A stretch of 64,000 bases of DNA. It comes from Kryptolebias marmoratus. Taxonomy: Eukaryota; Chordata; Actinopteri; Cyprinodontiformes; Rivulidae. Positions 1 through 64,000 of this stretch are shown piece by piece. A model generated the notes under the pieces. The model ran no database searches and had not been told where the DNA came from. It saw only the letters and a list, made by a program, of their open reading frames with translations. Made by a program: the position numbers and the translations under genes. Every line of letters begins with the position of its first letter. Position 1 is the first letter of the stretch. The stretch is from assembly GCF_001649575.2 (NCBI RefSeq), contig NC_051439.1:15807705-15871704 (forward strand), given 5' to 3'.

Positions 1-479
1 GCCATATTTGTTACCTACACTCAGGTCTGTCATGTGACTATAGCTTCCAAGTGGTTTTTGGCAGCTTCAGCAGAGCGCTTTGTTTACACTGAGTGTGGTC
101 ATGCACTTTAGAGTTGTACATTTATTATCTACAGGAGCAAATTCTTTCTAACTGCACCATTTGGAATTCTTCGAGATAGCCCTTTTTTAAAGATTTGATT
201 TCATACTTTGCAATGAGTAGCTTTAATACTTTCTTTAGGCTTTTACTTAATATCTAGGCGTTATTCTTGTTTTTAAACTTGGGTTTTATAAACCAGCAAC
301 CAGAGATCTGTCAGACCATGCTGTTGTGTAAAACCAAAACCAAGTATTGATGAATGCAAATACTTGACTGACCATGTCAAACTTGTTTTATCAGAGTACA
401 TTCTTTTTACATTTCTATATACTTTTTTTGTATGTTATAGTATTTTGATCGTGTTTGCTTTTAAATTAGTACAATATGT

Positions 480-570
480 TTTTATTATTTACAATTTTGT
501 TCTTCTAGTGCATAAAGTGCAACTGCACAATGACAATAAAGAACTACCTATCCAAGAACATCAAACATTC
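480..570 (+). other. possible 3' end with poly(A) signal, or LINE tail
   Basis: A T-rich stretch is followed by a GTGCAACTGCAC palindrome and a GACAATAAAG box (AATAAA at about 536-541). This looks like the end of a plus-strand transcript. The same arrangement is also common at the 3' ends of fish LINE elements, and I cannot tell the two apart from the sequence alone. Confidence 0.25.
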
Positions 571-2862
571 CAGTAAGGCAAGAAGTTTTCATTCTTTGTT
601 GGATTTTCTAGAGAACACTTACTGAAAAGTGGAATTCCACACATGAGCCGAAAGCCGTAAACAAAAGCCTTTAGGAGACGCTGGTGCTACAGCAGAGGGC
701 GACTTGTCTGTATTTGACTTTGCAAATCTTTATGTTGCTGTGCTTCTGCCAGGATTCCACTTGGCAGGCCTCCCACCAGTAACAGAAGAGCCCAGTCCAA
801 CAAAGTGTGGAAGAACAGGCATAAAGTACTGTAATGTATTGTTGGAGTGGATGGGACGATGGCCCACAGCGCACAGAGAAGAAGAGGAGGCACCTCTTTC
901 TAGCTTCTTCACGATTAGAGTTCAAGAGCTTGTTTTTACTGCTGGTTTGCACAGTTAGTTCAAATAGGTTCTGCCTGCTTTATTGGACCTAAATCTTTGC
1001 TGCTGCTTACAGTAGTTAGTGTTTCATTAGGAATGATTGATCAAAAAAGATCTGTGATCATAAAACAACAAGAATCCTATCTTTGTCATTACTAAAAGTT
1101 TTCCTCTAAGAAACTAACTGACTAGCTTTAATACTCTAAAGAGCTTTTAGTCTTGTTTAGGGAAAAAAAAAATGAAAACCAAAGTCATTTACATCCATTT
1201 GTAGAATTACAAAATTCAAACTTTTACCCATATATCTGTTGAAAAAGTTCTGGGGTTTACCCCCCCCACCCAAATGATGCTAGAACCCAGAATCTGAGCC
1301 AACACAGCACACTGCACCACCCTCTCTGACCTCAAACTGGGTGGAGAGAGCTTCCAGGCAGGCAAAAGATTGCTGGCATTTTAAAGAATTTGACTCATGG
1401 GAAGTAAGGAGAAGATATGAGGAGCTCCCAGTTTTATTTAGATACTTAATAACTGAAGGTGGTAGAAAACACATTTAAATATTGAGGCCCAGAGGGCCTC
1501 AGATGTGTGAGGGACTGAACCTGTGAGACGACATCTGGATTCAGCAACACATGGAAGCTTTGTTTCTAAACTAAATGTGGTGCATTCTAAGCCCCCACAG
1601 TGACCCATAATTTCACAGCATTACACATTACAGGATGTTTATATGCATTTTTACTGACATTTTCTGAATAAGAAGGGTCCCCCCCCACCCCAACATTGGC
1701 TGCAACTTCTTTAATAGAAGAGGCAAAAATACTGTCAGGAATAAACGACTAGGCCTGCATAATAAATCCAGTGTGGTGTTTTTTTGAAAGCTTGCTATGC
1801 ACGGCCCTGGCTGTCACTCCTAACTGGTCTCCACCCACCCAGTAAGCCACACAAAAGGCATTTAGAGCCCAACATGTCACCAGAAGAACACTACTGCTCC
1901 AAAAAGACCTTTTGTGAACTGGCTGGATCTAAAGGAATTTTAATATGAATGGAGCAACTCTGTCACGTTGTGATAAACGATTACAGGAAAGGAAACGGCA
2001 AAACGTTTGGTCATCAGTGCGTCTGTCTTTCAACTGATATTAAAATGGAGGAGAACGCTCCTGCTGTCCGCCTCTGGGTTTACTCCTTGTCTTGTTGAGC
2101 TCAGTTCAGAGAGTACTGTTCTAATATAAGCATCTAAATAATAGGATATAGGAAACTGGCTGGCATACGTACCACTTAGGGTTTTACCATCATGTTCTTG
2201 AGTTAGATCTGTGTCCAAATATAAACCATTTTCCCAGCTGTTGAACAAATGTGTTGTATGCGATTTCTCACATCCACCTGCGGCTTTTCTTGTCCTCCAG
2301 CTGTTGCTTAAATAATCTGCTAATCTGTGTTTTATCTAAGTGGATTATTGTCCGGATGGTGGTTGGACAGTTGCTCCATATCAGACTTTCTAAAAACAAA
2401 CAGCACAGTACTGAACCGCGGGGGTGCTCTGGCATCCTACGTTTGATCGAGATAAACAAACAGCAATTTCATGAACCATTACTGCGAAGTTGAGCTTTCG
2501 CCAAATCACGTTGTTGAATTTAGCAAATCTCCAGTCATTCTCCAAGGAAACGTATCGGTTTTCACAGACAATCAAAATACCAGCAGAGAATACTGACGTT
2601 TGAGTTCATGTTGACTGGCAAAGAGCCGATGAGATTTACACATCTACAAATACTGCAACCACACAAAATAAAAGGTTGATGCCAATTTAACTTACATTAA
2701 GTAGCTGCAGTAAATCTGAGCATTAAGAACATGACCTGTGCTTCCTGGACAGCCTCCTTTGGGTGTTATTAAAGGAGGAGGAGGCATTAGGCGCTAGTAT
2801 TTGCAGACCAGGCCACCCTGGTTATTTGCTAAACAAATTACCCATATAGACTTTTGTATACT

Positions 2863-2886
2863 TGTGTGTGTGAGTGTGTGTGTGTG
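2863..2886. repeat. (TG)n-rich microsatellite
   Basis: TG dinucleotides run almost without interruption, broken once by GAG. Confidence 0.8.
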
Positions 2887-3620
2887 ACCCCTTAAGTCCT
2901 ACGACTTGCCAGCATTGTGCAGGCAGAATGAGCTGGACACACACGACACCAGACAATAAAAGTGACGATCAAAGCCCTCTTTGTGTTTAAACAATCTTTC
3001 TGGTGGCTCAGATCAGAAAAGCTTGAAAGGTTTCCTGCAGGCACTTGCATATTGCGTCGCCTCTCAAGGAAAGAGTTAAATGAAATGATGTTTTATGACC
3101 TGTTCAGACTGATCTTCCAGCTGACCAAAGCTGTGCAGGGCCCTCACTGAGGAATGCCATGCATGACTACTTGCTTTACCTCAGGAAGGCTGCTTATTTC
3201 AGGGCAAAACCTAAAGGAGTTGTCATATTTTCCACAGTCTGCATTTGTTTATATTGACTTTAAAGTTATGGGGTTAGTTACTGGGGCTGATTCATTTATT
3301 TATTCATTTCCATTTATAAAAGAGTGTCCAACTGAATGGTTAAAAAGAGCCTGTTTGTTCCTAATATTATGAGCAGTGAGACATTTACGACAAGTCAAAG
3401 CCTGAGGAAATCTGTGTTGTTGGCAACATTGCAATGTTAGCACAGGCGCCACGTTACAAACATCTCTCAAATGCACCCAAGGCACCACTTCACGCGAAAT
3501 AAACGATTTATGGTTGTCTAAATTGCATTTAACCCAATGTTACGTGTCATTTGAAGAATTAGCATCACAAAAGTGTTCTTAAGACTTTGCTGGAAAGTTA
3601 GAAAAATGTCCCCAACTCAC

Positions 3621-3800
3621 CATTTTATGGGTCTCCCATGGCTGACTTGCCTTACCCCGTCACAGTAACACGGACACGTCTCAAACGGAACACATTTGTG
3701 CCCTCGACACGACTCGCAGCACAAACAAAACATCCAATTTATCGCCCTTCTTTTAACTTGACCGTCTCTCTCCTCTGTAAGCAGATCCCATCCATGAAAA
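3621..3800 (-). other. putative non-coding first exon of the leftward neighbour
   Basis: Two good minus-strand splice donors follow the promoter-like block: GGG|GTAAGG with its GT at 3655-3654, and ATG|GTGAGT with its GT at 3620-3619. Between them an ATG in good context (3638-3640) opens a frame that stops after four codons. The exon is therefore probably 5' UTR with a very short upstream ORF. The transcription start is not resolved, so the high coordinate is approximate. Confidence 0.35.
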
Positions 3801-3990
3801 ACGCTTTACCGCCTTTCAGCACCCGATTGGCCCACGGGTGGTCTCAGGCGAGCCGCGATTGGCTCAGCGGGACGTCAATCAACATTCCAACGTCTTCTCC
3901 GGTAGGATGCGGCGGCGGCGGCAGCCGGAGTTCCAGCAAAGCTGCCCACGTGACGCGCGAGGCGGTCCCGTTCACACAGCTGTGTGTCAC
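3640..3990 (-). promoter_or_regulatory. GC-rich promoter-like block of a minus-strand neighbour
   Basis: This is the most CpG-dense stretch in the first 7 kb. It contains two ATTGG motifs at 3826-3830 and 3858-3862 (CCAAT boxes when read on the minus strand), a CRE-like GACGTCA at 3871-3877, a GGC trinucleotide run near 3910-3921, and a CACGTG E-box at 3947-3952 followed by CpG-rich sequence. The CCAAT orientation points to leftward transcription. In human the gene after DLGAP2 and CLN8 is ARHGEF10 in the same orientation, so an arhgef10 promoter is a reasonable guess, but no arhgef10 coding exon was found in the window. Confidence 0.5.
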
Positions 3991-4439
3991 AGCTTTACTA
4001 CTAAAAATGCAAATTAAATACAAAACTAGAAACATTTTACTTCATTAAATTACTTATTTACTTTTTTATATAGTGTTAAGACTTTAAATAGTCAGGTTTT
4101 GTTTCTTTAAGTTCGTTTTTGAGGAAAACAAAGGAGCATTTCAACCTAAAATTGTTCTTTTCTTCCAATTTGAGACGTTTAATCATTTAGAACAGTTGTT
4201 TTGAAAGGCACACAACCTCTCAAGGTTTTCAAATAAACACCTCAAGTGGTGTAATCAAATAAACCTAACACATCATTTACACACAGCTGTTTCTGTATTC
4301 ATATTAACCCTGTTGAAATGTATTTTTTGAAACAAATAAGGCTGATGCGGAATAAATACTCAAATACCGCCACCTACAGGAGATGTTCTGAAGCACAGCC
4401 TTAAATTCTGAGCATGAACAAAACCACTGAACACAAAAG

Positions 4440-5052
4440 TGTGAAAAAACATTTTATACTTTATTTTGTTGCACTTCTTAAATCATACAAACACACATTA
4501 TAGTATCTTTTAACGCATCAACAAAACTGCAAGGGTTTTAGTTAAAGAACAGATTTATGAAGGTTATGTTTAAAACTTTATTTTGAAATGTTTTGCCGAG
4601 ACAGTGCAGATTGAACTCAATCAATCTGAGGTCTCATTAGTGATGAAGTTCAAGTAATCCAGACAAGAAACAAACCAAGCTTATTTATTTTTACATTATT
4701 AACTTGTATCTCAGTTTTGAGCACAAACTGATGTAACTCAGTAAAGAATCCTCACACTGAGAAACCATAAAGCCTTAAAACTGATACTAACAATAAAAAG
4801 TTCCTACTTTTCTAAAACTCCTGAAAGTACTTTTTGTTGGTTTCAAGATGTTATTTTGGATCTTAAATTAAATTTATGAAATAATGCTTAAGATAAAACT
4901 GAATGTACAAAGGATCATCTTAGTAAAGCAATAAATTAGATACAGTAATTATATAGAAAAGATCAACTAAATAATACAGGAAGACAGAAGATTTGAATGT
5001 TTGCAGCAGGGACAAATAGCTTCTTTGCCAAATGAAGGCAAAGAACTCGCAT

Positions 5053-5094
<42 letters not shown>

Positions 5095-5890
5095 AAGCAA
5101 GTGCAAGCCTGTACATGCATAAAAATCTTAAAGATTTTTTGTATTTGGTACTTAGAAAAAAGTAATACTCGGTTTATATACCACTTTGTTTACAATCCAA
5201 AAGTACATCGTGGTAAAAACAGTAACTTTCTTGCTTCGATGTCTACATGGTTTCAGTTTTGTTGCTCTGTGTCTCCAGTTTGCACAATGAAGCCTTTGTG
5301 AAGAGAACAATTCGTGAGCTTTCTTCCAACAAGAAAAGAAACTCTAAAAAGCCTTTTCTCTTCAATCATGACAATGAAAAATGTTTTCCTCTCTGCTGTG
5401 AGTGCTAAACAACCACAGGCTGACTTGTCTGTTCCAACAAATCTAATGATTTATGATAAAAGACGTTTATTCCCTAAACTCGGCCCAATTTTACATCATT
5501 TTCTGTCCTGTGTGTGTGATAAGATTAGTGTTTATGGGACTACTTCACCAGCCAGAAAAAAGAAAAACAATTTTTTTAGTCTGAATTAAAGCACAAAATC
5601 TGTCAAATTGCTTTTACTGAACGGCTCACTCCTAAACTTCAAAAGGTAACAGACAATAACCAACCATTAAGTATCAAATAAATTACAATTTAAGTGCTTA
5701 ATTACTGTTTAAAAACAGTGTTAAGCAAAAACAAATGTGGGACTCTTATTTTTTTAATATGTTAAGCCAATGTTTTGTCCAACTAAATTTTGATTTGTAA
5801 GTGAAACACAGGACTCTGAAAACATTTCTCACACACATTTCCCATTGTGACTAAAGCACAACAACAACAAAAAAGACCTTTTGATGCTCC
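4440..5890 (-). other. cln8: cln8 3' untranslated region (candidate)
   Basis: Several AATAAA poly(A) signals lie on the minus strand downstream of the cln8 stop, at 5466-5471, 4577-4582 and 4460-4465 (seen as TTTATT on the plus strand). The first gives a 3' UTR of about 0.4 kb, the last about 1.4 kb. The longer form would include the CA microsatellite at 5054-5092. Nothing else is visible in this stretch. Confidence 0.5.
5054..5092. repeat. (CA)n microsatellite
   Basis: About 19 uninterrupted CA units. The tract lies in the probable long form of the cln8 3' UTR, where the minus-strand transcript would carry it as GU repeats. Confidence 0.95.
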
Positions 5891-6217
5891 CTAGTTGGCA
5901 TGGGGTTTCCCAGAACCCTCAGGCTGATCCCTCGTGGCGCCGTTGATCGGTGCCGGCTTGCTGCTGAAGTTCCAGTCCACGGGGTTCAGCAGCTGCATGG
6001 TCTTCTTGTGCGTCCAGATGGGGTTGATGATAAGCGTGAGCAGAGCGAGTCCAGAGAAGAAAATCAGGCGCTGGGGCAGCACTATGTGGGTGCTGATCTC
6101 TTCCCAGTGGCCCAGTGTTACCCACCACATGTAGTAGGTGAGCACCATTCGACAGTGGAACATGTGGATCATCACCCACTGGTTGGCTCTCCAGAACAGA
6201 GTGCGAGCCCAGCCGGC
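5891..6217 (-). CDS. cln8: cln8 last coding exon
   Basis: Encodes 108 residues plus a TAG stop, starting [14 protein letters not shown] directly after the CAG acceptor at 6220-6218. It carries the last TLC membrane helices and the conserved VDWNF segment, then a short unconserved tail. Confidence 0.93.
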
Positions 6218-7077
6218 CTGGAATGGAAAAATGGAAAAAAACAATCATAGGAACGTGCACAAAAACAAACAATCACATGCTTGTAAAATTATCCCCAAGT
6301 CAAGGCAGTGATAAAGAGGAACAGAGAGTTTAGGCAGTATCAGTTTGTTTTTTTCTTTAACTTCCTCTTTCTAGGAACACTAAATTTATTCTTTTAGCAA
6401 TCGCAAGAGTCAAAAGAAATAAGAGGAACCAGAACTTGCTGGTATTTGTTCCGTTTAGTGTATTTTTAAACTAACAAACAAAATTTGAGAGACTGTTATT
6501 TTCTCTTGATGCAGAGATACCATGAGGCCCCTACCTTCAGCAGCATCCAGGATATACAGGTGAAAGGTGTGCTCATCTCCAGGAGGAGTGTAACCATGGC
6601 CAGATAGTGGCCCTGGGAATCCCACACCACCATTCCTGCATATCCTGACAGGGCGTAGAAATGATGCATGGCCAGCGGGAGGTCGAACGACCGAAACACC
6701 ACATTGGATGCGTGAAGTGCTACGTTTTCAAAGACAAAAAAGCCTGTGGCTGTGAGGATGTGAAACCATGACCAGTCCTCTTGGCCCCTGAATCTGTCTT
6801 TGAGCAGCACAGAGTCCTCGGTCAGAGCCCGAAATCCCGCTACAGTACTCTGGATGCCAAACGCTGCCCGAGTGGCCGCCAGGTTCCAGAAAACCTTCTC
6901 CTTGGCTAAGAGGGAGCTGTATGTGCAGGACAGAGCCAGAGACAGGAGGTGGGAGAGGAGGAATACTGCTGTGTAGAAGCCAAGCCCCGCACCAATGAGC
7001 TGGAGGCGATAGTCCCATGAGAAGTACTCTGCGCTGGGCTGGGGTAGTGGGGGGGCCTGCTGCTCAGGACCCACCAT
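5891..7077 (-). CDS. cln8: Cln8, ER transmembrane protein of the TRAM-LAG1-CLN8 family
   Basis: Coding exons at 7077-6535 and 6217-5891 join in phase 0 (CTGAAG|GTAGGG donor, CCATTCCAG acceptor) to give 289 codons plus stop; human CLN8 has 286 residues. The ATG at 7077 sits in a strong context (AACACCATGG). The family is an ER/ERGIC multipass membrane protein with a TLC domain. CLN8 acts as a cargo receptor carrying lysosomal enzymes from ER to Golgi, and human mutations cause neuronal ceroid lipofuscinosis. Diagnostic blocks seen are [48 protein letters not shown], and LLTLIINP followed by WTHKK and LLNPVDWNF. Several hydrophobic segments fit the multipass topology. The end is oddly different: the deduced C-terminus GSGKPHAN has no dilysine, whereas human CLN8 ends in an ER-retrieval KKRP. 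The neighbour upstream on the same strand is dlgap2, as in human. Confidence 0.96.
6535..7077 (-). CDS. cln8: cln8 first coding exon
   Basis: Encodes residues 1-181, from the start codon to SWMLLK. It includes the first membrane segments and the conserved [12 protein letters not shown] and [10 protein letters not shown] blocks. The donor is CTGAAG|GTAGGG with its GT at 6534-6533. The exon extends as 5' UTR to an acceptor at about 7166 (TTTTCCAG). Confidence 0.93.
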
Positions 7078-7522
7078 GGTGTTTATGGGAGGAAGCTGAA
7101 TCAGAGCTAGGAGGTTTCACCTGGAGGTGGAGGCTTCATATGGCACATGCATGGTGTGAGGCTCACCTGGAAAACACAAATCAAGCTGATAAACAAAATA
7201 CAACCACATACATTTCTGTTATAACATATTTACTGTGATTAAATGCTAATCTTGCACATCTCAAATAAGCTGCATCGTAACAGATAATGTTTTTCCATTA
7301 TCTCAGTAAAACCTGACAGATAAGACTTTACAACTTGTGTAGCTTCAACAATCCCAAACGCTCTCCTGTAGATAGTCGCTAAAAAAGTAGTTTTATAACA
7401 ACTTTTATCGCCAAAGCTAGCTAACTTTCCACCGTATCAACACAAAAAACAAACAAATCTGCGACTAAGACAAGCTAACAGAAGAGTGAGCTATTTAAAG
7501 AAATAAAAATTACTATGAACTT

Positions 7523-7610
7523 ACGATTTATACATCTTCGAAACAAAAACAGTACAGAACGAACACCTGATTTCTCTTTCGAGCCAGAACAGGAAATCAA
7601 ACATCATACG
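7523..7610 (-). other. cln8: cln8 5' UTR exon (candidate)
   Basis: A consensus donor AATC|GTAAGTTC with its GT at 7524-7523 lies just below the promoter elements and would splice to the acceptor near 7167. The true start site is not visible, so the high end is approximate. Confidence 0.5.
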
Positions 7611-7720
7611 ATTCCAATTTGGTCACGTGACAGCCAAACAGGAAGTCAAGCCTCCGCACAATATTTATGACATCCCATTGGTCGGAGCAGCTCAGAGGCG
7701 AAATCCTATTGGTTCTCGTC
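7600..7720 (-). promoter_or_regulatory. cln8: cln8 promoter with CLEAR element
   Basis: Read on the minus strand this contains, in order, a CCAAT box (ATTGG at 7708-7712), a second CCAAT box (7677-7681), a TATA-like CATAAATATT (about 7661-7670), an ETS-like CTTCCTG (about 7640-7646), and the palindrome GTCACGTGAC at 7622-7631. The palindrome is an exact match to the CLEAR consensus bound by TFEB/TFE3/MITF, which drives lysosomal genes. Spacing and orientation fit leftward transcription into cln8. Confidence 0.7.
7622..7631. promoter_or_regulatory. CLEAR/E-box palindrome GTCACGTGAC
   Basis: A perfect ten-base palindrome containing CACGTG flanked by GT and AC, the full CLEAR consensus, within about 100 bases of the predicted cln8 start. 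Confidence 0.75.
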
Positions 7721-7729
7721 CGTGTCCCT

Positions 7730-9970
7730 CTGTCTAACGACATGTAATATGTAAGAAAAACAAAAAAACAAACACAAAACATATGAAACGCAAACTGAAT
7801 TCAGGTAAATAAAACTAGCATTAAAAATTCATTTTTAAACCCCTTGAAGCCCTCGCAACCCAAGAGAAGAAGAGAAGTCCTCATAATGGACCTGAAGACC
7901 ACGGGACGGTTGTCTTCACTGTTTCTGCGTTATTGTTTTTGTCCAACAGGGGGCAGTGTTGCTCCTTACACTTGAGGTTGTGCTTAATAAAAGTGGATTT
8001 ATTTGACTTCTTCAAGACTACATTGTTTAGATCTCACCTTACAACAATAAAGGATTGAGAAATATGAATTTCTAGATTATTGAAAATCTAATAGCATTTC
8101 CTAAAACAGACATCAACTACAAGATCTATCTATTATGTTTAAGTGAAAGAAAAATCCTCCAACAGAAGGCACCAAAAATGACTTTAAGAGTCAGACATCT
8201 GTGCAAATATCTCACTTTAGATGCATGACATGTTGCAGTTATTAAGTTTATAAATCTTTGAATGCAAACACTGTTTTATTTTCAAGCATATGGCAGATTT
8301 ATTCATTTTATTACCTCACTCTCATAGCTTGTGATTCCCAGCATGTCTTAGTCTAAATGTTAAAGGTTAAAGGTGAACAGAAGCCATGTTGACCAAGCTC
8401 TGAATGCTCGTTTTTTGTTTGTTTTTACTTCAGGGTACATTTATGAACCTGCTCAATCTCTGTAAAAATATATTTTTTTCCCTCCTCTGACGGATTCTTT
8501 GCTGCCCAAGAATGTTGACAAAAAGATAAAGAATGGGTTTGACTCGTGGGCAATGAACTTTTGCCTACTTCCACTCAAAACTGACTGAGATGGTGAGTAA
8601 AACAACAGAAAATCTGTCCCGCTGTTTCCATCTTGGCCATGTTTTTTGTCTGATCTAAGCCACCTGTGCTTCTGTTGCATCGTCAGCCTGACGGATGGAT
8701 AATTAAGGAATATCATACGAATCCAAAATATTTCATGTGTTTTTCTCTTTAAATAAATTCCCCATAGCAAAAAATAAAACAGTTATTTGGTCCCTTGCAT
8801 TGTGCTTTTTGCAGTTTTTGCAGTCTTCCTGGCAATTACTGCAAAGAAAAGTAAAGTTCGGAGGCTGCATGAAAGTATAAAAAGCACGAATGTCATGCAA
8901 AGTCTGAAACATTCCTCCAGGCTCCCTCTAATAGTGGAAAACCATAACTCTGTAATTCATTTAGCTGTTTGGACCAGCATGAAGAACAGCCTCGGGGAGT
9001 GCAAAAACCGACTTTAACCTTTGACCTTTGAAAACAAACGGGCTCCACACAGACAAAACTTGTCCAAACTTTTTCTCCAAAAATTTAATTGCAGAGTTAT
9101 TTACAATGGATGGTCAAAGCAATGACTCACTTAAAGATTTAAAACCTTCAAGTCGCTCAGCTTGAAAAAAACCCAAAAAGAAAACAGGAAGGGGAATGCA
9201 TATTTTTTTTTAAATTCAAATCATACCAAACAGCTGAACAATGCAATGAAATTACACAGAATTCACTCACACTCAGGAATCTGCATGTTGTCGACTTAAA
9301 TAAAGACAAAATAAATCGTACATAAGTGGGAATATGTTGTCGTTCAGAACAGAAATGAAGTAAAGAAGCCTACATTCAGAGTTTGTGTTTCGCATGCTAT
9401 CATATGAGCTTATAAAACAACCAAAAGTCAAATAAAACAGAAACAAAAGCAGGAAATAAAAGTGTCTCAATGAGGCATATATTATATTTATATATCTCTA
9501 TATAGATTTCTTTACAAATAATGAATATTTGGCATTATATTCATCCTCACTATAGATATGATATACAAGAGATGAAAATAGTTTTTGCTAAACTACCTAT
9601 TTTTTTTTTCCCCCCCCATTTTATCTAGTAATTATAGTCGTCTCACATTCCAAGTTAAAGGAAGTGTTGTATTAGTCTCAGTGATGCTGTTTCATTAAAA
9701 AAAGTCCCCTTGAAATATTTCACATCATGGAGTTAGAACATAAACAGACACATAAGAGGTGAAGCTACACAACAATGAAATACAAGCAAAAAAATAAATA
9801 AATAAACGTAACAAGAGATGAGGAATTTAGAAGATGCTGGAATCCATAAAACTTATTAAGGGAGATGCTGCTGTGGGGAGAATTGATTTTTAATCATTTC
9901 AAAGTATGCTGGATAAGTCAAAGTGATGGCGCTCGTAGTCAGTTGCTGCTGTTTTGATATTTTCTCTTTC
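7730..9970. other. AT-rich intergenic stretch
   Basis: No coding exon or RNA gene recognised. The longest open frame (about 8453-8770 minus) has no recognisable domain or splice context. An AT dinucleotide-rich patch lies near 9478-9500. Confidence 0.5.
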
Positions 9971-9977
9971 TTTTTGC

Positions 9978-10265
9978 CCGTCTCTGTCTGTTAGCAAAAT
10001 ACCTCACAAACCAGCGGAGAAATTTTAATGAAACTTTCAGAAAGTAACCACTGGACACACCTCTACAACTGATTAACTTTAGGAGTCAACCCAAATCAAG
10101 ATGGCTGCCTCAGCCAAGCAACTTTAGCAGACACAAAATCAGCTTTAACTCAGTCAGTTTTACAGATATTGAATGAAAAATTGGTGTGGTAGTAGCTGAA
10201 ACTGATCTCCACCACATACTCCGAGGGCTAACAAATTAGATAAGATCTTTGATTAAAGATCTGGA
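9978..10265 (+). repeat. dispersed repeat family A, copy 1
   Basis: Starts with a CTGTCTGTTAGCAAAATA-type head. It runs through blocks shared with the other copies: AACTGATTAACTTT, AAGATGGCTGCC, CAGTCAGTTTTACAGATATT and GGTGTGGTAGTAGCTGA. The tail found in copy 2 is missing. Confidence 0.8.
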
Positions 10266-10284
10266 AGTAACTATTTGAAGCAGA

Positions 10285-10695
10285 CTGTCTGCCTGTTGGC
10301 AAAATATCTCATGAACAACTGGACGGATTTTAATGAAACTTTCAGAAAGTTATAACTGGATAAAAGTCTACAACTGATTAACTTTTGGAGTCAATCAAAC
10401 TTAAGACGGCCACCACAGCTAACCGTCATTTGCCAACACAAAAATAGATGCACGCCAGTCAGTTTATTAGCTATTGAGCTCAATTTTGATGTGGTAGTAG
10501 CTGAGAGTCATTCACAACACATAAGCTGAGCATGACATCTGATGACATCACATGGGATTGCACATCGCAAGTTTTTTTTTACCAAACCAAAAAGGCTACA
10601 AGTCAGTCCTTTCTCAACGTAAGATGATCTCAATTTAAAACTTTGGCATGAATAGAGCGATATGCAGTCCTTCTAGGAATGCCAAGCCTTTAATT
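10285..10695 (+). repeat. dispersed repeat family A, copy 2 (longest)
   Basis: A direct repeat of copy 1 placed about 20 bases after it, with the same head and body. It also has the tail: CATGACATCTGATGACATCA, CCAAAAAGGCTA, AAGATGATCT, and ATATGCAGTCCTTCTAGGAATG. It serves as the reference for the family in this window. Confidence 0.8.
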
Positions 10696-10699
10696 TAAA

Positions 10700-13600
10700 A
10701 AGAAAAACAAACAAAATAAATAAAACACTACAGCTGCATTATTAAAACAAATTGTGTGTACGCCATGTGAACAAGATACGGCAAAGAAAGTCTTTGAAAA
10801 GCATCCTTAAGGAAGTAAAGGATCTCTTTGTATGTGGATGAGTGAAAGAAACACTTGCTATAGATAGAAACTCAGTTATGTCTCTAAGAGAGGAGTTTAA
10901 GAAGAGTTTCTTCCACCAGAATCTAAACAGTGATTTCTGCAGACCCATTTCCTGTCTCCAACTTTAGCTGTCAACTTGCTCGTTTTTTTTCTCTCCTGCC
11001 GCTCGCATCTCTTTGAACGTTTCCCATTCCCCCCTGTGAGTTCTGGCACCGATCTAACTCTGCTACTTCGAGTGATTTGCTCGTGGACTGACTAGATAAA
11101 CGGCCTCGTCGCAATTAGCGCTCCTGGGAGGAGCAGGAAGCTGAACGCGGGGTCGTGGAGACGGAGCGGCTCTTCCCAGCTCTGCTCGCTTTGCATAATG
11201 GAGATCCTTCACTGTCACTTCGGCAGCAGCCTTCAGTGGAAGCAGAAACTGACAAGAGGCCAACACGTGTAGTGCTGATGCTTAAATTTCTACAGAGCGG
11301 GGCCACTATTCAGCAGCGCATTTATCAACACAAGCTCTGAAGGGCCTTGGAGGGGGTTTGTTTGATCTCACCAAGGACTCAAAATCTTACATAAGCTGCT
11401 TTGCTTAGTCAAAGGCAGGCTGAAAAAGAATCCCTCCATGCAGTGTACAGCAGCAGCAGCAGTCTGGGGGCCCGACGCGGCGCTCTCGTCTCCTCTAAGC
11501 CAGCATATGTCAGGCTGAGGCCTCCCTCCCTCCTCGCAGCCTTACCACTCTGGCAGCAGCAGGGGAACGACTCGGCTCTGCCAACAGCCTGGCATCGGAC
11601 GCACTGACACTTTCCAGAAAATCCTGCTTTCACATTGTTAAAGGTTACTGCCACGGCGATGAAAAACAGCAACATTAAACGCGTATGTCCATATTTTTTA
11701 CCAAACCCCGATGGCAGACTTTGCTTATAAGGAGACTTTTTGGACCAACAACACCCTAAGCCCCACAGGAGTCATGAAAAATATACATCCGTCCACGTTT
11801 GAGTGGAGGAGATGATCATCAGGACGTAAATGACTGACATCTTTTTAATCAAATCACTACAACTGGACTGTTTTTAGAGTCTGCCAGAGCTGAGCTACAC
11901 AAACTAAATGCACACACGCATTAAAAAAAACACCAAAGATTTCAAAAAAGTTAATTGATCTCCATCTTAATGAAGCCTGGCACTCAACCAAACGGTGAAA
12001 AAAAAAGATTTATGGTTTTAAATAATGTCCCAATCAGTTGCACTGGGCTGAGCTGATTGCTTGTTTTAAACTGTGTTGATTAAATAAGAAGCAGCACCAT
12101 TTTAGTTGTCTGATTACCAAGTGGTTCAAACGAGTGGTTTGACAACGAAACGGACAAGAGCTCTGTCTGTTGTGGTCTTCATGAAGGAACGGTGAATCAC
12201 AGATCATAAATCTTCCACAGAGGCCATCTGTGGAGCTGGGATGTGTCAGATGTTTCAGCCAGTTGTGTTAAAACCCTCCCGTCCTGCAGCAGATCAGCAG
12301 GTTTACAGTGAGAAGAAAATCGCTTTTTTTAATGAAAAAAAGAACAAAACAACACAGACAATTTTTTTTTCCAAGAGCTGAGAGATCTGCCACAAAGAAA
12401 ATTAGTTTTTTTTTCTCTCCTTTAAAATAAAGTTTCTGCCTGTTGCTACATTATCTCCTAAGTCTTTCTGCCAGCATCTTGGGGGCTGTGACACACAAAA
12501 AAAAGTGGAAGAAGAAAGAAGCAATTTACTCTAAAGGCATCGTTGTAACAGATAAAAAGTCAGCTAAATATTCAGCCGTGACATTTTAAAAAAAACACCT
12601 TACAGCTCCTCTGGATATCTTGCCAAAATACAGTGCAAGCAAGCAAATAAATAAGTAAATAAATAAATAAATATAAACACAGCTAAAAAAGGACAACAGA
12701 ACTAATGCTGGGTGACATTAAATATAAAAGTAAAGCTCTATCTCAGCCATCTTGTCTCTCATGTAATCCCACACTGATATTAAAAACCTGTCTGCTGCAA
12801 AAACTCCCAGTTTCCACCCAAATACAATTAATAGCTGTTTCTTTTATGACTAATGGGAATATTGGATGGTTTTTTTTGGGTTGTACTGCCTGTTCCATTA
12901 CCATTCTTTCAGTTATAGACTAATGAGTTGTCAAAATCAGCAAGATGTTTTAGAGTTTTAATCATTTATACAGTTTAGAAACAGATGAACGTGTTTGCTT
13001 AGCACTGTTCAATCTAAAATGATGGAGAATGAATCTACTTTTGTGTGTTTAAATCTCGTTTTAAAGCTTTACAGAAACATTTTGACCACACGTCAGATAT
13101 GATGTGTCAAATAGATCTTATATTCACAATAAAAATCTTTACCAAGCAATAAATTTGTTTTTTTTTTACTGGTTAACTTTAGAAATTACATCCGGTAATT
13201 ACCGCTAACAGTATGATTATAGTGTTTTAGTTAAATATAACCTAAAAGTCCTCTCACTGCCATTAAAGAGACAAGGTGAGGCTGAGCAGATGCAGAAGTG
13301 GGGCATGACCATGTAAACAAACAGGACAGTGCTCTTATTATAAAACACACCTCACATTATTTGTTTTGTTCAGGTGTTGACCCCTGTTGATTCATAAAGC
13401 TCTGATCTCGCTGCTGTTTGTTCAAACATTCATTTTTCTAATACTGTAATTCGTTGTTTTTGTGCTTAGAAGAAAGCTCATGTGACCCCATGATTGCGTT
13501 CGGGGGGGAGTAGGCGGGACTAAAAGCCCCACATTCTTATTGCACAGATGCTGGTTCCAAAAATACAACCTGGCAGCTCCTGTAAACCGGGTCCTGCTGG

Positions 13601-15401
13601 CTTCGCTGGGTCTGGTGTTTCTTTATATGTCGATGACGCTGACATGTACGATGCAATCTAGTCGGAGCACCTCGGTGTTGTTTGTACAACTCTGCTGGAG
13701 AGGCTGACCACCATTCATGGCTAAAAAAATCCTCAAATATTTCTTGACTGGGCTGTTGACACCAAATACCTCAAAGGTGTGCAGCTGGACTGATCTGGGG
13801 GCTGTGAAGGTCACTGGCTGCAATTTATGCTATTCTCATACGAGGACATTATCATCCTGCAAGAGACCACTGCCTGCAAGACAAGAAAGTAGCATCATTA
13901 GATAGAAGTAGCCTCTAAGAACAACTGCATGGACGTAGGGTGACTTTTATCTCTAAGGGACAAGAAAAAAAACAAACTTTGTCTGCTCTCAGCCACCAGA
14001 TCTCTTTGTCCGTGCTCACCTCATACATTTACTTGTAAGGTTTGAATAATTTGCTGCTATCTACTCTTATCCCCTTAAAATGTTTTGCCCTAGTTTAACT
14101 TTATTTCTCTTTTTCCCCCCTAAAGGGACTCACATAGATATTGCTTGGGGGACACTTTCACCAACACGAATATGTTTTAGACATTTGAAAGTCGCAACGC
14201 ACTTCGCAGATGAAAGGAATGACTCTGCTGATATCTTGTTTATGTTTTGATGGTTATTTCTATCACTCCTCATTAACGGCGGCCGAGGGTGCAACTTAAA
14301 AGAGCCGGAGAAAAGATGAAAAACACAGCAGTGCAATTTTGTGAGCATTATCAAATACATGTGCAACAAACTCAGATTTGTCAAAGCGGCTTTCAAGAAG
14401 GGAACAAAAGCATAATCTTTCTACTCACAATTAAATAATACAACAGTACTATTGGGAACTTGGGTCTGTACATTTCCCTTGGAAATCGTGAGATTTGTAA
14501 TAAGTGCATAAGTGCATTTGTCTACACATCTTAATCTAGAGTTACATAAAAAGTCTTAGTTTTTAGTTTTCTTTTCTCTACTTAATTGACGGGATGAAAA
14601 TGTTGGCACGAGACTCGCATGTGTTCAGCTTCAAGTAAATGTGTGAAAGTTGGCAACACAAACACGAGATATACAGGGAAGCCGCGTTCAAGGAGGACGT
14701 CTGTGTCATCCCTCCACCGGGTCACGCCATGAAGAAAGGTCGACGACGATTAAAAACGGCGGAAAGCTGCATTTTCCAGCTCCAACCAATCACAAGCTTA
14801 TTTAAGGTTTGCCTGAAGAACCTTGACTGGGGACCGTGTGCCCACTTGCACGTTTTTGAGGTATTTCAAGCACTGGCACTTTTTCGATCTCACAACAAAT
14901 TGGTGATATTGAGCCTGTGGTTGACCTCATAAAAGATTACAGAAACAAATGCAACCTTAAAAGGGTGAGAAGTACCGAAGGGTTACAAACTGTTTGAAGA
15001 GCCCGAAATGACCACGAAACCTAATTTTTAGCTCAAAGTACTGGTTGCTGGTAGGTTCTCAAAGCTGCACTTTTAAAATGGCACTTTGCAAATGCGGAAA
15101 AACTACAGATGTACCCACTGAGGACATGAGAGAGCTTGTAGGTCGATTATCACCAGCAAACCAAGACAAAAAAACCCAAAAACAACCAGTTCATGTCAGA
15201 CATAGATTTTTGGTGATGTAAGAAGAGCCTCGGCACATCCTACAGTCCGGTGATGTTGGCGATGGGCACTGAGGATGGCGGCTGGCTATCAGACAAGAAA
15301 ATGAACAAAAGAGGAGTAGAGAGTAGTAGCAGTCTAGAAAAAAGGCTAGTTTGAAAGTTGTAGGAGCAGGGAGACATATAGGTCCCTGATCCTTCATTTT
15401 C
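10700..15401 (-). other. dlgap2: dlgap2 3' UTR and downstream flank
   Basis: No second gene recognised. The first canonical minus-strand AATAAA after the dlgap2 stop is at 14100-14105, giving a 3' UTR of about 1.3 kb; longer forms are possible. A GC-rich patch at about 11050-11650 contains a short AGC-repeat run (about 11448-11461) and many CpGs. An AAAT-type simple repeat lies at 12643-12674. The open frames around 11063-11675 and 13623-13905 look incidental. Confidence 0.45.
12643..12674. repeat. (AAAT)n simple repeat
   Basis: About eight AAAT units with one G substitution. Confidence 0.85.
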
Positions 15402-15608
15402 TCAAAGTCTAGTCTGAGCCTCTGGAATATAGATCTCAATGCTGTCCGCTCGCTCCGAGGATGAGTTCTGCCGGAAGGAGGCTGCGCGCTTAACTGCCAT
15501 GAGCCGCCGCCGAGCCTCCTGCCGGTGCCGGTCTGGGAGGTCCAAGGATTTCTCCTTCATCACTGCACTCCTCTGTCGAACTGTCTTCTTTGGTACGGGA
15601 GCTGGTGG
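15402..15608 (-). CDS. dlgap2: dlgap2 exon K, C-terminal exon
   Basis: 207 nt including the TGA at 15404-15402, phase 0 in (CCTCCTACAG). Encodes PPAPVPKKTV, RHRQEARRRLMAVKRAASFR and ADSIEIYIPEAQTRL. The terminal QTRL is the class I PDZ ligand bound by Shank. Confidence 0.97.
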   Translation of the reverse strand, partial: PPAPVPKKTVRQRSAVMKEKSLDLPDRHRQEARRRLMAVKRAASFRQNSSSERADSIEIYIPEAQTRL

Positions 15609-18600
15609 CTGTAGGAGGCACAGACAGTAATCACCACATGGCTGCGCACTTATTTATATTCAGGCTTTCCAACAGTGATTCAGCTTAAGCTAAATAACCT
15701 GCAACTAAATCACGAAACAAAAAAAAAAAGTGCGCAGCGACAGAATGTCTGACTCACCTTCTTCTCTGGGCTTTCCACAGGCTTCCAGTTGTTGTTCTTG
15801 ATCTGCTGCAGCTGGTCAAACTTCATGCTGACGTCGTCGATGGAGAGCTGCAGCAGGTCCCAGAACCCAGCCAGGTCCTGAGAGGTGGGTCGAGGCATGG
15901 CGCTGGGGTCCTGGTGGAAGAACGGGGTCAAAAAAAAAAAAAAACATAAAGAGAACTGCTTTCGTTGCACTTCATCGTAAATCCACTAGATGTCCTCATT
16001 AAAGCAGGCATGTCTGAAGGGGCTTGTGACGCTTGTTTTTGTGAACGAGATGTGAAATAAAAAATCTGTCTAAGTCAGTTCAGTCCTGTTCATCACTCGG
16101 TCGTAGAGATGAAAAGAACATCAGAGGAAAAGAGCGGCCTGCTCCAGGTTTTAATGCGTCAGGAGTTTGTACTTGATGTATAAAGTAGCATTATTCTCCA
16201 GTTGTCTTCCTATTAAATCAATCCTTTGTGACAAAAATAATAATGTTTTGTTCTTTTGTGGAAATCAATACAAACAGACTTTTTTCTTTACAAGTAAGAC
16301 AAAAAAGCAAGAATCTTCTGTGCTTTTAGTGTGCATCTAAAATGAAGGAATGGATGGACTTTAGCAGCTGTGTACCCACTTTCACAGGAAATGTATTTTG
16401 CCATCTACATTGTATATTTGAAGGAATGGTTTATAAGATATTTTGCTAATGGTACAGACAAACCAACACACACAAGCAAAAACATTATCACTCAGTCAGT
16501 GGTGGAAAATAAAATTCTGGAATCACAAAGAAAACAAACAAATGAAAGCTTTTGCTCTCCTGCTGCTCTGTATTTTGCTTTGATAACAGTAAAGTATTAT
16601 GGGATCTATAACTCTTATTTGTGCAGAAAAGGTAATTGTCAAAATTACCTAACATTTCAAACATCACAGTGCATGAAAAGCGAGTGGAAAACAGCCCACA
16701 CCCCTGTTTTTTACCAAGCGAAAGCCTTTGCGTTTATTCAGCTTTAGTGGGACTCTTAAATACTGCTCTGCGGAAGTCTTTAAAAAAGTTTCCAACCTCC
16801 GGAGCTGACAGATTTAGTATGAGTCGAGCGTTTTAAGCTCTGGCTGTGTCAGTGTGAGAGTTAAATCCTGAAGCACTCAACACTTGCTGTCAGTCTCTGA
16901 AGATTCTTAAATCAGGCTTTATGAAAGTTGATTGAGGATTTCAAGAGACGCGGGTTGACGAAACAAAATCAAAGTGCTCTCTCTGTCTCTAAGTGTGGGC
17001 ATTTCACCAATAAATGGAAGATGGAAAGTGAATATTGTTACATTTGGAATTATGACTTCTGATGGAAAAAGTAAACTTGCACAAAGCTGTCTTTTTCAGC
17101 AGGAAAAAAAAGGGACTTGACTCGGTTGCTTTGGTGTGTCTAATCCCCAATTCCCACTCCTTCTGTGTTTTCTGCTGCGTGTTGCAAAAAGCAGCGCCGC
17201 TATCTCTCATAACCCCACGCCGGCTTCATTTGAAAAATTGTGTTCTTGGCTTCGATCTCTAAATCGAGTTGTGAAGGAAAAAAAACGGGAAGCGAGAATC
17301 CCTGACCTTGTGCACAGTGCGAGCCACGAAGCAGCTGGTGTGTTTGTTTAAACCATCTTTCTCTTCTCAGGACAAAGCTGCACAACTGAACACACACACC
17401 TACCTTCGGTCACATTGTCTTCACCTCAAAGTGCTGAAATAAATGAGCTAGGTACCTGTTTACAGTTAGAGTTGCAGTTTTCTCAGATCAATAAAATATG
17501 CAGAGAGTTCTGTTTCAGTTAGAAGCAGCTAAAGCATTAAATGTAGACTAAAGAATGTGAAAACATGACTATCTAATGACAGAATGTTATCATTGTATAT
17601 TCGTTTTAATTAAAGTTTCAGAAAGTAATCATTGGATGTACAGCTACAGCTGGTTAATATATAGAGATAATTCAATTCAAGATGTCCGACACCGCCAACT
17701 GATGTAAGGAAACACAAAAACAACTATAACTCGGATCATTTTACAGATAAAGAGACAAAATTTGGTGTGGTAGTAGCTTAGCATGTCCCCATTGCATATA
17801 TTCAGCACGACACATTGTGTGATGTTTTTGTTTAAAACCTTGGCATTACTGTTGGTGTCAATCAAATCTTTTATTTAACCTTTGAGAAAACAATCATCTA
17901 CGTCTACAACTGTATCAATTTTGGAGTCAACCCATTTTAAGATGGCCACAAGAGCACTTTTTCACAGTTTGGGAAAAAGTTGCAGTTTTTAAAAGTTCAG
18001 CCTAGTTTTAAATAATACGCGCCACAAAACTCAGCATGACCCATTTAGAGCATGAATTTTAATACGCCAAATGCTGCCATAAAAGTAAAACACAAAAAAA
18101 TCTGAGTTTTCTATTGAGAAACTAAGTACCCATTTTAAAATGAATAACACGCTGGTTTGGATAAAGAATACAGCTGCACATTTATTTCTTTTAAATGCCT
18201 GTCTGTCCTTATTTTAAGCTTTCTGCTTTGGTAGTTCCTGAATAATCACACAGAAAGTGTGCAGAGCTCAGAACAAAGACTCTGTAAAGCATAATTAGGT
18301 CTTACCAGGTTTTGCTGACACAGCCAGTAAAACTGCTGGAATTTCTGAGACATGAGCAGCTGAGCACTTCCCACTGCACTTCGGATTTTACCTAGAACTG
18401 AAACAAAGCAAAGCAGTGCAGTATTAGCCACACATTTCCCACTGTACGCTGAGGAGACATCAGGTTTTGAGCAGAACACTCACTGTCCTCTGACAGGTCA
18501 TTCTCCTCAGCCTCGGCCTCCATCTCCTTACACCAGCCCTCCATCCTCTTGGTCTCTGTGTGAAGCAGCTGCATGAACCAGCTTCCATCTCTCCGCAGGG

Positions 18601-21600
18601 AGGGAGACACCCTTCCCGATTCGCCCGACGAGGCGGCGCTCTCTCGGGGGGAGGGGGGCTCGAGCTGCCAGGTGGTTTCGCTGGTGGTCTCTCGAGGACT
18701 GGGTGGCTCAGCTGGGGTGCGGTAATCATCGCGGTAGCTAAAGAGGCCCTGGGTGCGAACGGTCCGCACGGCTCCATACTGGGTCGGCGTGCTGGGCTCC
18801 GAGTGCCGCTGGAACCCCCCTCCGAACTGCAGGCCCTTGTCCTCCATGGTGGGAAAACACTCCAACTCCAAGTCAGCCTGCACGGCTGCGGTCACACTGT
18901 TGGAGCGTTTGAACCTTCCCTGTCTGAGGAGTTGAAAGGAAGGGATGAAAGTCCACAAAATGACAAATAATAGCACTGAAAACAGGGCTTATGTGTATTA
19001 TAGTGAGATGAAACATCAAAGACAGAATTTTTTTGTAATGAGACTAATACCTAAGAGCCATTAGCTCACCCTTTTTTGTCGTCCTCTACCTGGATCCCAA
19101 CAGAGTGGAACTCCCGGCAGCCTTTGCTTTCAGACTCTGAGTCCGTGGCTGCTTCCACCTTAAATGATAAAAAAAAAGGAACAATGCTTCTCATTATGTG
19201 AGTTACCATTCCCCCGTGCTTCTGGCTTTATTGGTCTGGGAATGAACAGAACAACTTAACTGTACATGGCATGTCAGGGAGTAAACATTATATGATTTAT
19301 GGAGGCTGTAAAGGCTTTGGTACAGTGGAGTTTAGGTTTCTATAGAATTTAATTGAAACTGTGAAACAGGGTTTATTTTATTGCTCGCAATAAAGCAAAT
19401 ATTTGTTAGGTGTTCATGATTGGTAAAATGGTAAAATGGTAAAACCAGTTACAGATTTTCTGTGGGAAATCACTAAAGTGATGTCATGTCGTATGGATTT
19501 TTATAGATTTTATAGATTTCAACAGTATGGTTTTCTGTTACATTGCTTTGTTTCATTCCTTGAAATTATTCCCTGATTTGTTTCCACTGGTACCCCCTTA
19601 CACCCGGCCAATATTTACAGTTTAGTTCCTTTTTATGTCATCCTTGTCCTACCTTTCCTTGTAGTTTTTCATTTTAGCAACAAATCCTGTTTATCACCCA
19701 TCAAAATGAAAGGTGTGTGTGTTTTATTTGACTGTTAGCAAAATATCTCATAAACCACTGGATGGGTTTTAGTGAAACTCATGACAAATTGTGATTTATT
19801 TGACCAACCTATAGACTGCTTGCTCCCTACATAATTCTACAAGGCTGATTTATTTATGACTAATAGATACTTTGAACTGAAACAGCCTGTGGGAGAGCCA
19901 ATACAACTTTAATAACCAAATAGCAGAAAGTATGACCAACGTGGTTTGAGATAAATATACAACCTGGCCAGGTGAACAGAGGATAGAAGTATATATGGGG
20001 AGATGGTTGATTGGTGAAAGACAGCAGCTGAACTAATGAAGAATATAAAAGAGGTGAGAGTAACAGCAACATTATAAGAACAAAACAAAGCACCTAATTA
20101 AAGTGAAAACACAAAATAACTAAAGACAACAAAAGCTCAAACCTAACCCTTTTTCAGATTTTCAAATACTTTTGAACACTTGGTGAGTTATCAGTCAGCA
20201 TCATGAGGTTGTCATCCAAAGGTTTTCACTTGACAGAGCTCACACATATGTTGAATACGTGTTGAATGCTTTTGCTTCCCATCCTATTTATCACCTGGCA
20301 ACTTAATCCTGTGAAGAGTGGCGAGGGGCCGGAGCTGACATTAAGGTGAGCGGCAAGGTCAATTGGAAAATCGAATAGAGGATGAAATCCCAACATACAC
20401 ACTCACACTCACACCTGGCGCAGGCGTACGAATTGTGGAATAATTTAAAAGTCATACAGATAAGAAGTAAACTCCACCCAATCAAGCTGGCTCACTTCTG
20501 GATCAAACCATTCCAGAAGTAATTTAAATAATTTAATTTAAAGACTAAACAGCGTTAGTAGTAAAACTATCTGACAATATCAAAGGTATATTTTTGATTT
20601 GTATGAAACCTACAGTTTACCTCAACTTTTCATTTGTTACATTTTCATTTTATCAAGTACAGAAAGACCATAATTTACCTTTTTGTGTGTTTGGTTTAAA
20701 CATTTTTTAAATAAAATAATTATTAACTATAAAATGAGTTTGTTTGAGAATCTCTTTTCACAAACACTTCTTCCAACAATTAAAACTTTTTTTGTTTCTA
20801 AATCAGAATTTTATTTAATCCACTCTGTTAGAGGAATGTGGCCTAATAAATTTCCATAATTACTGTATTTTACTCTGCTTATAAATGTGGAAAACAGTTC
20901 AAATTATTGTTAAAACAGTCGTGAACATCAGTTGTTACACTGAGTGGGCTTGGTGTCGAGAAACAACCTCGACCTTTTTTCCTCCTGTGGTTGCCATGGT
21001 GAACTGAGGTATCCATTGAAAAGGCTTTTTATTGAACTCGTGCGCGCTCTCAACTCAAGGTGAAGATACTCAGAGTTGATTGAACTTATTTTAATCAGCT
21101 GTCTGGAGATGGGAAGCTGAAAGTTTCCCGACTCGTTGACTCAAGAGTTTACGGAAAAAACTTTGTTTGTTGAAAGTCCTTTACTCCCGGACTATCTACA
21201 GACTCAAAGGCTCTTTACTGCTGTCTGCTCTACTCCCTGAAGCTAGATATTTAAACACATAAAAGCAAAACTCTGTGTTCACACTTTTGCTATCCATTTT
21301 TTATTTTATTTTTTGTTCCCTGTTGCTCTTCGCTTCGCAGTTTAATTTCTGTCTTTCACCTCTCTCATTGTCAAACATTCACATTAATTTCCTGCTCGCC
21401 TATTGTCCCAGTCTCCGTCTTTCTAGGCTGAGTGAAGCTTCTCTTTGTCATTTTTAGTCATTTCAGTCTTTATTCCTTTATGCCTAGTGGGTCCCTTTTT
21501 ATTATGACAGAACCAGCTACAGAATGAGAATAAAAATATGTTTTTGAGAGCTATTGAGAGAAACACACGGTCACTGATGGCCAGCAGTTTGGCTTTTGTT

Positions 21601-24600
21601 CCTGTTACCTGAACTTTTCAGTTCTGTGTCCATCTACTGGGGGTATAATGATGTTTTGTTGATCACTTTAAGGCAAACTGGTTTATCTTTTAAGCTTGAT
21701 TTTATTTATGTAGAGCCAGAAGTCATTTCAGGGTGCAGCTCTTAATGACGTTGGTGACTTTATCTCGCACCAACACAGTTTCTCAACATCTCCTTGATGG
21801 ATTAGCTCATCATTTTGTACAGACACCATGATTCCCAGACATGAAATTTCACTGTCATGTCTTCCATCAACAGGAGGTACTTTGTCCCATATTTGGTTCA
21901 TGAGTAAATGTCTGCTCAGGCAATCAACATCCCTGGCAACCTCACGCTGCCTGTCATCCACATTCTGCTTAATATGCAGCATGTTGGCATGGCATCAAGA
22001 GAAATATGTGCACATTTCTGTATTATTTTTATAGCTTACACTTGATATATTCTTGCAAAACTGCACATGCATATATATGTGTCATTTAAAGAACCAAAAT
22101 ATGAGTTAAGTGTTGTATTAATTGTGAAAAAGTTCCAGAAACCCAGCTGTTTCTGAGCTAAAGCTCATTTTTAATGGACCGAGGCAAAGTGGAATACTGT
22201 TCTATAATAATTTTTGGAAATTACGAACATCGTGTCCTTTTGTACTAAAGAGGAGAGGGACCATCCGGAACATTATGAGTACCCAGTTCAAAAGCCTGCT
22301 TTTATGGCCTGGGAAGCTTACACATCTGGAAAGGCACCATGAATGCAGAAAAGTGTACACAGGTTTCAGAACAACATATGCTGCTTTCCAGCAAAGGAGA
22401 CCCAGGACTGTTGAGCAGTTCGAATCCTCAGACAGGATTGGGACAACATTCCCCCCAAAAAAATCTAGTCCTAGACGTGTACAGACTGTTGTTAAATAAA
22501 GAGGGGATGCTTCGCAGTGGAAAATGTGCCCTGTTCCAACGTTTTTGAGATGTTTTGCTGCCATAAAATTCAAGATTATCTCCTTTTTTTGCTTTAAAAA
22601 AATGTACACATTATTAGTTTCAACATTTGATCTGTTTACTATGTTCTATTATGAATAAAATGTGGATTTATGAGATTTTTTTAAAGTTTTGCATAATGTC
22701 TCAACTTTTTAGAACTGATTTTGTATTATGGTGTTATTATGAGTGAAGAGTTTTGGCTTTCAACAGAGTGTACATCTATTGTTATGAAACTCTACGTTTG
22801 TTAAGAGGTGGTCAGTATTCAAGCTGGGGGTGGGGTGGGGGACCTTTTGGAGAGCTGTTTTGTATTCTGTCAGGCTGTCTGAGGGGATCTGTTAGCGAGG
22901 AGGAAATGAGTGTGCAGCCGCCTGCCGAGGTGACCTCCATTACTTCACGTTAGGCGCAGAGCAAAGTCCAGCTCATGAAAAGAGAATGAGGGTCGATGAA
23001 AGACAAAACATCCACGAGGCTTTTGCAATTTATGTCCAACAGGATTACTTACCCTAAAGGTGCTTTAGTGTAACGTACACAGGGACATTTAGGAGTGCAC
23101 ACAAACACACAGCAGATCAGTGATCACAGTCACGGCGGCAGCACAGGTGCGGAGACTGTTAGCATCAGCAGAAAGATGAATGCATTTCACCCGACACACA
23201 CACAGAAACACACTTGGTGACTTCTTCCAGCTGATGCTTAAGGTTAAAATCTCTGACTTCTCGTTCTGCCCGACCTCATCATGGTGCCAATTAAAAACAG
23301 TCGGTTGTGAATGTAAGCGCCTCTCTGTTTAAAGCAAAAGTGGCTCTAAAGTGGTCCCTCTGGGAGACATTACAGGAAGTTAAGACAACACCAAACCCAC
23401 CAGGTTAAAGATTACAGTTTAAAAAACATGGCGATCTCTTAGAAGCTACAAATCAATGCTGAACCAGGTGAGTTCAGGTTTATTTTACCTCTATAGTGGA
23501 AGATAATACAGACTATATAAAGTGATGAGGAGGTTGACAGCAATTCTCAGCCATAAATCAATATTTTCCAAATCCAAAGATGCCCCTGGGGAAGGACATT
23601 ATAGTGTTTTCATCTTGCGACTGGAAATGCAGCTTTTAAAAATAGCAGTCTATGAATGAAAAGAAACACTCAGAGGTAACATATTTTACTGTCCATCAGT
23701 GTGTTGGTACATGTGTAATATTGCATAAATTTAAGTGATTAGTCAGCTTGTGAGCTAAGAGCCTGATATTTTTCATTTCAAAGCTCTTATTTGGTTTTAT
23801 TATTTTATTTGCTAAATAATAAGGGGACTTTTATGCATTTAAAAATAATGTTTGAAAGCTGCAGTTTAACTTCAGTATTTACATTGAATCAGGTAGGTAT
23901 TTTTCTGAAAACCATCTAGGAAATCATGAAATTATGACGTAAAAAAAAGCTAAATCATTTCTACTACTTCTCTTAAAGTCTTCAACTAGCCACTTAGCAT
24001 AAACTGTACTGTAACCATGTATTTCTGGATTCCACTAACTAAAACATAAAAAAACCCTCTAAATTTGAACTGTAAAGTCTTTTAAATTAATTATGACCCC
24101 AACAGCTTACATGTTTCGGAAAAACGATGAAATATTTTTAGTTTTGGTGGATTGATGTGAACATTTTCCCAAAAGGGACACTTTTTACAGAAACCTGTAG
24201 TTTCACCTGAAGGAGCCTTTAGAGTTTACACACATGACTGAAGCCAATTTCAAAAGCAATATAATTTTTTTTTTTCTCGCTGAGACACAAACAAACCTTT
24301 ATCCAACCTAACCTTCCTTGGATTCGCTCTCACCTCCTCTCCTCCACTAAAAAGTGCTGCAGTAACGAGCTTGGTCAAACTGTTTTCATCACAGCAAAAT
24401 GTGGTAAATGTTTGCTAATTTGATGCTCTTTTCTGTGAAGATTAGTGAGGCATGAAGACGTTTCATGTCGCGCCTCTGGTTTCTAAATGTAGCCCCCATT
24501 AGTGTGATTAAGGGGTCCAGTGGTCCCAGATTCGGCCCTCAACTTTCAAGAGACTGATTTTGATGTCTGTGAGAGAGAGATATATTTTGAGTTTCTTAAA

Positions 24601-27600
24601 AAGGAAAAGGAAAACAAAAAAAAACAGAGCTCTGTGCTCACTGAACACGAAGGAGAGACTAACAGAGTGAGTGAGGATGTCTCATGTTTTAAGTAGATAA
24701 TTGAGTAAATCAGTCAGGGGAAAACACGCTGGTGACAAATTAATGAGCACACGGCGAGGCAGCGTCATGCATGTGAGGGAGTGAATGACGGCGCAAACAT
24801 CAGCCAGTGAATGACTGCAGCCTGGTTCCTCTGAAACCTTCATTTACATTCAGCCGACTTTTTTTTTCCTTTAAATGGCTTTATTTTTACGAAGCTGGGT
24901 TTTTACATGCGTCAGTGGAAGCTGCAGACGGCTAAGATATAAATCTACGACTGACACGCTCTTTGATTTGAGAAATCACATTATTTTAGCTCCACAACTC
25001 ACATGAGAGCTTTTTGAGTCTGCTTTGACAGATCAGATTCTGTTCTTTCACTGCATTTATTGATTAAAAATAAACTCAAAACAAAATACTCAAACTACAA
25101 AAAAACCCACCAACACACTAGTGCTGGAATTAGTTTGACTTTTATTTTAAACCTAAAACAATTTATGTTTTAACTTCTGAGATTCATCTAATTTTTATTC
25201 ATGTCAGACCTGCAATTAATCCGCAAAAGAACTGTGATAAGATGGGAATTTACAGCTTTACAGGTTAATAAAATAAATGAATATGGTAATCAAAAAGTGT
25301 TTTAAAGAAGGAAAGATCAACAAAGGAGCTCCATGATCCCATTACCTTAAAGAACAATCAAAAAACCTTAGCAGATTTCCTCTCCAGCAGCATACAAATA
25401 AAAAAATTAGTTTGTTTTGACATAAATTTAATACTAAAAAATACTTAGTTAATACTTTATCATTAGGAAGTGGTAAAATCCTAATTGTCAATATATTACA
25501 GGTTTGAAATTTAAGGCAAGGTTAAGAAGAAAATATTTTAAAAAAAACTTGAGTTCAACATGTCTACAAGTAAAATAAAGGTCAAAACAAATGTAAGACT
25601 CTCCAAACTAAAGCTTTTGCTTTCAGTATTGTCCTAGCTTTTTAAATTTATTGACTTTAGCAGGCAGTAAACTATTAGAGCTGCCAAGCAGGTGGTGCAA
25701 GTGGTTGCCATAACTTTAACACGTTTAGTATTAAACCAACACATTCCAAAATGTAGTCTGTAGTCTGAGTAATATTCATTCATTACCCAATTCAGAACTG
25801 TGAAATTACATCCTTTAGTGGAAAAGAGTGCAAGGCAATTTCACTAAAAAAACTAGAGACTATTGTATCTTTATATCTGAGAGTACAAAGGTAACAGGGA
25901 GAAATAATTTCCAGGTCTATTGATGCCTCATGTGGTGCTTCAGTTAGTTTTCTAATTAGCAAAAAAACAGTAAAAACAGAAAAATCTTATTGTGAACAGA
26001 AGGGCTGTTTTACTTGTTAAATTCTACCTCAGTTCACACATCTGTGTTCCTGTGTTAAATGACTCAAAAACGCCTATAACTCTGTCAGTTTTACACATAA
26101 TGGACTAACATTTGGTGTGGTAGCAGCCGAGAATTATTCCCAACACATATTACAGAGATATTAGGAGCCACAACATGTGATCACACATACTGGTTATTTT
26201 TAGGTTTGACCAAAAAGGCTAAAACTCATTTCAAAATAAGATGATCTTAGCAGCCAGATCTTTTATTCAAATCAGTTTTGTTCACAGTTTTATAACTTAA
26301 GTTGCTCATTTTAAAGAGCTGCAGGAGCTGAAGGACATTACAAAGAAATTTTTCCGTAGGAGCAAAATATTTCTGTTTGTCTCCAAGTATTCTCCAACAC
26401 AGCATGAGCAGCGGGATCAATCGACTTTGAAGGAAATATTCATTAACTGGCTCACTCCCTTTAGGCAACATCTGGCAGTCAATAGATTTAATGTAATTTG
26501 GGTGTTAAATCAATCTCCAGGAAATTGGCTTTCTAGGAAAAAAGGCGGGGAAGAAAGGCAATTATCTTGATTTTATTAGCAAAAACTTAAAGACATTTAA
26601 GGCCTCCTGAGTGAGTTTGATAAAGTGTTTTCTCCTCGCATGTTTTAAAGGTCTCAAGTGAAATTCTGCGCTTGACCCGACAGAGTGGACAGCCAGCCGA
26701 GTGTGCATAAATATACTGTGGAAACATTAACAGAAGCAAGTGTGGATGAGGGAGGGAAGGGGCTGATATAGACGAGTTGTGAAGCTAAATGGAGAGGAGA
26801 AATGTCACGTCACTTCCTTCTCCTTCAAACTGAAAATGAGAAAATGAGTGACGTAAAATTGCTGGTGCCAATGGGAAACGAATATTAGTGCTGCGCTTTA
26901 AAGGTCCTGCGTTGAAATTTGCTCGGCGGAAATATAAAAAAATACCAGTTTGCTATTTTGTTTGCTTCTCTCAGTTTGTGGCTTCAGTCCAGCCTTAGAG
27001 AGGATTGAAATAGTTAACAGCAGCAGCAGTTTTATTTGTTCATCATGTAAATGTACATAAGTTATCCCTGCATCAGTAAAGAAATAAATCAGCTGTGTGG
27101 AAGTCAGAGGCTTCTGGTTAACCCTAGTTAAAGAATAATGCCTCAAAAAAATATTTGCCAAAATAGCAAAATAAGACAAATTAATAATAACAAAAATAAC
27201 ATGACGCAGGATTTTTATATGACGTATCAGGCCACTGGGAGCGTTGTTTGTCCAATCTGATGAACTCTGATCCATATTGTTGACTGACAGGAACAATAGA
27301 TATCTGTTTAGCTGACAGGCCATAATTTAGGGGCAGGTAAAGGTTTCAAAGCATTGCTGAACTCCCATTTGAAGCAGCTTTCTTTGCAAACACATCAGCC
27401 CCCAGACAAAGTGGACTGACTTTCCTCTAAAAGGAGGTGGGAAAACTGCGGAGAGCCTAAGTACCAGGATGTGTCGCTTCACTCTATTACATTAATTAAA
27501 ATCAGAAAACATGAGACAATCAAATCTTTTTAAATCCATTTGGTTAAAGGTTTTGTGAAACAAAGTGTTTTATATCCTGGAATTTGACTACGCTTTCTAA

Positions 27601-30600
27601 GTTTTCTTTTTTCTTTGAGTAGTAAGAAGACATCACAAATATGCGAGTCTCAAGGAGAATCACTGAATGTGGACAACAGATCCCTCACGAGAACACCGAG
27701 TGGAAGACGGATGGAGAAAAGAGGCAGAAAGGAAGAAGAACGAGAGGAGACTTGGATCAGCGGTGCCTTTGGAAACAATGACAGAAGGGTACAGTGAGCA
27801 GAGAAGCAGTGAATGAACAATGAGCATACTACCATTCACCAAAACCCGCTCCAGCCTGCGTTGAATCCTAATTAATGGGTTGCAGTGAGATGACTCACTC
27901 TTGCTATTTTTAGCTGCCGAGGACAGCACTGTTCTTCTGTTGAATTTATATTTGTGCAACTGCTCAGTTTTATTATAACCATGCATAATTTAGAGTTGTA
28001 GCAAGCGATGCGCTCATTTGATCATACTGGGGATCCTTTTTTTTTACACTCTCATTAGCGGACTAACCTGTATGCCGATAGACGATCGAGGCGTTTTCAA
28101 GTACTCCTCAGCCTTCGACACCAGGATGGCCTTGTCGCAGGTGAGCACTGAGCTGTGTGAGTCTGTGGACGGATGCCTTTTTCCAGCCATGACTCCCGCC
28201 GCCTCCATGGCTATGGTCACAGCCTTGGTGCTGTCCAGGCTGTCGGTGGAGTTATAGAGGGGCCGGCCTGGGCTCAGCCCCAGGCCGAGGCCATCCGGGG
28301 CCCACATCCCACCGTGGGGGTGCCTTCCCTCGTGGTAGGCGTCCTGCGTGGACTCGGTGCTGCTCTGGGCTGTGATGGAGATGAGCGGTTTAGAGGTGGT
28401 GCGCGGCGGGACCGGAGGTGGGGCCTTCTTGTAGTTTGGGGTGTAGGTGATGGCTGGAAAAGGTAGAGAAACATATTTGAAAAGCTCATTATGTTTTGGA
28501 AAAAAAATCTGACTATAAAAGAAAACAAACAAGTTGACTTTAAAAGAAGAGGCTTAAATTGGATAAAGTTAGAAAACTTTGTCATTGAGGGTAAAAACAA
28601 CATTAATCTCAGGTCTCCACCACACTCATCTCTTGGAAATGTGCAGTACATTTTTGTTACTGTTTAGTTAAAAAGTAAGTTTTGAAAAAAAAGTTGCATT
28701 GACGCAAAAATAAACTCAAACTTGCATTAGTTTTTGTCCAACATTATAGGTAAAAAACATGTTTTTATGCATCTGGAATACAGTCCATTATATCATAATT
28801 GCTTTCACTAAAAAATACAGACTGTACGCAATTTAATCTGGACTATTTGATTTTATCCGTTTTATCAAAGCTCCTGCCAGAAAGTTTTAAATAAGGCTGA
28901 TTAAGCTCATCAGTGTTTGGATAATCTTTGGGGTTACCAAAGGTTAAAATCCCATGTCTGTCGCAGAACTGCCACACTAACAACCTGGTAAAGATCTGAT
29001 AGTGAGGACTGGTTTGCCAGAACTGGAAAAGAAAGAAACCATAAACTGAACAAGGTGAATTTATCATCACCACAAAAAGCAGAAGACAGTTTTTCAGTCC
29101 AATATTAAGATTTCTTCTTATTTTACTTGTTAGTTTCTTTGTCACCATTAAAATACTTCGATACAAAAAAAATATCAGAAGACTCGTAAATTCTAAAAAT
29201 AAAATGTCAGCTGATCCATCCCCCAAAAGATGTTAATTGAGCCTCAAATCAGTTAAAGGAAGAAGTTAGATTTCAAAATTCCACCTGATACCAACAGGGG
29301 GTTTTCACAGTTCTTTTGGTTACACAGTTTAAATAAAAAAAGACTAAAATATTCAAATGAGTTCTGCCTGAGCTCTAAGATTTATGGTTTTTCATATAAA
29401 CATTTCACTGCCTCATAGGTTTTACCTCCCTTAGTCCTAATTCTGATGTCTGTCACCACGTTTTGCTCGACTAATTCAGCAAAAATTACAACATATTAAA
29501 AAACAACTTATAGAAACAGCAGGAGGATAGCTGCAGTGGCACTCTTCAGAACTGTCCAAATTAGTATTTATTATTTACATTTATTGGCTTGTGATTGTTT
29601 ATTACAGAAACCCAGAATTTCCACTCTTATCTACCAAGCTGTAGGTTAGTAAGGCTACGTTTTGCATTTATATAGACACTCGTTAACACTAATTTTCTAA
29701 CATTTTCAAAGCATTTTTATAGTGGAAAACCTCTTCCCTTCTTTTTTTGTTTCTTCTTAGGGCTCAGATGAGGGAGAGACTGGTTGGAAATATCACAAAC
29801 ATACACAGCACTTTCAAGTAATAACACCAGTTGGGTGGATTGGGAGAACATGAAAACCTTTGTGGTATGAGGCTCTCATGAGATATGGACGATGGCGGAA
29901 AATCAGCGAGGTAATAAACAACACTCGTGTGAACAATCCGGCTCAAAGAAAGCTGACAAGTCTTCATACTCTGTCCGTTTTTATGACAGAAAGGAGAGGG
30001 ATTACTTTCTTTCAAGTGCAAATGAGAGGATGGACCTAATCCACAGCGAGACAGGCGGATGAACAGGTCACAAACACCTTCTAGGCTTCCGTACAAGTAA
30101 ATCAGAAGAAGTGGGGAAAAATAAAAAACAATCTCAAGTTATGTTGAAGGCTATTATTTTTCTCGGTACAGAGATAAAATGTGTTGAACACTGTGCTTGT
30201 GTTTCCTAGAAATGTTTACATCACACAAAGCAGGTACAGAAGACCAATCTGCTCTCTTCTTTCAGTTCTAATGAGCTCCATGTAGGTCCTCGTGAGACAG
30301 CTGTGGCACAAAATAATGTTTCACCTCATTACACTGCAGCCTGAACGCAACAATTACAGAACATATTGTTGTCTAAAACAAAGGATTGTCTCGTTTTTTT
30401 ATGTTTCGCAGCTTAAAAACCGCTGTAATTTTTTAGTAAAGACGAAACCCTGCGATGCATTGTCGCCTTTTGTTCGACCTTATTTTGGTCGTGATGATAA
30501 ATAGTCTGGTCTGCTCTGAGTTCCAAATGACTCACAGTGCTCTCCATTTACAAAATGACCCATCATGGATGCATCTGCAGAAAAATAAGCAAGAAATTAA

Positions 30601-33600
30601 AATTTGGAAGAATAAGATGGACAAAATAAAAAAAAAGCAGACGAAAGAGAGGGTTTGTGTGTGTTTGTGTGCGCAGCAGAGAAAAGGAAGATAAATCAGG
30701 TAGAGTGGAGAGATCAGGGGAGGAAAGTGATGACCCATTCCAGGGTTGTGATTCAGCAGGAGGACCAAAATAGAGCCATTATTAGCTGGCAAGTCATGCA
30801 AAGGGCAGCCATAACTCTTTTACCCATCTTTGCAGTGGCAGGATTACTCAGCATTTAGATTAACACAAATGGAGCACATTCACCCCGCATCTTGGTTCAA
30901 ACAAAGCTCGCTGTCATGTTGGGTTTGAAATACAAACACGAACCAGAGCATTAAAATGATACCTCTTACCGCCGTTATGTTAAAATGATGGAAATACCAG
31001 TTATGCGGTGCTCAAAATACACCACCATTAACTGTCATGCATTACTTTCGCTGTCACTGTGTGGGTCGGGTAATGGATTAAAAAAGATTATTTACTGAGG
31101 TAAATACATATTACAACTCTGCACCAAATAAAAGGCATCAAAGACAGGCTGCAAGCCAAAATTGATTAACTGTGTAAAGAAGAAGCACAGATAGATGTTA
31201 GGAAAAACATAAAAAACAAGCCAGAAGACTAAAATTCTAAACTAACGTCAATGTCATAAAGCCATGAAGGAACAACAAGGATCCAAACACAAAGATTACA
31301 GGCTGGATGACAAAGCTCGGCTGAATACAAAAATCTATGACCCGGAGGTGTGAAACACAGAACAAACAAAAGTCTGACTGACTGACTAAAGTCTGGCAGA
31401 AGTGGCAAAAAACCTGAAACCGTGATAAATCTGGTTTCAGTTCCTATATGTTACGCAAACGTCCTGGTCCCAGCTTTTAAATAATATGCAGATTTAGTGA
31501 GAATAATACATTTTCAGTTCTTTTTATTAGGTATGAGTCCAGATTTTTAGATCATTTTAGTCTTTCAATGTAGTGGTACAAAAGCTGAGGTTGGGACTTC
31601 ACTTTGGGTCATAAAACATCAGGTTTGGGGCCTCAAGATGATTTTCAGATATTAAATTAAAGTAAAAAATGACTCCTAACACTATATAACCATAGTTGTT
31701 ACAAATGGGTGTGGAAAATGTAATAACAAATCAATACAAATAGTGTAATAATTGTTGTCATTGTTACCATGGTTTAACTGGCCTGATATCGATGTGTGTC
31801 AACCAAAGATATTTAGGGTTGAAAATGTCTGCCAATGTTATCTTGTGGGTCAAAAGGTGGAAAATTTGGGAGCCACTGATCTTATGGACAATTTGTTTTA
31901 TTAGTAAGGCTCTGAATGCCATAGAGAAGGATGCAGCCTCTGGCCTCTGCTTGTTATAGTTTTTTACTGGGTAAATCAGACACTGGTACTGAGTCAGCTT
32001 TAGTGAAAACATGTGTGATTGTCCAAAAACTAATCTATGGGCATGTGCAGTTTCCAGTTCTTATCTCCAGGTTCAAAATTCAGAAGGGTGACAGCCTCAG
32101 TGATGCTAAACTAATTTGGAAAACAGTGATATCTTTTCAGACATTTACTTATTTTTTTACCATACGCGGTCCTTCTTCAAACTGAGACCTATTTCTCAAT
32201 TACAAAGTTAGAAATATTAATATTAAATCAGAAAAACAAGAAACTCAAACGTATAGGAGGCGAAGTAGCGGCTGCTGACTACACTCAGTGTGAACACACT
32301 TGAATGATCTTTCTCATTTTCGAGCGCACGATCACACAAACTGCTTGCACCCAGCTGTTCTGGTTAAAGTGAGACACAACAGCTCCGTCTCTGTTAGGAC
32401 CTCTCCATCTGTTGTGCACACTAACATAGATGTTAGACGTTGCGTTTGGTGGTGGAGGAGTCAGGTATTTAAAGAGTCCTCCTCCCTGATCTGATTTATC
32501 ACCGCGGAAGAACAACAGCAGCTCGTTTTGCGACAGGATTTAGGTGAATATGTACGACCTGGAGCGAGAAAGGAAGGGGAGTGGAAGACGGATAGCAGAC
32601 TCCATTATTGGCACTATCATGAGCGCTGCAGACAAAACAAGAAGTAACACAAAAATAGCCAGACACGGATAACAAAACAGACTGGGTGAGTCGTTACTCA
32701 GACTTACTTAACCAACCCTGTATGGCTTGTGAAAGTTTAAAAGTGTCGAGTACAAAAATGGTGTCTGCAACGAAAAAACAGCAAATATCATTTTATGGGC
32801 AGCTCTTTTTTGAGTTGTAAATGAAGGGCAGTCTTTCACTTGCTTATTATGACTCAGATGCTTTTCTATTGTTCACAAACGCCACACTGTCGAGTCTGTG
32901 TTTAAATAATGGCCTCTGCGCTCACTAATGGAGACAGCCCCTCCCTGCCTTCACGGAGCATCACCGGTTAGATGCATGTCACTGTGTTCTTCACCCCAGC
33001 CTTCATGAAAACAAATTGGCCTTCTGTCAAGTAGACAGATCACTAGGAAGCTGAATGGAGGTTCACAGCATCCAAAGGTGTGTGTGTAAGAGAGAGAGTG
33101 AGAGAGAGACGGTGCTTGAGTGATATTGCAGATGTTAGGATGAAGGGATGCTGCAGAAAATGATGCAAACATAAATATGCCGAGTGGCAGCAGAGTAAGC
33201 ACTCAGTCAAAGATTTCTTTTTTAATCAATACTTGCTGTGAAGGTAGACAAGAACACCTGTTTACTGATCAAACGACTTGACAATAACGAGTAATTTAAG
33301 CATATGACTGATTCTTCGTCTTAGTTATAAACTCACTGCCTTATAAACCACTTTAATTTACGCTGATCGCCCACCACAGAAAGGCGAAAGTGGACAATAA
33401 TGCTTTTGCTCGTGTCTGTGTGCGTGTTTATTACCAAAATATGTCATAAACCAGTTGATGAATTTTAGCGAACCTTGCAGAAAGCAATCACAAGATATAT
33501 ATCTATAACTGATTAACTTTTAGAGTCAACCTGATTTAATATGGCTGCCACAGCCAAACAACCTTTAAAAACACAAAAATGGCTAAAACACAGTCAGTTT

Positions 33601-36600
33601 TATTGATATTAAGCTAAAATTTGCTGTGGTAGTAGCTGAGAGTCATTCACAAAGTCTGTCAGGGAAGGCAGCGGGCGATATGCATTCCTTCAGATTGCAT
33701 TCTGTCATTTAATAATGTTTCATTCATTGCTGTCTTTAGCTGTGAGTGTGTGAGTAACTGCAGATACATTCAGACAAAAACTTCATATTTTTATTCACAC
33801 GTTCCCAACAGCATCTTTGCCACAGGACAGCTCGTGTTTCAGTGAACCACAAGTCGACACTTTTAAAAAGGAAGCAACAACAACAAAAATGCCCCAGGTA
33901 GTAGGTTTACCTGGGGTCGCCTGGGGCTTCCAATCAGTGCTGCAGGTGACGGGGAGGCAAAACTGGATCCCTGAAAACAAGGGAGTTGGGATGATGTTCA
34001 GACAAGCGGGCACGTTTGCCTGAACACATATTACATAAAACAAACTCAGACTGGAACCATCAAGACTGTGCAGGCTGGATCACGTTACGCAGGGATCTCC
34101 GCGTTACACTTTTTATTTTTTTTTTAATTTGACACAAAAACATCTCAAAATTCATTTTTTGGTAAAATGACATGAAAGTCACTGTGTATGAAAGCACTTA
34201 GAGTGAAAGAGGCCATTTTGAAACAAAAACCACATAATGCATGAGTAATAAACATTTTGACAAATTGTTTTACTTCTGATGCTACTTTTTATACATTTGA
34301 GTTCTTCACTGACTTATACATTTTTATTTTAGACAAATTCATGACGATTTCCACTGACATTAGAAATTGTTCAGGAGCCTTTTCACAGATAAGCAACTAA
34401 AAAAAATAAAAAAAATCTGAAGCTGGTTGTTCACAGATGCGCAGGGAAATACCCCATAAGGTTAATGACAATACAATCAGAAAAAAACTGAAAGGCTGAC
34501 ATGTATGGCTTGTGTGGAGGGGTGACCTGGAGAAAGCTTCCTCTCTCCAAAAAGAAGATGACTGCACCGCTCATTTTGGCAAGGTTGGATCTACTTCTGG
34601 AACAACATTCTATGAGATGTTCAGTGTGTACAGGGCCACACAGAAAATGCGGCATGCCATCACAAATTGCAAACACCATTATGAAGGATTTGGGTTTGTT
34701 TTGCAGCCACGAGACCACTGCCCTATACTACGAAGCAGGTTCAACTTACCCAGGGTTGCTTTACGTAACCCTAGCAATGAGGAGTCATGCTCAGCAGTAC
34801 TATAAAGCTGGTTATCAACCCAGCATTTCTGACTTTGAGTTGGAAATATCATATAAAACAGATGGAGCTGCATCAGAGAACCAGTCACAGCCATGAAGCT
34901 AGAAAGAAATTGAAAAAAAGGACAGCGAACACAAAAAATGAATAATCCTACTAACACCATTGCCACATCATTAAAGCATGAGTAGACACAATATAAGCAT
35001 AAGGCAAATCTTTTTTTCATGTAACTAATGTGCTGAAGATGCTGCCTTTTATTGAGACATGAAAGTTTGAACCTTACTCTGTTTTAACGCTCTTTCAAAG
35101 ACTCTTTGCACTAAATGAGGAACAGAGATAAAAACAGTTCAGTTCAGTGAGTGGGCTGATTTCAATGAACCATTTCCTATAATGCTGCATTAAAATGGTT
35201 ACATTTAACTCATGATTTGAATTAGTCTTCAAGCGTTTTACAGGATCTCCTTGGAAATGAACATAAACACAGGCAGTTTGGTGAAAATGATGCGTTTCTT
35301 AAAGTCAAATGTAACGGTGGAACTCAGGGAAAAAGAGAGAAAGATATATACTTTTTTAAATTTTATACTTTTTTTTTTTTTCACTTTTTAAGGTCATTGA
35401 TTAGTTAAGAGGCAATGCTTCAACATGTGTGCTCTCTAACCCAGCACAGGCTGATGCAGTAACAGACTCAGGTATACTAAAGTGAAGCAGCTTCATGACC
35501 TGAACCTGAAGTTACCGTGCTAAGTTACTAATCCTGCTTCGTAGTTCAGAACATTGGGCTCTGTTGACCATGAACTCCAAAGTAATCTCAAGTCCAATGT
35601 GAGGCCAAAACACTTATGAAACACTTAGGAATATATGAAAAAAAAGAAAGCAAGTGTTGCAGTGGTTCAGGTAACCCCAAACATAAAATTCATTGAAATG
35701 CTGAAGTGGGACTAAGATGTCTGCAAACCTCAATGAACTGCAGCAATAATGTAAATAGGAGCAGTTACTTAAAGTTCATGAACGTAAAGGGGTGGACTTT
35801 TGCTCCTTTCTTTTGGGTTGATAATGCTTTAAAAATAATAACACACCTAATTTGTTGTGCTGTTGGTCACAGGGGTTATATTTACTTAACTCTTCGAACC
35901 GACAAGGCCCAAGTGACTTTTAAAATGTAAAACATTACAAAGCATCCTGTCTTTTTTATTAGCTTTTTATTCATATAACAATAAATTCTATTTTTGACAA
36001 ACAAATAAACTAGTCACGAGTTGAAAACCAGTTTCTGTCACTGCAGGACTGAACCCCAAAGCGGTTTATTTTTTTTAAATTTGATGTTACAAATAAATAT
36101 AATGTCACTGCAATGGTGGTCAAACTGAGTGCTACTTTTAGAGAACATTATTTTAAAAGGAAGACTGAAACACAGAAGAGCCCCGAGAGGTGCTCTTTAA
36201 GTCGGTGAAATGAGTAAAATAAATACAGACGAAAAAAAAAAAAAAAAAAATCCATCCCTTTGAAAACCTCTTAGATTCAGCCAATTTAACAAACTTTCAT
36301 AAAGTGCTCAGCACATTTTTAATTCAAGACAACACATAGAGACATTTTCTTCTGGTAGCTCACTGATGCTCTGATTAAAGATTAATTTTGTTCCACTGCA
36401 CTTTATTAAAGCACAGACTTGAGTGGACAAATCTATATGGAGCCCATTAAAAAAGAAAAAAAAAGAAAATTAAGGCAGCACAGACGCTGTATATTCTGTT
36501 ATTCATTTCTGGTTACACATCTTTGCATCTTGGATGGCGTGTCGACTCCTTCCAAAGTGCTGAATATCAAAATAAACCAAAGAAATGAAACACTGAGGCA

Positions 36601-39600
36601 CAGTATATGAGATGCACAAAACATTGAGGCCATCAGTCATGCACCATTACATCAACAGATGCATGATTCACCGTCACACGTATTTAAAAATAGCCACACA
36701 ATGGTGCAAAAATCTTTTAAGGAAGAAACACAGTTCAACAAGTCATTACACTTATGTCCCATTGGCAATACATTCTCAGTCTTTGATTCCTGAGCATTAA
36801 GGTGATATTTGACAATAAAAAATACATAATCACCTCTAAACAATGCTTGTTGTATTTTTTTTAGTCACATAATCAGACAAACTGAATGTTTTTTTTTTTA
36901 ATTTTATATACATTATTTATTTATATATATTTGAAATAAACTTATTTTACAGTATAGCACATGTGTGTGTGTAAGGTAATGTGAGGTTGTGCATTCAATC
37001 AGGCTACATACTGCAACTGTAACATACTGGTTTAACTATATTTGAAAGTCTAACTTGGGTTTTTTTTCCTAATAAATTAGTTATTTGCAAAAAAAATACA
37101 CAACCATGTCATAAGAGCCATATTTTGACTGAGAATATTTTTAAATATAGTGTGCAAGTCCTAATTCATGAAGACACAAAGATGGTTTTCAAGGATTTTG
37201 AAAATAATTCAGTGCCTCACCTTCTGCTGTTTTTTCTTTTTTTAAAGTTCAATAATATTTAGAGAAAAATCTCACATTTTCTTTGCTGCAGGGGATTCCT
37301 TTTATCTATTTTTAAGCTTATAACAAAAGTCTGTAATTGACCCAAACAATAATTTGTGACAGCTGTAACAGTACAGTATTCAGTCTTTATCTAAGATTGT
37401 GCAAACAGCATTTCACAGCATCGCATCCTTTTTCTTTCCATCTGTAGAGTCCATCCTACAGCTCAAATGGTAAACAGTGTCTTTATAGTTATATGATAAC
37501 CAACAGGATTTATTTCTCTCAACTTCAGAGCTCAAAAGAAGTTGAGGAGTGAAACGTTTCAGTCATTGCTGCAAGGATTGTCGATTTTGTCTGTAGTCTT
37601 TACCAGAGCTCCTGAAAGAGTCTCTTCGCATACAGAAGTTTAAGACATGTTTAGATTGTACAAAAACATTCATCACTAGTTTGCACAAGGATCTCAAGCA
37701 TTATGCTTAAGAGTAGAAGATGATTCACAACAGAGGCAACCACTTCATTGAGATTCATCCAGATTCCAGAAAAAGGTTTTTGAAGTTTTCAGTGTTTTTG
37801 TCACTACAGAAGCTTAATTATATGTTTGCAGTATCCTGTAATCCACACAGTTCTGTTGCTCCCAGTGAAGTCTTTATTCATGGATTATTAGTACAGAGAA
37901 ATGTTACTTGGATGCCAGGGATTATCGTTTTTAGGTCTGCATGTCATTTTTCAAAGCACTGGCATCTATAAACCATGAGCTATAAATATCTTTGAAGCTA
38001 CATTTTGTCTGCTGAGAGAGGTATGGGCTCACAGAGTAAGAGACACATATGTGATTTCTGAACTGTTGTATTCGTATCGACCACTCCACAGCTCCACGCT
38101 GGCACTCCTTCTCACTGAGTCGCGCCTTTTGCCTCTCCTCTGCCACCTGTGCCACAGAAAAGTCTGCTCGACTGAGGATCTCCCCGAGCTGCTCAAGGTC
38201 TCCTCTTCCACATCACCAACAGCCTCCAGAGATACGGCCACACACTCCAATGACTCTGCCATAACATCATCTGGCTGCACAAGTTCTTGGAGATCTGGGG
38301 ATGATGGTTCTGTATCAGACAGAGCAGATTCTGGCGCTGGGCTTGTCGGTCCAAAGTCAATTTCCAGTGATGTGTCTGGAGATACCGAACTAGGAGGGGA
38401 TATTGTGACAGTGACCTGTGGAAAAAGAACTTCTCGTAATTCTGAGGCTACATCATGAGTCATGTGAACTAATGGATCTTCCACAGATGGACCCAAACAG
38501 TCTAACTCTGCTGATGGATCCATGAAGCACTTTGTGTCAGGATCATCAGCTGGTACAGGGAAACTCTGAGAATCGAACTGGTATGCCGGTGGTTCTAAAT
38601 CCTCAGCGTTGAATGAAGAGTCTGTACTCAGGTTAAAAGGCTCTGGTTCAGGGTCCATAAAAACTGAGTCAAGGTCATCTTGATCTAGGGAAGTCAGCAT
38701 GACTAAGTCAAAGTGGACCAGATCGGCATGGTATATGCGGGTGGCTTCCAGCGGATCTGGTAGAGGTGGCCACTCTGAGTCTTGGGAAACTGGTTCGGTG
38801 TTTGGTTGAGATTCCACTGAACTGGAAGCAAAGGTTGACACAGACATAATTTGTTCTGGAGGAGGATAATCAGGAACAGGAATAACTGGATCTAGATTTG
38901 TCTCACTATCAGTTGGACTTTCAGGTGAGTCTGTATCAAAGTACTCTGAGACTACAATGGCCGGGCATTTGATGTCAGTCAGTAAATTACATGGCAGAAC
39001 AGTATCACGTTGAAGTAAAGGTACATCACAAACTGATGGTGAGTCTTCTTTACTAAAGGAGATTGATGGCGATACAATGGGTATGTTTGTTGCTTTTGGT
39101 TCCATCTCTGTTGAATCTGAGGGATCCGAACCTTCTAATCCCGAACAAGGTAAAGACACAGCAGGTGGGTCTTGAGAGACAGGCTGTGGCTCATCGTCTT
39201 TGACAAAATCTGAAGATTCAGGATCTGAGACTATGTCATACTCATGCTCCTCTGGTGGCGACACAGTAACTGTAGGGACTGGATATGGTAATTTTATCTT
39301 ATCTCGTTCAATTTGCTCTGAGCCTTGGGAGTTCACGTTATCAGGTTGCGATTGTTCAGTGTGTAAATGGCACTCATTAGTTGGGACTACATCTATTAGT
39401 TGTGGGGTGATAATCATTTCTTGTTTCACTGTTGATGAATCTTGAGCACTTTGGCGAGCTGTTTCTGAAAATGGTGGCACTGCATCTTGAGTTGTTTTTT
39501 GCTGATTTGTAACAGGATCAGATGAAGTTGCAATAGTTTTGACTGGCAGTACTGGATCTGGTTTTGGTTCAGCTGTAGAGGGTATAACAGTTGTGTCAAA

Positions 39601-42600
39601 TGGCTCTCGCTGGACTGTTTTTGTAGAACCAATAACGATTGGGTCCAAAGATAGTGGAATGGCACTCTCTACATACATTGACTGCGGACATGCAAGGATG
39701 CTCGGGTCCATTGAGAGCTGTTTTGGCAAACTTTTGCGAGCATTTTTCTTTTCCTCCTTTTCTTCAGGACAGTTAACAGCTGCATCTGCAGTGCTTTGCC
39801 TGACCAGGACTTTGCTTCTTGCCTGAATCCCCACTGATACTTTTGATACTTGGGCTTTTTTCTCTCTTGCTCCCCCAGTGCCTTTATCTGCTGCAGCTGT
39901 TCCAACTCCTCCTGTCTCTTGGCCTGCCCCAACTTTTGTTCCTGTCCCTGAACCAGTCCCAGCCACTTTGCCTAAGCTTCCACCAGATCCTGCCATCATG
40001 CTGCCACCTTGAGGAGACCACGTGTTATAATGCTGTGTGAAAGTGTTGAAATTAGTGTTGAAAGCACGAAGTTCTTTACACAGGTCCCTCCTGAGCTCAG
40101 CTAACTCTTGACGCATGGCAGAAACCTCCTCCTTCCACTGCATGCTGATGGCGGCAGCCAGTGTGGCGGACTCTTTGATGCTGGCCTGGATGTCTTTTGG
40201 TGATGGTCGTTCTGGTGCACTAGATCTGGGAGATCTGAAGAGACTTGGAGAAACAGGTGGTCCAGACACAGGTTTTGCTGTTGCCCCCTCAGGTTCATGG
40301 TGGTACAGTCTGTCTCTTCTGATGGGGCAGCCAAGATCATCATGTGTCAGTGGGGCTGAGTCTGGCAAATCCTCATGAATACTGTCTTGGTCGGGTAAAC
40401 AAGTTTCATCCTGCACATAATTCCTGTCTGGAAGACAAATGTAAATATGTATCTGTAATATGGCCACAGGTGTGAGCAGCTGGAGAGAATGTGCTGTTTA
40501 TTGCCACAAAAACACTAACATTGTGTCATGCACTGAATACCATGAGTCAAAACAAGATAACAGCTGGAATATATTCCATCCAAGTGCTAAAGTACGATTA
40601 TTGTTCCAATTTACTCATGAGAATAACAGATATTATTTTAAAGCTGAAATTTACAAGAGCATTACAACCTACTGCATATCAAAGGACTCCTATTTTGACT
40701 CATTTCATGTAATCGCTTACACTGCCTTCTCAGTCTTAATTTGTGGCATGCATCCTTCACGTCTTTTCAAAGCACAAAGCTAAAACTCTGAAGTGTCGAA
40801 GCACATCACAGGAAAAAAAGGACAAAATCTATAATATTTTGGGCTGTAAATCGGAGGCTTCTCTTTTTGACGAAGAAAAGAAAATGCAAACTTTGTGCAG
40901 TGAAAAGAGGCAAAGGTGAGCAAAGCTTGCAAACATTTTTTTTTCATCAATCAGGAAAGTATAGTATGAACCCTATTGAAACAATGAAGTCCAATTTGAC
41001 CGACTGCATAAAAGCAATAGTTGCTTCAAGTTTAAAATAGGTTGCAGCATTCATTTTACACATGACTTTTCATCTTACAGATAGAATCGTTTTAAGATTA
41101 TAGAGAAAGCAGTGTAAGCAAACATTCATTAGTTATAAAGATTAGACAAGAAGCACATCTCCAGATGTTCAGACCTCTAACTCTCCCTACAATAACCCAG
41201 CTTATGTTAGATTTTTAAACTACAGAAGGAGGAGGTAGCATCCATTCAGACTTCTTGTCCGGGGACATTTTCTTCTTTTCTTCCCATTTTCTTCATCGTT
41301 ACAAAGAAGTTTTGTTTCATTTGTGAATCCAGCAACCATTGGAGTGTTGAAACCACCAGGAGTTTACAATTTATAATCAAGGCCCAGTATCAGAAGTAAA
41401 TGCATATGACAACTGAGTAGGTTTAGAATTACGGTGTTATAGACGACTAATCACTGTCACAGTTTTGTTACCAGTGTTGTTATTGTCAGCTTGGTATTAC
41501 GTATTACCGAGGCCTAGACTTAATAGATTTCATTTCTGGAGCGGGATCTCTTTGTGTGTTACCATGAGTTTTTAATAAGCTCTGACAAATAACCTGTGTG
41601 AAGCAAACAGTTTTTATGCAAAGAGATTTCACAGCTCTGACATTTCTGTTTAAACTTGGCTTACAAGCTAGAAATGCTCTTCATAAGGTTAATTGCACCA
41701 TTTGTTTGTCCAGTTGGAAATCAGAATTCAGAAAGTTAGATTTACAAAATGTAGTGGAAGGAGAACATGTGTCCCTGTTCTGACTTGACTTTTATTTCAG
41801 ATGATGTCCATTTGGGACTTTCAATAGGGTTCATAGCTTTACTTTCTGATGCATCCCAGGGATAAGCAAATCAAGCACCATATCCAAAATACAGTGGGAT
41901 GGTCTGGCACAGCTCACAGGTGATAACTACTATAATCATACCTCCATGAAAAATGGAAACAAACAAAAGTAACTCATGCAGCAAAAATAGGAACTGGTTC
42001 ACACTAACTGCTCTACAATTACCCAAAACAACAACATCAGATGGTTTTTGTGCTAATTCAATAGCTCTTTCAGGCAAGCAAGATACAAACTTCCAAGACC
42101 TCATTATTGGATTGTTCAAAGCAATTTCAGCTTTACTTGTCCTCACCTGTAGTTGACCTGATAGTGGAGGTGACGGTGGACGCCATGGGGGGGATGCAGT
42201 CGTCGTCTTGGGAGTAGCCAGCTTGGATGGCTCGCAGGTAGCTGTGGCTCCGGGTTCTGAAACAACCTGGGAGGTCCAGAGCCTCCATGGCCTGGGACTC
42301 CACCTCACTGAAGACCGACTCGCACACAGACTCAAACTGGCCGTTCACTTCTGTTTCACTCACCTAGAAGAGACACGAGCCGTAAGCACACTTTCTCTAG
42401 TGAGACGGTGTCTCTGTTTCTGTAGAGCAGCAAATGAGCTGATTATAAAACCTTGTGTGAGACATTGTCTATCTGTCTTTATCATTTAGGATGAAGAGAG
42501 GTGTTATGGTTGAAATCAAATAAAAAACCAAATCATAGAGAACAATGAAAAAAGCCATACTTTGGGGATGACACAAATGATCTTATTTGGGTTGACTGGA

Positions 42601-45600
42601 AACTGTCTTAGTAGCTTTAGCTGATAACCTGTGGACAGATGTCTTTTACTTGTATTGCTCTGCATCTGGCTTTCTGCAAACATCAGACAACAGCATATAT
42701 ATTTTCATGAAGTCAAGGTCATGATGTGCTGTAGATGTGGCATTTTTAGTAATGGTCTGGGTACAGATTTAATCCAAATAGTGAATAAAGTCAAAACTGT
42801 TTGATATTCCCATCTGGCAATATCTAGACTCAAAGATAAACATCTTGTTCTACAGGGATTTAGAATTAGTGAGGTTTAGTAGAGCTTTTAGGACTCCTAA
42901 CGAATCAATAAGTTTCTCTTTTAGGTGGGAGATAAATATCTCAACAACCTCTGTTGGAGTCCTTTAATCCAGATAAACATAGTGAAACAAACTACTGTAT
43001 GAGAAATGTTTAACAAAATTTAAGTCAGAAAAAAAAATTACATAGATGATGAAATTGAGAAAATCAATTATATGAAAACTGATCATTACTCTCTTGCTGC
43101 TTTGGTTACATTTACAGTATAGTGTTGTAATAAGGGAGGCTCTTGTATGGCAACACATTTAAATAATTCAGTAATCTCGTGTTGTGCTTTTATGCTAAGA
43201 CAATGTCACCTTGCCATTGATTTCCATTTTAGGGCATAAGCTTTAAGCGCAGCATTCCTAGAACACATAAATGTTTGCTTGACAAATTTAATATTGATCT
43301 CAATTTCCTTAGAAACATTCACAACATGAACATCTAAACTGCAGCTTTGCACTTTTTATTGAAGAATAAAAAACAATTACAACCAAATAATTAATTATTA
43401 CTTTAACATAGACAGTCAAACTTGTGCCTTAATGTTATTTTGCTAAGGTTTTAAATAAAAGAAGAACCTTAACTTTTTTTTTCAAATCAGATCTAATGCA
43501 CAAGTGCAACTAAATGGAAATAATCTGAAATTATATGAAAATTTCCTGCAGACTTCCAGATCCCAGCAGTCTGGGGGAAACATTTTAGAGTTTAGCACAC
43601 TCACCTGGCTCACTTGGCTCACACAGCTAGCCTGACTGAGCGTGCTGACGGCCCGCATGTAGCTCTGGTTCCTGGAGCGAAACTTGGGGGAGTTGTAATT
43701 GGTTGAGGGATTCAGTGCAAGGCTGGGATGTATTTCCCTGGTGGCCTGCAAGTGGTAGCTCTGACTGAATACAGAAAAGGAGAAATAAATCAGTTAAATG
43801 TAATCGAACTGAAAGCAAGCAGTTTAAATGATGGTTACAGGTGCAACATGATGGCAAAAAAAACTTATTAGGTGCTCCTAAAATCAAAGGATATCTCTGG
43901 GGAAGTTTGTGAAGACAACTATTGACGACATTTTGTCCCTCAAAAAGGGGAAGCCCTCTCTTTTTTTTGCTACTCTGCCTCACTACATGCTCAATGGTGT
44001 CCTTAGTAAGGCAGTTCGATTTTTGATGAGCTGAAACATCCAATCAATGCTTAGAAAATGAGTGGAATGCAAATCAGGAGCTAGTTAGTGAGCAAGCACT
44101 TCTGAGAGAGCGCCCCGGAGTCAGCCGGGTCAATTAAATGTGCTGGGCGAGAGATGCTCAAAAAGCCATGACCGGTTGGAAATCTGCTGGAGAGAAGATG
44201 AGGAGAGGGAGCGAGCTTTATGTAAACTGAAGAATACTATGTGAGTCACTACAGAAACACCAAAGCGAGGTTTGATCTATTTCTAAAAGCAGACGGGGAT
44301 GAGTAAGCAGTTTCTGGGCTTATCACACACATAAACACAAATGTTTGCCAACGAGAAAAAGCCAGTGTGATTACAAGTCCCCCAGTCCTTCCTGTGCTGC
44401 TGTAGCAAGGGCCTGCATTTCTGCAAAAAAATTATTAGAGACCTTCGCAAGACCCAAAGGCTTTCTAAGCAAATCAAAAGGCAACTTCAAAATCTGAATA
44501 ATGTGTTCATTTCTAGCACAATACTTCAGTTTAAGCAACATATACAATGATAGTTAATTAATATTATTGAATATTTAATTTGTTTCATATGGCTTCATGC
44601 TTATTAGCAGATCGCCCTGGGTGACCTTTCAGTGACAGGTCTTGATTGTTCGCTCATATTAAAGACGTCAGCAGGGCAGCGAGCCAGCTGGCAACGAGGT
44701 CTGACCACTGCGACACGGCAGCACCAGAGAGGTGACGGGGGACACTACGTTTGTATTCACCTTAAGTCTGCAGCAAAATTGGTGATGTAGTTATGCATGT
44801 CACTGTTGATTTTATCCAGATGATAAGAGCTGTGGGTAGAGAAGAAAACAGAGTTACTGAGTCTTACAAGGGGCTGCTGGATGGGATGTCTTAGAGCATA
44901 AAGTCTAATGGAAGTACAGTGCTGTGCAAACGTCTGAAATCACCCTCGATTTCTTTGTACTTTGCTTCCAAGGAGACAGACATGCTTGTAATCTTTTAAA
45001 ATGATCTTGATCAGTAGCTCTCTAGAAGTTATGGAGACCTGAAAGTTTTTCTTTGGATTTTTTTTACTCGTTTTCTGTTTGGTCCTTGTACCCGACCATG
45101 GCAGCATGTTACTGTGTGTCTGTATGCAGCGTGTGCTTAAAAAAATATTAGGAAAGTAAAAATTAGAGGATGAAACACAAACTGTAAGGCCTAAAACATA
45201 TCTACAGCAGTAGATTCTGTAAGAATCTCTGAAAGTCACGTATTTAAGAAGAAAAAGCAAAAACAAATACAAAAATCTGACACATGACATGTAAGATGCA
45301 TCATCTTTTAGATAAAAGTTTATCTTATATGACAAACTGTACACTTTAGTATTTTTCATAGATTTAGCTAAAAAAAGGAAACACACTGTGTCTTTGTGAC
45401 AGGCTGCTGGTGCCTTAATATCAAATAAAAATAAAGTTTTTTGCTAAGCTGTCTTTATGTGTCAACACTGATTCATTCCTTGACTTTAGGAGCCATTTTA
45501 ATTACCAGAATGAGTCATGGAACAGACTTAAGTGCCTTAGCAAGGCAACAAACACTCTTCTGAAAATGCTAAGGTACCGGACTCTAAAAGCAACCAAAGT

Positions 45601-48600
45601 CCAAAGTAAAACTTTAAAAGGCCTTTAGAAATCTTAAAGAAAAACATTCTCAAGACCATTCTTGAAGATTCTGCAAAGAAACCAAAAATATAAAGAAATG
45701 AGGGATGACTCGAGTTTTGCACAGTGCTGCAGCTCTGAATGGATTTAGTGATAAATTAAATGTTTGCTTGGGAGTTTTCACCAAAGTGCTGCAAACATTA
45801 GGGTGATACAATATGACCAAAATAACCTTTGAATGATGAGAAAAGTGGGAAAATGTCACTATTGGAGTTAGCTGCAAAGAGAATTGCCTGATTGAGGCAA
45901 TATATTCTAATAATAAAAAAAATGTACACAAACATGAGTGGTGTAATGAGGTGTGCGCACACACACACACACACACACACACAATGTCCACTACCACAAC
46001 TGACCAAAAGTGTTTGATGATAAAATGCCGCCTGCACAAAACAATTACACTTCATCATAAACAAACGTGTTCAGCCTGTGTGGATAATTAGATTAGCTAC
46101 ACAAAAAAAAGAAGAACAACTCCTGCAGTCGTTCTGCGAAGAATGTTAATAAAGCTTTTAGCTCACAAAATTAAACAGAGGAATACAAGCAAAAGCTTAG
46201 GATGTGTTTTATTTCGCCCATCCCTGCCTGTACAGATATTATTATCAGCTGAGTGAGGAGAACCTATTTTGAGAATGTGTTGGCCCTTTTTGATCAAATC
46301 ATGTCAAAGCAAATTTCCTCTAATGCTTCTGATTGGTGCTAATGCACTTCCATTTTCAGCCAATGTCAAGACGAGGGATCACACACTTTCTGCCTTTCAT
46401 GCTGCCTTTCATTCGTTAAACAGACTCAAATGCTCAAATTCAAAAGTTTCTGCGTGGGGATTCATGAAGTGGAAGATTCAAAATGATAAATTATGGGTGT
46501 AAAGCTTTGAGACCGTGATCCGGAGCATTGCCAAAATCTAACCATTGTTTTACGTGACAACCTCAACATTTCCCTGAAAATTTCATCAAAATCTGTTAAT
46601 TAATTTTTAAGTAATCTTGAAAACAGTCAGACAGACGAACAGACAGATAGAGACAACCAAAACCATAAACTCCTCAAAAAATTATAAATAAGATATTGCA
46701 GTAAAATTGTAAACTAGAAGTGAAAGTGCGAAGCTGCAACGAAAACCCTTAAAGCATCTTATAGATGTCATTACTTCCAGAGAACTGAAACATTTACAGC
46801 TTATTTAGTGAATAAAAATCTGGACATTTGGTCAAAACCTGCTATCACACCTGAACACACAAGCACCAGTGTGAATTTGAGGCTGGGCAGAACACACCAA
46901 CTCAGATTATTTCTCATTCTACACTGTACAGTTTAAGCTTCCATATATTTTGTTGGAGTCATGCGTACTGGAGCAATTAATTAGCTATTAGAGTACGGAA
47001 ATGCCACAGTGATCTGTGTGATTAAAATACAGATAATTATGTGTTGGGAAAGAGTCTCGCAAACAGATAATCAGCTACAATATGCACGACACGTTCACTC
47101 CAGCACCAATCAATCGACTGAAATTCTGCTTCGACCTTGAGAACTTAGGAAGACACGCTCACACACAACACAATACAATCTAATTCTGTAATTACAGTAT
47201 GTGGAATCACGATTTATTGAGAGCTTTGCCACTGTTAACTCTGATTAATCATAGCCATGGGAGAAACAAATCGCTCACACGTGACAAAAATGGGACTTAG
47301 TTTTGAAAAATGGGTGCAATTGATTTGTGTCTGTAATTAGAGTGGGTCACTGCTGTTAAAAGAGAAGTTAGCATGGATGGATGTCAGTTGTTCTTCTGTG
47401 GCTGTGTGTTGATTCAGTTCATCAGATGTGACACATGACTGACTTCTAATCAAGAATATTAGTGAAGTTTGCCATATGTCACCCAGTAGATCATCTTTGA
47501 AGCACCGTTTAAACATAATTTGCAAGTAAAACTTTTGCAAATATTAATAATAGAAAAACAACATATTTTTTTTTAACTTGTCATGTCTGCAGCTTAAAGA
47601 AACAGAGGAGTTGGGTAAATGATCATTAATTAAAACATTCACTGACATCAAACTTCCCTTCAAGTTCTCAGGCTGTTCCGGCTCCGTGCACCGGTGGCTG
47701 TGATGTATTCTTCATTGGTGAGATGAACAAAGACCCTGTCAACTTTAAGAGCGACAGAGAGCTCGAAAGAGAGAAAGATGGAGGGAGGTGACAACTTGAC
47801 AGCCCCGTTCTCGCTTTTTACACGATTTGCTTCAGGAAGCCGCCGCTGTCAAAGTTGTGTTTGACCCATCACAACACCAGGGGGACATCAGATTACAGCA
47901 AGTGCCGAGAAAATCCAACCTTTGTATCTTCTGTCTTCAGTCCAGTCTAATTCCACCCCAACCAATGGACCATAACAGCATAAACGCTCAGATGTCAGGT
48001 GGCCTCTGATGTTTGGACTCAAATAAGAGCAGAACTGAACTAAAGGCTCAAAAATAAATGTTAAAAAATAGAATCAAGATAGCGTATATAATACATTAGT
48101 GCAAATTATATACTGTCTGAGGTATCTTGTGTGAAGAATAAAGCAATATAGTCCAAGTTATCTTGTGCAAGAATACAGTGATTGGTGCTACTGAGATGAT
48201 GATGATGATGGGATGAAGGGGGCTGTGGGTTGGGTGGGAAGTCACCTTAAGACCTACTGTAGACGAGTTATAAAAAAATAAAGAGTCATTGTGAAATTTA
48301 TTTCAAAGCAAGTTCGTTCAAACTGACTCAAAAAGATTAAAAAACTACAACAAACCAGGGTAACTACATTTTTTTTTTGAGAGGAAGGTTGAATGTTCGT
48401 CAATAAATTCAGGGCTGCTGCATGAAGGGCCTTTTAGTTTTGTTACAGCTTAATAACACCTGAAGTCCCCAGACAGAACTACAACACACACAAACAAATA
48501 CTGACAGCGCATTAAAAACAAAGTGATGGAAGAAGCATTGACTGAACAAACATACAAATTTAAGACGTAGCTAAATGTATTTTAAGACCTGAAATGGAAA

Positions 48601-51600
48601 ATCTGGACTTTTTAAGGCTTAAAGTTGAGATCAGTAAATTTGAGACTAGACAAATTTAAGATCCTGCAGAAACTTTTTGTATTCTTCTCATTTGTACTGA
48701 AAACGTCCCAAAGCTGACGTGCTGCACATCTTCATTAAAGATCCCGTGGATTGGTTATCTGTGGTAGCAGGGTGAGGTTTTGGTGGAACAGATTAGCTGA
48801 AGGAGCAGTGCCAGATGAGGTTGATTAGAGCAGATGTGAGGCAATATCTAATCAATCTCTCCCTGTTTATATGCAGGAGTGTGCTGGAACCCTGGAGATT
48901 GTCCTGGACGGAGGGTGCACAGAGGACGTCTGTTAGAGGGCTTTTACTGCATGGCGTAATATTTTATAGCGTAGTGTGTCCACGCAGCTCTGTTAGCTTC
49001 ACACCTGATCGGTGCACAGTGTACTGGTTTGTGAATGTGGAGTGGCTGGAGGCCAATTAAGACACAACTGTCTGCTAGAGTTGAGGACTAAGGGAAACCA
49101 CAAAATGCTGCAGTGAAAGTTTGAAAGCGGTCCAAATTTTTCCGTTAAACACAGCACAGGTTTGATAGTTTTGACCAATGCAGAGGAGGGAACGCTGACA
49201 GATTCAAAGGTCAAGTTCCGTACAAAATCAATCTCATAAAGCTGCGATCAGAAAACATTTCAGGTGATGCAAGATCGCGGCATCCTTCTTTGGGTGGATT
49301 TGCAGGAGGATCAGGATGCTTCGGTAATGACCCCCATGGGGACACTCTTGGCGTTTGAAACAAACCAACAAACCCTCATCTGCAGACTCAATAACGCTGC
49401 CGCCTTCGTCGATGCACTCAGAGGCAGGCCACACAATCCGGGCCGCGCCGGTCAATATTTCGCCTTTAGCAGAGCTCAGCAGACTCTGGGTCTAACCACA
49501 GAGAGAGCCGTTTATTCAGTGGGGCCTTGGAGTACAATAACTGTTATTGATATCCCTTCCTGCTGTTGCATCCTCATAAATCATTCACTGTTTACAGCTA
49601 TTCAGAATGGATAGTGAGGGGGAGCTATACAGAATGTGAAAAAAGCAGGAAGCCTCACTGTAGCAGCAGCATACATTACAACATAATCTGAGAGAGGTGT
49701 TAAAAGAGCAAAACGACAGCATTTTCTGCGACAGATATCATTACGATCCTCTCTGATCACAACCCATAACATTCGATTTGCCATTATACCTCCACTGAGG
49801 GGAATATCTGGCTTATTATGTGAGTATAAAAGGGAACAATTTGACAGTAATAGCGAGTTTTTGAATCTTTCCAATCCTGCCTCCCTTTCTTCTCATCCTG
49901 CACAGAGCAGAAATGCTCGCCGTGAGTCCTGTCTGCGTGCATGTGTGTAAATTCTAGGGCAGTCTGCAGATGTTTCCCACTGCTGCTTTCCGTAATTCAA
50001 AGGAAAATTATTCTGGCTGTCAGAAAACAAACCTTTGAACAAAAACGAACGTGACGTCAGGAGCACAAACCAAGATAAAACAACTGGAAACAGAATAGTC
50101 ACCTCTTGCTGTCATCCCGAACTGCATCGATGTGACTCATTGAATACACATTACAAGTTATTTAAACACAAGGTCATCTTTGCATAATATCTACAACTTA
50201 CGTCAGATTATTTGCCTGCAAGCAAGCTGCACAGACACTGCAGTTTAAGCAAAAACGGCAATAATTCAGAGAGGGGATCTTCTGCACAATCTTGTACAAA
50301 TAGGACATGCTGCATGAAGCGTATGCTCAAATAATGTTATCAGTTTTTGTCGTGGCAAAGGATTTATAGCAGTATCAGATTAGTTTATTTCATCACTGAA
50401 GATATAAGTGATCAATTTACACTGATTTTAATTGATGGAGCAGAAAATCTGAATTGATTTTGCACCAAAGAAAAAAAATCTACAACAAATTCTAAAAGCA
50501 TGCTGCCACACTTAAAAAAAACAAAACACTACAGTCACCTTCACAGGTCATCAAATTGCCAGGAAACATTAGTATTTTCACTCCTACTACTTAGTTTTCT
50601 GTATCCTGTTTTTTTTAACAATAAAAGTAAAACATCCGACAATATCTTGTTCAATCAGACCTTTCGCATTTCACTTGAGGGTACAAGCCTTTAATGGACC
50701 TCTTTAAGTCCACTTAAAGCTTGGCTTGTACGCACACTCAAACTTGGAGAGGCAGATAAAAATATTGTGCTTTGAAAGGGCAGGTTTCCTTCTGACCTGC
50801 CCTTTGAAATTATTCCGTGTTCGCATTCTGCTGCAAACAAGGAGCGACTTTGCTTTTTGCCAACACTCAACATGACTCGGAATGACAGGAGTAAAAGTTG
50901 GTATCTTTATGAGTTTAAATTTAAAACCGAAAATTCCCAAACCTGAAACTAGCAGACAAACGAGTACAACATGTAAGAAAGTGTTTTTGCATCTGCAGAC
51001 GACATTTAGCCAGGACTTTGTTTATGTGAAGTGGGCACAAAATTAATTACCAAGAAGATGGAAAAAGAATGTGAGATACTGTTAAAGGTCAGGCAAGAAC
51101 TGAGCAAATACAAATTACAAGACATAAAATGAGGTTATTTACTGTAAACAACATTATTTCTTATTCAAAACAGCCTAAACATTATTACATTTGTTATAAA
51201 TGTATAAATGGTGTTTATGAATACCATAATCATGGTATCTCACCATAAAGTAGCTGCTTGTCTTATCGTGTTATCCTCTTTTCTTCCTCTACTCTTTCTA
51301 TGCCTCACCATTAAATAGGACCCACCCCAGCAGAAAACTCTCAATGTTTTCGTCCAACTAATACGAAAACCCATAAAGGAAAGTCTAATGAGCGCCAGGT
51401 TCAACTACCAGCAGCTTGACACCGATGCAGTGCTGGGACCATGCATGAAACATGAAAACCACCAACACTGAGGGGGAATGTACGTGAGAGAATAACAAGT
51501 GGGATGTGGTTCAAAAACAGACACTGACAGTGAGCTGAGATGAAATGCGGTCTTGAGATTCAGTTATTAAACAGGAGCACATAAAATATACCACAGCGCA

Positions 51601-54600
51601 CGAACTGGAGATTATTCACTCAGATCTTGATATATGCATTTTTTTTTCTTTTAGAAAGTTTCTAGAAAACTATCTCACCCTGCCTTTCCTGCATGACTTT
51701 GTGACAGCGAAGCTGCATTTTAGAAGATTGTAGTGGTATCAATTAAAATGTCAGGGTTTCAAACAAATAAAGAGACAAACTAGAAAATTAAGACATGATC
51801 AAATACATATCAGATACTTCTGAATACAGCAAACGTGGTAAAGGACAGACTTTTGATGCAGCGTGTCGTACCTCTGGGTGTCCAGCAGGTCCTTGGGTCT
51901 GATGATGGCCTTGATGAGGGCATCTGGTCGCACTGACTTCTGCGGCGAAGTTTTGGGGCTGGAGTCCGACTCTCCGCTCTCCTCGTCCCCCATGGCTTTG
52001 ACGTAGCTGCTGCTCCGCATCCGACGACAAGGAATCTCATCATCCTTCCCACCGCCAGGGTAGCCCCCCCACTCGTCCTGGGGTACCTGTTGAGTGGAAT
52101 ATCGGAAAACACACAGAGGTTGGTTTGTGTTTTAACCCCCTTCTGCCGAAGCAGTATGACCTCTAATGGTCACCTTGACCGAAATGCAACATCTTGCACA
52201 GTAACTTGTTGAAAAACACAAATATACTTTCTTGATAAGCCAATGCTAATTAAAACCTTGACACAGCTTCAACAGATGCTCCACATGTACAATTTAATCT
52301 AGTTTGGCCAGAGTACAAAGAGCCAAAAAGTTTGACTGAAATGCTTTTGTAAAACGAGCTGCTCTTTTAATCATAATTTCCGTTGGAAGACTGTCAGATC
52401 TGCGTCAAAGGTGCCATCTTTGCTCACTCTGTTGTAGCCATCACACCTGCCATCAACACAAGCCAGGCAGGATCCGTGTTGCAATTTTCTTCCACTCTTT
52501 AAAGCGGGTAATTAAAAATCCAGCCGTAAGCATCACCATTATCCCATTTCAGAGAGTGAACGGGGAGTCCCACTTACACTTGCTGCCCGTCTTCATTTGG
52601 AAGTGAATATTTCACGCGGCACAAACAATATAAAGCTACTCTTAAATTTTAAATGTGAGCAGAGAGCCAACATCTTGCATACACGCAGAGCAGAACTAGC
52701 AACTTGGATATTAACATTTTTATTGTTGGAATTAATTTCAAGCAGGGCACAATTTATTACTAACAAAGAGTGGTAAGAATACAGATAATATGAAGCAAAA
52801 TTACTTTCTGAGTCATGATTGTACACCAAAGGAACAATGTGAGATTTTAATAGTACATCCCATTACACCACACATAGTAATGTTATTATAGAATTTTAAT
52901 AGCTTTCTATAATGAGGATGGTGGTAGAGCTTATTAAAATCTGGGGGACTAACTTCCAACAGTATAATGGACCAACGCTGTTTGTTTGCAATGTCATTGC
53001 ACACAAAACCCCCGTCACTCTTGATATGTATCACTTTTTTGTCTTCCTCACACATTATTTTTTCATTAAACACAGCAAGTGAGTTGATTATAGAAACAGC
53101 TGAGTCAAGATCGGAGGTTTTCTCACAAAAACGGCTCAAGAAGACACACAAACATGTCGATTTTCACACAAATGCACTCCTGCTGATTGTCCTCAAAGCT
53201 TGGCTTGCTCGCACAATCATAAAATATGACATTGTCAGTAATCATTAAATTTAGTGAGATAGTTGAAGTCTTCCCTGATGCTATATTCATTCATCACTTT
53301 AACATCCTGGCCCTAAGCTCAAATTCCTCTGCCTCGATATTTTATTAAGAGAAATCTGAGCCTTGTTCATTGGTCTTTGAACCATAAAAAGGGTTTTAAA
53401 TTTTGCAAACCACTATCGATAAAGTTAAATATTGAACAAATGTGTTACACTCATAATGATGACGTGTTTTCCCTGGCCGTCAGTGACTAACTCGCTGTTC
53501 GCAAGTTCACAGTGAACTGGGCGCCAGCAGAGCGTCACTGGCAAATGTCAGGAAGAGATAGGCTGCATCTAAATGTCACTAATGTGTCAGACACATTTAT
53601 GCAAACTGAGATCTGATTAGCATTTAAAAGCAAATGAAAACAGAGCTGATCCTTTATAATATCAGGTTACTAAAGATGAAAGCATTTAAGCATCTTTTAT
53701 ACAAGAAAAACAACAACAAAACAAGCTTCAAGCTTTGACAGAAAATGGCTTTACCCTGACATTATTTCTCAGTAACATTAATTTCCCAGCATTAATGCGT
53801 TCCCTTCCACAGCCGTGAAAGGGAACGCATCAAATCAAATCAAAACTTTAATTCAATAATAGCTTTATCAAGGAAAAAAAGTATTTTAATGACAGAAAAT
53901 GTTGAATCAAAACCTTTGTTGATAGTTGCATTATATTTATTTAAAAGCTACAAAGGAAGAACAAGTGATTGATAAAATCTACAACCCAGAAAATCTAGAA
54001 ACTGGGAACTAATGTTTTGAAAAGTGGCACTGATTAAGCACACGCAACATGGAGTGAGACATTTACAGAGCAAATGTCAAAGATAAAAATATACCCAAGG
54101 ACAAAAGGACATTCTGCAAACATGCGTGGCTCAATCAAACTTACTTTTATTCCAAACATGCGCTCACATGCATTAGGACCTAAGCCCGAACTGACACTAA
54201 TAAGAGTCATTCATCTCCGCTCCTCGGACAGGGGTGCACCATCTACTGAATAGAGTGGATGGGTTAATTAAGTCTTGGAGGGGTTTGATATTTTTAGACA
54301 TCTAATTAATGAAGGGAACGCCAGCGGACAGGCGCAAGCTGCGGCGAGATTTGTTTAATTTGGATTCGCTGATAAACCGCGGAGATTGCGGGGTGTCTCC
54401 CTGCGAAGACGGCAACAAAAAGAGACTGTGGGCACCGGAGTCAGTTTGTGCTGACTCTGTGAAAACACACACATCATCCAACGATTCGAGCAAGAGCTGA
54501 AAAATATATTAATAGAAAGTTTCTAAAATCTTTTGAAGTTTTCATTTATTACATGCCCTCAGTGTAATTCTGTAACTTGACTGTAGCTCACCTGTCAGTG

Positions 54601-57600
54601 TAACTGAAGTCATGGAAATAAACTATTAAAAAAAAAGTTGGCTTTAAAGCAAAACAAAGAAACGAAGAACAAAAGGTCATCATGGTACAGTGGTGAAATG
54701 GAAGTTTTCTCACAAAAAAAAGCATGTTAAGATCCTGTAGATTATGTTTGCCAGAAGCCATCTAAATTACTCCCATACCATGGAGCTTCATCACATTGTG
54801 CCGACTGAGAAATATTCTGTGACGGAGACAAGATGGATGAAGAAACCCTGCACAAAAACCTTTTGTCCTCCAGACACCAAGCTGAGGTAAAGAGTTAAAT
54901 TTAATCTAAACAGCAACCTAAACAATACCAACCAAATGAAAAGGAACCAAATCCGAAAGGGTTATGAAAATGGCTTTGCACTCACATTCCTAATGCAACC
55001 TGGCTGAGCAAGAAGAACGAGCCAAGTTGTGGGATTATTCCAAAAAAGACGCAATGCTGCCGTTGCTGCCAAAGGCTTTTTAATCAAGCACTAACCCTGA
55101 ATATATCTGTAAGTGTGATATTTCTCTACATATTTCAACATTATTTCAATAAATTCAGAAAACATTCAAACAACTATGTTATTGGAGAATAGTGTGAAAA
55201 ATAACTTAAAATGAGTGTGAAAAACAACAGCAATTAGATTCTCTAAAGACTGGTTATTAAAAAAAAAATCTATCAGCACGTTCCACAGTTTTGTTAATCT
55301 GCTGCTCATCTCAATCAAAAGATCTGACTAAAAGATTTACTTCACAAACAAGACTGCAAATTTTAGGAAAACTTCTGTTTTTTTGAACAGGTAAATGTCC
55401 TTTTCTGTTCAGCAAAGGCTTAAAGCGTCGAGTGAACATGAGTTGAGGGAAGTGTGTAAAAATCAACACTGCCAGTGTGAAACCTCTTATGTAAAGCTGC
55501 ACTTCCACAAAAACAAAAGCTTTGTTTCTTTTAGTTAGCTGGATAACTAAAAGAAATAAAATGAATAAAAATGATTGATAAAATGTGTGTAATTAGCTGT
55601 TTTACATAGAAATCCAGTTAAAAGCAGAATTCAATAAATGAGATGGCTGACTTTCATTTTATTTTGAAGGGGATGCCTTCACCAACTTTACATGACATGA
55701 CTGCAACTTTAGCTGTGTGCCCCTTAGCATCACTGAAACATCAGCTCACAATGACTGGGACAGTACTGTATGTGTTGGACGGTGTTTCTGCCTCGGAGAA
55801 TGGAGCCTGGGTTGTGCGGTGATGCAATGTGAGTCTTAACCAGAGCTCCTACACTGGATCAGTACATTTCATTGAATAACTCCATGCCTCTATAGGAACG
55901 TAATGTGAAAACGACAGAGACAGAGGGGGCGTGACGAGTAGAAAGATGACGAAATGGTTGAGGAGGAAATGCTGAAGAGTGGGAGTTTCAGTCATCGGTA
56001 ATCCAACTTCCTCAGACTTCAATAAGACTGCACCGGCACACTGGATTTGGTGTTTTTTTTCCCTCTTTTTCCTTTACTGTCTAAACACTTAAAGCAGATC
56101 AAACACTCACTCATCATCTCTCTTGTTCCTCTTTCATACATTAACACACACAACTGAATTTAGAGATCTGAATCTTGTCATGTTTACTGACATTTTACCT
56201 CCTCAGATGTTCACATGAAAAGAAACAGTCGTTCAAACAGTCCACAGTCATCTTCATATCTTTATTCTAGTTTAGTTTTTTTCACGCTCAGTTATTGGTG
56301 CTAACACAAACACGTACAGGCGTAATGGGCCGGGAGTTCCTCCTTCTATTTTAATGACAGTGTTCTACCAGACTAACATCGTCATGCACACCATGAATCA
56401 AGTCAGGACATCTGGAGGACATCTGCAGACAGTGTCACACACACCTTCTGATAACATTTATTAAACCTCACAGGATGCTCCATTCACTGGGAGTCATGTA
56501 GGGAATAACATCCAAATACTTCCAAAAGAATATCAAAGCAAGTCATGAAACCAGCGTGTAATTTCAACACAGCTTGGTTTGGTGCGATCTATAGAAATAT
56601 TAAATCTTGTTACATCCGTGCCATTGTTCATCCTTGTCAAGCTCTGGAGTCAATTTGCTGACAATGGCGGGTCGTCAGCTTATCATAATGAAAGCTGGCA
56701 CAGGTGCTTACCCCTGCATCTTCCTTTAGCTGACATCAGCCCTCATCTCCTCCTGCGTCCTGAAGACCTCAGCACCACCCATGGGGTTCTTTCATTGCAG
56801 TTGTTTCTTGTCTGCACACATTATTAATCTTCATTTTGACAAAAATTGTCAAACTTATTTTGTGTGTAAACGAGCTGTGTTGTTGCCACATCTACTAATT
56901 CATTTAAGAACAGTCCATATTAACTGCTACATCCAAATTTATCCCCACATTAGATCATCAAGTAGCAAAAATAACTAAATTTCTCATATTATGTAGTGCT
57001 GAAACAGCATTGTGCAATAAGTTTATTAGAGATATTATGCACAAGATACTCTATAAATGCATCTATGTACAAATAGGATATAAATCTGAGGACAAATAAA
57101 TTAAGTGGTATAAAATCTAAATTTGGAATTACTGAACTTGAAACTTTCACAGAGATCAAACTAAGATCTAAGGTTTCGGATAATGATTCAACTTGCAAAT
57201 GTTATATTTTAAGATATCCTAATGCTGCTAAAGCTACAATTATTGCTTTTAAACCCCTTGAGGGTTAGGATGTTAATATAAACTATCATTATTATTGACT
57301 TAAAAGAGGAGTAGTGCGCAGAAAAATGGTTTTGTACAAGAGTGTGAACAACAACTAACTTTTAAATAATTAAATTGTGTCACAGTCTGTGTTTGTTTAT
57401 GATCTCAGTTGTATTTTGGCTGCCCTTAGTTTGGATTTCCTTGGATTACTATGAGTCTAAGTATTTCGGTTATTTAAAAAGGTTCTTGTTTTTTGTTTGC
57501 CTTTACTGCCACAAGATGTCCTCCATCGTCCTCGTTTCCAGCTCCTCACACCTGTATGCCATCAGTAATCAGCACACCTGCTGTTACTCACTGATCACTG

Positions 57601-60600
57601 AGTTGAGTGTATACGTCATCTTTGCTCTGAGCTCGTTTGTTACCAGCCATGTATTTTGCCAGTTTGCCTGGTTTTTTATTTACCTTAATAAAGTTTACTA
57701 AAAATCTCACTGAGATCTAGAACCTGCCTACTTTGTGACTGCATTTGGGTCCTTTCAAGAAACACTAGGTGTAACTATAATGAGCTTTTTGGAGTTTTGA
57801 CATTTTTACTTTTTGTCACTTTTATACTTTTCTATCACCAGCTGCCTTTAAAGGTGGGTGATCATGTAATAGCCTGTGTTTGTCTGTGTGTGCAGATGTT
57901 TGTTTGTCTGTCTTTTAGCAAAATACCTCATGAAGAAGTGAACACATTTTAATGAAAGTAGTCTATAACTCTGCTGACTTTACAAATATTAAGCTCAAAA
58001 TCTGGTGTGGCAGTAGCTGAGAGTCATTCAATGCACATATTCTGAGGGTTAATAGTTTATGTGAGATCTTTGTTTAAAACTATAACATCCAAGGTGGTGG
58101 GAAATATGCGTTTTTCAATGAATGCTAATTTTTATTTACAAAAAGTTTACAGATGGACAAATCCCAAAGTCTCCCATTTACATTTACTTTTCCTACAGTG
58201 TCTAAAATGCCTCATGGTCCAGAATTTTCTTCCAGAATATGATGACAATAACATGTAAAATATTTCTTTACTTTCTAGCTGGTGTCTTATTTGACAAACA
58301 TAAAAAAATTAAAGCTGCCTATGCCTTTATTTCATGATAATTCAGAGGACCAGTCAGAGAAGAGGGGCGTAAGTACACTAAAAGCACTTCATTAAAATCT
58401 GAAAATGAGAATTTAGTTTGCAAACAATAAACTATAAACTAACAATAAACTAACATAACATATGCTGCCATTTTTTTCGGATAAATCCCATGGCCTTGTT
58501 TGTAAGTAGGAATTCCTTGACAAAACTTTTAGGGAACCCCCGCATACGTGCATCACAGTGCCAGCTTTGTTTTTGATCCTTAGCACTTTCCTTTTGTCGT
58601 TCAATCAGCAGGCTGTGTGCCTCTGAAGCTTCACCTTTGGCAAGCCAACATTGCAGTTAATTGGCTTCTTAAATTATGCCGCAATGCCCTATCTCAGCAA
58701 AACTATCAAAGGCTAATCCTGCCTTTGTACTGCACTACTCTGTGCAGGCAGAAAAACACCCAGACTCGCAGGGCGAGGAGATGTCTTTAAAACACAGTTC
58801 TTTTGTTCTGAAGTTTTGCTCTCAGCCTATAGAAGCTGGAAAATTACAGCTCTTACATAAAGACATATACATCAACATCAAAAAAACATTTTTTAATAAA
58901 AAAAGGGGAATAGTTTTCTTGTTAGGCACAAACTGGAGGTAATTTGTGGTAAAACTGCCCGATGTCCTGTTCCAAAACTTCAGAAAAGCTAGTCTCTCTG
59001 TGTGCAGTCGCACCCTTTCACAACATTTCAGAAGTTTTTTCATTTTATCTGTCATCAGCCAAGGACGCAAACAAGGTGACTAGCACATCATCAAACCATC
59101 TGGTGTGCAATAAAAAGAAACAACACTTCCTCGCATCCTCCCTCACTCACACGTGAACAGGCAGTCTGCACGCACATCCTCTGAACTGACTTTGTTGACA
59201 CAGTTCAGACACTTGTGGGTAATCCCGGTGCAACAGCAGCAGGAAGTGAACACAGCTCAATGTGACCCCTTAGTTTGTGCAAATCATGGCTCCTGAACAT
59301 TGGTTCCATCTCCGTCCCTGACTGCTGCCGGTGGATAGCAATAAAAGTGTCTGAAAGCACCAAAAGCAGACATCTCATTTGCTTCATTTCTAGTCTTTTG
59401 TGCTTCCTGTATCGCAGCGGCACAAACTTCAGCAGTATGCCTCTCTACCTCGGCGCTCCTTTAATACATCTATTCTGAAAGGTCCCTGAGAGGGCATTGA
59501 TTCTCATCCGGGGAGGAAAAATGTGTCCCACCCTTTGCGGATTGGATTGATAACGCTGAGCTAAATATAGGCCTGCGGCGAGGAGCAGGAACGGAGGTTA
59601 TTTTTAGAAATGTTTATAGTGCTGCAACTTGGACAATACTTCAGCTGAATGACCAAATGGGAAGAGGGAAGATAGGTTTGGGAGCACCAATACGGCAACT
59701 CTCTTCTGGAAATATGACTTCACTCACTGTGATTACTACAAATTGAAGTGGATAAGTGCAGTGCCTGAAGTTTAAAAATATGCCTGTCAAAGTTACATGA
59801 CTTTCTTTTGATGCAAACTCAGACTGAGTGCTTCTTTTGGATCCGTTGGCTAATTTGAGTAATGTATCGGCTCTCTGTTTATGAAAGTGTGTAAACTATA
59901 TACCATACTGTCTCCTATCAGTATTGAGTCTCTTTGTCTTACTTTCCAATTCCAGTAAAGTGCCCACTTCATTTTGGATGCGGGCAGTATTTATATGATG
60001 CTCTCAGATATTTGCATCTTTACTTTTACAGAATGTATTTTTTTTCTTTTTTAGATTTAAAATTTAGGGTTTAGAAGTATGCTTTTTTTGTTCATATACT
60101 CATCAGCATGCACATATAATCTATTAAATGCTTCTATTAAAAATGCTGACTCATTCTGCATTGATTTCCTGCAGTGCTGTGAGGTCTCCTGCAGAACCCA
60201 CATAGAGTCTGAGGAAAACACTAAACTTTTTCCTGAAGTAAAACCTATGTAAAAACAAATGTGAACAAAAAGGTGAAAATCTACACTGATCTCTGTTTTT
60301 TTTACTCTCATTCTGCCAACTCTTCCCTTCTGGCAAAGCTCATTTACAGAGTTAATTGATTTGTCCTGCTGTGCTCGTTATTTCTACTGGCAGCCACATG
60401 CTGAGCCATAGGACATGCTCACATTGTAACATCCAGAGCAGTGACAAATACAGACTTTTGGATCAATCACAATCCAGCTGAAATTAGCTGCCATTTGTCC
60501 TTGTCTATTGACTCATCTCCAAAAAGGTAGTGATTTTCAGAGCACACGTTTGTTTTCTTTATATCTGTCTTTAAAAGAAAAAACAAATGTAAAGTGATAA

Positions 60601-62366
60601 TTAATGCAGTGACAGAGAGATAAATCATCTGTTATTTCCTCAGCTGATTGTCAAAAGCAAGGCAGTGCAGTCATATTTAGGTGGAAAACATAAAATGCAT
60701 CAAGAAAATAGAAAGTCAAAAGACCTAAGAAGAAAACAGAATAAAAAAAAAACAAGACCAAAAAAAGAAAAGCACCCATTTAACAGATATATGAAAATAC
60801 AATGTCATTTGACATATGTATTTTTAATGTTTTACAATATATTTGTAAAACAATGTTTTATTAGTTTAATTTATTATTTATTAATTTGCTTTTTGCTGTA
60901 TTTTTTCCTCCCTTTTTTTTTCTTCTTTTAACTCTGATCCATTGTGTTTCTGTTTAGAACATCAGAGATACAATAGATATACCACTACCAAAACTGCCAT
61001 TTTATTTATTAATCTTTTTTAACAGTCCCTCTACAACCCGTCCATACATCAGTGCAGTTTAATGGTAATTATCAATCTGCCGGGCGGCATCAAAGTACAT
61101 TCTGCCTCAAGATTATAAAGTAATAAAATAGCACCTGTAATTTTTGTCTGAAACACGTTCATCCTAATACATGCTACTGCTCTCTAAGTGGTATGGTAAA
61201 AAAAAAGGCCAACCTTACCTGAAGATAGTGGCATGGCCTCAGGTTGGATTTAAGGTCAGTGGGTGTCATGGGCTTCTCCAGGTTGAGTGAGGACTTCCTG
61301 TAGGCCTCCTTGGCTTGGCTGACTGTTAGTGTTGACCAGGAGCTCCTTTTCATAAACTTGCCCTCCGGTGCCATGCTAATGTTCTCACAGGCTGAACACT
61401 TGACATCGTTGTTACTCTTAGATGTCTTTAGTGAGAGATCCCCGGCCAGGTGGCTGTGAACTGAATCAGGATAACAGTGGCTGATGTGGTCCACAGGATG
61501 CCGCGACATGATGCTCGGTGTTCTGTACGTGCTGTCGCTATCGAGATTGTCATCCGAGCTCCACCATCCTCCGGAGCGCTGCTTTCCACCGCTGTCAGAC
61601 TTGCGGTCTTTGCTCTTGCTGCGTTTGCTGTGTTTGTGGTGGCCTTGGTGGTGGTGATGGTGGTGGTGTGAGCTGTCCCTGTGCGAGTCGCTTTTGGTAC
61701 CGTTCATCTTGGAAGATCCTTCCAGGGAGTGTGACTTTGTAAAAAGTTTTTGTACAGAGTGAACTAGGTGACGAATCCGCCCGGGGCTTTCATTGCGCTG
61801 CTCTGTAGTGGTAGTTGTGGTAGAGGTGCGCTGGTACTGCAACGTGTGGAAGCCGTCCCGGTGCAGCGGCATCTGCTTTTCAAACTGATCCAAGAGATTT
61901 GCTGGGATTCGGTTCATTTTGCCACTGCCACCATGTGAGGATGAGCCGCCGTCGTCTCGGGAGTCTCTTCCACCAGATGTGTTTCCACCGCTGTCTCTTG
62001 AAGAGCTGCCATAATGCATGCGAGGGAAAGTGCTGCTAGATATGGAGTGGTCGGTGGCTGATAGGGACACCGGCATCATCATGCACTCGGAGTGGATGGA
62101 GCTCCGTGGGGAACAGCGGTGGTGACTCTCGAGGACACAGCTCTCAGTGGGACTGAGGAGGTAGGAGGGCGACCGTGGGTCACCATGGTGGAGATGGTGG
62201 TCTAGGGAATGGTCACATTCGACCAGGCCGCAGGCGTGAGGCGAGGTGGGCGACGTGAGCTGGAGGTGGGCAGGGCGACCACCAGAGAGACCCTTCATGT
62301 TCCTGGGCGGAGGGGAGTAACTGTCCTCATCGAAGTACCGCGAGGGTGTCCATGAATACTGCTGGT
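15402..62366 (-). CDS. dlgap2: Dlgap2 (SAPAP2/GKAP2), postsynaptic density scaffold, 5'-truncated by the window
   Basis: Eleven exons join without a phase conflict: A 62366-61219, B 52086-51872, C 44829-44761, D 43764-43605, E 42363-42147, F 28453-28068, G 19158-19070, H 18923-18484, I 18397-18306, J 15910-15758, K 15608-15402. They encode about 1057 residues to the stop. DLGAP proteins bind the guanylate-kinase domain of PSD-95 through short RxxSYxRA-type repeats, LC8 dynein light chain through GIQV motifs, and the Shank PDZ domain through a C-terminal QTRL. All are visible: SSSYVKA (B), NQSYMRAV (D), HSYLRAIQAGYSQDD (E), SSIGIQV (F), HSVGIQVEDD (G), the GKAP homology domain (H-K) and IYIPEAQTRL (K). 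Exon A resembles DLGAP2 more than DLGAP1, and the cln8 neighbour supports DLGAP2. Which teleost duplicate (2a or 2b) it is cannot be told. The first N-terminal residues lie beyond 64000. Confidence 0.95.
15758..15910 (-). CDS. dlgap2: dlgap2 exon J
   Basis: 153 nt, phase 0 at both ends (TTCCACCAG acceptor, AAGAAG|GTGAGT donor). Encodes DPSAMPRPTSQDLAGFWDLL, QLSIDDVSMKFDQLQQIKNN and NWKPVESPEKK, matching the family's SQDLAGFWDxLQLSI core. Confidence 0.96.
17600..17860 (+). repeat. dispersed repeat family A, copy 3
   Basis: Shares TTTCAGAAAGTAATCATTGGA, the AAGATG..CACCGCCAACT equivalent of the middle block, and TTTGGTGTGGTAGTAGCTTA with copies 1 and 2. Confidence 0.75.
17885..18080 (+). repeat. 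dispersed repeat family A, copy 4 (fragment)
   Basis: Keeps CTACAACTG, TTTTGGAGTCAACCCATTTT and AAGATGGCCAC, then diverges. Confidence 0.55.
18306..18397 (-). CDS. dlgap2: dlgap2 exon I
   Basis: 92 nt, phase 1 in (TTTGTTTCAG), phase 0 out (AACCTG|GTAAGA). Encodes LGKIRSAVGSAQLLMSQKFQ then QFYWLCQQNL, a near-invariant helix of the GKAP domain. Confidence 0.95.
18484..18923 (-). CDS. dlgap2: dlgap2 exon H, start of GKAP homology domain
   Basis: 440 nt, phase 2 in (CAACTCCTCAG), phase 1 out (GAGGACA|GTGAGT). Encodes FKRSNSVTAAVQADLELE (a third LC8-type site, AVQAD), a Pro/Ser/Arg-rich middle with PPSPRE repeated, then DGSWFMQLLHTETKRMEGWC, which opens the conserved GH1 domain, and ENDLSED. Confidence 0.94.
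19070..19158 (-). CDS. dlgap2: dlgap2 exon G
   Basis: 89 nt, phase 0 in (CATTTAAG), phase 2 out (AAAAAGG|GTGAGC). Encodes VEAATDSESESKGCREFHSV then GIQVEDDKK. It carries the second GIQV-type LC8-binding motif. Confidence 0.9.
19730..19800 (+). repeat. dispersed repeat family A, copy 5 (head fragment)
   Basis: Only the head is present: GACTGTTAGCAAAATATCTC, ATAAACCACTGGATGGGTTT, AGTGAAACT. Confidence 0.6.
22130..22725 (+). mobile_element. degenerate Tc1/mariner-like transposon, internally deleted
   Basis: The plus strand keeps the 3' half of a fish Tc1-like transposase reading frame. Recognisable pieces are the ACTAAAGAGGAGAGGGACCA region, CTGGAAAGGCACCATGAATG, GACCCAGGACTGTTGAGCAG, and the RRPRTVEQFES peptide followed by a VQTVVK stop-type end. 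The usual segment between the first glycine-rich block and RRPRTVEQ, which holds the catalytic acidic residues, is missing, and frameshifts occur on both sides. The 3' flank runs into the AATAAAATGTGG tail typical of this family. It cannot encode a working transposase. Confidence 0.8.
26040..26245 (+). repeat. dispersed repeat family A, copy 6
   Basis: Tail half only: ACTCTGTCAGTTTTACACAT, TTTGGTGTGGTAGCAGC, GACCAAAAAGGCTAAAACTC, AAAATAAGATGATCTTAG. Confidence 0.75.
28068..28453 (-). CDS. dlgap2: dlgap2 exon F
   Basis: 386 nt, phase 1 in (GGAAAAGGTAG..CTTTTCCAG type acceptor ending TTTCCAG), phase 0 out (ATACAG|GTTAGT). Encodes ITYTPNYKKAPPPVPPRTTS, KPLISITAQSSTESTQDAYH, a divergent Gly-rich stretch, LYNSTDSLDSTKAVTIAMEA, and SSIGIQ. 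The proline-rich PPPVPPRT is a likely SH3 ligand, and SIGIQV across the junction is an LC8-binding-type motif. Confidence 0.95.
33410..33710 (+). repeat. dispersed repeat family A, copy 7
   Basis: Nearly full length: head TTTATTACCAAAATATGTCA, middle AACTGATTAACTTTTAGAGT and AATATGGCTGCCACAGCC, GCTGTGGTAGTAGCTGAGAG, and tail GGGCGATATGCATTCCTTCA. Confidence 0.8.
33892..33916. repeat. short perfect inverted repeat
   Basis: CCCCAGGTA and TACCTGGGG arms around a seven-base loop. Confidence 0.6.
34500..34720 (+). mobile_element. Tc1-like transposase relic
   Basis: The plus-strand frame reads GLCGGVTWRKLPLSKKKMTA, the usual Tc1 linker between the DNA-binding and catalytic halves. It is followed by a CTTCTGGAACAACATTCT piece and, after a deletion, TTTGGGTTTGTTTTGCAGCC, which belongs to the later glycine-rich block. 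The DDE core is lost. It is interrupted at its right end by the inverted-repeat element starting near 34722. Confidence 0.7.
34722..35549. mobile_element. DNA element with terminal inverted repeats (non-autonomous)
   Basis: The left end reads TACTACGAAGCAGGTTCAAC and the right end is its near reverse complement (AATCCTGCTTCGTAGTTCAG), about 820 bases apart. Inner bases also match in inverted orientation (CAACTTA at left, TAAGTTA at right). No transposase frame is present. The ends look like a common fish MITE family, but I cannot name it with certainty. Confidence 0.65.
38029..40427 (-). CDS. unidentified 2.4-kb terminal exon inside the dlgap2 E-F intron
   Basis: An open frame of about 798 codons ending in TGA at 38031-38029. 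The whole frame back to its upstream stop (near 40500) has no ATG until the methionine of AAISMQWKEE, about 90 codons after the acceptor. This argues for a downstream exon rather than a gene start. The acceptor TTTGTCTTCCAG at 40428 leaves phase 1, matching the exon E donor exactly. Product in order: acidic start (DRNYVQDETCLPDQD); an amphipathic, probably coiled-coil stretch from DIQASIKES through EEVSAMRQELAELRRDLCKE to FNTNFNTFTQHYN; a Gly/Thr-rich linker; about 500 Pro/Ser/Asp/Glu-rich, probably disordered residues; and a basic tail (RWQRRGKRRDSVRR) ending YVSLTL, a class II-type PDZ ligand. I do not recognise the family. It is either an alternative Dlgap2 C-terminus or the last exon of a nested gene. 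Confidence 0.6.
40428..42146 (-). other. dlgap2: sequence between exon E and the 40427 acceptor
   Basis: No other coding exon is apparent on the minus strand. If the 38029-40427 exon is spliced to exon E, this is its 1.7-kb intron. Alternative CAG acceptors exist upstream of 40428 (for example after TTCTCTC near 40487), but only 40428 was chosen for phase and context. Confidence 0.45.
42147..42363 (-). CDS. dlgap2: dlgap2 exon E
   Basis: 217 nt, phase 0 in (CTCTTCTAG), phase 1 out (ACTACAG|GTGAGG). Encodes VSETEVNGQFESVCESVFSE, then ALDLPGCFRTRSHSYLRAIQ and AGYSQDDDCIPP. This includes a well-conserved guanylate-kinase-binding repeat. The phase-1 donor fits both exon F and the terminal-exon candidate at 40427. 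Confidence 0.95.
42364..43604 (-). other. dlgap2: dlgap2 intron D-E
   Basis: 1.24 kb of AT-rich sequence with nothing else recognised. Confidence 0.7.
43605..43764 (-). CDS. dlgap2: dlgap2 exon D with tandem donor
   Basis: 160 nt using the distal donor CAG|GTGAGT, or 151 nt (low end 43614) using CAA|GTGAGC nine bases earlier. The acceptor is GTATTCAG, phase 2. Encodes QSYHLQATREIH, SPKFRSRNQSYMRAVSTLSQ (a guanylate-kinase-binding repeat) and ASCVSQ, with an optional VSQ. Confidence 0.93.
43765..44760 (-). other. dlgap2: dlgap2 intron C-D
   Basis: About 1 kb, nothing recognised. The 43627-44043 minus frame overlaps exon D in another frame and is not supported. Confidence 0.7.
44761..44829 (-). 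CDS. dlgap2: dlgap2 exon C (small)
   Basis: 69 nt, phase 2 in (CTACCCACAG) and phase 2 out (TTAAG|GTGAAT). Encodes SYHLDKINSDMHNYITNFAA plus three residues. It bridges exons B and D in frame, with junction codons AGC and AGT both serine. Confidence 0.88.
44916..45730. mobile_element. DNA element with about 50-bp imperfect terminal inverted repeats
   Basis: The left end (ACAGTGCTGTGCAAACGTCT, then CACCCTCGATTTCTTTGTAC) matches the reverse complement of the right end (GCAGCACTGTGCAAAACTCG, then CATCCCTCATTTCTTTATAT). The interior, about 815 bases overall, shows no transposase, so this is a non-autonomous element. The GTGCAAA termini resemble a widespread fish DNA-transposon family. Confidence 0.75.
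45957..45983. repeat. (CA)n microsatellite
   Basis: About 12 CA units after a GTGTGCG lead-in. Confidence 0.9.
46505..46670 (+). repeat. second dispersed repeat (GATCCGGA ... CAGACAGACGAACAGACAG)
   Basis: Reads GTGATCCGGAGCATTGCCAA, AAATTTCATCAAAATCTGTT, and ends in a CAGACAGACGAACAGACAGA run. This plan is familiar from dispersed fish repeats. It is not the same as family A. Confidence 0.5.
50681..50731. repeat. long hairpin 1
   Basis: GTACAAGCC..TTTAATGGAC pairs with GTCCACTTAAAGCTTGGCTTGTAC on the other side of a short loop. About 18 base pairs form, with one four-base bulge. Confidence 0.65.
50768..50811. repeat. long hairpin 2
   Basis: CTTTGAAAGGGCAGGT and ACCTGCCCTTTGAAA flank a nine-base loop. 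Eleven perfect pairs, one mismatch, then three more. Confidence 0.7.
51872..52086 (-). CDS. dlgap2: dlgap2 exon B
   Basis: 215 nt, phase 0 in (CTCAACAG acceptor), phase 2 out (CCAGAG|GTACGA). Encodes VPQDEWGGYPGGGKDDE, then the first PSD-95 guanylate-kinase-binding repeat RMRSSSYVKAMGDEESGESD, then RPDALIKAIIRPKDLLDTQ. Confidence 0.94.
53795..53830. repeat. perfect 12-bp inverted repeat
   Basis: ATGCGTTCCCTT at 53795-53806 and its exact reverse complement at 53819-53830, separated by twelve bases. Confidence 0.75.
57860..58130 (+). repeat. dispersed repeat family A, copy 8
   Basis: Head GTCTGTCTTTTAGCAAAATA, a deletion in the middle, then ATTAAGCTCAAAATCTGGTG, GTGGCAGTAGCTGAGAGTCA and a degraded tail with AATATGCGTTTTTCAATGAA. 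Confidence 0.75.
61219..62366 (-). CDS. dlgap2: dlgap2 exon A, large N-terminal exon
   Basis: 1148 nt. Acceptor CTTTCACAG (phase 1), donor CTTCAG|GTAAGG (phase 0). Encodes about 382 residues from QQYSWTP through NRIPANLLDQFEKQMPLHRD, GRIRHLVHSVQKLFTKSHSL, GGWWSSDDNLDSDSTYRTPS and KRSSWSTLTVSQAKEAYRKS to RPCHYLQ. It contains a Ser/Gly-rich run and a seven-histidine run before a basic KHSKRSKSKDRK segment. Its phase-1 acceptor requires an upstream coding exon outside the window. Confidence 0.95.
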
Positions 62367-64000
62367 CTGTGAAAGAAAGAAACACACACACAAAGAGGAA
62401 ATTACAAAAAGCATTTTCCCAGAAGAGAAAGCTATTTCAAACCTAATGATGACAAAAAAAAAACACTTGTACCACCTAACATACTTTTTGGACATTATGC
62501 TTCACTCTCACTCACTTCAACTACACAATATCAACATAAAAGCCCCAAACTGTTGACATGAAATCCAAAAACTGCAGCGTCCAAATCTTAGTGCTCCTAT
62601 TTTTGCTACTTCAAATCATGTCTGGAGTGGCATTATTCTGCAGGGAGAGGGGTGAAAAAAAAGTAGAGAATGTATACAAAGGAAGGACAGGCGACAGGTA
62701 GAAGCCTGCATTGCCATTTATCCAATGCAAAGTGAAATAATAGCCTATCACTCTGTGGTGCTGGTGTCATCCGTCAAAGCCCTGAGCAGTGCGCTGTGAG
62801 GCAAACAGCCAGATAGGAGTCCTTGGGAGGTGATCACCAAATGCACCCTTCCTCTCTGTTACTCGACTAGTTTTCAATTAAAGCACAATTCTGTGTGATC
62901 AGTCATCGAGGGCAAACATTCCAGCTTCAAATTCCAATACATTTAGTGAAATTAGAGAAAAAAGTTAACGTTATGTTTCACCATTATCTCCTCCCTCTCT
63001 GATTTCAGTGTCCTTGAGTCAAGATAATGCGGGTTTAAGCGAAGCCCTGCATCATGAACATAATAAAAAAAAGTCATAGCGAGTCAAAAAATGACTTATT
63101 GGTTTTAACCTTTATGATTTTACATAGAAAGTGGTGAAAAGCATGCCAGTAAAATCTCTACTTTACAAGCTGCCAGCTACAGAAGCTAATGAATGTTTAC
63201 TAAGTTTAGTTACGAGACTACAAAACATTATTTAACTATGTAAAATGAAAAATGTCTTAAAATATGAACTGCTCTCCGTCAGCAGGATTTCTCATTACTT
63301 AGCTCTCCACCAGAAGGGGAATATTTTGCTAGAAAAACTCACCCAAGTCTCATTTGAAACTTTTCTGTGCCCAGTTTTGCAAAATGGGAAACAAACAGAA
63401 AAAACAAAGAAACTAAGCTAAGCTCACTTGCCTTTTAAAGATGTGTCTCATAAAGGCGACCACTCAAGCCGTAACCTCATAAACTGAAGGAGAGTTTTTA
63501 TGAGCCACAGCGGAAGGAGTGGACAGAGCAGGAGAGCAGTTTTAGACAAAACTGCAGCACTTTCAGTATCGACAACCCACTGAATCCTACAGATATGTTC
63601 ATAAACCTAATTATGATACTCTGACATGTTAATTATTATTTAATAGATCAGTTGGACCTTAATGACCACCTCAACTGTGATTATTCTGGCACTTAAATGA
63701 GCAATTGTGTCAGAGTCAGTGAGTAGAAAATCAGCGGAAGCTAAGTTCCTGAAAGCTGACTCCTTCCTTTTGACTAAATTATATTTGACTGGTTCAGAGG
63801 ATATTACTGCTGGGATGTTCCTCCAAATTAAGGCCACAGAACAACTTCTTGTATCAAAAGACTGCCTGAAAATCAAAAAGAAAGTCTGAACTTGACCTTA
63901 ATCTGATTCTCTTTAATTGAGCCAATGCTTTGCTCTATTTCTTTTTCTTTCAGCTGTACCAGAGGCATGTTTTATGTGTTTTATAACACATTCAGTCTTT
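62367..64000 (-). other. dlgap2: dlgap2 intron upstream of exon A
   Basis: No further coding exon recognised to the window edge. Exon A has a phase-1 acceptor, so the preceding coding exon must lie beyond 64000 or be too short to see here. Confidence 0.6.

Follow-up and report, generated by a model that had tools for sequence, protein, structure and literature searches.

A possible uncoupler of PSD-95 from Shank in teleosts: an alternative C-terminal exon of dlgap2a

At excitatory synapses, the PSD-95 layer is connected to the Shank layer through DLGAP proteins. The dlgap2a gene of Kryptolebias marmoratus, as contained in the window (the whole 64,000-nucleotide stretch of DNA that was analysed), holds a long open frame between exons E and F, which raises the question of whether the protein has a second ending and what a DLGAP2 ending in this way would do. 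An earlier note on the sequence had taken the frame for an alternative last exon of dlgap2. On the strength of annotated gene models, the frame at 40427-38029 is very probably an alternative terminal exon of teleost dlgap2a. We further propose, with a probability of roughly 0.35, that the PSD-95-DLGAP-Shank chain of some teleost lineages contains its own uncoupler: a dlgap2a splice choice would exchange the Shank-binding half for a tail that self-associates, is stabilised by LC8 and bears a class II-type PDZ ligand, the tail being large, of no detectable ancestry and, as far as searched, without a tetrapod counterpart.

The open frame and its junction with exon E

One minus-strand frame of the window runs without a stop from 40497 down to its TGA (38031-38029), a span of 822 codons. 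Chance runs in 60 order-1 Markov windows had a mean longest length of 157 codons and a maximum of 209, rising to 188 and 246 codons with the exon's own composition. The first exon base, 40427, follows an acceptor (tatttacatttgtcttccag/ACAGG) in which C or T occupies 14 of the final 20 intron positions, and the coding part (Table 1) agrees with the frame of about 798 codons previously noted on the dlgap2 strand. Exon E ends at 42147 (CAACTACAG/gtgagg), and canonical exon F, also phase 1, begins at 28453 (ttttccag/CCATCACC). Joining 42147 to 40427 in silico leaves a single frame open as far as its last stop, with STIRSTT-D-RNYVQ across the join, and the remaining two frames have 30 and 58 stops; this join and the start of exon F bear out the phase 1 acceptor claimed in the earlier note. 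Its statement that about the first 90 codons lack an ATG also holds, the earliest being codon 95. A candidate poly(A) signal beyond the stop is weak evidence because another two AATAAA and an ATTAAA lie within the next 1.2 kb. This AATAAA, 150 nt past the stop, was absent from the earlier note, as were the LC8-like site and the block pattern of conservation described below.

Table 1. Positions of the alternative exon, its neighbours and its predicted features in the window
Feature	Position	Strand	Remarks
Alternative terminal exon, coding part, stop included	38029..40427	-	798 codons and one split codon from acceptor
Acceptor region, alternative exon	40428..40447	-	tatttacatttgtcttccag
dlgap2a exon E, last shared exon	42147..42363	-	donor after 42147, phase 1; one PSD-95-type repeat
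Canonical exon F, skipped in alternative isoform	28068..28453	-	ends SIGIQ, the start of a GKAP-type LC8 site
Candidate poly(A) signal AATAAA	37873..37878	-	150 nt past stop; weak alone
Predicted long helix, exon residues 76-134 (59 residues), coiled-coil register	40024..40200	-	AlphaFold2, heptad count
LC8/DYNLL-like site VSVGIQAR, exon residues 196-203	39817..39840	-	sequence pattern
Conserved acidic-hydrophobic island, exon residues 561-600	38626..38745	-	block identity
C-terminal SLTL, class II-type PDZ ligand by sequence	38032..38043	-	last residues
PSD-95-type repeat RSSSYVKA, kept in alternative isoform	51994..52017	-	pattern search
PSD-95-type repeat RNQSYMRA, kept in alternative isoform	43650..43673	-	pattern search
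PSD-95-type repeat RSHSYLRA, in exon E	42252-42229	-	pattern search

The teleost matches of a protein search with the exon include dlgap2a isoform models that join exon E to it. Among the 137 proteins collected with the exon, the window's own included, 51, each a database gene model, have the junction with exon E at the predicted site and phase when a strict pattern is applied; it is visible by eye in P0039, P0104 and P0130, outside these 51. The isoform models of Nothobranchius furzeri (P0118, 1420 residues) and Labrus (P0035) match the window exon by exon and then continue through 40428-38032. These public models uphold the alternative last exon proposed earlier. Since exon E is joined to it there, the isoform is already annotated, under the database title "uncharacterized protein dlgap2a isoform X..". 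The ending is thus present in gene databases, and no paper describing it was found by a literature search, in which dlgap2a was named in work on allelic DNA methylation, as far as the available portions of these texts go.

What the ending keeps, loses and gains

The exchange of domains foreseen in the earlier note is seen in the models. Pfam finds no family in P0118 or P0035, both without the GKAP domain (PF03359), which scores 472.5 bits in P0130 with its canonical C-terminus. The canonical LC8 sites are likewise missing, and the Shank ligand QTRL is replaced by the class II-type SLTL at which the exon ends. Retention of the PSD-95-binding repeats, also predicted, agrees with three repeats upstream of the alternative exon, found in the window and in P0118 by a search with the pattern that marks repeats of the PSD-95 type.

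The new tail combines a helix, predicted by AlphaFold2 with pLDDT of 81-95 for exon residues 71-130 and 66 for residues 131-140, with a long disordered region that is acidic and contains conserved islands. The best register of this helix has 75% hydrophobic a/d positions by a simple count, and the model is a monomer, silent on dimerisation. Beginning 62 residues past the helix, in a segment that is disordered by its pLDDT (below 50), is the LC8-like site. A site of this type (VSVG[T/I]QA) occurs in 135 of the 137 proteins, by a pattern that also required the block behind it; the residue before Q is T in 124 and I in 11, the window species having I. Its [T/V/I]Q core is present and is followed by A (+1) and R (+2), where T and E are preferred. 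Selection gave VSRGTQTE as the DYNLL optimum, according to the available part of PMC3078936, and VSVGTQ agrees with it at positions -5 to 0 except -3. Judged by its motif, the tail has about an even chance of binding LC8. Class II PDZ ligands are hydrophobic at positions 0 and -2, as are the SLTL, SLSI and SLSL ends found in 107, 11 and 10 proteins, respectively (128/137).

A Pfam search of the window protein gave no domain, and 12 aligned members gave only weak matches, to FAM184 in 4 (best E 0.067) and Mating_N in 2 (best E 0.08); searching the PDB by sequence and profile returned nothing at E up to 10. When the entire exon was aligned locally with six canonical C-termini, between 8 and 67 of 200 shuffles scored at least as high, as did 213 to 270 of 500 for a 60-residue block. 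At the sequence level the exon is without detectable homology to the canonical C-terminus. Duplication of that C-terminus or of the LC8 region was considered as an origin of the tail and rejected, hhalign giving a single irrelevant match (P-value 0.062, probability 0.5%).

All matches with species shown are from teleosts, namely acanthomorphs, salmonids, Esociformes, catfishes, characins and an electric fish, with no relative outside teleosts among those listed (the best 120 of 130 in one listing). Candidates were sequences sharing 5-residue words within a length range, 7995 being scored in two of the searches, a scope too narrow to prove that cypriniforms, clupeiforms, gar or tetrapods lack the exon. 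The frame, on whose integrity in relatives the earlier note had staked its reading, is retained, at identities of 50-84% in euteleost-type and 33-34% in ostariophysan-type sequences. Conservation along the exon falls into sharp blocks (33 euteleost-type and 8 ostariophysan-type sequences), the helix and the LC8-like block being best conserved between the two types; the island at residues 561-600 has identities of 87 and 92% for the euteleost-type sequences versus 15 and 18% for the ostariophysan-type.

Possible functions of the isoform

We infer that splicing of exon E to 40427 rather than to exon F would end the transcript in the alternative exon and produce the usual DLGAP2 N-terminal half followed by a 799-residue new C-terminus. 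Such an isoform would still dock on PSD-95-type guanylate-kinase domains. It would be deprived of its GKAP domain, of both canonical LC8 sites and of its Shank ligand, and would not recruit Shank by the known route. Its helix and adjoining LC8-like site may mediate self-association, and its SLTL end may bind a class II-type PDZ partner. Docking on PSD-95 without a Shank ligand, it would compete with canonical DLGAPs for PSD-95 and so uncouple PSD-95 from Shank, an outcome to which we give somewhat less than even odds. Removal of QTRL from SAPAP raises the Kd for Shank3 from 0.022 to 63.3 uM (quoted in PMC6337207), and upon loss of GKAP via TRIM3, Shank1 is reported to leave synapses as well (PMC2844417). 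GKAP dimerisation is thought to be promoted by LC8 (PMC12797016).

It is possible, and we suggest it tentatively, that the isoform is instead a trafficking or localisation form, in which the helix and LC8-like site would tie PSD-95 cargo to LC8 complexes and loss of Shank binding would be a by-product. The superior conservation of these two parts across both sequence types is consistent with this, as is the proposal that the GKAP-LC8 interaction serves motor-based trafficking of the PSD-95 complex (PMC12797016); however, LC8 binding is predicted from sequence only, and the data do not separate trafficking from uncoupling.

If the isoform does uncouple PSD-95 from Shank, the conserved ending, in which one of the two links persists and the other is gone, would provide a natural separation-of-function form that could be examined in laboratory fish with the exon (Oryzias and Nothobranchius models are among the matches). 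The isoform would also show how one vertebrate lineage extended a core scaffold of the synapse with a large disordered C-terminus of no detectable ancestry. Editing a shared dlgap2a exon in fish with the alternative ending may hit two different proteins.

Other readings of the exon and likeness to known systems

It is very unlikely that the models are mis-annotated, a conserved frame being rarely or never spliced into dlgap2a mRNA and software-made models being copied between species. The junction was found in none of the lgn or ena sequences (raw assemblies) among the 137, while 30 sequences (26 lgn, 3 ena and 1 ncbi) run upstream into the intron instead, and scattered exits in eight models show prediction software struggling at the exon. 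Nevertheless, a frame of nearly 800 codons that more than 100 collected sequences keep open, with its blocks and C-terminus conserved, calls for a protein product, and its conserved phase fits exon E.

The earlier note's own alternative, the last exon of an unrelated nested gene, appears most improbable; a gene of this kind would sit within the dlgap2a intron and have a separate promoter and upstream exon. A protein without recognised domain or homology to the canonical C-terminus would suit it, as would an exon evolving faster than the shared exons (70% vs. 79-96% identity to N. furzeri), but the first ATG, at codon 95, provides no start near the acceptor, leaving room for a distant first exon; the phase matches exons E and F, and exon E is the partner in models showing an upstream junction. 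That the exon is an internal cassette is hardly credible, for although 8 of the 137 models continue into canonical exons and the canonical C-terminus, their exits differ (last matched residue 233, 601, 735, 765, 780, 787 and 798 in seven; the eighth, P0134, BLAST-matched only to 220, yet keeps tail residues), three of these eight models omit some of the exon as well, and 128 of the 137 proteins end at its own stop.

As an alternative terminal exon of dlgap2a, the reading we prefer, the frame belongs to the same gene as canonical DLGAP/SAPAP/GKAP (PF03359), with the N-terminal half and PSD-95-type repeats common to both; the alternative isoform differs in lacking PF03359, the IEIYIPEAQTRL Shank ligand and both canonical LC8 sites, and in its 799-residue tail. 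Homer1a-type short isoforms resemble it in proposed logic only, an alternative ending keeping one binding face and dropping another: the genes are unrelated, and Homer1a is not known to have a coiled coil, whereas the new end of dlgap2a is long and seemingly self-associating. Homer1a is named as a regulator in the available part of PMC10322149. LC8/DYNLL partners with an adjoining coiled coil, as portrayed in the available parts of PMC3078936 and PMC12797016, are alike in having a VSVG[T/I]QA-type site after a predicted helix, the alternative tail differing from them in its single candidate site and in A and R, not T and E, after Q.

A probable alternative terminal exon of dlgap2a

The open frame of about 798 codons that the earlier note placed on the minus strand between exons E and F of dlgap2a is present as stated: 822 codons are free of stops, and from the acceptor (ttccag/ACAGG) the frame comprises 798 codons plus one split codon. 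Its length is far beyond chance, because the longest stop-free run was 209 codons in 60 order-1 Markov windows and 246 with the exon's own composition. When 42147 is joined to 40427 a single frame stays open, from STIRSTT-D-RNYVQ on to SLTL, the other two containing 30 and 58 stops. Exon F likewise begins in phase 1, bearing out the phase match claimed for it, and the first ATG of the alternative exon is codon 95, in keeping with the roughly 90 leading codons described as lacking one. The AATAAA past the stop is weak evidence for polyadenylation, because two more and one ATTAAA come within 1.2 kb. A peptide similar to that encoded by the intron abutting the acceptor recurs in many relatives' unspliced sequences, over the exon-adjacent bases compared, and may reflect conserved splicing signals.

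Features of the dlgap2a region, in window positions
Feature	Position	Strand	Remark
Exon E	42363-42147	-	donor CAACTACAG/gtgagg, last base 42147
Alternative exon	40427-38029	-	
Stop-free run	40497-38029	-	TGA at 38031-38029
Intron abutting acceptor	40428-40497	-	about AILQIHIYICLPD
AATAAA	150 nt 3' of stop		candidate signal by sequence
Candidate cassette exon	33970-33911	-	60 nt; good splice sites, phase 1 both sides; about GIQFCLPVTCSTDWKPQATP
Exon F	from 28453		
SIGIQ	28082		canonical exons
SVGIQV	near 19101		canonical exons
Open frame	6496-7116	-	
P0118 exon mapping	62373-61216, 52089-51874, 44846-44763, 43769-about 43596, 42381-42148, then 40428-38032		
P0035 exon mapping	as P0118 except 62298-61216 and 42363-42148; then 40428-38032		

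A protein search of 5.8 billion sequences gave at least 110 matches at E<=1 among 7995 candidates scored, a region search whose query was a salmonid relative gave 109 at E<=10 (2227 candidates), and a 12-sequence profile search gave at least 130 (7995 candidates scored; 120 of 130 listed). The collection comprises 137 proteins, the window's own included; those that have a name are for the most part called "uncharacterized protein dlgap2a isoform .." or "Disks large-associated protein 2". The predicted 42147-40427 junction proved to be already annotated in gene models of many species, since 51/137 proteins carry it under a strict pattern and both Nothobranchius furzeri isoform X2 (P0118, 1420 aa) and a Labrus protein (P0035) map through it; it is also visible by eye in P0039, P0104 and P0130, outside these 51. 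In the source columns of the protein searches each of the 51 is listed under ncbi, uniref or nr, and none under the raw-assembly sources lgn and ena. Names such as 'isoform 2-T2' may, we assume, signal evidence-based annotation. Thirty sequences (26 lgn, 3 ena, 1 ncbi) look genomic because they extend upstream into the intron. We consider the alternative exon to be a terminal exon of dlgap2a, with a probability of about 0.9. Gene models containing it are already public; no published description was found in the portions of the literature returned by our search. One catfish alternative isoform (P0133, Hemibagrus wyckioides) is labelled 'proteoglycan 4 isoform X6', which is misleading, as the product comes from dlgap2a.

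Eight of the 137 models (P0095, P0102, P0116, P0126, P0127, P0129, P0130 and P0134) run into canonical sequence. The last matched exon residue is 233, 601, 735, 765, 780, 787 or 798 in seven of them; in P0134 the BLAST match ends at 220, though tail residues remain in its sequence. P0126, P0129 and P0130 additionally skip portions of the exon. The scattered exits look like software avoiding a stop, although rare internal splicing could also lie behind these models.

Segments like the peptide of the candidate cassette exon, which lies in the E-F intron, precede exon F in fish models P0116, P0129 and P0130. The open frame at the low-coordinate end of the window is a putative CLN8-like gene, an identity that would suit the DLGAP2-CLN8 neighbourhood.

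Distribution and conservation of the new tail

The named species among the matches listed are teleosts. They include acanthomorphs such as Oryzias, Takifugu, Dicentrarchus, Syngnathus and Xiphophorus, then Salvelinus, Coregonus, Umbra and Dallia, and the ostariophysans Tachysurus, Hemibagrus, Bagarius, Electrophorus, Acnodon and Prochilodus. Among these matches, which come from candidates sharing 5-residue words within a limited length range, no species is a cypriniform, a clupeiform, a gar or a tetrapod. That the exon occurs in ostariophysans as well as in euteleosts suggests it was already there in their common ancestor.

Identity to the window was computed by 20-residue block against 33 euteleost-type and 8 ostariophysan-type sequences (42 aligned in all), types being assigned by sequence as most lack a species name. 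Conservation is block-wise. Helix residues 81-140 show 91-100% identity in the euteleost-type and 55-89% in the ostariophysan-type, residues 201-220 (QARSKVLVRQSTADAAVNCP) 97 and 85%, and the last 18 residues 91 and 42%. Residues 241-260 (96%) and 561-600 (87 and 92%) are conserved in the euteleost-type but not in the ostariophysan-type (15-20%). The glycine linker blocks 141-180 reach 40%, and most blocks of 261-740 reach 30-55%, with higher values at 381-400, 481-500, 541-600 and 661-700. From this alignment AlphaFold2 predicted a single long helix at residues 76-134 (block pLDDT 81-95 across 71-130), with pLDDT <50 for 676/798 residues and a mean of 43.9. A simple count makes 75% of the a/d positions hydrophobic in the best heptad register. 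Between residues 261 and 740 there are 93 acidic and 18 basic residues; here P0117 (Seriola lalandi dorsalis) has a run of DPxPLxPDTDP-like repeats, absent from the other sequences read, so the acidic region tolerates repeat expansion. P0118 is 93.6-95.8% identical to the window in three common stretches, and two short ones stand at 79 and 88%; the alternative exon, at 70%, changes faster than the common half yet keeps strong islands.

An LC8-like site

The window's candidate site is VSVGIQAR. The LC8-like pattern, which also required the conserved block behind the site, occurs in 135/137 proteins (missing from P0101 and P0130), as VSVGTQAR in 100 and VSVSTQAG in 14; the residue preceding Q is T in 124 and I in 11. 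The phage-selected DYNLL optimum is VSRGTQTE, and coiled coils often flank the sites of DYNLL partners (PMC3078936). What speaks against the site is that the tail carries A at +1 and R at +2, neither of them a preferred residue, and we give even odds that it would bind LC8. In canonical GKAP a 17-residue linker joins a pair of non-canonical LC8 sites, one of type IGIQxD and one of type GVQV, and LC8 is proposed to favour dimerisation of the protein (PMC12797016). The canonical exons in the window hold both canonical candidates, so the splice choice drops both and brings another. Sequence comparison detected no homology between the alternative and canonical regions, and we read the alternative site as a putative independent gain.

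Losses, retained motifs and a possible role

The expected removal of the GKAP domain was borne out, PF03359 being missing in P0118 and P0035; it was found in P0130, a model joining part of the alternative exon to the canonical C-terminus and serving solely as positive control. The foreseen exchange of QTRL for SLTL holds in 107/137 proteins, the others ending in SLSI (11), SLSL (10), QTRL (six), FPQI, RGSD and VALG (one each). The Shank ligand is thereby lost, and three upstream repeats of PSD-95-binding type, by a pattern search, are retained as anticipated. The isoform would form a scaffold docked on PSD-95, self-associating via the helix and perhaps LC8 too, recruiting no Shank by the known route and displaying at its new C-terminus what the usual rule makes a class II-type PDZ ligand. 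Expressed where canonical DLGAPs are too, the isoform would rival them for PSD-95 and leave a looser Shank layer. That it uncouples PSD-95 from the Shank layer is a tentative proposal, somewhat short of even odds.

Compared with known systems, GKAP carries five PSD-95 motifs (PMC12797016), whereas the pattern search detects three here. Removal of QTRL weakens binding to Shank3, the Kd going from 0.022 to 63.3 uM (data quoted in PMC6337207). In rat neurons GKAP loss through TRIM3 also strips Shank1 from synapses (PMC2844417), which, without testing the uncoupling model, fits it.
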